DNA from: a virus
DNA length: 42,811 nt
IMG/VR virus record: IMGVR_UViG_3300021185_000725
Span: 1-42,811 of that record
Reading direction: 5' to 3' (one strand)
Part shown: positions 1-42,811 of the stretch, piece after piece
Layout: each line of letters starts with the position of its first letter
Numbering within the stretch: position 1 is the stretch's first letter
Notes under the pieces: generated by a model
Seen by the model: the letters and a program-made list of their open reading frames with translations, nothing else
What the model was told of the DNA's origin: nothing
Databases searched by the model: none
Position numbers and translations under genes: made by a program

Positions 1-1002
1 ATGGTGATCTTGTGCTCCAATCTTTTTGTATTGTTTTGAAATTAAGAACTCAGCAAAGTCTGGGAGATACCAAATGTTTAATGCACTAACGGTACACAAT
101 ACTTTACCTACAATATTATCATGTGGCGAGTTCTCTACTTTGTCTAATGTTTGTTCTACTGTTTCCCATTCAGTTGGATAGCGTAGCCATTTATTCATTT
201 CGCCTATACCATCAATACTAATCATTAGTTCTACAAACTTAAAGTTACTCCATAGTTCAATTATATCGTCTGGCATTATAGTGCCATTAGTATGGTAACG
301 TAGTTCTATGTGTTCTGCATGTCCACTCTCAACACACATCTTTAAAAAACGTTTGTGGTTCTTTAGGTATAGCGGTTCACCACCTGCAAATATAAAATGA
401 CGCATGGTAGGCAGCAATGGTTCAATCTCTTCAATCCAAAACTCATCATCTTCGGCCCACTTAAATTTATTACGTTTGAAATCTTGTATCTTCCAATCCC
501 AATCATCTTTAACTTCGCCTTCGCTGTCTGCAGCTATTATCTCAGCAGCCTTAACCCACTTACTTGAATCAGTAGGTCTACACATAACGCATTGCACATT
601 ACATGTGTTTCCCAAACGCAAGTCTAATGTAACAACATCTTGATCTAAACTACCGTCTGTGTTTGTGCTTGCAATTAATTCGTCAATGTATTCTCTGCCT
701 AGCTTCTTTGTCCACAGATTATTTTCATTCATTCTGTGACTTCTAATACCAGCTACTTCTTCTTTGTAACAATGAGAACATGCTTTTAGTTTTTGCTCGT
801 CGAGCATAGCCAGTCTGGCTTTCTTCCAATAGTAACTATTCCATATACCATCTACTGTTGTATGATTTAAGTTTACTCTTTCGTCTGGTGGCTTCTGTGC
901 AACACAACATAGTAATGCAGTGCCGTCAGTGTGTGTTGCCATATGTATCCATGGCAGTATACAGAAATCTTTTCCGTAATCTTCTAAAAAGTCTTGTGCC
1001 AT
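1..1002 (-). CDS. Radical SAM protein with N-terminal twitch domain (C-terminus cut by window edge)
   Basis: The frame is open from the ATG at 1002 to the window edge (334 codons), so the C-terminus is missing. It carries the radical SAM cluster motif CNVQCVMC (Cys134, Cys138, Cys141) and a GGEP motif at about 207-210. These fit an iron-sulfur enzyme that makes a 5'-deoxyadenosyl radical from S-adenosylmethionine. An N-terminal block with Cys14, Cys32-Cys33 and CSHC (75-78) matches the auxiliary-cluster 'twitch' domain placed before the core, as in the N-Twi-rSAM family. The start overlaps the stop of the preceding gene (TAATG), so translation is probably coupled. It looks like a paralogue of that gene, sharing the FCxxPW, CC, WNS and CxxCY landmarks. 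Substrate unknown; the neighbouring glycosyltransferases suggest a modification pathway. Confidence 0.85.
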   Translation of the reverse strand, partial: MAQDFLEDYGKDFCILPWIHMATHTDGTALLCCVAQKPPDERVNLNHTTVDGIWNSYYWKKARLAMLDEQKLKACSHCYKEEVAGIRSHRMNENNLWTKKLGREYIDELIASTNTDGSLDQDVVTLDLRLGNTCNVQCVMCRPTDSSKWVKAAEIIAADSEGEVKDDWDWKIQDFKRNKFKWAEDDEFWIEEIEPLLPTMRHFIFAGGEPLYLKNHKRFLKMCVESGHAEHIELRYHTNGTIMPDDIIELWSNFKFVELMISIDGIGEMNKWLRYPTEWETVEQTLDKVENSPHDNIVGKVLCTVSALNIWYLPDFAEFLISKQYKKIGAQDHH

Positions 1003-2354
1003 TATAACATCTCTTTTATAGATTGATATAGTTCGTCGTCTATAATACTAAAGTTTGTGTTACGTTTACGATCCCATACTTGGGTTAATGTAACAAACTC
1101 TGTTAAGTTTTCGTGCCAGTTTTCTAATTGAGGTTGCTGTAAGTAACTGATGATACCGTCTACACTATTCTTAACTAACCAATTCTTCTCGTATAGATAT
1201 TTGCATGTAACTGAAAACTCTTGTAATCTTTTTAATGCAGGTGCTCGTTGTTCAACTGTAAGATTACGTATGTCTAAATAATTTGGATGCGTGTTTATTA
1301 ATATATCTACACCAATTGTTTTCCAATCGTGGTTTGGATAATATTCATCTGTTAGTTCTGCTGCTAAGTATAATACTTCGTGTATACGATTTAAATTATA
1401 TATTTGTAGCACTGGAGTAATGTTACTGTTAACATTTGGCTTGTCTAACATAGCACGATAGTTTCTAAGAATGATATCCCAACTCTTAGTTCCACGTATG
1501 AATTCGTTTACATTGCCTACACCATCAAGGCTGGCATTAATATCTACACTTTCATATTTGCTTATGCTGTTTAGGAATTTTGGATTAGCGTTTGTGCAAT
1601 TTGTGTTCATGAATACTGTTATGTGTTCAGCATGTCCATTGTCTGCAGCAAAGTCTAAGAAGTCCATGTTGTTCTTAATCATAGTAGGCTCGCCACCTGT
1701 CATGTAAACTTTTCTCAAGTCTGGAAGCCATGCATAGATATCTTTCCAAAAAACATCAGCATCAAATTTATCTCTATACTCTTTGCTGTATACCCAGTCT
1801 GGAGTTTTGCCATATGTTTTTTCTTGTATCTTTTTGTATTCAGGTTCTAGTTCTTCTAGTTGCTTATTTTCTTTTGCAATTGTGCTACTGTTAAAACTAT
1901 TACACATTCTACAACTAAGGTTACATAGGTTACCCAGTCTTAAATCTAAGTATACCGGATCGTGGTCAGGTAGTCCCATGTCGTTATCATAGCTTGCCTT
2001 AACCCGTTCGTGTATTGCATCTGCACCAATTCTACGTTCCCATTCTTCGTTGTGCATTTGTCTAAAACTTTTTTTACCTACTTCTTCTTGTAGGTAACAA
2101 TGCTTACAACTACTAATCTGTTCACCTTGTATCATACCAAGTCGAAGGTCTTTCATAGCATCGCTGTTCCATGCTTCTTTGAGAGTAGTGGTGCTGATAT
2201 CTAATATCTTTCCATCCTGGTCTCGTAGAACACTTGGCTTTGCAATACAACAAAAGTCAATGCTTCCACTTGTATTAACCATTAAGCTGAGCCATGGGTA
2301 AACACAGAAGGTATCTCCATAATGTTCTTCCCAATTAGTTTTGGTATCTGCCAT
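1002..2354 (-). CDS. Radical SAM protein with N-terminal twitch domain
   Basis: A complete 450-residue protein. The radical SAM motif CNLSCRMC lies at Cys144, Cys148 and Cys151 and is followed by GGEP at 220-223. The N-terminal twitch-like block has FCVYPW (16-21), Cys35-Cys36, WNS (62-64) and CKHCY (83-87), expected to bind a second iron-sulfur cluster. Such proteins modify peptides, sugars or other small groups by radical chemistry; the substrate here is not predictable. The ATG lies 3 bases after the stop of the glycosyltransferase-like gene upstream, and its stop overlaps the start of a second radical SAM gene. It therefore sits in a tight operon. Confident on fold, open on reaction. Confidence 0.88.
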   Translation of the reverse strand: MADTKTNWEEHYGDTFCVYPWLSLMVNTSGSIDFCCIAKPSVLRDQDGKILDISTTTLKEAWNSDAMKDLRLGMIQGEQISSCKHCYLQEEVGKKSFRQMHNEEWERRIGADAIHERVKASYDNDMGLPDHDPVYLDLRLGNLCNLSCRMCNSFNSSTIAKENKQLEELEPEYKKIQEKTYGKTPDWVYSKEYRDKFDADVFWKDIYAWLPDLRKVYMTGGEPTMIKNNMDFLDFAADNGHAEHITVFMNTNCTNANPKFLNSISKYESVDINASLDGVGNVNEFIRGTKSWDIILRNYRAMLDKPNVNSNITPVLQIYNLNRIHEVLYLAAELTDEYYPNHDWKTIGVDILINTHPNYLDIRNLTVEQRAPALKRLQEFSVTCKYLYEKNWLVKNSVDGIISYLQQPQLENWHENLTEFVTLTQVWDRKRNTNFSIIDDELYQSIKEML

Positions 2355-2357
2355 ATC

Positions 2358-3344
2358 TTATTCTAATGTATCTTCTACTTGGTCTTCTCTAATTTGTGCT
2401 CCCATACGACTTGGGTTAATGTAAACTTCTTTAAAGAAAGCACTGCCCTCTTTACCTAAGTCTGCAATTTCCAGATGTAATCGTTTGCGTAGGTCAATGC
2501 CAAGTTCAATTGCCGAATCTTCTACTGCTTTGTAATTCCATTGTGTTCCTGTGCGTTTACATAGTTGATCTGGATTGTCTTGAAACTGTGGCAATACTTC
2601 TTGATTAAAATAATTAGTAAGCCAGTTAAAGTCTCTAACGTTTTTCCAATCCCATTCTGTTCTAGTAATGTTTGTCATATGGCATCCTAGACGTGCGCCA
2701 TATATTGCCCATATGCCATTCTCACTATCGTCACCAACGCTCATCCATGTTAACAAACGTTTATAGTTTTTGCTATGCACACGATCCTTTAGTTCGCTTG
2801 GATCAATTACATCGCCATCTACTAATCCCATCTTAACACCTTCACGGAAGCCGGCTCGCCATGCTTGTAGTGGACTACCATTGTTCATTACTGTGCAATA
2901 GATATTATTCATTTGCACGTAGTTAATGTTCCAACAGAAATCTACTTGAGCTCGTTTGTCGCCAGCTGGTGCATTCTCATGTGTTTTCATATTCATAACA
3001 ACAGGCTTTGGCCAACACTTGATACCACCGTTGCCGTATACAAGTCCATTGGTAATGTTCTTGCCAGCCCAACTAATAACATCAGTTTCACCAATCTTAT
3101 CCATGTCTACTTCGACACTAAAGAAAGCATCATGCACAATGTTGTCTGCATCAATTGTAATAAACCTATCAGTCTCTGCCATCTGTGCTGCGGCCTTGTG
3201 TGCTGCATCACTTCCCTCTACGCCATGACTACGTTTAGCCCATGGGCATTTGTCTAGCAAGTCTGCATAGTTCTCATCTGCATTTGGTTCGTCATAACTG
3301 ATATATACAATATCAAATTCATTAATGCTCTGCATGTTACTCAT
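2358..3344 (-). CDS. Glycosyltransferase-like protein (GT2/GT-A type)
   Basis: 328 residues. The N-terminal part reads as a GT-A nucleotide-sugar fold: a beta strand FDIVYISYDEP near residue 10, an AAHKAAAQMAET helix, then FITIDADNIV near 62-71. There the DAD triplet is the expected metal/nucleotide-sugar binding DxD motif. The rest is rich in Trp and Asn and has no other recognised motif. Similar proteins with YISYDEPNADENY-type starts occur in marine T4-like phages. A clear Shine-Dalgarno (GGAGAAAAGA) precedes the ATG, and the start overlaps the upstream gene's stop by 8 bases. Acceptor unknown; the position between radical SAM and GT8-like genes suggests sugar transfer to a virion or host-surface component. 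Confidence 0.7.
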   Translation of the reverse strand: MSNMQSINEFDIVYISYDEPNADENYADLLDKCPWAKRSHGVEGSDAAHKAAAQMAETDRFITIDADNIVHDAFFSVEVDMDKIGETDVISWAGKNITNGLVYGNGGIKCWPKPVVMNMKTHENAPAGDKRAQVDFCWNINYVQMNNIYCTVMNNGSPLQAWRAGFREGVKMGLVDGDVIDPSELKDRVHSKNYKRLLTWMSVGDDSENGIWAIYGARLGCHMTNITRTEWDWKNVRDFNWLTNYFNQEVLPQFQDNPDQLCKRTGTQWNYKAVEDSAIELGIDLRKRLHLEIADLGKEGSAFFKEVYINPSRMGAQIREDQVEDTLE

Positions 3345-4311
3345 TCTTTTCTCCGTAGTAATTCACTGTTAACTTTTTGTTCTTAAATGTAATTATAGGA
3401 TCAACTGGCCAATTATCCGGCAAGTCTATTTCTATCTTATTATTAAGTAACTTAGAAGTTTGAAATCTTAATGTGTTGACATAGTTGTCAACTTCTGTGT
3501 CTGATACATGTAATTCTAACTTAGGTTTGTTATCAAAGTAATACATTGTATCTGGACCGACTTCACTCTTAATAATTAACTTATCATTTAATGTATACAT
3601 ATTTATGTGTGCTGTTTCACCTCTGTTTGCAATTTGATGTGTGCGTTGGTTGTTGTCATCTTTTTCTGATAGTGCAACATCACTAAATTCAATACCATAT
3701 GTTTCAAACACAGGCTTGGTAAAGAAACTTATCTCATCCCAACTATTAATATGACGTGTTACCTCAGGTGGAACTTGTATATAAAGATGCCTGTCGTTAA
3801 TAAATTTAATTGCATCAACTGGAATAACTCCTATCATATAATCTGGATCATTCTTCCTACAAAGATAAAGATCTAGTATGCTTGTGTTATCTTGCTTGAT
3901 ACTATTGATTTGTCCCAGGTTCAATGATTTTTTAATTGTGGTTAAATTAATTTCCATCTTAATTGTGTTGGTTGCACGTATAACTTTAATATACACATCA
4001 CATATACTTGGGTCTCTTTCTAATGCCTGGTTTAGCTTTTCGCCGTTTGTTTTTAATTCTAGTGTAGAACTTTTAACATCAATGTCCCAGGCTTCATTAA
4101 AGATATCCCAATGAACTGCATACTTGTTAATCTTTTTCTTGCCTGTTATTAAATGTTTACATATAGAATTTGTAGAAGCAGTTACTTCTTCATCTTCGTT
4201 TGTAGTAACAAACTGTCGTGGGCCAATGCTCAGTATTTTGCCTGAGTTTTTATTAAATCGAATATACCACTTTTTACTTTGTGATGGTGCTGTAGTAGTT
4301 GCGTTGCTCAT
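3337..4311 (-). CDS. Hypothetical protein of the glycosyltransferase/radical SAM cassette
   Basis: 324 residues, not recognised. It is rich in Lys, Asn, Asp and Ile. Its predicted beta-strand-rich segments (for example KLIIKSEVGPDTMYYF, LELHVSDTEVDNY) suggest a beta-sandwich or virion-associated protein rather than an enzyme with an obvious active site. There is no signal peptide, membrane segment or Cys-rich motif. The ORF overlaps the upstream GT8-like gene by about 38 bases and the downstream gene by 8, so it is an integral operon member. The long 5' overlap has no strong ribosome-binding site, so the exact start is uncertain. Confidence 0.6.
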   Translation of the reverse strand: MSNATTTAPSQSKKWYIRFNKNSGKILSIGPRQFVTTNEDEEVTASTNSICKHLITGKKKINKYAVHWDIFNEAWDIDVKSSTLELKTNGEKLNQALERDPSICDVYIKVIRATNTIKMEINLTTIKKSLNLGQINSIKQDNTSILDLYLCRKNDPDYMIGVIPVDAIKFINDRHLYIQVPPEVTRHINSWDEISFFTKPVFETYGIEFSDVALSEKDDNNQRTHQIANRGETAHINMYTLNDKLIIKSEVGPDTMYYFDNKPKLELHVSDTEVDNYVNTLRFQTSKLLNNKIEIDLPDNWPVDPIITFKNKKLTVNYYGEKNE

Positions 4312-5125
4312 TAAATATTTCGTCTGTTAAGAATTCATTCTCATGGTAACTTAGTGTTCCATTGACTGCATAGTTTTGGATTTTTATTTTTCCATTAGCA
4401 CTTGACCAAATGTTCAACTTATCAGTCCACTTGTTTATTTTACCTAATGCACCTGACACTACACTATTCTTCATATCAATATATTGTAATACGTTGTGTT
4501 GTGCAACTGTATCGTCGCCTGTATGTGTAGCAACAAGTGAGTGCATAACATCAGCATCAAAGAAGTCTGGTATGTGTTGAGGTTGTAAAAATTTAACACA
4601 AGCATCTTTCCAGTATTGAAAATACACATCTGCTAATTTAAAATGACGTAGTGCTACTTCATTCTTTTTGAAGAAGAACATGTTAGTATAAACTACATTT
4701 AAGTTGTATTCACTTTGTAGACTGTTTTGATATTTTAAACTAATTTTGTTTTTTCTAATATCATTAACTGCATCTGGAAATACAATGTCATAGTGATCTA
4801 TTAGATATTCCCACATGCTGGTTTGATCGTCTTTGACTAACGATTTACAATCTATAGCTATTGTATTCTCATATGGACTACACCAGTATAACTGCCAATC
4901 ATTTTGTCTACATGTTGTGTGTTGTTTATATGGTAAGTCTGCAACTGCATCAAACCCTTCCAGAAAAGAACGTTCTACTTTATTGCTGTCTGGAACTACT
5001 AGTGTAACACTAGCATCTGGCATCTTGCTCTTAATTGAAAATGCACAACATTGTGCTTGTCTAAACTCAATAGGATTGACAGCTATAATTACATAGCCGT
5101 TCTCGGCAATAATTTCATTACTCAT
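4274..5125 (-). CDS. GT8-like glycosyltransferase paralogue lacking the DxD motif
   Basis: About 283 residues. The ATG at 5125 is chosen over a TTG at 5128 because GGAG lies 6 bases before it. It looks related to the gene just upstream: SPYENTIAIDCKSLV aligns with SPFSKTLLLDTDYIV there, and the C-terminal FFDADVMHSLVATHTG aligns with FRTDYCVSIAVHILNG. The Asp-x-Asp pair that binds metal and nucleotide sugar in GT8 enzymes is changed to Asp-Cys-Lys. It may therefore be a non-catalytic partner, or may use other residues. Family membership is inferred from the paralogue, not from a database match. Confidence 0.6.
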   Translation of the reverse strand: MSNEIIAENGYVIIAVNPIEFRQAQCCAFSIKSKMPDASVTLVVPDSNKVERSFLEGFDAVADLPYKQHTTCRQNDWQLYWCSPYENTIAIDCKSLVKDDQTSMWEYLIDHYDIVFPDAVNDIRKNKISLKYQNSLQSEYNLNVVYTNMFFFKKNEVALRHFKLADVYFQYWKDACVKFLQPQHIPDFFDADVMHSLVATHTGDDTVAQHNVLQYIDMKNSVVSGALGKINKWTDKLNIWSSANGKIKIQNYAVNGTLSYHENEFLTDEIFNEQRNYYSTITK

Positions 5126-6026
5126 CAAAGAACTCCATAAGTTTTGGCTTTACTCTCGATAATGCACGTTTGTTCATAACGTGTAAGTCTAAATTTTTAT
5201 GCTTGATTAATATGTTCTTCCATTCTTCTTTTGTGTCATTGCCAAGGCATATCCAATCTTGTAAATTGTTAACATCAACAATATCATCTTTTTGCGATAG
5301 ATAATACATTGGTTGGTCATCAAAGTTATGAACAACATCACCTTCTTCCATGCCATTTAGTATATGAACAGCAATGCTTACACAATAATCTGTTCTGAAT
5401 AAATTGTTTGGAAAATTATATAAGAATTGATAGAACTCGTAGTTCTCTGCAACATGAGCCCATAACTCAAAAAATATTTTACTAAATTCACTACGATCAA
5501 AATATACAACTGTGCTCCACCACATTTTAACACCACCTGGGTATAACAACACTTCGTTTATGTGTGGGCTATCATTTCTGGCACTTACGGCATTGTTAAA
5601 CATTGCAACACCCTCGTATGCCATACTACGTAGTAGGAATTCATTCTTTACAATGTAGTCAGTATCAAGCAATAGTGTTTTTGAAAATGGACTGTATTCC
5701 CATATCTTATGCTTGTTGCTGTTACTGAACTGTGCTTTGAATTCTGTCCATGGACTGTCGTAGTGTCTACGCTCATTGGGTCTGAATTCATCTTCTGTTA
5801 TTTTTATATAATCAAAACACTCATTAATAACATCATCTTCTTGCGACTGTTTCATCCATGCATAAGTTCCAGCATCAGTGATTATACAAACTGGTAAGTC
5901 AAGATATTCTTTAACATATCGAGAAGCAAGTATTGCCAAGTCAACATAATCTAAATGCTCATTGTTATAAACAAAGAAGCATACTCCTTCATCTTCTTTG
6001 TATGGTTGCACTTTGTATTCGCTCAT
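5118..6026 (-). CDS. Glycosyltransferase, GT8-like
   Basis: 302 residues from the ATG at 6026; a TTG two codons upstream is also possible. A GT-A fold is suggested by the N-terminal strand GVCFFVYNNEH, a VCIITDAG segment near 48-55, and KTLLLDTDYIV near residue 115-125. The DTD triplet is the expected metal and nucleotide-sugar site of GT8-type retaining enzymes. Such proteins add hexoses to acceptors in the cytoplasm. The start overlaps the preceding stop (TAATG) and the stop overlaps the next gene, so it belongs to the 6376-to-1 operon. The acceptor is unknown; tail fibres encoded next door, or host-surface glycans, are inferred possibilities only. Confidence 0.7.
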   Translation of the reverse strand: MSEYKVQPYKEDEGVCFFVYNNEHLDYVDLAILASRYVKEYLDLPVCIITDAGTYAWMKQSQEDDVINECFDYIKITEDEFRPNERRHYDSPWTEFKAQFSNSNKHKIWEYSPFSKTLLLDTDYIVKNEFLLRSMAYEGVAMFNNAVSARNDSPHINEVLLYPGGVKMWWSTVVYFDRSEFSKIFFELWAHVAENYEFYQFLYNFPNNLFRTDYCVSIAVHILNGMEEGDVVHNFDDQPMYYLSQKDDIVDVNNLQDWICLGNDTKEEWKNILIKHKNLDLHVMNKRALSRVKPKLMEFFDE

Positions 6027-6376
6027 TACCAATCCATTATTGTTTTGATACTTCTAGACTTTCGTAGTTTTTGGTATTCAACATCATACTCTTGTGTAGC
6101 ACTAATATACTGATCTACTAATTTATCCAGTAGTTCTTTTAAGTCAGCTACTTGAACTGGATTATCTTTTGAATCAATTAAGACTACATTTTTATTTTTG
6201 TCAAGGTCAATTAATGTTTTTACAAATGCAATTGTTTCTTGATCTGCAATAAACACACCAGCTTGGTGATGCACTAATTGTAACTGTGCTACTCTGTTTT
6301 TAATATTTCGTTTCTGATTGTTAAGTGTTAAAGTGTAATTGCTAAACTCTAACGCTTTCTCAAGACGTTCGTCCAT
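6026..6376 (-). CDS. Small helical (coiled-coil) hypothetical protein, first gene of the accessory operon
   Basis: 116 residues, charged and almost entirely helical in appearance. Heptad-like stretches run at about 1-40 (LEKALEFSNYTLTLNNQKRN) and 78-110 (LKELLDKLVDQYISATQEYD), separated by a short beta-like segment (NKNVVLIDSKDNPV). A dimeric or oligomeric coiled-coil protein is likely. The ATG has a strong Shine-Dalgarno (AGGAG) 8 bases upstream. It is the first gene after the sigma-70-like and late promoters at 6402-6439. No family is recognised. It resembles in size the small structural or assembly helpers near fibre genes of T4-like marine phages, but that is only an inference. Confidence 0.7.
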   Translation of the reverse strand: MDERLEKALEFSNYTLTLNNQKRNIKNRVAQLQLVHHQAGVFIADQETIAFVKTLIDLDKNKNVVLIDSKDNPVQVADLKELLDKLVDQYISATQEYDVEYQKLRKSRSIKTIMDW

Positions 6377-6401
6377 AGAAAATTCTCCTAGTTTATATAC
6401 T

Positions 6402-6430
6402 ATAATACGCTAATTGTGGGGTTTTGTCAA
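6402..6430 (-). promoter_or_regulatory. Sigma-70-type promoter
   Basis: Read on the minus strand: TTGACA (6430-6425), 17 bases, TATTAT (6407-6402). This is a near-consensus host housekeeping promoter with ideal spacing. Transcription would start near 6395 and enter the 116-residue gene about 20 bases later. It directly follows a late-promoter motif at 6439-6432, so the cassette could be read both early and late. Confidence 0.75.
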
Positions 6431-6431
6431 G

Positions 6432-6439
6432 TATTTATT
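6432..6439 (-). promoter_or_regulatory. T4-type late promoter AATAAATA
   Basis: On the minus strand the sequence is AATAAATAC, matching the NATAAATA motif found upstream of the other structural units here. T4-like late promoters (TATAAATA) are recognised by gp55-bound RNA polymerase. It lies 56 bases before the ATG at 6376 and immediately before the sigma-70 -35 box. Confidence 0.6.
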
Positions 6440-6445
6440 ATCGAC

Positions 6446-7861
6446 TTAGACGCCGGTAATTGTAACTGTTAGATAGTTAACAGCCGTCCATGGAGTTACT
6501 TGAGATATAATTGGAGCGGCACGTTCTAGGAATACATAGTCTACACCAGTAGCTGGTGAGAAGTATGTAGCTAAACTATTGCCAGATATGTCAGCTGTGT
6601 CTGGTGTTTCTAATGGCTGAGCATAACCAAACTCACCAATGATGTCAGTATTAATAAATGAATCATCATCGTCATCTTCAATAAGTTTTATTTTTAAATG
6701 TATTTCAAAATTATTTGTAGTAGGGTTAACAGTTCCTCTTAGATCCATAATAAATCTTCGTTGTGAATATATACCACCTGGACTAGAATAACCAGAACCG
6801 TATTCGCCTGCTTCACTACCACCGCCGTAGCTGCCGTTTCCAGTTCCGCCATCAGCAGCAACATTGTATACTGTTACCCAATCATCATTTGTAGGATTTG
6901 ATCCATTGTCAAAACCACTCATATGCCAAAAGCCTTTTGATCCACCAAGACTACTAAAAGGTGCATCGCCTTCGCCGTCACCGTCGTTTGTTGTAGTTAG
7001 TGCACCTATACGAACTACACCTATGTTATCAAAGAAATCGTTCCACACCAATGATGGTGTATTTGTGCCACCGGCAGTTGACGACATGTCAACTAATAAT
7101 TCTCCACCACTGTTGAAAAAATGTCTTGCTTCACTGTAACTTGTAAATGCAAATTTATGTTCGCTGTATAAGTCTGCTTGCCAAGGTGTTCCACTGTTTG
7201 ATGTAGTAACAATAGATGTGTTAACATTTTTTGAAGAGGGGTCGATATTAAATTTATTTGGTTCAATAACATTGTTATATACGTTTTCTAATTGATTGTA
7301 TAGTGTTGCTGATATTGAAGTAGAAGATGAGCGTGGAACTTGCAAAGATGCAAGAGACTCTTCCATGTGCCAAAGACCTGCGTTAATCTGTGCAATTAAA
7401 TAATTTGTATGTTCTGCGGTAATTATTGTAGTCTGTGCTACAGTTGGTATAACTGCTGGTTGTCCCCAACCTTTTTGTCTAGCTATTTCTGTGTTGTGAC
7501 TGTTTGCTATAGTGATTGTAACTATATCGCCAGCTGATGGAATATTTCCATATGAGTCAGTGAATGTAATAATTTGACCATTTGTTTCATACTCATTGTG
7601 TTGTGTCTGAAGTTCTTTTAGAAAACCGTTAACTTTTAGTAACATTACTTTTTTTATAAACCAGCCAGCAGGTGCGCCTAGTGGCTGTTGAATAGTGTAT
7701 GTTTGACCAGCACTACCATCGCCTCCGGTATAAGTTTCAGTTACAATACTATCTGTATAGGAATAGGTCTCACCTTGCCAATAGGCATCATATAACGCTA
7801 CCAGTTCGTTGAACTGTGCGGCAGTAATCTTCTCAGCATTTGGTGGACCAGTAACTGGCAT
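6446..7861 (-). CDS. Putative tail fibre / structural protein
   Basis: 471 residues, the last gene of the tail operon. The N-terminal third contains repeated short beta elements (YTIQQPLGAPAGWFIKKVML and QIITFTDSYGNIPSAGDIVT). The middle has SYSEARHFFNSGGELLVDMS, a motif I associate with fibre and adhesin proteins of marine T4-like phages. A Gly/Ser-rich stretch follows near 340-370 (GGTGNGSYGGGSEAGEYGSG), then an acidic run EDDDDDS. It lacks signal peptide and membrane segments. The ATG is 1 base after the stop of the preceding fibre-like gene. A virion surface role is inferred from composition and position; receptor binding is not shown. Confidence 0.65.
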   Translation of the reverse strand: MPVTGPPNAEKITAAQFNELVALYDAYWQGETYSYTDSIVTETYTGGDGSAGQTYTIQQPLGAPAGWFIKKVMLLKVNGFLKELQTQHNEYETNGQIITFTDSYGNIPSAGDIVTITIANSHNTEIARQKGWGQPAVIPTVAQTTIITAEHTNYLIAQINAGLWHMEESLASLQVPRSSSTSISATLYNQLENVYNNVIEPNKFNIDPSSKNVNTSIVTTSNSGTPWQADLYSEHKFAFTSYSEARHFFNSGGELLVDMSSTAGGTNTPSLVWNDFFDNIGVVRIGALTTTNDGDGEGDAPFSSLGGSKGFWHMSGFDNGSNPTNDDWVTVYNVAADGGTGNGSYGGGSEAGEYGSGYSSPGGIYSQRRFIMDLRGTVNPTTNNFEIHLKIKLIEDDDDDSFINTDIIGEFGYAQPLETPDTADISGNSLATYFSPATGVDYVFLERAAPIISQVTPWTAVNYLTVTITGV

Positions 7862-7862
7862 A

Positions 7863-8765
7863 TTACTTTACTCCAACTACTACTTCAACTAATCCAACGC
7901 CTAATGTGTCTTTGTTTGCTAATGCTCTGCCTACAACACGGAACCAATCCATACCTACTTCTTTTTCGTATTCTGATACTGCTCTAGCTACACCTGGAGT
8001 ATCACTTGTAATTAAACGTTGTCCTTTGTGAACTTCGCCTATAACTTTACAAGGAACTCTACCTTCTAGTGCTACTGGAACTGTAGTGCCTTCAGCACCG
8101 CTGTTCATTAAGTATGCTGGGTTACTTGATACAATACCAAATACCTCTGGGCAATGTTCTATAGTAGTTTGTGTTACTTCTGCTTCGCCGCCAATCTTAA
8201 CAACTGTGCCTGGTTCATAATCTACATCACTTGTGTAAAGTTCTGCAAGGTCGGCATATTCTGCTGTAGTTGCCGTTCCGTGCATTTTCATACCTGCACC
8301 TAATGTTAGTCCCTTTTTAATTTCATTACCTGGGAATAATCCACCGTTGTAATCTGTTTCGCTATTGTTAATACCAAATTTTTCAGTTGAACCCGTAAAG
8401 TCTGAACAAAATGCAGCAACTGGTGTTCCTGCTGATTCAACTACAAATACATCATGTAATACTGGAGTTGCTTCGTTGTCTAACATTTTTACTTGGTTAA
8501 ATGTTGTTCCACTCCACTTAACACCGTCGTATACTTTAAGTGTGTCTTCATCGCTATGATACCATAGCTGACCTGCAACTGCGTTAGCTGGTCCGCTTAC
8601 TGTATTGTCGGTTGCAAAATTTTCTAGTAAGTCAACAAAGTTTTGAGCTATTGCTTCTCCGTATCCAAAATAATCTTTACCAACAAGTTGTAAGCTAGTT
8701 TCTGTATTAAGGGTGCCGTATTCTACTGTTATATTTGCACCTAATTTATTAATTGTGTATGACAT
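7863..8765 (-). CDS. Tail fibre-like protein with C-terminal maturation-type domain
   Basis: 300 residues. The N-terminal half has the GYGEAIAQNFVDLLENFA and AVAGQLWYHSDEDTLKVYDG elements common in tail fibre proteins of marine T4-like phages. The C-terminal half (about 168-285) reads LAELYTSDVDYEPGTVVKIG, VFGIVSSNPAYLMN, LEGRVPCKVIGEVHKGQRL and ITSDTPGVA. This pattern matches phage appendage domains such as peptidase G2-like or intramolecular chaperone regions, which trimerise and may self-cleave; cleavage is not demonstrated here. The gene sits between two other fibre-type genes with 1-3 base gaps. Confidence 0.75.
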   Translation of the reverse strand: MSYTINKLGANITVEYGTLNTETSLQLVGKDYFGYGEAIAQNFVDLLENFATDNTVSGPANAVAGQLWYHSDEDTLKVYDGVKWSGTTFNQVKMLDNEATPVLHDVFVVESAGTPVAAFCSDFTGSTEKFGINNSETDYNGGLFPGNEIKKGLTLGAGMKMHGTATTAEYADLAELYTSDVDYEPGTVVKIGGEAEVTQTTIEHCPEVFGIVSSNPAYLMNSGAEGTTVPVALEGRVPCKVIGEVHKGQRLITSDTPGVARAVSEYEKEVGMDWFRVVGRALANKDTLGVGLVEVVVGVK

Positions 8766-8768
8766 TTT

Positions 8769-9359
8769 TTATACTCCTGCTCTGATTCTAAGTGAATACA
8801 GAATCTCTATTTTTCTATTCTTAGCTTTTTGAATAGGATGAAAAATTAAATGTGTAAGGTTATATCCACTTTCTGTTACAAGTGCAATCTCATCGATTAC
8901 CCAACTTGTAGGATCATCAAAATTCTGTGCATTGTCTAATGTTGGTGCTGTAGTAGGCTCGTCATAATCTAAAACAACCTTTACAGTTATGTCTGAATAT
9001 GGATTACTTTCCGTATCAACAACATCTATACTAGATACTTGTTTAGCATACGCAACACTTGATCCGTCTAGTAATGGGTTATATAACGCACCATTAACTC
9101 CGTCTACTTGTGGATTCTTATATGTAATGTTACCATTAGCATCAATAACTGTGCCGCCATATCCAAACGCAATCTTATCAATAAAGAACTGATTACCATT
9201 TTCTGATTTATTTGCTAACAGATTTGAAACTGCAAAAGCAAAGTTCTGAAAGTTGATAGCATTATGCTTGTCTAGTAATATTTCACCAGTGTCTACGTCT
9301 TTGATTACACAATGACCGTCTACGGAAATATCTGATTGTTCGTTATAATTGTTTTTCAT
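8769..9359 (-). CDS. Tail fibre / baseplate-associated structural protein
   Basis: 196 residues. The sequence has the pattern VIKDVDTGEILLDKHNAINF (19-38), FFIDKIAFGYGG (58-69) and a C-terminal NLTHLIFHPIQKAKNRKIEI followed by LYSLRI. I associate this arrangement with fibre or wedge-associated proteins of contractile-tailed phages. Predicted mainly beta. It is the first gene after the late promoter at 9386-9393 and is followed by two fibre-type genes with gaps of 1-3 bases. It occupies the place of the genes after gp7 in T4 (gp8-gp10 region), but I cannot assign it to one of these. Confidence 0.6.
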   Translation of the reverse strand: MKNNYNEQSDISVDGHCVIKDVDTGEILLDKHNAINFQNFAFAVSNLLANKSENGNQFFIDKIAFGYGGTVIDANGNITYKNPQVDGVNGALYNPLLDGSSVAYAKQVSSIDVVDTESNPYSDITVKVVLDYDEPTTAPTLDNAQNFDDPTSWVIDEIALVTESGYNLTHLIFHPIQKAKNRKIEILYSLRIRAGV

Positions 9360-9385
9360 TGCTGTTCGTCCTACTCCTTATATAC

Positions 9386-9393
9386 TATTTATG
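9386..9393 (-). promoter_or_regulatory. T4-type late promoter CATAAATA
   Basis: On the minus strand CATAAATAGT lies 27 bases before the ATG at 9359, in the 52-base gap after the giant wedge gene. An AAGGAG ribosome-binding site follows. It would drive the three fibre-type genes independently of the long upstream operon. Confidence 0.65.
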
Positions 9394-9411
9394 CCAATTG
9401 TATTTTTGCAT

Positions 9412-12400
9412 TTATAGTATAGTTCCTTTACCTGCTAAGTTCAACATAAATGCTTCTGCATGTGTTGAACTATCTAAGATTGTTGTGCTATCATCATTAA
9501 ATCTTCTATCAGCTGGTGAATCTACATAGTGTAATTCATTTCCTGTGACATCAGTAATGGTTGTGCCTGTTACATGCTTAGTTGCAAATGTTAAATTTAA
9601 TCCTCGTTTTCTAATATAAATTATATTATTTACAGTTTGAACTTGTATCAATTCATTATTTACTAATACTAATTCTGCTGTTGCAAATTTACTTGGGTCT
9701 GTTACTGCTAATATTGTGTCGCTCATATTAAGATCTGCTGACAATGTAGATGTTTTAGCGTCTGCCATTCCAACTACATGTTCGTTAGTATGCATATCAA
9801 TTATGTATGCAAATGTTCTAGACTCGTTTGTATCTGTTGAACCTGATCTATTTGTTTGCACTTTAAATACTGTTGTTGCTTGTGGTCTAATATCAGCATC
9901 AGTTGATCTGTTTATCTCACCATTGTTTGCTAATGTATAATAGTAAGGTTGTAATCCTTCGCCACCTGATACAATTGCATAACCTTCTACACCGTTGGCA
10001 TCAGCATATGTTGTATTACCGTCACCGCCGTTTAAAATAATTGGTTCATTGTAATCAACTGTCACAACAACATCACCCAATGGAATATTCACAAAACTTA
10101 TAGTTTGCTCTACTAAGAAATAATCAGTAAGCAATGTTAGTTCAGTTAATCCATCTTTGATTGATGTAGCTGTCCATTCTGTTAAGTCTGCATCTTCCTT
10201 AGGTATAACATATGTATTTGTTCCATTGTTTGCTATTGTAATATCTTTTGTTAATGAATTTGTTTGGTTTGCATCAATTACAAGTCCATTGAAGTTTGTG
10301 CCTCTAGTATCTGCTTTAACTGTAATTGTTGCTTTTTCTTCTTCTGCAACTGTTAGCATTACATCTTCACGTTTGTTAAATGTTCTACTAGTTTCGCTTA
10401 TCTTAACATGGAAAGGTTTTATATCATTAACATAACCTTCGATTGTAGCTAAACTATCTTTCTTATATTTTTTAACTTCTACTAAGTCACTCTTGACTTC
10501 AAGTCTAACATAAGATGTTTTCATTGCCCATTCAACTTGCTTGGTTCTTGACATTGCATAATCAACCATTCCAAAGAAGAACTTGTTAAATTTATGTGTG
10601 TGTTCATTTACAAATATAACTTCTCTAAGTATTTGAACAATGCCCTTCCACCAGTCAGCAATAGCTTCACTGCTCCAGTTTACACTATCCCATGGTTCCA
10701 TATCCCATGTGTAAGACTTAGCCAAACGTTCTTCAATCCAATGTATTGTTGAATTATTCTTTTTACTTAATACCCAACCGTTGGTTGTATATCTGTAATA
10801 TTCTGTTCTGTCAATATTATCATCATCTATAATTTCAATTCTTGCTGTTTCGTATTCTACAGTATCAAGTGAATTAAGTTCTTCGATGTCAGCAACATCT
10901 TTTGTGTATGTGCTTGCAAAGTTATGATCTAATGAAATAAAGTCTACCCATTCCCATGTGTCATTTGGAATGCCGTTATCTATAATTGACTGGAAGAATT
11001 TAGTTCTGTGATCATTATATACGTTAACTGATAATAATAGTCTGTTTATAATATCAAGTGCATTTTTTCTAGCTAATACTAAATCGTCAAACCATGCTTG
11101 CCTAATTGATCTATCATCACCATATCTTGCGTATTCGTGATTATTGTAATTTGGTAGACGTAAATAATCTTCGTCCATTGCAGCTAAGTTGCTTCTCAAT
11201 CCTGTATACCAATATGTTGGAATAACATCTGTATCTTTGCTTACAAGTATCCACTGAGCATGATTGTTATCTACTTTCTTATTTAACTGTAGAACAACTT
11301 TCTTATTTACAAAATCCCATATGTCTGATATAATAATTGCATCTGTATCTACAACTGAGAACCAATAAATTCCATTTGCACTTGGATCAGTAATAATGTT
11401 TTCTACTTCACCTGTGAGGATATTTTTGTCTGCACTTCCAATTGTTTCTTTTCCACGCACCCAGAAGTAATAAACACTATCGTATTTGCTAGTGCTTGCA
11501 TTCCATTCGTTACGTAATGTATAATAGTATTCGTTTTGATTTTTGATTGCGTCAAATTCAAAGTATGCTGTTCCTGATGCTATGACTCCATACATTTCTT
11601 TAGAGCTGTCAACTGCTTTAGCATAGTCGTCTGGTGCAACTGAACTCTTAGTCCATTCCCAAATTACAACTTCACTATCAATAAATTGTTTGCCCCAATT
11701 AGTTGTTTTATCTTTTAAATCACCTTGGTCATAATCGTAATATCTAACTCTACTTGTATCCCACCAACGTTTACCAACTTCTGCATCGCTCCATGCACTA
11801 TCGTCATCTTCTTCATATTCTTCTTCAGTTGATGTGTTATATATTGCTACGTCATGCACACTTGTTATATCTATTTCAACATCAGCTATGCCTGGAATGA
11901 TTCCACGCATTGGGTCAAATAATTCTAAATCAAGTATAGGTGTGTTAGTTTCATAATCATAAACTGTAATATTATCTAAGTCTGTATTTGTAACTCTAGT
12001 TGACTGACTTCTAGATAATTTTTGAGAATTAGATACTTCAGCCGGTGTTGCTTGTGCTAACTGTCCTGCAAGGTAACTTGCACCATCTGTTGCGTAAGTT
12101 GTTTCAAATACATTTATTGATCTTGTTCTATTACCAATTAAGTTATCAAAGTCTGTGAATATATTAGTAGTAGGTGGCACATTCCATAATGTGCTTTGTA
12201 ATGCTGTATCTCTATTTTCTATAGATTGGAATCTTGTTGAACGTAGTATCATTACTGAACTTGATGATCCACACTTGTCAATATATTGATCAATGTAGAA
12301 TGTTGTAGAGTTTTTAAGTTTTGTAACTTTGTGTATACCATCAATGCTAGGTGTAGTTGTTGTATTCATTAGCATTACATAATCACCTACTTGTAATCCA

Positions 12401-15400
12401 TGATCAATATTTACTGTTACTTCTGCATCGTTACCATCAGCAGTCATTGTTCCTGCACATATACCACAAGGCTCAGCTTGTTGAGTTGGATCATTTACTA
12501 GGTCTGCTGTATACAATCCTTTGTTCTGCACTTGGAAAACGTTCCACCCAAAATGTTTTACTGGAACACCAGCAGTGGATTCAATTTCATAATCAGAATC
12601 ATTTGCAACCCATACGTTAAACAAAGCTGGATCAGTATGACTTACGTTAGTCCATTCGTTAGCAACAAAAGGATTTTCCTGTGCGTCATCAACTACCTGG
12701 TTTATAATCCCATATGAAGTTATACCTGCTTTATCTAAAACATGATCGCCTTCGTCCGGTAATACAAGTGTTGGATTAGTTGATGTAATTTGTAATTTAT
12801 TACCTGAGTTTATTACAGTTACACCCGTAATATTATTTGCAGTAAGTGTGTCTGTAATTATTTGCACTGCTTCAGACAATGGTGTTTTTGCTTGAACTTC
12901 GCTAATACCTGCTTGGTATACTTCAAGCAATCCTAATACTGTTCTTTGAGATCCATCAACAAACATATTAGTTCGTGAACCACTGCTTATTAATCTTAGC
13001 TTGTTAGAATCATTTGATGCAGTAATATGTGATAAGCCAATAGTTGAATTTATTGCACTTACTACTGCGTCTAAGTCCATATCTCGTTCGACTTCATCTA
13101 CTCTAGCTTCAGGTAAATCTTGTTCGCCTGCGTTCTTAAATCCTAAGTATTGGTTTGATGTAGATGCAGGAATAGTTAAGAAACTAGTTTGACTTGTTGC
13201 CCAATATCTAATACGAATTCTATTATCAGCAGTAGTGTCTGCTAGTATCGCCTCATCGGCTCCTTCTGTTGTGCTGATGCCTTGTGCTGCTATTGTATCG
13301 TTTATCTTGGTTAAAATTTCTGTTGTAGTCATTGAGTCTGGCACGTGTGACATCGTAATTTGAATTGCTTCACCGCCTGCAAACGTAGGATTATTAAATG
13401 TAATACTTTGTCCACTTACTGTAAAGTCTGTGTTTGCTGTGCCATCAACTGTAACACTACTAACACTATATGTTGAACTAGTTAGTGCTTGACTAATTGT
13501 ATATGTTTGCTGTGCTGCTACGCCTGTAATATTTTCTACTTCATTATCTGGTGTAGTGTCAAAGTCAACTGTGATACCATTTATTGTAATGCTTTTATTA
13601 GTAACAAAACCATTATTACCATCTAGTGCTGCATTGATTGTTGTGCCAATTAATATTGCTGGCGCTGTTATAACTGTAACTTCTCCAACATTAGTTAGAC
13701 TTACATCTACATTATCAATTAGTAATGTTGTAGCTGATGTTGGTGCTAACACTACTGGATTTGTAACTGATCCTAAAATATTAATACTGTTAGTGCTTGA
13801 TGATGTAGTAGCAAACGGTGGAGTAGTAACTCCATCAATTGTAAATGTTGTGCCAAAATCAAACTCAGGGAAACTGTCGTTACCAATTATTTCAATGTTG
13901 TCTGTTTTTACTGATACTGTTGTGCTATCAACTGCACACTGGAATAATGCTCCTTGGTGTCTTACTAAGTCATTTAATTTGTAACTTCTGTTGTCTGACC
14001 AACTTTCTATTGTAGCATAATCTGATGCTTCGTTATATACGTTGCCAATTTCATTTAATAAGTTTACTTTATATTTTGCTTCAGCATCAAGTAGAGCACC
14101 TGCTGTTAGGTTGCTTATATCAACTTCTACAATTGGTTGTGTAGTATATGCTGGTGCAGTTTTAAATGGATTAACAAATCTTTTATCACCTGGAGCGTAA
14201 ACTAATATGTCATTGTATCCTTCTCCAACTTGTGGTGAGAATTTAATAGCTTGTGGTGATGTTTCAAAGCTATTATTTTCTAATGTAAATTCAACTGCAT
14301 CTAGTCTATCTTTATTACCAAAGTAACTTCTAGACAACATGTATTGCTCGTGAACTTTAATATCAAGTTTATCATTAATATACTTACGTTCAATTTTATC
14401 TAAGCTAGTAGCAGTGCCTCGTTGTTTTATTAATCCTTGATAGTAATTACGTTTAGTGATAGAATCAAATTCTGAACCACTAATAGTAAGTTCGTTATTA
14501 GAATTACCAATTGTAATATCTTCTAGTTTTGTAATTGAAGGATTAAAGTCAATCCCGTCTGTCTTATAGTAATCATCAATTGCTTGCACACTACTATCAA
14601 AGTTTTCAACAATCTTATTGTCAAATACTAAGTAACCAGGTGCACGTTTATTACCGTCCCAACCATCTGTTATAAGTCCTCTAAATGCTATCTTCTCTTG
14701 TATAATATTTTTTACATCATCATGCACAATAACTCCAAATGTTGTTTTATCATTTAGTAGTGCAATATGTTCATATTCAATTACAACAAACCCAGCTGAG
14801 CCAATTACTGTGCTATCTTTTGTTTCTAAAGATAACTCATTGTCTACTCTAGCAACTAATAAGTTGTCTGTTTGAATTGTATTGCCTGTTGCATCAGTTA
14901 TTGTATTTTCTTTATACACACCTGTGTCTAATTCTATTACGTTGCCGTGTAATGGTTTAAACTTTAGATTGCTTCCTAAGTCAAATGTTTTATTAGTCTG
15001 CGGATTACCCAATGCCCATTTAACAAAATCAATAGCAACACTATCTCCACTGTATGGGAATACAAAGCCAACTGATTCTAAGTAAGCATAGTAACCTCTA
15101 ATAAAGGAATAAACATCTTGTATTTTATTAAGAGTTGTGTTATATTCTATAATGCTATGTGTGGGAGCAAACTTTTTATATTTTTTTACTTCTGTTGCTA
15201 ATACTGATACATTTTCATATGATGTTGAGTTTGTATTGTCTGGAGCAAAGAAATTAAATTCTTGCTTGCCATAACCTGCTCCTGTAATTTTCCAACCTGG
15301 ATATAATGCTTCTACAGTAATTGAACTTGCAATTGCAATATTAATTGGAGTGCTCTTATACATTTCCAACGCAAAGTCATTTTCGCTTAATGTATGCTTT

Positions 15401-18400
15401 GTGTCATCATGTGTTTGTGTTCTAAAATCTAGTAGATGTTTGCTTGTAAATCCACGCAACTGTGTTGCTAACTTAGTATCTAGTTTAGTATACAAGTTAT
15501 TTAAATTGTAATCAATGTTGTTACGTAATGTATAATTGTATATAGATTGTGAAATACCGCTACCTACATATTCTACTTCATCTGTTTTAAATGTAACTGT
15601 GGAAGTTGCAAGTTGTGTTGCGTTAAAGTTTGTATAAACTGCTGGCAGTGATGTTAAGTTTCTACCTCTGTTTGATAAACTTCCGCCTACTACATTACGA
15701 TTAGATATTCCTGTTCTGTTGTCAAATGCCAATGTAACGTCTGCATCAATTGAACCATCTTCGCCTACTAACTTAATAAACGTGTCTACTCCAAATTGAT
15801 CAATTGCTGTAATTTCAACATCTGTTACTACTCTGCCATATACTTTTCCAGGTGTTGCAATAGAAGATGATGTGAATATATTCAAGCTGTCCTTGTCTAA
15901 GTAATCTATTTGCTTTTTAGTAACATTTGAACTAGGTGAATAAAATACACCAGTTGCAGTTGTTGGGTTTAATTTAATAATTGCATCGATTAATGCAGCC
16001 TTACCGCTTGCACTTGCTCTCCATTCTGCTTCTAGTCCTGCATAGTCGCCAAATTCAAAACGCTTTGCTCTATCAATCTCTTGTGGAACACCTAACACAT
16101 CTTCACGTGATTCTAATGTGCCGTCTGGTTTAACTGGACATTTGCCAGTTGGTGCATCTCTCCAGTCCCACATATTGTTTGCCCATTGCATATCTTGTAT
16201 GCCAGTTGCTACTTGTCCATCTTGCAGTGCTTTAATTAATGCATCACGCTTTGCATCATCACCACCGTTAGCTGTATCTGTCCAGCTATATTTGTCATAC
16301 CACCATGTTGGTTTAAACGCATAGCCTAGCATATGCCAAGGTGTTAAATGAGGTGTGCTTGTTCCAAATAAAACTTCGTATGCACCCTTCCAGTGACCAG
16401 GAACCTTGTTAGTTCCAAATCTACCACCTGGTGCAGTAGAACTAAAGTTCCATGTGTCAATGTCAGTTAGTTCATAATCAATTTTAATATCACTGCGTTT
16501 GTTCTTTACTTTCCATTGTGTAAATGACTTATACATCATATCATTAATTGTTTCTAATGTATACCATGTTTGTCTTGTTGTGTTTGGAATAAACTTAGAA
16601 GCAAATCCATATTGTAAACTTTTAACACATTCAGTATCTGCATTGATACGATCAGTGATAGTTAACCCTGTATGTGCTCTTCTTTCTAATTCTAATTGAC
16701 ATGCATTTACTACATCAAAGTCTGGACTATTCATATCTAATAAGTCTGCTACAGACTTTAGATTCCATTGAGTTCCATCATGTCCAAATAGTATATTATT
16801 TGTTGTATCCCATTCTGGGGTCATACCAGGTGCTAGTTTAAGTTTTGTTAAACTTGGTGGGACATATGAAGCGTTATCCATTCTATGATGATGGACTATA
16901 ATTTTTGGATGTCCACCAGCAGGTGTAGGTAATGGAGAATAAACAAACTCAAGTAAATTTCCAGCTTGTCTATATTCAATATCTTTAGTTGCTAAACGAG
17001 TAACTACTCTATTAGCACCAGCATTCCATTCTGAAATATATACATAAACATGATCTTGTATATTATCATCACTGTGAATATTATCTTTTAAAGTTATTCT
17101 AGGTAGTCCAGGATAGCCTTTGAAAATAAATTCTTCTAGTCTATTTGTATTTGTATACACCATGTTAGATGTTTTAAATAATTCGCCGCCCTGTCTAGTA
17201 ACTGTAATTGCTTTAATTGTATCATCAACTAACTTACTAATACTTGTGTATGTTTTACTTTCGTATAGTCTTGCTACTTGACTTCTAAATCTATTTCTAA
17301 AATTATCCCAATCTTCGCCTGCTGATCTTAATGCGTCAGTAATGTTTACATTTTCATTTGCATACAAGGCATCATGCACAAGACTTAAATCTTTGTATAT
17401 AAATATCTTACCACCAAAGTAATGTGTTTTGTTTATTGCGTCATAATTATTAACACCAAATACGTCTCCAGTAAATCCAGGAGTAGAAGATATTATGCTT
17501 TGCCAATGATTTATTGTTTCACCCATTGTAAAAGTTTTTAGCACTTCGTTGTTTGGATTATGTTTTAATGTATTAGGAACTGATGAATTAGTAGTTCTAT
17601 TTTTGTTATTGCTGTTTGCATATTTCAAGTCAACAATATCGCCTACCTTTAGTTTTTCTTTTGGTATAACAATCGTATTCGTATTAATTGTATAGTTGTC
17701 AGAACTTAAATATCTACCATTGACTTCTACAGTATGATAGATACTATCATACTTCTCAACTGGTATAAGTGTATAGTTGCCTTTATAAATTACATCAGTG
17801 TTTGTTATAATAATTTTGTTATTATATCCATCAAGCGATAAACTAATATCGTTTCCATTACGTGATATAATTACACCTGCTTGTGGAGTTATTTCAAGAT
17901 CAATGCCATCTACAGTTTTAAATTTAATATTACCAGATTTAAATAAACCATTGAATACTGTTGTTTTGTTTTTATCTACATAAATGTTATTGTGGTCAAC
18001 ATTTGTTTTATCTAAATACACACCGTTGTATAATTCAGTCACTACACATTTATTATTGTGTGCATGTAACATAACATATCTATCTGCTTCCCATGAACTG
18101 CTTCCAACATTAATTGTAAAGTCTGATGTTACACTTTCTACATTGTGTGTTACTAATGTTTCTGCTCCAGCAATTTCTTCGCTTTGTTTATATAAGTCAG
18201 ATAATTTATCTTCTACCTTAAATAGTTTTTGTCCTAGTATCTGTCTATGATAATTTGAATCTTTGTTAAATTGTGATGTAATACTTTGAAACTGTTTTTC
18301 AGTAAACAAATAGTTTTCAAATTCATATTCGCCAATACCATTAATATCTTTATAAGAAAGTGGAATACCTAGTTCTGTATCAACTATACTTGTTCCTATT

Positions 18401-20400
18401 TTATAGTTAAAGATTCTACTACCTTGAAACTTAGCACCTTGTAATTGCTCTATTGCTAAACCATCTATTGTGTAAAGTTTGAACAATGGCATTTGATTAA
18501 TTGTTGTGCGTTGCTGTCCAAGGTTCCATTTTGTTCCATCAAAGAATACATCGCTGTTTGACCAAATCTTATCTTCAGTGTCTGGTAATGCTTCTCTAAC
18601 ATAAGCACAATGATTTTCTACTAAGCCAATATCTTCTGTTAACAATCCGTTTACACCTACGTGCCAAATTTTATCTTGCAATACTCCTTCAGTAAATATA
18701 ATTCTACTTCCACTATATCCATTGTGTGGAGCCTGAACTTCTGTATTGTCTAAATCTAAATAATACGAGCCAGCAGTTTCTGTTACTGCGTAATTGCCCA
18801 CTGGCTTTATTGCAAAATCAATAACACCTGTCCATTGATCGTCAACTAACCCAGCATCATAGTTTGCCCATGCCCAAAGGTTTAGTTTACCATTAAATTC
18901 AATAATAGGTCTTTTTGCGATAAACTTTGTATCAATTAATGCTTCAATATTAATGCCACCATATATAAGTGTATTAATCTTTTTAAGAACATCAATGTCT
19001 GTCCATTTGTTGTTTCTGCTCCATGCAGTTCTAAATGGACTATCTGTTTCCATAACTTGATAATCTTTATCAGTGAAAACTACTGTTGACTTATCATAGT
19101 TTACTGATTCAAATCCTACCAGTCTGTCTTTGTATTTTGCTAATACTGTTTCACTTGTGCCAGGAACAATAAATTGTTGAAACGATCCTAGTGGCACTGG
19201 TTTTGCATCAATAAGCAATGTAAATCCTATATCACCGGTTACGTTATCTATTGTTGTATACCATACTCTGTGATAGTCAAGATCGTCAGATAAAGTCCAT
19301 CTATCTGAGAATGATATTAGTTCACCTTCTATAAATTGTTCTTTGTTTGATTCTTCTGATGGGAAAATAAATCCATCAAATATTGGTAATCTGTTAGCAT
19401 CTGTATTATAAAATGCTTGCATATCAGTAGGTGTTGTTTTATTATGAGTGGTCCATAATACACTTTGTTCATTAGGATCAATGTCTATTATTTTACTTTT
19501 ATCCCATAAGCCACCTACTGTCACTGTTGTTTTTGTTGTGTCTGGATAACGTGTGCTGTTATCAACCCAACTGTAAACTTCTACTAATTTTAAACCTCTA
19601 CCTGTTCCAGTTACCAAGTATGTTCTTTTATGTGCATCTGTGTGCCAGCCATCACCAATAAACTTAATTAACATCTGGTCTGCTAGATCAAATGTATTAT
19701 TGTTGTCTATGATTGTATATGCTAATTGATTAGCAGACATCTCTATTGGATTAACTACAGTTGTAAATCCTGCATTGTTATTGTTGTTTGTATAAATTAC
19801 ATCAGTTGTTCCGCTAGGTTGCCATGTTTTAACATTGTCATCCCATTGATAAGTTGTTGTGTTTACTCCATCATTGAGTGCAAAGTAATCACCATGCGAT
19901 GGGTTTGCAGGATATGTTGAACCCGATGTTACTGATCCAACAGTTGCAGTATCAAGTGTTCTAATACTTTCGTATGTAGGCATTTGATCTACCCATGCAT
20001 AATTTTGATAGTCTATAAACTTATGTATATTAATAGGTGGTCTATAACTGTATGACTTTGTTGCGTATGCTGTATTGTAATTGTATTCGCTAAAGTTTGT
20101 GTTGATTGCATTTGCAATATCATCTATTGTAATTGCATCTACTAATTTTTTATTATCATCAGTAACTACAATTGCTGGATCTAAATTACTATTGTCTAAG
20201 TAAACATCGTCTTTATATCTATTCTTGCCTGATTTATCTCCTATGTAACCTTCTACATTCTTTAGGTTACCTTTTGAGATCATTTGGTCTAGTGTGCTGT
20301 CAAGCCACTTTTTATTTACATCAGTGTTGAAAACTGATGGTAATAAGTTTGACGATTTTATACTTGGAGTATTATAACTTCCTGATTTTTTCTTAGACAT
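9412..20400 (-). CDS. Giant baseplate wedge / structural protein (gp7 position, VrlC-like)
   Basis: 3662 residues, about 11 kb, by far the largest gene. It directly follows gp6, where T4 has wedge protein gp7 (about 1030 residues); marine T4-like phages often have very large proteins here, some annotated VrlC-like. Landmarks: N-terminal LLPSVFNTDVNKKWLDSTLD, PPINIHKFIDYQNYAW near 165, Trp-rich baseplate-like blocks, and a C-terminal IEGYVNDIKPFHVKISE near 3340. Around residues 2150-2560 there are repeated modules such as AINSTIGLSHITASNDSNKL that resemble the Flagellin_IN repeat. No enzyme motif, signal peptide or membrane segment was seen. The start follows an AGGAT ribosome-binding site. 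Homology to T4 gp7 is positional and not proven. Confidence 0.75.
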   Translation of the reverse strand: MSKKKSGSYNTPSIKSSNLLPSVFNTDVNKKWLDSTLDQMISKGNLKNVEGYIGDKSGKNRYKDDVYLDNSNLDPAIVVTDDNKKLVDAITIDDIANAINTNFSEYNYNTAYATKSYSYRPPINIHKFIDYQNYAWVDQMPTYESIRTLDTATVGSVTSGSTYPANPSHGDYFALNDGVNTTTYQWDDNVKTWQPSGTTDVIYTNNNNNAGFTTVVNPIEMSANQLAYTIIDNNNTFDLADQMLIKFIGDGWHTDAHKRTYLVTGTGRGLKLVEVYSWVDNSTRYPDTTKTTVTVGGLWDKSKIIDIDPNEQSVLWTTHNKTTPTDMQAFYNTDANRLPIFDGFIFPSEESNKEQFIEGELISFSDRWTLSDDLDYHRVWYTTIDNVTGDIGFTLLIDAKPVPLGSFQQFIVPGTSETVLAKYKDRLVGFESVNYDKSTVVFTDKDYQVMETDSPFRTAWSRNNKWTDIDVLKKINTLIYGGINIEALIDTKFIAKRPIIEFNGKLNLWAWANYDAGLVDDQWTGVIDFAIKPVGNYAVTETAGSYYLDLDNTEVQAPHNGYSGSRIIFTEGVLQDKIWHVGVNGLLTEDIGLVENHCAYVREALPDTEDKIWSNSDVFFDGTKWNLGQQRTTINQMPLFKLYTIDGLAIEQLQGAKFQGSRIFNYKIGTSIVDTELGIPLSYKDINGIGEYEFENYLFTEKQFQSITSQFNKDSNYHRQILGQKLFKVEDKLSDLYKQSEEIAGAETLVTHNVESVTSDFTINVGSSSWEADRYVMLHAHNNKCVVTELYNGVYLDKTNVDHNNIYVDKNKTTVFNGLFKSGNIKFKTVDGIDLEITPQAGVIISRNGNDISLSLDGYNNKIIITNTDVIYKGNYTLIPVEKYDSIYHTVEVNGRYLSSDNYTINTNTIVIPKEKLKVGDIVDLKYANSNNKNRTTNSSVPNTLKHNPNNEVLKTFTMGETINHWQSIISSTPGFTGDVFGVNNYDAINKTHYFGGKIFIYKDLSLVHDALYANENVNITDALRSAGEDWDNFRNRFRSQVARLYESKTYTSISKLVDDTIKAITVTRQGGELFKTSNMVYTNTNRLEEFIFKGYPGLPRITLKDNIHSDDNIQDHVYVYISEWNAGANRVVTRLATKDIEYRQAGNLLEFVYSPLPTPAGGHPKIIVHHHRMDNASYVPPSLTKLKLAPGMTPEWDTTNNILFGHDGTQWNLKSVADLLDMNSPDFDVVNACQLELERRAHTGLTITDRINADTECVKSLQYGFASKFIPNTTRQTWYTLETINDMMYKSFTQWKVKNKRSDIKIDYELTDIDTWNFSSTAPGGRFGTNKVPGHWKGAYEVLFGTSTPHLTPWHMLGYAFKPTWWYDKYSWTDTANGGDDAKRDALIKALQDGQVATGIQDMQWANNMWDWRDAPTGKCPVKPDGTLESREDVLGVPQEIDRAKRFEFGDYAGLEAEWRASASGKAALIDAIIKLNPTTATGVFYSPSSNVTKKQIDYLDKDSLNIFTSSSIATPGKVYGRVVTDVEITAIDQFGVDTFIKLVGEDGSIDADVTLAFDNRTGISNRNVVGGSLSNRGRNLTSLPAVYTNFNATQLATSTVTFKTDEVEYVGSGISQSIYNYTLRNNIDYNLNNLYTKLDTKLATQLRGFTSKHLLDFRTQTHDDTKHTLSENDFALEMYKSTPINIAIASSITVEALYPGWKITGAGYGKQEFNFFAPDNTNSTSYENVSVLATEVKKYKKFAPTHSIIEYNTTLNKIQDVYSFIRGYYAYLESVGFVFPYSGDSVAIDFVKWALGNPQTNKTFDLGSNLKFKPLHGNVIELDTGVYKENTITDATGNTIQTDNLLVARVDNELSLETKDSTVIGSAGFVVIEYEHIALLNDKTTFGVIVHDDVKNIIQEKIAFRGLITDGWDGNKRAPGYLVFDNKIVENFDSSVQAIDDYYKTDGIDFNPSITKLEDITIGNSNNELTISGSEFDSITKRNYYQGLIKQRGTATSLDKIERKYINDKLDIKVHEQYMLSRSYFGNKDRLDAVEFTLENNSFETSPQAIKFSPQVGEGYNDILVYAPGDKRFVNPFKTAPAYTTQPIVEVDISNLTAGALLDAEAKYKVNLLNEIGNVYNEASDYATIESWSDNRSYKLNDLVRHQGALFQCAVDSTTVSVKTDNIEIIGNDSFPEFDFGTTFTIDGVTTPPFATTSSSTNSINILGSVTNPVVLAPTSATTLLIDNVDVSLTNVGEVTVITAPAILIGTTINAALDGNNGFVTNKSITINGITVDFDTTPDNEVENITGVAAQQTYTISQALTSSTYSVSSVTVDGTANTDFTVSGQSITFNNPTFAGGEAIQITMSHVPDSMTTTEILTKINDTIAAQGISTTEGADEAILADTTADNRIRIRYWATSQTSFLTIPASTSNQYLGFKNAGEQDLPEARVDEVERDMDLDAVVSAINSTIGLSHITASNDSNKLRLISSGSRTNMFVDGSQRTVLGLLEVYQAGISEVQAKTPLSEAVQIITDTLTANNITGVTVINSGNKLQITSTNPTLVLPDEGDHVLDKAGITSYGIINQVVDDAQENPFVANEWTNVSHTDPALFNVWVANDSDYEIESTAGVPVKHFGWNVFQVQNKGLYTADLVNDPTQQAEPCGICAGTMTADGNDAEVTVNIDHGLQVGDYVMLMNTTTTPSIDGIHKVTKLKNSTTFYIDQYIDKCGSSSSVMILRSTRFQSIENRDTALQSTLWNVPPTTNIFTDFDNLIGNRTRSINVFETTYATDGASYLAGQLAQATPAEVSNSQKLSRSQSTRVTNTDLDNITVYDYETNTPILDLELFDPMRGIIPGIADVEIDITSVHDVAIYNTSTEEEYEEDDDSAWSDAEVGKRWWDTSRVRYYDYDQGDLKDKTTNWGKQFIDSEVVIWEWTKSSVAPDDYAKAVDSSKEMYGVIASGTAYFEFDAIKNQNEYYYTLRNEWNASTSKYDSVYYFWVRGKETIGSADKNILTGEVENIITDPSANGIYWFSVVDTDAIIISDIWDFVNKKVVLQLNKKVDNNHAQWILVSKDTDVIPTYWYTGLRSNLAAMDEDYLRLPNYNNHEYARYGDDRSIRQAWFDDLVLARKNALDIINRLLLSVNVYNDHRTKFFQSIIDNGIPNDTWEWVDFISLDHNFASTYTKDVADIEELNSLDTVEYETARIEIIDDDNIDRTEYYRYTTNGWVLSKKNNSTIHWIEERLAKSYTWDMEPWDSVNWSSEAIADWWKGIVQILREVIFVNEHTHKFNKFFFGMVDYAMSRTKQVEWAMKTSYVRLEVKSDLVEVKKYKKDSLATIEGYVNDIKPFHVKISETSRTFNKREDVMLTVAEEEKATITVKADTRGTNFNGLVIDANQTNSLTKDITIANNGTNTYVIPKEDADLTEWTATSIKDGLTELTLLTDYFLVEQTISFVNIPLGDVVVTVDYNEPIILNGGDGNTTYADANGVEGYAIVSGGEGLQPYYYTLANNGEINRSTDADIRPQATTVFKVQTNRSGSTDTNESRTFAYIIDMHTNEHVVGMADAKTSTLSADLNMSDTILAVTDPSKFATAELVLVNNELIQVQTVNNIIYIRKRGLNLTFATKHVTGTTITDVTGNELHYVDSPADRRFNDDSTTILDSSTHAEAFMLNLAGKGTIL

Positions 20401-20411
20401 TAAATCTTATC

Positions 20412-23400
20412 CTAATTTATTTTTGTAACAACGTTACTAACAATATCAATATCGTCGATACTTACGTCTGGTAAAAACATTTCATCTACGTTTGGTGTAA
20501 TTTCAAATAGCTCACCGAACACACTTGATGCACCGTGTGGTATGATAGTAAAACTACTTATCGACATAGATAACTGCTTATGAACATATGCTGCTAATTC
20601 TGTAAAGTAAAATGTTTCACCAAACTCCCAATTGCTTACATCAAAAAATTCGTTAATTGCTTTAACAACGTTTGCTCTAATTTCGCTGTCAACTACATTA
20701 CTTCCTTTTACTTTTACTACATTAAATGTTGCACGTAAAGATGAGTGAGCTGTTGGACCAAATAAAGTTTTATACTTTACTGGTTTATATAATATAGTAT
20801 CACTGATTACTTTTTGTTTTTCTATTCCTGTAAAGCTATTAGACAATGCATTGCTTGATGGTGGAATTGGTTCTTCACCTTCATTTGTCATTAGCCAATT
20901 TCTATAGTTTGTGTCGTATGTTCTATCTAACACATACACATCAATTATATTTGTATAGCTTGGGTCTACAATTTCTCTATCTGCTGCAACATGGCGCCAT
21001 TCAAATCTTAACTCATCACTGCCTGGCAGTTCAGTGCCATCAATAGTAACAGTATCATTGCCAACAATATCTGTAAACACTAATGGGTTGTCAGGTCTAG
21101 TATCAGAGTTATCATCTACTAATGATAAGAACACATGCGAAGAATCAATAACTCCATTTGAATCTTGATCAATACCGCTTATGTGCATTTTACCGCTTGT
21201 TGCTATTGCGCCGTTTACTACGCTAGTAAACTCAACTGTGTCTTTTGCTTTTTTCTTTGTAAGTGAATCTAGTCCAGTATTCATACTAACATTTGTAAAT
21301 GCAACACTATTGCTTTCTAAAACGTATTGTGTTGTTCTTGTGTATATGTTATACCTTCCACCAGTAAAGTTAAAGTAAATAAGCCAATCAGTTTTATCAT
21401 ACTCTGTTGGAGCTGTAGCTGTATGCGATCCTGGATCGCTATCTAATTCCCAACTTTGATTTTCATAATCAAATGTAAGAGCAAATGTTCTTTTTGCTTC
21501 TAAGTATGTTGTAATAATATTTGATTCTTTTGTTTTAAACAAACGTGGTAATGCTGGTATAATAATATCAACAATCCAACCATCTGTAATATTTGTATCT
21601 AGTGTAATTGCTCCAAGTCCATTTGATCTTAATCCACTTGCTTGTCCAAGTTGTGATCCAGTTTTGTCTATGCCAAGTCCAAATGCAAAAATGTTTAATA
21701 CTTTTGCCCATTTATAACTTCCATCTGTAGGATGAATAAACTTAACCATTGCACCTACTCTAAACTGATTCAAATAGTTTGATGCAGTTTTACCTGCTCG
21801 TTGCACAACTGAATCTTTTAGAAAATATCCAGTGTTGGCATTATATAAATTAGTGCCCGGAGCGTTCCAACTAAATGTATCAGAACCTAACTTGTTTGTT
21901 TTTAAAGTGTTAAAGGCGCCTGTAAATTTTGTATAATACAAGTTGATTAAATCAAAATCTGATAGCTGTGGTTTCACATACTTTTCAAATATATAATCTT
22001 TGTTTTGTCCAACAATTGTGGTTTTGCTTTTAACTACATTGGTTTCATATAAACGACCATCAGTGCCACTTAGTAATAAATTACTGTATTCACCAGTTGG
22101 ATCTGTAAAGTCAACATACCTACTGTGTCCACTAAATGTTCTGTTAAGGCTTTTAACTTTCACTACACTTGATGTTTGGTATCCAAGTATTGTATTATAG
22201 TCATCTGCTGTAACTAATCTGTTTTGGCTTGCATATGCCAGTGGTGCATTTTGTTTAATGCTATCCAACGACTCGGCACTACTTGCACTAGTGATGCTTG
22301 TTTTTAGTTGTAACGTAAATGTTGCTGTATAAGTATTACCATCTATTCCTTTGTATTCAACTGTAATCTTTTTGTTTGATAAGTCATCTGGTCTTACAAC
22401 ATATGATTCGTTTTTACTTACACGATACCATACACGAATAATTCCTTTAGGTGCATTACCAAAAGTTTGATCTGCAAAGTTAACTGACACTTGATTATTT
22501 TTACGTGTCTTTACTGAATAGATATCTCTGTTAGATGCCATAACTCCATTGTATGATGTATTTGCATATGCATTTACATTCTTTACGTTAGTCCAGTCTT
22601 TAACTACACTACCATTTTTGTTAATTGTTTGCACCCACACATCAGTGTTATTGATGTTGTTTACATTGATATCAATAGTTTGATTATCAATTGCTTCTGA
22701 AATCTGAATATCTTGGAATGCTAGTGTTCCTTCTTTTATTCCAAAGAAGAAGCCTGTGTCTTTGTTTGATAATCCTAATCCACTATTCTTATAATACAAA
22801 CCAAATGCATTTGTAGGACTAGGTGATTTTTCATAAACTACATTATCTTCTAAATCTACATTCACAATATTAAATGTAGATGAGCTGCCGTTTGCAATAC
22901 CTGAAACGTCATACTTGATTTGGTTTGGTGTATTGTTTAGTTCGTAAAATTGTTGTGATATACTGTTTACTGATGTTTGTTTCTTTGGACTGCCATACTG
23001 ATTACCAAATTGTAATACACTATTCATTACTGCAATAAAATCATCTAAATTATTTACATTGCTTGTTGATTCAAATCTAATGTCTTGTCCACCCAAACTT
23101 GTTCCTGCACTACCAATTACAGCCTCGTTTGTTTTTACGCTAACTACTTTCATCTCACCAAACGCTGGCACGTTGCGTCTTGGAGTATAGCCAATAAATT
23201 CTGCTAACTTATATACACTATCTTGTCTTTCAGCTGTGCTTAAGAAGTTGTTACGTGAGTTTAAGTCAACTCTAAATGCTAAGTTGTGTCCCATTTGTGC
23301 TACTACGTCAAGTAGTGCAACAAACTCTGAACTTTCAATCCAGTCGTTGTAGTTCTCTGGATATGTGCTTCTTACATACTCGACCATTGCCGTTCTGATA

Positions 23401-23504
23401 GTATCGTAATCAAATGCTTGTAAATTAGCATTGACATACGATTCGTATACTGCGACATAATCTTCAGCTGCAAAAAGTTTTGATTGTCTAATATTCTGTG
23501 CCAT
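20412..23504 (-). CDS. 6: Baseplate wedge protein gp6
   Basis: 1030 residues against about 660 in T4. The N-terminus has the gp6 pattern: DYDTIRTAMVEYVRSTYPEN (residues 34-53), then WIESSEFVALLDVVAQMGHN and SRNNFLSTAERQDSVYKLA, and IGYTPRR. The C-terminal part includes ANVVKAINEFFDVSNWEFGE, typical of baseplate J/gp6 proteins. gp6 dimers form the ring that ties wedges into the baseplate. It lies 2 bases after gp25, its structural partner in contractile systems. The extra length is in the middle (about 330-830) and looks beta-rich. The family call is strong; the insertion's role is unknown. Confidence 0.9.
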   Translation of the reverse strand: MAQNIRQSKLFAAEDYVAVYESYVNANLQAFDYDTIRTAMVEYVRSTYPENYNDWIESSEFVALLDVVAQMGHNLAFRVDLNSRNNFLSTAERQDSVYKLAEFIGYTPRRNVPAFGEMKVVSVKTNEAVIGSAGTSLGGQDIRFESTSNVNNLDDFIAVMNSVLQFGNQYGSPKKQTSVNSISQQFYELNNTPNQIKYDVSGIANGSSSTFNIVNVDLEDNVVYEKSPSPTNAFGLYYKNSGLGLSNKDTGFFFGIKEGTLAFQDIQISEAIDNQTIDINVNNINNTDVWVQTINKNGSVVKDWTNVKNVNAYANTSYNGVMASNRDIYSVKTRKNNQVSVNFADQTFGNAPKGIIRVWYRVSKNESYVVRPDDLSNKKITVEYKGIDGNTYTATFTLQLKTSITSASSAESLDSIKQNAPLAYASQNRLVTADDYNTILGYQTSSVVKVKSLNRTFSGHSRYVDFTDPTGEYSNLLLSGTDGRLYETNVVKSKTTIVGQNKDYIFEKYVKPQLSDFDLINLYYTKFTGAFNTLKTNKLGSDTFSWNAPGTNLYNANTGYFLKDSVVQRAGKTASNYLNQFRVGAMVKFIHPTDGSYKWAKVLNIFAFGLGIDKTGSQLGQASGLRSNGLGAITLDTNITDGWIVDIIIPALPRLFKTKESNIITTYLEAKRTFALTFDYENQSWELDSDPGSHTATAPTEYDKTDWLIYFNFTGGRYNIYTRTTQYVLESNSVAFTNVSMNTGLDSLTKKKAKDTVEFTSVVNGAIATSGKMHISGIDQDSNGVIDSSHVFLSLVDDNSDTRPDNPLVFTDIVGNDTVTIDGTELPGSDELRFEWRHVAADREIVDPSYTNIIDVYVLDRTYDTNYRNWLMTNEGEEPIPPSSNALSNSFTGIEKQKVISDTILYKPVKYKTLFGPTAHSSLRATFNVVKVKGSNVVDSEIRANVVKAINEFFDVSNWEFGETFYFTELAAYVHKQLSMSISSFTIIPHGASSVFGELFEITPNVDEMFLPDVSIDDIDIVSNVVTKIN

Positions 23505-23506
23505 AA

Positions 23507-23911
23507 TTAAAACTCTGCCTGTTCTGTGAAATCACTGTCAAATTTAATCTGCAAGTCTGTTGCAGTTGTAGTTGGTAGATATATTAATTTGACTGTTACT
23601 GTAACTGAATGAGTATCTTGATCAACAACAATATCTTGTGCATCTAATTTAAAACGTGGGTCATATGATACAATTTCATATACCTCATCATTAATTGCTT
23701 CTGTTGTGTCTGCATCCAGTGGTTGGAAAACATAGTTGAATAAATTGCTACCAAATGTTGGATCAGTCCATTTCTCGCCTTTGCGAATATGAAAGTGATT
23801 CAATAGATCTTGTTTTGCAAGCTCAAGACCGTCCAGTCTTAAACTTCCATTCTTTTGATTTACGGTTGTGTAGCCTACTATATTGTTCATACTAGTATTT
23901 ATCGAAATCAT
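23507..23911 (-). CDS. 25: Baseplate wedge protein gp25
   Basis: 134 residues from the first ATG; a second ATG at 23890 would give 127. The gp25/GPW fold is indicated by LELAKQDLLNHFHIRKGEKW, TDPTFGSNLFNYVFQPL, DEVYEIVSYDPRFKL and a C-terminal beta pair. In contractile tails gp25 links the wedge to the sheath. Length matches T4 gp25 (132). The start is ambiguous: neither ATG has a clear Shine-Dalgarno, and a late-promoter motif lies between them (23896-23903), only 5 bases before the second ATG. The gene precedes gp6 with a 2-base gap. Confidence 0.88.
   Translation of the reverse strand: MISINTSMNNIVGYTTVNQKNGSLRLDGLELAKQDLLNHFHIRKGEKWTDPTFGSNLFNYVFQPLDADTTEAINDEVYEIVSYDPRFKLDAQDIVVDQDTHSVTVTVKLIYLPTTTATDLQIKFDSDFTEQAEF
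23896..23903 (-). promoter_or_regulatory. T4-type late promoter GATAAATA
   Basis: On the minus strand GATAAATACTAGTATG: the motif sits inside the longer gp25 frame and 5 bases before the inner ATG. If used, the transcript would begin at or next to that ATG, giving a leaderless or almost leaderless gp25 message and supplying gp6 and the giant wedge gene. The match is exact but function is inferred. Confidence 0.5.
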
Positions 23912-23929
23912 TATCTGCTAATATAATGA

Positions 23930-24490
23930 TTATAGAATTGTTACTGTTTCTGCAATGTGTAGTTTTTCTTCTGGCCAATCTAAATAATACTGCCAGGCAG
24001 CATCAGGAATATGCAAATTATGTAGCTTACTTGCGCCATTTATTTGATACCAGCTAGGCCTTACTGGTTCTTTTATTGGTTTGGGATATAGTTTGTCAGC
24101 TTTCTTTACATTACAAGGACCGCATGCTGTAACTGTATTTTCCCATGTTAGTTTGCCACCTTTTGATTTTGGAACAACATGATCTATTGTAAGTTCGTTG
24201 TAGTAAAATAAATTACCACAGTATTGGCAACAGTAATGATCACGCAGATATACATTCTTGCGTGTGTATTTTGCTTTGCTTGGATTTTTATGATATGTGT
24301 TCATCATAATAACACTGGGCAACGGTATGGCTGTAGTTGGCGTATGTAAAAATTTACCTTCGTAATTTTTAACTACTCGAACTTTACTACTCCACATTGC
24401 CTTAATGGCAGTCTGCCAACTTACAGTGCTCAGCGGGTGTAAACTTAAAGGTCTTGCATCTGCGTTTAAAAGTAATACACTAGCATGCAT
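23930..24490 (-). CDS. HNH endonuclease family protein
   Basis: 186 residues. The N-terminal VLLLNADARPLSLHPLSTVS (residues 5-24), WQTAIKAM and a LPSVI segment define a known HNH subfamily found in alphaproteobacteria, cyanobacteria and marine T4-like phages. The nuclease core runs from about 81 to 132: CQYC (88-91), DH (103-104) with VVPKSKGG, WENTVTACGPCN, so the zinc Cys pairs, His104 and Asn118 are present. It probably cuts DNA, though whether it is a homing enzyme, packaging aid or free-standing nuclease is unknown. It sits between the lysozyme-like gene and gp25 with a good ribosome-binding site (AAAGGAAC). It is the only non-structural gene in that stretch, suggesting insertion. Confidence 0.85.
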   Translation of the reverse strand: MHASVLLLNADARPLSLHPLSTVSWQTAIKAMWSSKVRVVKNYEGKFLHTPTTAIPLPSVIMMNTYHKNPSKAKYTRKNVYLRDHYCCQYCGNLFYYNELTIDHVVPKSKGGKLTWENTVTACGPCNVKKADKLYPKPIKEPVRPSWYQINGASKLHNLHIPDAAWQYYLDWPEEKLHIAETVTIL

Positions 24491-24502
24491 TGTTGAGTTC
24501 CT

Positions 24503-25228
24503 TTACCTATTAAGTTGCGATGATAATATCCGTTGTCGCGATTCTGCCATGTTTGGCAAGAACCTTTTTGTTTCAGCATAATAAACATATTCTGCTTGAG
24601 CTTTACTTCTGTCATCTAGCATTCTCGCTGGATATCTATTTGCTATTTCTTGTATGCCTTGTTTCTTAATTAGTGATCTATCTTTAGCCACTCCATAATC
24701 TGCAAGCATAATAACTTTTGATTCTAACTGTCTTTGAACACGATTAATGCCACTGTTAGACATTGCAGTCGCTACATATTGCCATTCTCTGTTCTTCACA
24801 TAATCGTATAATTGAAATGTTCTTTGTTCTGATCCAACTCTAGTCCAATCTCCGGTAAAGTAATACATACTTACCATACCATCATATTGGCTTTGACTTA
24901 GCGAATCTAAAACAAAAACTTCTTTGAATCTTCTTTCAGCATCCTTAAAAGTTTTAATCCATTTGTCAAATGCACCAGCTTCGGTTAATCCTACACTATC
25001 TATTCCGTCTGTTAAATTATATCCAATTTTTGTAATATTGTCAACATCTTTATATGCATAACCTTTCCAGCCAATATTTCTTAGCATTAGATTAATCATT
25101 GCTGGACTAGTTTCTAGATTTCTAATTGGCACTAAAGTTTTTGCCAATGTAGTATCTGCAACTGGAAATAGATCAAACGGTAGTAAGTCTTCTTTTGTTA
25201 TTGTGTTGGGTAAAGTAAATAATGCCAT
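24503..25228 (-). CDS. GH24 lysozyme-like baseplate hub protein, catalytic Glu apparently lost
   Basis: 241 residues directly after the spike gene (overlap 1 base). Residues 45-175 resemble T4-type lysozyme: MLRNIGWKGYAYKD (48-61) against MLRIDEGLRLKIYKD in T4, a KIG turn, LSQSQYDGMVSMYYFTG near 110-126, and a C-terminal RQLESKVIMLADYG. The Asp of the catalytic triad is kept (Asp61), but the residue aligned to T4 Glu11 is Ile52 and the triad Thr is not in register. In T4 this domain is fused inside gp5; here it is a separate protein, so the function may be structural. The last 65 residues (LIKKQGIQEIANRYPARM onward) are unassigned. Family call is by eye. Confidence 0.6.
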   Translation of the reverse strand: MALFTLPNTITKEDLLPFDLFPVADTTLAKTLVPIRNLETSPAMINLMLRNIGWKGYAYKDVDNITKIGYNLTDGIDSVGLTEAGAFDKWIKTFKDAERRFKEVFVLDSLSQSQYDGMVSMYYFTGDWTRVGSEQRTFQLYDYVKNREWQYVATAMSNSGINRVQRQLESKVIMLADYGVAKDRSLIKKQGIQEIANRYPARMLDDRSKAQAEYVYYAETKRFLPNMAESRQRILSSQLNR

Positions 25229-26439
25229 TAGCCTGAATTCTCCTTACCAGTCTTAAGTGTTTCTTGTATTGCTGATACACCTTTCCATGGATGATGCTCT
25301 GGAACTCTACTACCAACACTTTCTGTTACACTAGTGTTTGATGTTTGTGCTTGTATTGTAGTCTTGCTTGTCTCACCTGGCTCTGGTCCATTTATATCTA
25401 CACGACCTGCTTTTAAGTAATAATTTGGTCCTGCTGTTATATTAATATTTCCATCAGCGTTATTATTAAGATCGATAGCACTATACACATCAATTGAGCC
25501 AACACTGCTTTCCAGCTTAACGCCTTCTGCTCCACTGCTCTTAATATTAACTCCTTGTTCTGCTTGCATATTAATAGATCCCTTTGCATGAACATTGTAA
25601 TCTCCATCTGTTGCTATGCTAACTCCACCCATGCTATATACATCAACACGACCAGCATCGTCCATTTCTATCCATGCATTGCCTTTTTTATTGCTAATGA
25701 ATATAAATCCATTCGTGTCATCTAATAAAACTTGGTTACCACCGCTGGTTCTAATTCTAATGTTATCACTAGTAGCTTCGTCGTCCATACTTATTGTATG
25801 TCCCATCTTTGAAGTAAGTCCAAAAACTTTACTTGGGCTTTCACGTCTAGCACTACTTTGACTATGTCCTCTTACGTAATCACCTGATAAGCCTGATTCA
25901 ACTAATTGAGCTGTTTGTTTGACTTTGGCTGCTTTTGTTACTGGATCATTTTTGTCAGTTGCATTTTTCTCTGTAGTTTGAGATAATATTTTATTACCAT
26001 TTCCATCATACGCTTCACTGCTTGCATTACCGCCCAGGGTAGCATTTCTGTCCTTTGGTGGCAAAAAGCCTAACATAAATCCTTGTTCCATTGATCCTGT
26101 GAATCCAACTAGAATGTTTGATCCTATAGCAGGTGGCTGTGGCCACATACCGTATGTAGTTGGCGACCCGCTTTCAATTTCAACATTGTCTGTTGAATCT
26201 TTAATTTCTGTGTTACCACCAAATGGTGTAGTTAGTAAGATAATACGTTCTGTATCTCCACCAAACTCGGGTATCTTAACTGTTACTCTGCCGTTGTGTT
26301 GTGCATCGCTGTCGTTTACTACTTCAGCTACGTATATGCCATTTAAAATATTACTATTGAATCCCTGGCTCGCATTGGCTCGTTTAGCGATGTTAACACC
26401 GTCTGTTCTAAATCCTGATCCTGATGATACGTTTGCCAT
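25228..26439 (-). CDS. 5: Baseplate hub spike protein, gp5-like (OB fold plus beta-helix)
   Basis: 403 residues. Residues 33-135 form a gp5/VgrG-type OB fold: GIYVAEVVNDSDAQHNGRVT, VKIPEFGGD, TTPFGGN, WPQPPAIGSNILVGFTGSME and GFMLGFLPP. Residues 215-360 carry short repeats (HTISMDDEATSDNIRIRTSG, NGFIFISNKKG, VDVYSMGGVSIATDG, GSINMQAEQGVNIKSSG), the pattern of the triple beta-helix needle that pierces the outer membrane. The lysozyme domain found between these in T4 gp5 is absent and encoded separately downstream. The ATG directly abuts the hub gene's stop (TAAATG). Confidence 0.85.
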   Translation of the reverse strand: MANVSSGSGFRTDGVNIAKRANASQGFNSNILNGIYVAEVVNDSDAQHNGRVTVKIPEFGGDTERIILLTTPFGGNTEIKDSTDNVEIESGSPTTYGMWPQPPAIGSNILVGFTGSMEQGFMLGFLPPKDRNATLGGNASSEAYDGNGNKILSQTTEKNATDKNDPVTKAAKVKQTAQLVESGLSGDYVRGHSQSSARRESPSKVFGLTSKMGHTISMDDEATSDNIRIRTSGGNQVLLDDTNGFIFISNKKGNAWIEMDDAGRVDVYSMGGVSIATDGDYNVHAKGSINMQAEQGVNIKSSGAEGVKLESSVGSIDVYSAIDLNNNADGNINITAGPNYYLKAGRVDINGPEPGETSKTTIQAQTSNTSVTESVGSRVPEHHPWKGVSAIQETLKTGKENSG

Positions 26440-28296
26440 TTAGTCTACCCTTAGTTCTAATAATCTATTTAATAGCAGGAATGTGCTGCTGTTTGCATCT
26501 CGCAATGTTTTAACTTGTTGTGTAAAACTTCCTTGTTGGAATCTACTCTGAACTTCTGTAATTTTATATACACCAGTAGTTACCATATCAACTGGACCTT
26601 TTCTTTGTCTAAGAATCAAGTCTTCGGTGTTAGGTTGAAAGTTTATAAAGACCATATATATTGCCTGTGGAGTAGGACTATCGCCCATACTAAAAATGTC
26701 AGTGCCATCTCTTCCTAAAAACATTGGATCGCCTCTAACTTCTAAATCTAAAGTTTGTGTATCTCTAGTTCTAGCCGCATGGTTAACTAATGCCGCATTA
26801 GCTGTTTGATCCATTGATGTTGTTTCGTTTACTTGTTGTCCATGTGGACCAACTGGCATTACTTTAAAAACAGGACTTTGCTCAATGTTAAATTTTGTAA
26901 TCGGTAAGTCACTTAAGAATCTTTGATTAACTACGTTTGCTGCTTCCTCGGCATGTGGGTTAGCGTCTAAGGTTGGCCTATCATCTTGTGTTTGTCTCTC
27001 CACTATGTTTGCTTCAAACATAGAATGGTTATCTGCATAATATACTGCCGCCGCTGGTGACAATCCGTTATAAAAATATTGATTGAGATTTAAATTAATA
27101 TCTGTTACTTCTGTATTTTCGCCAGTGTATTGGTATGTATATTTTTTTACTAAATTAGGCACAATAATAGTATTAAATCTTTCTCGTTGAACTGATGCAG
27201 AGTTTCTTAAATTTTCAATACTAGGTCCGTCACTTGGCACTGTATCGCCATGCATAACCAAGCCTAATGTTAATGTAATTTTTTTACGTTGTGTATGGAA
27301 CGTGGTATCTTCTTGTTTTGTTAACTCTACTGCGGAAGATACTACTATTTCGTATGTAATTCCATCTTTTTGTGCTCTTGCATTATGATCTGCGTAACTT
27401 GGAACGTTAGAAGAAATAAGCTCACGTATCCTTGCACATAATTGTGTGTTGTTGTTTATTGTTACTTCTCTTATACCTAATTCTTCAAGTGACTCACTTT
27501 GAGCACCAGATGTTGAAGTATCAGAAGTTCCTGCCCAAGGTGCATCTGCTAGATTAAAACTTGGTAATGCAAAAAAATCTTGTGCTTGTGTTGTTAATGT
27601 GCTGCCTAGAACAATTTTATACTCATGTTCAACTTGAACCATTTGTCCTGCAGGACCTCCAACAGATGACTCTGGTCTTGTAGCAACTTCATTTTCGTTT
27701 AATGCTATCTCTAAATTTTCAGCAAATGTTCTTACTGTCTTTACATTTTTAATTGTTATATCTGTTTCAGTGACTGTATGTATTTTAGCCTCTGCTTCCA
27801 TATTATTAAATTCCATGTAATACTTTGCACCAGCTTCGCCTACGGTTCCTGTAATGTCTTTCAATTTCAGGGCATATACAAATGTTCCTGGTCTAAACAC
27901 ACTTGCACCTGTGCCTGGGTCTCTTCCCATAAAATCTAGTAACAATACAAATTGCATGTTAGTAAAGTTTGAGGCATTGCCTAACATTTTGCCGGCAGTT
28001 AATGCTCTATCAAAAAATGCAAACCCAAGTGGCTCTAATAGATCAAGTGTAATTAAGGTAGCCTTAGAATATCCATTTGACATTCCTTGTTGCTTTGTTG
28101 AAATAGTTACATTCTGAACTGCATAGTTACCTTCTACTCCATCTTCAGCAACAATGATTCCTTTGCCTTGAGCTAGTGTTTGTTCTCTGTTAAAATTTCC
28201 TTTGGTCGCAGCATTCCAAGAGTCTTCATCTACAATCATGAATGTAAATTTATAAGACCCAGATGAGACTGTATTGAGCCAATTGTCTTTTAACAT
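26440..28296 (-). CDS. 27: Baseplate hub protein, gp27-like
   Basis: 618 residues. Lies between the LysM/gp53-like and gp5-like spike genes, where T4-type hubs encode gp27, the trimer on which the spike sits. The N-terminus (YKFTFMIVDEDSWNAATKG, VQNVTISTKQQGMSNGYSKA) and the central TYQYTGENTEVTDINLNLNQ followed by YFYNG fit hub proteins of this type. The C-terminal QQGSFTQQVKTLRDANSS resembles the end of gp27-like proteins. T4 gp27 is 391 residues, so this version is enlarged. The ATG overlaps the previous stop by 1 base. The assignment rests mostly on order and the fold-like pattern. Confidence 0.7.
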   Translation of the reverse strand: MLKDNWLNTVSSGSYKFTFMIVDEDSWNAATKGNFNREQTLAQGKGIIVAEDGVEGNYAVQNVTISTKQQGMSNGYSKATLITLDLLEPLGFAFFDRALTAGKMLGNASNFTNMQFVLLLDFMGRDPGTGASVFRPGTFVYALKLKDITGTVGEAGAKYYMEFNNMEAEAKIHTVTETDITIKNVKTVRTFAENLEIALNENEVATRPESSVGGPAGQMVQVEHEYKIVLGSTLTTQAQDFFALPSFNLADAPWAGTSDTSTSGAQSESLEELGIREVTINNNTQLCARIRELISSNVPSYADHNARAQKDGITYEIVVSSAVELTKQEDTTFHTQRKKITLTLGLVMHGDTVPSDGPSIENLRNSASVQRERFNTIIVPNLVKKYTYQYTGENTEVTDINLNLNQYFYNGLSPAAAVYYADNHSMFEANIVERQTQDDRPTLDANPHAEEAANVVNQRFLSDLPITKFNIEQSPVFKVMPVGPHGQQVNETTSMDQTANAALVNHAARTRDTQTLDLEVRGDPMFLGRDGTDIFSMGDSPTPQAIYMVFINFQPNTEDLILRQRKGPVDMVTTGVYKITEVQSRFQQGSFTQQVKTLRDANSSTFLLLNRLLELRVD

Positions 28297-28583
28297 TATG
28301 TAAACCTTAATGGAACTTGTATAGTTAATCCTGCTTCAAAATCAGTAATAGGATCATTTAATGTATCTTGATTTATCATTGCAAACACCCACCATAGTTT
28401 GGCATTGCCATATAATTTATATGCTAGTGTGTCGGGTCTTAAATGATACTGATTTTCTATTTTATATGGTTGTGTGTTAAGTGCTGACACTTCATCAATT
28501 GTTGGTTCCCATATATCTAAATATTTATTATTTTCTAAATCAGTTGATCTGTATAAACTATCTCTTCGGTATTCTGTTGCCAT
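28296..28583 (-). CDS. LysM-like baseplate protein (gp53/gpX-like)
   Basis: 95 residues. The core YHLRPDTLAYKLYGNAKLWW then VFAMINQDTLNDPITDFEAG and IQVP is the LysM-type signature shared by T4 gp53 and the P2 X family (Asp-x-Leu-Ala-tyr-x-lyr-Gly, Trp-Trp, Asn, Asp-Pro, final I-x-VP). In T4, gp53 links neighbouring gp25/gp6 units in the baseplate. It is half the length of T4 gp53 and keeps the LysM core plus a short N-terminal arm. Start and stop each overlap neighbours by 1 base, so translation is coupled. Family is clear, the exact T4 counterpart less so. Confidence 0.75.
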   Translation of the reverse strand: MATEYRRDSLYRSTDLENNKYLDIWEPTIDEVSALNTQPYKIENQYHLRPDTLAYKLYGNAKLWWVFAMINQDTLNDPITDFEAGLTIQVPLRFT

Positions 28584-29233
28584 TACATGAATCCTCCTGA
28601 GTTGCCACCACCTAGTAATCCGCCACGTGCATAATCTTGAATATTGAAATCTTTCCTAACAGTCCTTGGTGACATTTGTATTGATAAGTCGACAGATAAT
28701 AATAGCATAGTTGGAATAGTTCCTGATTCTGTGTCGACGTAGTTAACATCTTCTGGCAATGTATAATTTAAAGCTCTAACAATAACTGGTGTTGACTTTG
28801 CATGTAATGTAGATCCTGCATATGCCCATAAACTTAATATAGGAGGCGGTGTGCCTGCTGTAGTAGGATTGCCCTCACCAAAATCAGATTTGGTGCATGC
28901 TTTTAAAAATTGTATTGCAGCCGCTGTATGTTTTGCTTCTCTTATATCATTTGCTGTAAAATTGGCAGTAATATTTATAGTAGGATTTTGTGTTGATACA
29001 TAATATTGCGGCTGGTATATTGTGTGCGTAATATCATATGTTCCATAATTAGCTTGGTGTCCTACTTGTAATGTAGGAGTATATGGAAATATCAATCCGT
29101 TATCAGCTTTTAATGGTTCTAATACGCCATCTAAGGTAAATGGATTGTTTGGTTTTATTTTTAATGCTACTACATTGTTTGGATTTGTTTTAAAATTGTT
29201 ATCCGAACTTGGTATGCCTGATATTAAACTCAT
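28583..29233 (-). CDS. Tail tube-baseplate junction protein (gp48/gp54-like)
   Basis: 216 residues. Contains NPTINITANFTANDIREAKH near 82-101, then TAAAIQFLKAC and GTPPPILSLWAYAG near 126-139 with VIVRALNYTLPEDVNYVDTE after it. The GTPPP-hydrophobic-Tyr/Trp-Gly pattern is the conserved part of gp48/gp54-type proteins that cap the baseplate and start the tail tube. The C-terminus is Gly-rich (YARGGLLGGGNSGGF). Starts in an ATGA overlap with the nucleotidyltransferase gene and ends overlapping the LysM-like gene. Which of gp48 or gp54 it represents cannot be told, and only one such gene is in this operon. Confidence 0.75.
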   Translation of the reverse strand: MSLISGIPSSDNNFKTNPNNVVALKIKPNNPFTLDGVLEPLKADNGLIFPYTPTLQVGHQANYGTYDITHTIYQPQYYVSTQNPTINITANFTANDIREAKHTAAAIQFLKACTKSDFGEGNPTTAGTPPPILSLWAYAGSTLHAKSTPVIVRALNYTLPEDVNYVDTESGTIPTMLLLSVDLSIQMSPRTVRKDFNIQDYARGGLLGGGNSGGFM

Positions 29234-29838
29234 GTCAATCTCTCCTCAATGAACTTAAATATTTTCTCATCAAACTTTCCAAAGAACTTTGTGAATTCTT
29301 TTTGTTTTGCTTCTGGTGTGGCATTACTTGCCATTGCTGCACGGAAATCACTTGCACTCATTCCACCTTGCATTAGTGGTGCTTCATAATAATATATCAT
29401 TTCGCTTTGAGGCTTTACATCTTTTAGGTTGTCTGGCAGTTTTTGAACATTTGCTGATCCACCCAAGCGTCCTGCATCTTTGGCACCAAACACCAACACA
29501 ATACCTGTTGTGTTGTTGTCTCTGCCCACTGTAGATGGTTCACTTCTGTATGGATTGCTGTTCACAATCTTATCTGCTGGTATGCCAAACATTGTAGACA
29601 TGATACTTTTCTTTTCATCAAATGTAAATGGATCATCACTGTAGTTGCCTGCAGCGTGTGCCTTTGTAGCTTTTTGACTAAATGTTGTAGCGATAAATAC
29701 GTTATCCGCACCAAACTTACCTACTAGATGTTGATATACATCTCGGTGTCCTTGGTGCATAGGTTGGAAACGACCACCGTAAAATACTGCAATGCTACCT
29801 ATATCTTCTCTAATTTGTATAATTTCGTTAATAATCAT
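29230..29838 (-). CDS. Cytidylyltransferase-like nucleotidyltransferase
   Basis: 202 residues. GGRFQPMHQGH (21-31) is the HxGH nucleotide-binding motif of the cytidylyltransferase/NMN adenylyltransferase superfamily. SASDFRAAM (161-169) occupies the place of the C-terminal ISSTxIR motif that binds the triphosphate. These enzymes couple a nucleoside monophosphate to a phosphorylated partner and release diphosphate; the substrate cannot be predicted. Such genes are common in marine T4-like phages. It is the first gene of the tail operon and overlaps the tube-junction gene by 4 bases, so it is probably made late. The ATG follows GGAGA closely. Confidence 0.8.
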   Translation of the reverse strand: MIINEIIQIREDIGSIAVFYGGRFQPMHQGHRDVYQHLVGKFGADNVFIATTFSQKATKAHAAGNYSDDPFTFDEKKSIMSTMFGIPADKIVNSNPYRSEPSTVGRDNNTTGIVLVFGAKDAGRLGGSANVQKLPDNLKDVKPQSEMIYYYEAPLMQGGMSASDFRAAMASNATPEAKQKEFTKFFGKFDEKIFKFIEERLT

Positions 29839-29854
29839 ATCTATTCTCCATTAG

Positions 29855-29862
29855 TATTTATG
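29855..29862 (-). promoter_or_regulatory. T4-type late promoter CATAAATA
   Basis: On the minus strand CATAAATACTAATGGAGA: the motif ends 16 bases before the ATG at 29838, with the GGAG ribosome-binding site in between. The leader would be only about 10 bases. It heads the tail operon and is divergent from the sigma-70 promoter at 29878-29905. Confidence 0.7.
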
Positions 29863-29877
29863 ACTTACAAAAACCGG

Positions 29878-29905
29878 TTGACTTTTACACGCATTCAGTT
29901 ATAAT
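29878..29905 (+). promoter_or_regulatory. Sigma-70-type promoter of the gp55-gp47-gp46 operon
   Basis: TTGACT (29878-29883), 16 bases, TATAAT (29900-29905). The -10 box is consensus and the -35 differs at one base. The start would be near 29912, just before the ribosome-binding site AGAGGA of gp55. No NATAAATA motif occurs on this strand here, so the operon is expected to be read by unmodified host polymerase before late genes. Confidence 0.8.
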
Positions 29906-29928
29906 AGTATTCAACAGAGGAATAAATT

Positions 29929-30813
29929 ATGGCAAGAGCACCAAGACAATTTTACTTAACAAACAAAGAGTTGTTAAAAGAGATACATAAATCTAAGATG
30001 TCCTATTGTTATGTGAATGACGATCAGTATGCAGATTATGATTTGATCGTTGAAACATTTGAAGATATTACACCTGATGCAGTAGCTGAAGCAAAACAAT
30101 CACGTGCAACACGTTTACAAAAACAAGCACACGAAGCCGAAGTAAAACGTTGGGAAAAAGGATTAACAGGTAAGAAGACTAAACCGCGTGTTGCAGATTT
30201 CTTAGTTGAAGTAGATACAATACTAGATACAGATATTGTTATCCGGGTAATGACATTTGATCACGTTCCATTAGAGAATCGTAAAAACAAACCCAAAACA
30301 GAGGCAGACTTGCATAGTAAATGTAACTTCCCTCCATTCAAGCATTATGCTTATGTAAACGACGAACTGAAAGAAGTTGCACGTAGTCATTGGGAAGGTG
30401 GATTAGATAATGGTTATTTTAACACTACACATGGCGGAACAACAAACCAACTAGGCGGAATGTATATTAAGTTATGCGAACGTTACAGTATGCGAGGCAA
30501 CTGGCGTGGATACACATATGTAGATGAGATGCGTGGACAAGCATTAGTTCAACTTAGTCAAATTGGATTACAGTTTAACGAGTTTAAATCACAGAATCCA
30601 TTTGCATATTATACAGCCGCTATCAACAACAGCTTTACAAGAGTTCTCAACCTAGAAAAACGTAGTCAAAATATCAGAGACGATTTACTAGAAGAAGCTG
30701 GTCTCAATCCAAGTCACACTAGAACATTCAATGCTGAATGGGAAGGTAAAGAGAAAAAAGAGATTGAGAAGATTAGGCAAATGAACGCAGACAACGCCGC
30801 AAGTAAAAAATAA
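29929..30813 (+). CDS. 55: Late-transcription sigma factor gp55
   Basis: 294 residues against 185 in T4. The conserved core is at about 160-245: GGMYIKLCERYSMRGNWRGY, VDEMRGQALVQLSQIGLQFN, QNPFAYYTAAINNSFTRVLN and LEKRSQNIRDDLLEEAG. This matches the sigma region 2-like part of gp55, which replaces host sigma and recognises TATAAATA late promoters. The N-terminal 130 residues are a Lys-rich extension; the region near 50-85 (EAKQSRATRLQKQAHEAEVK) is helical. Ribosome-binding site AGAGGA precedes the ATG. Downstream gp47 begins 17 bases later. The late-promoter motifs in this same window are its probable targets. Confidence 0.88.
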   Translation: MARAPRQFYLTNKELLKEIHKSKMSYCYVNDDQYADYDLIVETFEDITPDAVAEAKQSRATRLQKQAHEAEVKRWEKGLTGKKTKPRVADFLVEVDTILDTDIVIRVMTFDHVPLENRKNKPKTEADLHSKCNFPPFKHYAYVNDELKEVARSHWEGGLDNGYFNTTHGGTTNQLGGMYIKLCERYSMRGNWRGYTYVDEMRGQALVQLSQIGLQFNEFKSQNPFAYYTAAINNSFTRVLNLEKRSQNIRDDLLEEAGLNPSHTRTFNAEWEGKEKKEIEKIRQMNADNAASKK

Positions 30814-30830
30814 CAGAGGTAACACTAAGT

Positions 30831-31853
30831 ATGCTATTTGATAAAGCAGTAATATTCACTGACATTCATTTAGGTAATAAAAACAATTCACGTTTACATA
30901 ATCAAGACTGTGAAGATTTTATTATATGGATGATTGATGAAGCACATAAAAGAGGAATTAAAAAATGTTTCTTCTTAGGAGATTGGCATCATCATAGAGC
31001 AACAATTAATGTAAGCACATTAAATTATACAGTAAGTAATCTACGCAGGCTCAATGATAACTTTGATGAAGTTATTATGATTATGGGCAACCACGATTTA
31101 TACTACAGAGAAAAACGTGAGATTAATAGTATACCAATGGCTACAGAATATCCTAACATACGTATTGTAAATGATACTATGTTAGTTGAAGATGATGTTG
31201 CTTTTATACCTTGGCTTGTTGATGACGAGTGGAAGAAAGTAAAAGAAGTAAAATGCAAATTTATGTTTGGACATTTTGAACTTCCACAGTTTTATATGAA
31301 CGCACTTGTTCAAATGCCAGACCATGGTGGACTCAAAGCAGAAGACCTAAGAGGTCCTGAAAAAGTTTTTAGTGGACACTTTCACAAGCGACAAGAACGT
31401 GGTAATGTAATTTATCCAGGCAACTGTTTCCCACACAACTTTAGTGATGCATGGGATGATGACAGAGGCTGTATGTTCTTAGACTGGTCAGGTAAGATAG
31501 ATTATCTGCCTTGGCCCGATGCACCAAAGTATCGCACACTGCCATTAAGTAAACTTATTGATAATCCAGAAAAATATCTAGCAGACAAAACATATGCTCG
31601 TGTGGCGCTTGATGTTGGTATTACATATGAAGAAGCAAACTTTATTAAAGAAACATTTGCTAAACAATATGACTTACGTGAAATTAGTTTGATACCAAGC
31701 AAGAAAGAAGAACACACAAATGATTGGCAACAAGGTGTTGACATAGAAGTAGAGAACGTAGATACAATTGTGTTATCACAATTAGAATCTGTGCAAAGTG
31801 AAACTATCAAGAAACAAATGTTGATTGACATTTATCAAGGATTGAGTAATTAA
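30831..31853 (+). CDS. 47: Recombination nuclease gp47 (Mre11/SbcD-like)
   Basis: 340 residues, T4 gp47 size. All metallophosphoesterase motifs are visible: DIHLG (Asp11, His13), GDWHHHR (Asp51), GNHD (86-89), FGHFELP (His148) and GHFHKRQ (His183, His185). With gp46 it forms the exonuclease complex that resects DNA ends for recombination-dependent replication and host DNA breakdown. An AGAGG ribosome-binding site precedes the ATG, and gp46 starts 6 bases after its stop. No oddities seen. Confidence 0.92.
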   Translation: MLFDKAVIFTDIHLGNKNNSRLHNQDCEDFIIWMIDEAHKRGIKKCFFLGDWHHHRATINVSTLNYTVSNLRRLNDNFDEVIMIMGNHDLYYREKREINSIPMATEYPNIRIVNDTMLVEDDVAFIPWLVDDEWKKVKEVKCKFMFGHFELPQFYMNALVQMPDHGGLKAEDLRGPEKVFSGHFHKRQERGNVIYPGNCFPHNFSDAWDDDRGCMFLDWSGKIDYLPWPDAPKYRTLPLSKLIDNPEKYLADKTYARVALDVGITYEEANFIKETFAKQYDLREISLIPSKKEEHTNDWQQGVDIEVENVDTIVLSQLESVQSETIKKQMLIDIYQGLSN

Positions 31854-31859
31854 TATAAT

Positions 31860-33635
31860 ATGCTAAGAATTAAAAATATCACCGTAAGAAATTTTATGAG
31901 TGTTGGCAATGTCACACAGGCTGTCCACTTTGATAATGCAGGACTAACACTTGTGTTGGGTAACAACATGGACTTAGGTGGCGATGGGTCACGTAACGGA
32001 ACAGGCAAGACAACAATCATTAATGCATTAAGTTATGCATTGTATGGCAATGCATTATATAATATTAAGAAAGATAATTTAGTTAACAAAACAAACAACA
32101 AGGGTATGTTAGTTACAGTTGACTTTGAAATGAACGGAACTGACTATCGTGTTGAACGTGGACGTAAACCTAATATTTTTAAGTTTCTTGTTAACGGAGC
32201 AGGCAGTGATGGTGAAATTACAGATGAGATGCAAGGCGAAGGACGTGAAAGTCAACGTGTAATCGAACGTGTAATTGGAATGAGTCATACCATGTTCAAA
32301 CACATCTGTGCATTGAATACATACACAGAACCATTCTTAAGTATGAGAGCTACTGATCAACGTGACATGATTGAACAGTTGTTGGGTATTACTAAACTTA
32401 GCGAAAAGGCAGAAATACTAAAAGAACTTACAAAGATTAGTAAAGACAAAATAACAGAAGAAACATATCGTATTCGTGGCACAGAAGAAGCAAACGAACG
32501 CATTGGTAAAAGTATATCAGACTTGGAACGCAGGCAAACAGTATGGGAGTCAAAGCGTGATAAAGACATACAAGACTTAGAAACAGAGCTGTTAAACTTG
32601 CAACATATTGACATTGATGTTGAACTAAAAGCACATACAGACTATGAAGAATTTACTAATAAGAAGCAACAAATAGATACGTTAACTGCCGAAATAGCAA
32701 GACTAACCAGCACTAACGACAGAGAACAAAAACGCTTAAACAAAGCACAAAAGGACCTTAATGATACGCTAGAACATAAATGTTATGCGTGTGGACAAGA
32801 ACTACATGATGAAAAACACGAAGAACTTGTAGCACAAAAAACAGAAGCAGTAACAGAAAGTCAAGAACATATAGACGACTATAACACTAAGATAAATGAA
32901 TATAATAATGCACTAAATGAACTAGGAACACTTGACAAAGCACCTACAATGCATTACAATAGTGTTAAAGAAGCGTATGAACACCAAGGTAAACTTGGAT
33001 CAGTTGAAACAGAGTTAGTTCGCATCAAAGATGAACAAAATCCGTATGATGAACAAATAACCGCATTAAAAGACACTGGTTTGCAGGAAGTTGACTGGTC
33101 GGAGGTAAATAGACTTACAGAACTAAAGGAGCATCAAGACTTTTTATTGAAGCTACTTACAAATAAGGACAGCTTTGTTCGTAAGAAAATTATTGAACAA
33201 AACTTACAATTCTTAAATACTCGCTTAGAGTATTATATTACACGTTTAGGCTTACCACATGAAGTGCAATTCCAAAGCGACCTGACTGTAACAATTACAC
33301 AGTTAGGACAAGACTTAGATTTTGACAACTTATCACGTGGTGAACGTAATCGACTTATACTTGGACTCAGTTGGAGCTTCCGTGATGTATTCGAAAGTAT
33401 GAATCATCCTATTAACTTAATTTGTATTGACGAATTAGTTGACAGCGGAATGGATACAATTGGTGTTGAAAGTGCATTAGGTGTATTAAAGAAGATGGAA
33501 CGAGAAAGACATAAAAACATTTTACTTATTAGTCATAGAGATGAACTAGTGGGTAGAGTTGATAATGTTTTACAAGTTACTAAAGAAAACGGTTTCACTA
33601 CTTTTAACGTAGAGTTAGAAGTTATTGATGCGTGA
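31860..33635 (+). CDS. 46: Recombination ATPase gp46 (Rad50/SbcC-like)
   Basis: 591 residues. Walker A is SRNGTGKTT near 44-52, preceded by a GGDG extension. Two coiled-coil arms (about 165-300 and 320-420) flank a zinc hook CYAC at 308-311. The ABC signature LSRGERNRLILGL lies near 492, Walker B ICIDELVDSGMD near 522, and the switch HRDEL near 561. It is the ATPase partner of gp47. The ATG lies 6 bases after gp47 with no clear Shine-Dalgarno, so translation is likely coupled. Its last codons overlap a small ORF. Confidence 0.92.
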   Translation: MLRIKNITVRNFMSVGNVTQAVHFDNAGLTLVLGNNMDLGGDGSRNGTGKTTIINALSYALYGNALYNIKKDNLVNKTNNKGMLVTVDFEMNGTDYRVERGRKPNIFKFLVNGAGSDGEITDEMQGEGRESQRVIERVIGMSHTMFKHICALNTYTEPFLSMRATDQRDMIEQLLGITKLSEKAEILKELTKISKDKITEETYRIRGTEEANERIGKSISDLERRQTVWESKRDKDIQDLETELLNLQHIDIDVELKAHTDYEEFTNKKQQIDTLTAEIARLTSTNDREQKRLNKAQKDLNDTLEHKCYACGQELHDEKHEELVAQKTEAVTESQEHIDDYNTKINEYNNALNELGTLDKAPTMHYNSVKEAYEHQGKLGSVETELVRIKDEQNPYDEQITALKDTGLQEVDWSEVNRLTELKEHQDFLLKLLTNKDSFVRKKIIEQNLQFLNTRLEYYITRLGLPHEVQFQSDLTVTITQLGQDLDFDNLSRGERNRLILGLSWSFRDVFESMNHPINLICIDELVDSGMDTIGVESALGVLKKMERERHKNILLISHRDELVGRVDNVLQVTKENGFTTFNVELEVIDA

Positions 33636-33771
33636 TCACTTACATGATATAAGTGATGAATGGCAAAATGATTTTTGGCCATCAATAAAAATTGATGAAA
33701 ATTTAATTGGGCATGACATTTTGCAAAAACTATTAAAAGAAACAGACATTGGCAAGCAAGAGCAAAACTAA
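33628..33771 (+). CDS. Small ORF between gp46 and the nuclease gene
   Basis: 47 codons, ATG at 33628 overlapping the gp46 stop by 8 bases, ending TAA at 33771 and overlapping the next gene by 23. The peptide (MRDHLHDISDEWQNDFWPSI at its start) is acidic with three Trp/Phe residues and a helical C-terminus. It is not recognised. The overlapping layout fits translational coupling, and the TTG start of the next gene may depend on it. It could also be a chance frame; no ribosome-binding site is evident. Confidence 0.4.
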   Translation: MRDHLHDISDEWQNDFWPSIKIDENLIGHDILQKLLKETDIGKQEQN

Positions 33772-34294
33772 AGGCAAAGGATTCGAACGAGAAGTTTGTA
33801 ACATTCTTTCTAAGTTATACGACGACAACTTTGAACGTGTTCCACACAGTGGTGCGTTTGTTGGCGGCTTGAATGCCATACGTAAGAGCACACTTACGGA
33901 AAATCAAATCAAGGCATTTAAAGGGGACATCATTCCACCCGATCACTGGAACTATTTCAACTGCGAGTGTAAGAACTATGCAGATTTCCCTTTTCATCAT
34001 TTACTACAAGAAAAACCAATACCACTACTAGAACAATGGCTCGAACAAACATTAGACGCACATGATGAAAACGACTTAGACATACTGTTTATGAAGTTTA
34101 ATCGCAAAGGCATTTACTTGGCATTTCCTTCGAACTTGGATAGATTCCTATTCACTGCCCGAAGGGTTACTTATGGCTCACAGCAATACGGCTCCTGGAC
34201 AATTACATTCTGGGAAGATTTTGCAAACAACAAAGACAACCTAGAAACACTAGAAAAATTTGCTATCAATGGCGCTAACATAGACCCAAGATAA
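33749..34294 (+). CDS. PD-(D/E)XK nuclease, Holliday-junction-resolvase-like
   Basis: 181 residues from a TTG start; an in-frame stop lies 5 codons upstream and the next in-frame ATG is deep in the protein. The N-terminus KTKGKGFEREVCNIL (7-21), then GD (59-60) and CECK (72-75), gives the Glu13...Asp60...Glu73-x-Lys75 pattern of PD-(D/E)XK nucleases such as Hjc-type resolvases and VRR-NUC proteins. It closes the recombination operon after gp47/gp46. A role cutting junctions or branched DNA, comparable to T4 endonuclease VII, is therefore inferred. Substrate specificity cannot be read from sequence. Confidence 0.72.
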   Translation: MASKSKTKGKGFEREVCNILSKLYDDNFERVPHSGAFVGGLNAIRKSTLTENQIKAFKGDIIPPDHWNYFNCECKNYADFPFHHLLQEKPIPLLEQWLEQTLDAHDENDLDILFMKFNRKGIYLAFPSNLDRFLFTARRVTYGSQQYGSWTITFWEDFANNKDNLETLEKFAINGANIDPR

Positions 34295-34324
34295 CTAACA
34301 CAATACTAACACATTTCTAACACA
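34295..34324 (+). repeat. Three direct repeats CTAACACA at 11-bp spacing
   Basis: CTAACACA occurs at 34295-34302, 34306-34313 and 34317-34324, separated by ATA and TTT, starting on the base after the nuclease stop codon. The 11-bp period puts all copies on the same face of the helix. A degenerate copy (CTAACATA) lies at 34275-34282 inside the gene, out of phase. Candidate protein-binding iterons or the 5' flank of the structured RNA. Confidence 0.8.
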
Positions 34325-34604
34325 GGCTCACATGGCTTCGTTTGGTCGAGGTAGCTCGACTCACCTTGAAGATACACAAGTGTCTGGAACTGGTGCGCCT
34401 TAGTCAATGCATGGTTTGACAAACCGAAATGAGTAAGCTCTCCTGACAATTGGAACTTACGGATAGCTCGAAAGTCGTCGTTATGGCTTAGAGTGTTTCT
34501 GCGTTAATAAGCAGTATGTAAAGTGGTATCGCATAACCGCCACTACCTTGTGCTAAAAAGGTTTTACTATAACGAGTGGGTATTCTTGACGGGAAATGAG
34601 TTCT
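34323..34604 (+). ncRNA. Candidate structured non-coding RNA
   Basis: A set of nested, non-conflicting helices can be drawn by hand: P1 34324-34330/34597-34604 (one bulge, one G-U); P2 34345-34350/34355-34360 (GTCGAG, perfect); P3 34362-34368/34377-34382; P4 34413-34417/34421-34425; P5 34433-34437/34456-34460; P6 34480-34490 with 34508-34512 plus 34532-34537; P7 34540-34549 with 34558-34562 plus 34575-34579. AGTGG occurs at both 34522 and 34575 and each can pair with CCACT at 34540, so two folds are possible. High G+C in an AT-rich genome supports RNA structure. Strand is chosen by neighbouring genes; no promoter was found and no known family recognised. It is not a tRNA or tmRNA. Confidence 0.45.
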
Positions 34605-34609
34605 ATCAA

Positions 34610-34652
34610 TTTTATTTTGCACTTGGCTGTAACAAGCTAAGTGTGAATAAAA
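34610..34652 (+). other. Long hairpin after the candidate RNA
   Basis: CACTTGGCT (34620-34628), loop GTAACA, AGCTAAGTG (34635-34643), one G-U pair. A/T-rich arms extend the stem to about 18 bp with one bulge. No T-tract follows on either strand, so it is not a standard intrinsic terminator. It may be a processing or 3'-end stabilising element between the candidate RNA and the late promoter at 34672. Confidence 0.6.
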
Positions 34653-34671
34653 AATCTAGGAAATAAGCTAA

Positions 34672-34679
34672 TATAAATA
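34672..34679 (+). promoter_or_regulatory. T4-type late promoter TATAAATA
   Basis: Exact T4 late consensus TATAAATA, the only such exact copy I noted among the eight. Start would be near 34685, leaving a leader of about 140 bases before the ATG at 34824 that contains two GTTA-loop hairpins. Confidence 0.65.
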
Positions 34680-34744
34680 ACATAGTAGTTAATAAGTTCT
34701 TATCGTTAAATAGATATTAATATAGAGTTAAAAACATACATTGA

Positions 34745-34787
34745 GTATTGCGTTAGCAATACGATAATGATGATGTCGTTAGACATC
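34745..34787 (+). promoter_or_regulatory. Twin leader hairpins with identical GUUA tetraloops
   Basis: Hairpin 1: GTATTGC-GTTA-GCAATAC (34745-34762), 7 perfect pairs. Hairpin 2: GATGTC-GTTA-GACATC (34772-34787), 6 perfect pairs. Both close with C-G around the same GTTA loop, in a very AT-rich leader 37-79 bases before the ATG at 34824. The stems differ while the loop is kept, the pattern expected of a protein-binding or stabilising element. Function inferred. Confidence 0.65.
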
Positions 34788-34823
34788 GATATAAGAAACA
34801 TCAAAATGGATAAATGAATAGCT

Positions 34824-35267
34824 ATGAGTAAATTTGAACAATTCAAAAAAGACTTTACTGACTGGATGATTACCAAGTTAGAAGTAAACAAAGATGACGG
34901 GTATCCTACTTGTCCTTATGCAAAAACTGCCAGAGTTCAAGATAAACTACAGTTCATAGATTGCAGTGATTCTAATCCTGATGCTATGCTTGAGTTTGAT
35001 CCTAGAGTAAAAATGGTAGGTGTGTGTTATTTTGGAGATGATGTTGATTTAGATACAATCAACTTAGATCAAATGAAAGAACTTAATCCTGATCTAATGT
35101 ATTTACAAAGCACTAAAACATCTGGTCACTTTGTTCAAAATATATCTAACGTAATTCTAATTCAGATACGTTCTGAATTACTTAGGCGCCGTGCTAGTTT
35201 ACACAAATCATCTTATTATGACAGTTGGCCTGCAGAGTATTATAAAGAAATAATGCTGGATCAATAA
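34824..35267 (+). CDS. Hypothetical protein with CPYAKTAR motif
   Basis: 147 residues, not recognised. The N-terminal 20 residues are helical. PTCPYAKTARVQDKLQFIDC follows (about 29-48), with two Cys 17 residues apart, then an acidic middle (GDDVDLDTINLDQMKELNPD) and a basic helix LIQIRSELLRRRASLHKSSY. The CPYAKxA pattern hints at a redox or metal site but is not enough for a family. Expected to be late-expressed from the promoter at 34672. The Shine-Dalgarno is poor (GGAT, 12 bases upstream). The gene ends exactly where the convergent gp51-like gene ends, with no space for a terminator. Confidence 0.65.
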   Translation: MSKFEQFKKDFTDWMITKLEVNKDDGYPTCPYAKTARVQDKLQFIDCSDSNPDAMLEFDPRVKMVGVCYFGDDVDLDTINLDQMKELNPDLMYLQSTKTSGHFVQNISNVILIQIRSELLRRRASLHKSSYYDSWPAEYYKEIMLDQ

Positions 35268-35555
35268 CTAGCGTCTACCGCCTTTGGCCTGAGCCGCTTT
35301 CAACTGTTGATTCTGATCTTCTGTATGTGTATTGTATCTCTCAACAAACATTGATAAGGCGTCAACAGGCATTTCCATAATATCTTTATATGTTAGCAAG
35401 CCTCCCGATCTGATCATTAAATCTATATAGCTGGCTTCTTGTGCCTTTAGTTGATTGTTATAACTTTCAACAAGTTTAACAATTTCTTCGGGTTGTCGAG
35501 ATGCTATCAACCCGCGAAAAAATTTGCAATATCCAAATCTATGTTGGTATCCCAT
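35268..35555 (-). CDS. 51: gp51-like baseplate hub assembly protein, probably made by -1 frameshift from gp26
   Basis: 95 codons from ATG 35555, in the -1 frame relative to gp26 and overlapping its last 49 bases. The part beyond the overlap (ASRQPEEIVKLVESYNNQLK, MIRSGGLLTYKDIMEMPVDA, ALSMFVERYN) is helical and charged, the right size and place for T4 gp51, a hub assembly factor. The ATG has no good ribosome-binding site. Instead, gp26 has a slippery TTTTTTC at 35516-35522 just before its stop and a 7-bp hairpin beyond. The natural product may be a gp26-gp51 fusion of about 355 residues, like the tail-assembly chaperone pairs of other phages. Confidence 0.65.
   Translation of the reverse strand: MGYQHRFGYCKFFRGLIASRQPEEIVKLVESYNNQLKAQEASYIDLMIRSGGLLTYKDIMEMPVDALSMFVERYNTHTEDQNQQLKAAQAKGGRR
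35489..35527 (-). promoter_or_regulatory. Programmed -1 ribosomal frameshift signal in gp26
   Basis: Minus strand, gp26 frame: GCA AAT TTT TTC GCG GGT TGA. It contains A-AAT-TTT and T-TTT-TTC, both X-XXY-YYZ heptamers, two codons before the stop. A perfect 7-bp hairpin, CGGGTTG (35514-35508) with CAACCCG (35495-35489), follows after 1 or 4 bases depending on the heptamer used. The -1 frame leads into the gp51-like ORF. Confidence 0.7.
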
Positions 35556-36337
35556 TCGTTCTCACACTCAACACATTGAGCTTTGAATTTAGTATCAACA
35601 TTGTTTTCACTAAGATCTTCTACACATATTCGTATTTTATCATAGTCGTCTTTGGTAATGCTTTTCAACCATTCAAGTATCATAAGTGCATCTTCAACAG
35701 TCTCGCCTTCTGTTGGCTGAACTTGTGTGATTGCATTTGCAATAAGACTAACAGTTAAATCTGCAATTTCTAAAAATGTTTCACCAAATCTAGTTTGGCG
35801 TTCTTCTTCTGATAGATTTGCATCACTGAGTCCTTGAATCAACTTTTGTTGTTTAAGTCTTTGTATTTGTAATTTTGTTCTATCACGTAAATTATAAGGT
35901 TTACATGTTATAACAAACTGGTTGTCAAGTGTAACCTTATCAGTTGCAGTGTTTTCTTTGACTGTGCTTAACAAAGCCTCAGTGCTTACGGTCAACTGGT
36001 TCATGTGTTCACATTTTGGACATTTTACATCTACATCTATTGCATCGCCGTATGTAGCCATACGTATTGCAATTAAGATAACAACAAGATCGTTTACTGG
36101 CAATTCATGTGGATCGCCAATATCTGGTGCACAACTTCTAATCAAGCTAAATGTAGCCTCACCATTGAATAATGCATCAGGTGTTTTGGAAACCAACTCA
36201 TCTCTAGCAGTCATGCTATAAATGGCCAGTTCTCCGTCAACACTAAGCGTAGGCTTAGTATTGTAATACTTCCCACCGCTAGGAAGTGCAATATACATCA
36301 CAGGCTTTCTATATGCCTGGATAAGTGGATTTGTCAT
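35507..36337 (-). CDS. 26: Baseplate hub assembly protein gp26 (T4_baseplate family)
   Basis: 276 residues against 208 in T4. The N-terminus YIALPSGGKYYN (15-26) with LAIYSMTARDELVSKTPDAL and LIRSCAPDI is the hallmark of the T4 gp26 / T4_baseplate family. A CPKC pair (106-109) and a CVEC pair (255-258) look like a zinc ribbon split by an inserted helical domain. The protein acts in hub assembly and may be a tail-assembly chaperone. Strong ribosome-binding site GGAG before the ATG; late promoter GATAAATA at 36373-36380. Its last codons carry the frameshift signal into the gp51-like frame. Confidence 0.85.
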   Translation of the reverse strand: MTNPLIQAYRKPVMYIALPSGGKYYNTKPTLSVDGELAIYSMTARDELVSKTPDALFNGEATFSLIRSCAPDIGDPHELPVNDLVVILIAIRMATYGDAIDVDVKCPKCEHMNQLTVSTEALLSTVKENTATDKVTLDNQFVITCKPYNLRDRTKLQIQRLKQQKLIQGLSDANLSEEERQTRFGETFLEIADLTVSLIANAITQVQPTEGETVEDALMILEWLKSITKDDYDKIRICVEDLSENNVDTKFKAQCVECENEWDTNIDLDIANFFAG

Positions 36338-36347
36338 AATTAATCTC

Positions 36348-36355
36348 CATAAATA
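36348..36355 (+). promoter_or_regulatory. T4-type late promoter CATAAATA
   Basis: CATAAATACTG on the plus strand, 58 bases before the ATG at 36413. A weaker TATAAATG lies at 36365-36372. It drives the tape-measure genes and overlaps in reach with the opposite promoter at 36373-36380. Confidence 0.6.
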
Positions 36356-36372
36356 CTGTAGCAGTATAAATG

Positions 36373-36380
36373 TATTTATC
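36373..36380 (-). promoter_or_regulatory. T4-type late promoter GATAAATA
   Basis: GATAAATACA on the minus strand, 36 bases before the gp26 ATG at 36337. Because it lies downstream of the plus-strand promoter at 36348, the two start regions point at each other across about 20 bases and their transcripts would share a complementary stretch. Confidence 0.6.
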
Positions 36381-36412
36381 TAATTAAAATACCAGTTAAT
36401 TGTAGGAAAAGT

Positions 36413-39334
36413 ATGAACCAAGACGTTATTCAGATGCTAATGAACCAGGTTTACTCGCAATACCCGTGGGCAGGCGAGGAATCTGCACAAGAATTAGCCA
36501 AGTTATCTAGATCAAGTAGTATAAAAACTACTGCATTAGCTGTGGCCATTGCTAGACTAAACGACCAATCGGATGCTGACCAATTGATTGAGAATATAAA
36601 AGACGTAGAAAAATCTTTAAATGACGGATTATCAGACGGTAGACGAAGACTCAAAACTGCAGATCAACACACCAGAGCCATGGGTAGAGCAACAATGAAA
36701 CCAATGCAAACTGGATTAGAGTCTATGATAGAACTTGCAGGCGCAGGTGCAAAAGCAATGGATGCCGCTGCTGAAGGAGTAGCAGGCATGGGTGGTAAAG
36801 TAGGCAAAGTTGCAAAAGGTTTCAGTTGGGCAACAGGTGGAGCAGTAGCACTTACAGGTGTTGGTGCCGTGGTTGCTAAAGTAATAGCTCAACAAGAAAA
36901 AGAATTAAGAGCAATGATTGATATGGGTCTAGTATTAGGCAACACTGCTGATTATACACACATGCGTAAAAATGCAGTTGATACTGGTATGTCTTTACAG
37001 GATTATGCAGGCATGGTGCAAAACCATGCAGAAGTTATAGTAGGACTAGGCAGCACTATGGTAGAAGGCCAAGGCTTGATGCATAATTTTTTAACTGATA
37101 AAGAAAGAATTAAACATGTTAAAAACTTTGGTTATAGTCCAAAAATATTATCGGCGTTATTAACAGAAGAAACAGAACAGTTATATAAACTTAATCAAGT
37201 AAATGAATTAAACTCAACTGGACAAAATAGAGTAATTGAAAGTTTCCAAATGGCAAACAACATGGGTATATATCTAGCAGATACATTAGGTGTGCAACGT
37301 AGTGCAATGATGGAAGCAAGAAAAATGGCTAGAGAAAATGACGACTTTGTATTAGCAATGAATCAAAATACAACATTCCTAGATCAAAAGTATGGCAAAG
37401 GAACTGCTAGACGAAATCAAGAAACAGCAGACTTTCTCGCAATGATGGGTAGTGCAACACTAGGTGATGAAATAACAGCACAACTTATGGATGTGTTTAT
37501 AGGAACTACATCAGATATTCAAATGGACGATTCAGCAGTTAACAATATGATGAACGATCAATTAACAGAAACTTTACAAATGCTAGGACCTGGAACGTTT
37601 GGAGCCTTTACAAAATTTATTGAAGATGGAGTTACTGGAGAATTATCAAGTCCTGCTGAACGAACAGTTAGATTCCAAGAGCTAATAAGATTAATTAAAA
37701 ATTCACCTACTTTGATTGGTGTAGATCCAAATCATCAAGAAGTCAATAAGTTGATAGCATCAATGCAGATTTTACCAGAAGCATTTCTTAGTGGAACAGA
37801 AGCAGAAATTGAAGCAAAAATAGCCTCCGCCCAAGAAGGCATAGACGGTGCTGATGATTCAATTGAAATTGTTGGTGGAATGAGTAAAGCATTTCTAAAA
37901 GCTCAACATGCCTTTACACCTGGATTTGAAACAATGGGAACAGTGATGGGAGTATTAGAAAGTTCAATAGGAACATTTGCTGACTTCTGGAGAGATATGT
38001 TTGGATTAGACAGAACAGCAGAAGCAAGTATGGAATTAGCTTTACAAGAAGATCAAATTGCAGCTAAAGGTGAAAATCAAGTCTTTAGCAGTATGGGAAT
38101 GTCAGTAAGTGGCAATGGAACACGTCCAATTGATGTAACTACAATTGTAGGATATAATGAAGAAAGCCAAAATGCAGCATATCGAGAAATGAGAACTAAT
38201 GCAATGGAACAAATGGGAACATTAATGGCAACATTCCAAGAAGACCAAACAAAACAAATAGATCTAATGTTTGATATTCAGCGAGTAGGGTTAAAAGATT
38301 TTATTGATGATGTTGAAAAATTTACGTCAGCAATAGAAACAGCAAAGACACGTGGAGAAGATTACGGACCACTAGAATTACAATTATTGGACGCACAAAG
38401 AAAACTAGATGAAGCAAATGCAATTGCAGGTCCTATGCAAGAAGAAATGGCTTTATTAAGAGAAAGAATGTCAAACACACAAGACTATATGCTGAGATTA
38501 AGATCAGTTGTAGGCAATTCTGCAAGACCGCGTCTGCGTAATAACATGAGTGAGTTTGAACATGGTTCATCATTACAAGGTATAGTTTTAGCACAATTAG
38601 AAGAACAGGGTATTACAGATAAACGAGCTCAGGCTAACATATTGGGAATGATACAAGGTGAATCAGCTTTCCAACTGGTATCCGAGCAATCATATGCTAA
38701 CACTTCAAATGACAGAATTAGAGCAAAGATGGGTAGACGTGTTTCTGGATTAAATGAAGATCAACTTACTCAGTTAAAAAAGGATCCAAAAGCATTTTTT
38801 GATTATGTGTATTCAGATATTGGTGGATACCAATACAGAGGCAGAGGCTTTATACAATTAACAGGTGTAGAAAATTATAAACTTGTTGGAGAAATGATTG
38901 GTCACGATTTAGTAGGTAATCCAGACTTAATGTTGAATCCTGAAATTGCTGCGGCAGCAAGTGCGGCCTATTTTAATTTACCTTGGTGGCAACAATATAA
39001 AAGTAATTTAGGAAACATGGACACAGTGTATAGAGTTGTATTTGGAGCAACTGCATCTAGTTCGGGTCGTTTAGGTGATTTAGCAACACGAACAGGTTAT
39101 GCAAATCAATTTATGACAGCAATGAACACAGGTGAATTAACAGCAGCAAATCAAGTAACTCCAGAAATACGAACAATACAAAACGAAATTAAACAAATAA
39201 CAGATATAACAGATAACGATGTTCCATTGACACAAACCCAAGAAGGTTTGTTAGCAGAGCTTGAACGCCGGTTAGCAGAAGAAATGATAAAATTACAATT
39301 AGAAATGAATGGAGACCCAGCAAATGGCAGATAA
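36413..39334 (+). CDS. Tape-measure-like tail protein with C-terminal GH19 muramidase domain
   Basis: 973 residues. The N-terminal half is Ala/Gly/Met-rich and helical with a hydrophobic segment near 137-160 (WATGGAVALTGVGAVVAKVI), as in tape measure proteins that fill the tail tube. Residues about 718-890 are a GH19 chitinase/muramidase-like domain: ILGMIQGESAF with candidate catalytic Glu near 750, GGYQYRGRGFIQLTG near 803-817, NPDLMLNPEIAAAASAAYF near 843. This domain would cut peptidoglycan during DNA entry. Ribosome-binding site AGGA before the ATG. It resembles the next gene in the segment IDMGLVLGNT...GLGSTM. It probably replaces T4 gp29 functionally; that is inference. Confidence 0.75.
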   Translation: MNQDVIQMLMNQVYSQYPWAGEESAQELAKLSRSSSIKTTALAVAIARLNDQSDADQLIENIKDVEKSLNDGLSDGRRRLKTADQHTRAMGRATMKPMQTGLESMIELAGAGAKAMDAAAEGVAGMGGKVGKVAKGFSWATGGAVALTGVGAVVAKVIAQQEKELRAMIDMGLVLGNTADYTHMRKNAVDTGMSLQDYAGMVQNHAEVIVGLGSTMVEGQGLMHNFLTDKERIKHVKNFGYSPKILSALLTEETEQLYKLNQVNELNSTGQNRVIESFQMANNMGIYLADTLGVQRSAMMEARKMARENDDFVLAMNQNTTFLDQKYGKGTARRNQETADFLAMMGSATLGDEITAQLMDVFIGTTSDIQMDDSAVNNMMNDQLTETLQMLGPGTFGAFTKFIEDGVTGELSSPAERTVRFQELIRLIKNSPTLIGVDPNHQEVNKLIASMQILPEAFLSGTEAEIEAKIASAQEGIDGADDSIEIVGGMSKAFLKAQHAFTPGFETMGTVMGVLESSIGTFADFWRDMFGLDRTAEASMELALQEDQIAAKGENQVFSSMGMSVSGNGTRPIDVTTIVGYNEESQNAAYREMRTNAMEQMGTLMATFQEDQTKQIDLMFDIQRVGLKDFIDDVEKFTSAIETAKTRGEDYGPLELQLLDAQRKLDEANAIAGPMQEEMALLRERMSNTQDYMLRLRSVVGNSARPRLRNNMSEFEHGSSLQGIVLAQLEEQGITDKRAQANILGMIQGESAFQLVSEQSYANTSNDRIRAKMGRRVSGLNEDQLTQLKKDPKAFFDYVYSDIGGYQYRGRGFIQLTGVENYKLVGEMIGHDLVGNPDLMLNPEIAAAASAAYFNLPWWQQYKSNLGNMDTVYRVVFGATASSSGRLGDLATRTGYANQFMTAMNTGELTAANQVTPEIRTIQNEIKQITDITDNDVPLTQTQEGLLAELERRLAEEMIKLQLEMNGDPANGR

Positions 39335-41987
39335 AATGAATACCATAAACACACCCAGTGGTGCAGTAGATATTCCAGCTTGGGCAAGTGAAGAAACATT
39401 AAATCGAGTTGTTGCTTATATGTCTGCACAAAATAAAACAGACAGAGATCTAAATAAAATGATGAGCAAAGTAGGTGGCAACATCAACGAGCTTCAAAAA
39501 GAACTAGCTGGATTATTAAAAGCAACAGTTGTAGACAATGAACAAGATCAAAAGCAAGAAGAAGCAAGTGAAAGATTTAGTGAACAGTTAGTCAAAAATA
39601 CTCAAGGCTTGATGAAAACTGCAAGATTCTTTGGAAATTCCGAAAAGCCATTAAGTGCTATTACTGATGGTGCTTCAAAACTAGCCGCTGGTTCAAAAGA
39701 TGGATCAGGTAGTTTAAAAATGTTTAGCGGGTTTATGAAGTCAGGTAGTTTATGGCAAAATGCTTTAGGAACAGCAGGCAATATTGCAGCTGATGCCTTA
39801 TTAGCATACGCAGGTTGGAATGCAGGTAAAATAGAACAATTTGCTGAAGCACAAACAAAAATAATTGATGCAGGTGTAGTGTTTAACGGCGGCGCAGCAG
39901 CATTTGATGAATTAAGAAAGAATACATTATCAACTGGTGTTACATATACTGCATTGATAGATAATATTCATCAGTTTGGTGATGGTATGCTAGGACTTGG
40001 AGGCACTATGTCAGCTGGTGTAACTAACTTCTCAAAATTCTATTCAGCATTAGATGAACAAGTAGAAAACTTTGGCGATTTAGGATTGTCAAGCAAAGAT
40101 ATGATGACACAGTATGGTGAGTTCTTAGTTTATGCACGTAGAACAGGAATGGTAAATTCAAATTTAAACAACAGTGCATCTAAAGTTAATTCATCATTTA
40201 TTGATCTACAAATTGAAGCAGGTGCAGTAGCTAGTTTAACATCATTAACAAAGCAAGAAGCAATGCGTAGAACGTTACAGTCATTTGATGAATTTGGTGA
40301 AGCGGCATTAATAAGTTTAGAACAACAAGGACTAACTGGAGCAGCAGACACTACTAGAGCTATAATTAGTAACTTAGGAAAAATGGCACCCGGTGATGAA
40401 CACATGAAATTAATATTAGATGCAGTTCAGCAGGAAGCATTTGAAAAATCAACAAACATGGCAGCATTTGATATTAGTGGCAGATTACAACAAGCACTAG
40501 CAGGCTCAGAAAATTCTATTGACAATGTATACAGTGGCTTTATTGACAATATTGAAAATATGATGAGAGCAGGCGACATGTCAGCAAATGATGTAAGCGA
40601 GTATATATTCGGCGCTATTAAAAATGCTGACTTAGACAAGTATGCAACATTTAGTGCAGCCGCTGATACTGTAGCAGGACAAACTCAACAAATACAAGCA
40701 AATGCAGTAAAAAATATACTTATATTTGGTAACCTAGCAGACCCAGGTGCATTAGACACTGCAAAAACAAAACTAAAAACAAATCTAAAAGAAGCAGGTA
40801 AAGTTACACTAGAAATGAATCAAATGACTAGACGTTTCCTAGAAGTGCAAGAAACCTTTACAATGGACATGGAAACTGTAGCAGGTATGTTTAATGGTGT
40901 GTATGAATTATTTGGACAAGCTTCTAACAAACTAACATCATTAGCGGCATTAAAAGAACAAGAAACAAACGACTTTGGTGGAATAGGTGCAGATATAAAT
41001 GATGCCACAATTGCAGTAACAGGTGGTGTAGGAACAACTCCACAATATCAAAATCAAGCAGATGCAGTATCTCCAGATGACAGCGAAGAAACAGCCGCAG
41101 CAAAAATTGCCAATCAAGAAGTTGCATTACTTACAGCAGAAGATTTAGCAGGGTTTACTCAGTTATTCAATCCAGACAATACTTTACAAAAATTAAACTC
41201 TTTGGCTCCACAAGCACGTATGCGTATGCTAGGAGTAATAAAAGACTTTGATGAAAAATATGCAGGCACTGAAACAAAAATGTCAGTTACTAGTGGCATG
41301 GAATATAAAACAGATGCACAAGCACCAGACACTTGGGAGACAACAGGTAACACTGCAAACGTATTATTAATGCAAGGTGATTCAATTATTGTTAACGATG
41401 ATAGTAATATGTATAGCGAAGGATTAGGATCAATATTAGCAGCCAATAATATGTCTAATGAAACTGGACAAGGTGTAGGTGTAGCAACAGTTAGCGAATC
41501 AGTTGATACTAGTTTTTCTCAATTTAGTGAAGGACCAACTGGCGGAATAGTCACAGCACAGCCTAAAATAGAAGAACCCGAACGTAGAAAACATGGTGGA
41601 CCAGTTGATTCAGGTAAGCCTTATATTGTTGGTGACCAAATGGGATTAGATACTGCAGAACTATTTGTTCCAAATTCTAGTGGAACAATTCTCAGTAATA
41701 CAGAAATATTAGAAGCATTAATGCCTGAAATGGCAAGAGCATCAAGTATGACAGAAGTCAAAGGCTATGGTAATCCAGAAATTAAAACAAGAATACTGGA
41801 AGCATTGAAAAATAACTTGACAAATCCAGAGATATCGCGTAAAATAAACAATAGTGAAGAAATAACAGAAATCATTAATAGTAAAAGACATACTATTGAG
41901 GCATTAGTTGCACTCAGAACGATAGTTAAAAGACTCAATAACCAATACAATTTGAATATTGATATCGATATGATGAACTCTAGATAA
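39324..41987 (+). CDS. Tail tape measure protein
   Basis: About 887 residues. The ATG at 39324 is preferred because GGAGA lies 8 bases upstream; an in-frame ATG at 39309 lacks one. The C-terminus GGPVDSGKPYIVGDQMGLDT (about 757-776) then AELFVPNSSGTI is the classic tape-measure ending (GGxV-x-GxPYxVGE-GPELFVP). The body is helical and Ala-rich with coiled-coil stretches. A segment IDAGVVFNGG...LSTGVTYTALID...GLGGTM aligns by eye with the preceding gene, suggesting duplication. The start lies inside the previous gene's end, so expression is coupled. The stop overlaps the late promoter of the portal gene. Confidence 0.8.
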   Translation: MADKMNTINTPSGAVDIPAWASEETLNRVVAYMSAQNKTDRDLNKMMSKVGGNINELQKELAGLLKATVVDNEQDQKQEEASERFSEQLVKNTQGLMKTARFFGNSEKPLSAITDGASKLAAGSKDGSGSLKMFSGFMKSGSLWQNALGTAGNIAADALLAYAGWNAGKIEQFAEAQTKIIDAGVVFNGGAAAFDELRKNTLSTGVTYTALIDNIHQFGDGMLGLGGTMSAGVTNFSKFYSALDEQVENFGDLGLSSKDMMTQYGEFLVYARRTGMVNSNLNNSASKVNSSFIDLQIEAGAVASLTSLTKQEAMRRTLQSFDEFGEAALISLEQQGLTGAADTTRAIISNLGKMAPGDEHMKLILDAVQQEAFEKSTNMAAFDISGRLQQALAGSENSIDNVYSGFIDNIENMMRAGDMSANDVSEYIFGAIKNADLDKYATFSAAADTVAGQTQQIQANAVKNILIFGNLADPGALDTAKTKLKTNLKEAGKVTLEMNQMTRRFLEVQETFTMDMETVAGMFNGVYELFGQASNKLTSLAALKEQETNDFGGIGADINDATIAVTGGVGTTPQYQNQADAVSPDDSEETAAAKIANQEVALLTAEDLAGFTQLFNPDNTLQKLNSLAPQARMRMLGVIKDFDEKYAGTETKMSVTSGMEYKTDAQAPDTWETTGNTANVLLMQGDSIIVNDDSNMYSEGLGSILAANNMSNETGQGVGVATVSESVDTSFSQFSEGPTGGIVTAQPKIEEPERRKHGGPVDSGKPYIVGDQMGLDTAELFVPNSSGTILSNTEILEALMPEMARASSMTEVKGYGNPEIKTRILEALKNNLTNPEISRKINNSEEITEIINSKRHTIEALVALRTIVKRLNNQYNLNIDIDMMNSR

Positions 41988-41990
41988 ATA
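41983..41990 (+). promoter_or_regulatory. T4-type late promoter GATAAATA
   Basis: GATAAATACAC overlaps the TAA stop of the tape measure gene and lies 26 bases before the portal ATG at 42016. AAAGGT at 42001-42006 is the ribosome-binding site. It allows separate late expression of the head genes. Confidence 0.65.
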
Positions 41991-42015
41991 CACTTATAAT
42001 AAAGGTAACCTACAC

Positions 42016-42811
42016 ATGAGCTGGAAAAAACATTTTACAAAATACGATCCTGGTAATACCGGATCATTTGGACAAAAAACGAACAGATGGGCCAGTTGGC
42101 TTCCGGAAGTATATTCAGGCCAACCAAATCGTGTTGAACGTTACACTCAATATGATATTATGGACCAAGATAGTGAGATAAACTCTGCATTAGATACTAT
42201 TGCTGAATTTTCTACACAATCAGATCCAGACACAAAGTTACCATTTAAAATTCATTATAAAGAAGAAGCAACAGAATCAGAAGTAAATGCATTAGAAACA
42301 GCACTTAAACAGTGGATTAATATAAACGACTTTGACAGACGAGTGCATGGATTATTTAGAGCAACAATCAAATACGGTGATCAATTTTTTATTAGAGATC
42401 CAGAAACATATAAATTGTTTTGGGTTAACGTGCAAGATGTTTCTAAAGTTATTATTAACGAAAGCTCAGGTAAAGATATTGAACAATATCTAATTAAAAA
42501 CATCAGTCTAAACTTACACGATATGGTTGTAGTAGATACAAAACAAACATCTGATGTTTCGCAAAGCTCTACAGTATTAACAAGCAACAAATCAAACGCA
42601 GGCGTTATACAAACAGGTGCACCAGGTGGTGGAACAACTGAGTATGCCGTTGGTGCTTCAAACGTATTACATATTGCACTAAGTGATGGATTAACAAATG
42701 CATGGCCATTTGGTAACAGTATCCTTGATAGTGTATTTAAAGTATACAAACAAAAAGAATTATTAGAAGATAGTATTATTATCTATCGTGTTCAAAGAGC
42801 TCCAGAACGTA
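42016..42811 (+). CDS. 20: Portal vertex protein gp20 (3' end beyond window)
   Basis: The first 265 residues of a T4-type portal. Landmarks: SWLPEVYSGQPNRVERYTQY (about 26-45), DIMDQDSEINSALDTIAEFS, VHGLFRATIKYGDQFFI, and SNVLHIALSDGLTNAWPFGN with SILDSVFKVYKQKELLEDSI near the end. This matches the region used as a marker gene for marine T4-like phages (g20). Portals form the dodecameric head vertex through which DNA passes. Truncated by the window edge, otherwise intact. Confidence 0.92.
   Translation, partial: MSWKKHFTKYDPGNTGSFGQKTNRWASWLPEVYSGQPNRVERYTQYDIMDQDSEINSALDTIAEFSTQSDPDTKLPFKIHYKEEATESEVNALETALKQWININDFDRRVHGLFRATIKYGDQFFIRDPETYKLFWVNVQDVSKVIINESSGKDIEQYLIKNISLNLHDMVVVDTKQTSDVSQSSTVLTSNKSNAGVIQTGAPGGGTTEYAVGASNVLHIALSDGLTNAWPFGNSILDSVFKVYKQKELLEDSIIIYRVQRAPER

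Follow-up and report, generated by a model that had tools for sequence, protein, structure and literature searches.

Comparative evidence for a probable programmed -1 frameshift yielding two tail-assembly chaperone forms from one gene in an uncultured marine T4-related phage

The slippery sequence of phage lambda is G_GGA_AAG, and T4-like phages reportedly possess identifiable tail-assembly chaperone genes, to judge from the title of Vladimirov et al. 2022 and from the papers citing it. In lambda (G/GT) and P2 (E/E+E'), a short protein is accompanied by a minor -1 fusion that carries a C-terminal domain (Xu et al. 2004; PMC5009743), while T4 is named as an exception to frameshifting in tail chaperones (PMC5009743). 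T4 gp51 has been described as essential for assembly and missing from the virion, with its function unknown (PMC3004832). Poly-T -1 frameshift signals in the TAC-N genes of T4-like phages are credited to Vladimirov et al. 2022 in PMC12846349, and the same work is also cited in PMC10885494. Judged by its title and the citation in PMC12846349, that system shares both its gene family and its type of signal with the locus described here; much of the idea is thus apparently in print, and what the present analysis adds are new lineages, candidate stimulators and annotation fixes.

The locus lies on the minus strand of a 42,811-nucleotide viral stretch, referred to as the window. Going by this sequence and those of its relatives, we consider it highly probable (about 0.92) that one gene of this uncultured marine T4-related phage gives rise to two forms of a tail-assembly chaperone by programmed -1 frameshifting. 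The zero-frame product of the gp26-like gene (36337-35507), the putative short form TAC-N (276 aa, 31.0 kDa), matches PF12322 (E=6.7e-20, 72.2 bits against a cut-off of 24.5) and phrog_150 (E=2.4e-22). Its gene ends in GCA-AAT-TTT-TTC-GCG-GGT-TGA, with the TGA stop at 35509-35507 and an in-frame TAG directly after it (35506-35504). Two tandem heptamers, A_AAT_TTT (35525-35519) and T_TTT_TTC (35522-35516), are both in phase, 3 and 2 codons 5' of the TGA, and the -1 frame is free of stops from just 5' of the slip site to a TAG at 35268, leaving 78 codons open beyond the zero-frame stop. The tandem heptamers, the stop and the open -1 frame had been pointed out in the sequence-only reading and are indeed in place. 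Slippage at either heptamer would yield the same fusion (IANFF-RGLIASRQ, 356 aa, 40.2 kDa), in which the extension TAC-C contributes 84 aa from the slip site (FFRGLIASRQ...GGRR; 35522-35268, minus strand) and the predicted junction reads ...DLDIANFF followed by RGLIASRQPEEIVK...; the predicted tryptic peptides are AQCVECENEWDTNIDLDIANFFR for the fusion junction and AQCVECENEWDTNIDLDIANFFAG for the short form. In-phase X_XXY_YYZ heptamers are not rare by themselves (50 in 13,281 codons); a heptamer within the last 12 codons combined with an open -1 frame is found at one of the 27 gene ends in the window, that of the gp26-like gene. The -1 extension and an opposite-strand ORF (34824-35267) abut at 35267/35268, with no intergenic space.

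As a sequence architecture, a short and a C-terminally extended form encoded by one gene are present here, which by analogy resembles the lambda and P2 pairs. The likeness extends to a slip site late in the first gene and to an adjoining candidate tape-measure gene (36413-39334, plus strand), the 973-aa product of which matches phrog_181 (E=3.9e-23), carries a C-terminal chitinase/endolysin-like domain (PF00182, E=1.6e-7) and weakly matches a tape-measure-like protein of RaK2 (E=0.01). The slippery sequence, however, differs from that of lambda, and the chaperone gene and the tape-measure candidate point away from each other instead of lying in one operon with the chaperone gene upstream; this divergent arrangement recurs in most jumbo-phage relatives. 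Elsewhere in the window, a 3662-aa ORF (9412-20400, minus strand) adjoins baseplate-like genes and shows a weak, below-cut-off match to CBM_5_12, and motifs recognized by eye suggest an HNH endonuclease and a nucleotidyltransferase-like gene among the tail and baseplate genes (23930-24490 and 29230-29838, both minus strand).

The case for frameshifting is carried mainly by conservation. Within IMG/VR, 41 members of the window's clade were collected (L114-L154; 56-90% identity), corresponding, with the window included, to 24 distinct DNA sequences that span 56-100% protein identity, several of them closely related to each other. GCA AAT TTT TTC, and with it both heptamers, is unchanged in 24/24, while the third base varies at other Ala, Asp and Thr codons nearby; GCA itself is fixed in all 24, even though all four GCN codons encode Ala and a different Ala codon of the gene does vary. 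The tandem stops TGATAG are retained in 23/24, and in the -1 frame the Pro codon is always CCC and the Gly codon always GGG. The comparison of related phages that the sequence-only reading had proposed therefore shows slippery bases conserved beyond the protein motif, and neither a gp51 gene set apart by a gap and equipped with a strong ribosome-binding site of its own nor a loss of the slippery bases, either of which was held to speak against the idea, was found in the clade.

Farther afield, tblastn with the gp26-like protein mainly retrieved jumbo-phage records (63 records), the best cultured relatives being Phosso, PA5oct and RaK2 (29-34% identity). All 12 jumbo phages examined, including Phosso, Atu_ph07, PA5oct, RaK2 and CBB, carry T_TTT_TTC (T_TTT_TTT in XacN1) ahead of the stop in that same phase, with -1 extensions of 72-81 aa and a -1 stop 0-12 codons 5' of the slip site. 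The same heptamer occurs in 80/80 cyanophage-like loci (43 distinct) as well as in Aeh1, Vibrio K571 and V07, and OLIVR5/IC12, with T_TTT_TTT or T_TTT_TTG in pf16 and RL38J1. Conservation of A_AAT_TTT, by comparison, was observed in the window's clade alone, and this heptamer is not maintained in the jumbo-phage and cyanophage relatives. A chance origin of the signal is excluded by its conservation (24/24 in the clade, 80/80 cyanophage-like loci, 12/12 jumbo phages) together with codon nulls, of which the codon-usage null for the pattern across 17 lineages (about 6e-11) assumes independence and is accordingly overstated. A sequencing frameshift error was likewise rejected, as isolate genomes and numerous independently assembled sequences share the arrangement. 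No heptamer was found in Ackermannviridae, K469 and Cygsa01, although the two-part arrangement is kept, and this clade probably expresses the second part by other means; these loci correspond to L106, L112, L107 and L024, and the Mutine junction among them has no ATG.

Downstream of the heptamers, the window can form a perfect hairpin of 7 bp (35514-35508 with 35495-35489; 12-nt loop) with a predicted energy of about -9.7 kcal/mol over a 35-nt stretch. The sequence-only reading had described this 7-bp hairpin correctly for the window, but only 6 bp are conserved, as the outermost pair (35514-35489) is not kept in the clade. The clade stem GGGYUG/CARCCC (in the window, GGGTTG at 35513-35508 and CAACCC at 35495-35490, enclosing the 12-nt loop 35507-35496) is paired in 100% of cells across 23 distinct rows, with a single covarying pair (UA in 13, CG in 7 and UG in 3 sequences), whereas pairing falls to 19-57% in a control with a slid partner. 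RNAalifold recovered the same stem unprompted, and Rfam returned no match. Since the conserved stem comprises 6 bp only, the spacers amount to 2 nt from T_TTT_TTC, the more widely conserved heptamer, and 5 nt from A_AAT_TTT; the spacer of 1 or 4 bases that had been called unusual is thereby corrected, and 5 nt falls in the normal range. This stem is the candidate stimulator of the clade, and on its spacing A_AAU_UUU would fit best as the working site.

Other lineages appear to be equipped differently. All 40 distinct cyanophage-type sequences carry a strong Shine-Dalgarno (SD)-like element 7-9 nt 5' of the slip site (mean -9.2 kcal/mol against a background of -2.5). It cannot serve to start the second ORF because it lies about 24 nt from the ATG of the annotated small ORF, which is too far, and an SD-like element at such an upstream spacing occupies the classical position of a frameshift stimulator. 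A near-universal GGAGGG precedes TTTTTTC in the cyanophage-like gp26 genes (L022, L026-L105). A weaker SD-like element is found at six other T4-like sites, and none was detected upstream of the slip site in the jumbo or window clades. Stems 3' of the slip site, at 5-7 nt, stand out in Atu_ph07 (z = -6.7) and Phosso (z = -2.5), while that of Vibrio 2.275.O (z = -1.3) is not significant alone; no significant 3' folding signal was obtained for the RaK2/CBB/SE_PL group. The nested stem of Atu_ph07 (L009, 2329-2400), directly 3' of the slip site, is very stable.

The -1 extension is itself under purifying selection as judged from the aligned sequences, with a pN/pS of 0.42 and no stops in any row, where the other frames show ratios above 1 together with 168-171 stops. 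Its predicted structure is helical (pLDDT 87.5). It yielded no Pfam match above cut-off and no informative PHROG match, tblastn of the window extension against phage records returned nothing, and fold searches gave weak matches only. In several relatives the extension has been overlooked: it is unannotated in RaK2 (L010, 2349-2540) and PA5oct (L007, 2355-2561), and a short late-starting ORF stands for it in Atu_ph07 (L009, 2328-2550), CBB, SE_PL and GAP32, so that the fusion is missing from public records.

How the extension is reached could also be explained by termination and reinitiation, in which ribosomes would stop at the TGA and restart in the -1 frame, either at a YTG overlapping the stop or at an ATG, to make a separate small protein. 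Such an ATG is present at 35555-35553 in the window, as the sequence-only reading had noted; ATGs also overlap the stop in RL38J1, Cygsa01 and Coodle, and in cyanophages one follows 2-3 nt after the gp26 stop. Yet no start is conserved in the window's clade, where ATG is found in 4/21 relatives and no ATG, GTG or TTG of any kind lies between the -1 stop and the slip site in 9/21, so that the ATG at 35555, although real, appears incidental. The YTG is CTG in 7 of the 24 distinct clade sequences, and reinitiation leaves the invariant GCAAATTTTTTC, the stem and the cyanophage SD-like element, distant as it is from the ATG, unexplained. We therefore regard reinitiation as quite improbable.

Slippage of RNA polymerase, which would insert an extra base into some mRNAs at the T6 run and so lead to the same fusion, appears less probable still. 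A run of six T is short for efficient transcriptional slippage in bacteria. The idea draws on the homopolymer of 6-7 T kept in almost all relatives and on the ability of a 3' hairpin to promote polymerase slippage (PMC5009743), but does not account for the run always standing in the ribosomal phase T_TTT_TTC, for the fixation of A_AAT_TTT in the clade or for the cyanophage SD-like element at ribosomal spacing. That the conservation merely reflects an Asn/Ser-Phe-Phe protein motif and overlapping genes, with no recoding at all, is the least credible of these explanations. F273 and F274 are invariant throughout the family, T4 gp26 included (EFF); the nucleotides, however, are constrained further, as in all lineages the first Phe is encoded by TTT and preceded by a codon with T in its third position, the clade always uses GCA for Ala and CCC for Pro, T_TTT_TTY occurs at just 2 of the 26 other Phe-Phe pairs in the window, and in many relatives the extension has no start of its own.

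Programmed ribosomal frameshifting, strongly supported by the comparative evidence as the link between the gp26-like protein and the downstream frame, would then operate as follows. Most ribosomes would reach the TGA and release the 276-aa TAC-N, while a minority, paused at the 6-bp hairpin, would shift one base backwards on AAAUUUUUUC and go on reading in the -1 frame, giving the 356-aa fusion TAC-NC. If the parallel with lambda gpG/gpGT holds, the tape-measure protein would be coated by TAC-N, and TAC-NC would use its additional helical domain to recruit tail-tube subunits, with neither form expected to stay in the virion. The slippage itself, its efficiency, the heptamer used and the chaperone function are what we infer from these comparisons; the proposed equivalence to the short and long forms of a tail-assembly chaperone holds by homology and position.

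The homology leads back to T4, where gp26 and gp51 both belong to PF12322 (8.8e-64 and 3.9e-52), the family of the window protein. gp51, and not gp26, reaches the end of phrog_150 and continues into phrog_634, which is also matched by the cyanophage extensions (7.9e-27). Directly compared with T4 gp51, the window extension gives a non-significant HH probability of 0.6%; a chain of intermediate families connects them (window to jumbo-phage extensions 97%, jumbo to other T4-like 74%, other T4-like to cyanophage 99%, cyanophage to the C-terminus of T4 gp51 90%), and only by this route is its counterpart reached, namely the last ~50 residues of gp51. As the first ~200 residues of T4 gp51 form a paralogue of gp26, the counterpart of gp51 is the frameshift product in full, and the earlier label "gp51-like" for the extension fits that C-terminal stretch only. 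The AlphaFold model of the gp26-like protein (pLDDT 81.8) matches T4-type baseplate hub proteins in BFVD; alignment with the HK97 tail-assembly chaperone 2ob9 covers 100/107 residues at a Z of 6.3, a suggestive match that is tied with unrelated helical ones. Foldseek with this model against the PDB gave no significant match, and the gp26 profile retrieved nothing from the PDB sequences.

In a tree of the gp26-like domain, T4-type gp26 and gp51 fall into one clade (99/98), whose sister group is the frameshifting Aeh1/K571/V07; phages devoid of the heptamer form one clade (99/98) beside pf16. T4 shares with the window the gp26-like domain and, in gp51, a tail related to the extension through intermediates. 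In contrast to the window, it makes the two forms from divergently transcribed genes without a frameshift, and gp26 and gp51 are divergent in T4 and three relatives. T4 thus seems to have swapped the frameshift for gene duplication, since both proteins belong to PF12322 and gp51 resembles gp26 plus the extension; replacement in one lineage seems the simplest reading of the sequences. We lean slightly towards a broader scenario in which the frameshift was kept across T4-related phages while its stimulators were exchanged, the site moved one codon 5' to A_AAU_UUU in the window's clade, and T4 lost the frameshift through duplication, leaving gp51 as a frozen long form.

Frameshifted tail chaperones are a known kind of system, to which, as is well supported, the window's clade adds a signal architecture specific to it. 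The tandem heptamers with a stem 5 nt past A_AAU_UUU are possibly undescribed so far, as is possibly the use of different stimulators in different lineages (an upstream SD-like element or a downstream stem). At the level of annotation, the analysis corrects records that trim the extension to a late ATG and label it hypothetical. For the family as a whole, the frameshift signal is kept in most T4-related lineages sampled, jumbo phages included, and the data support T4 gp26 and gp51 as duplicated short and long forms.
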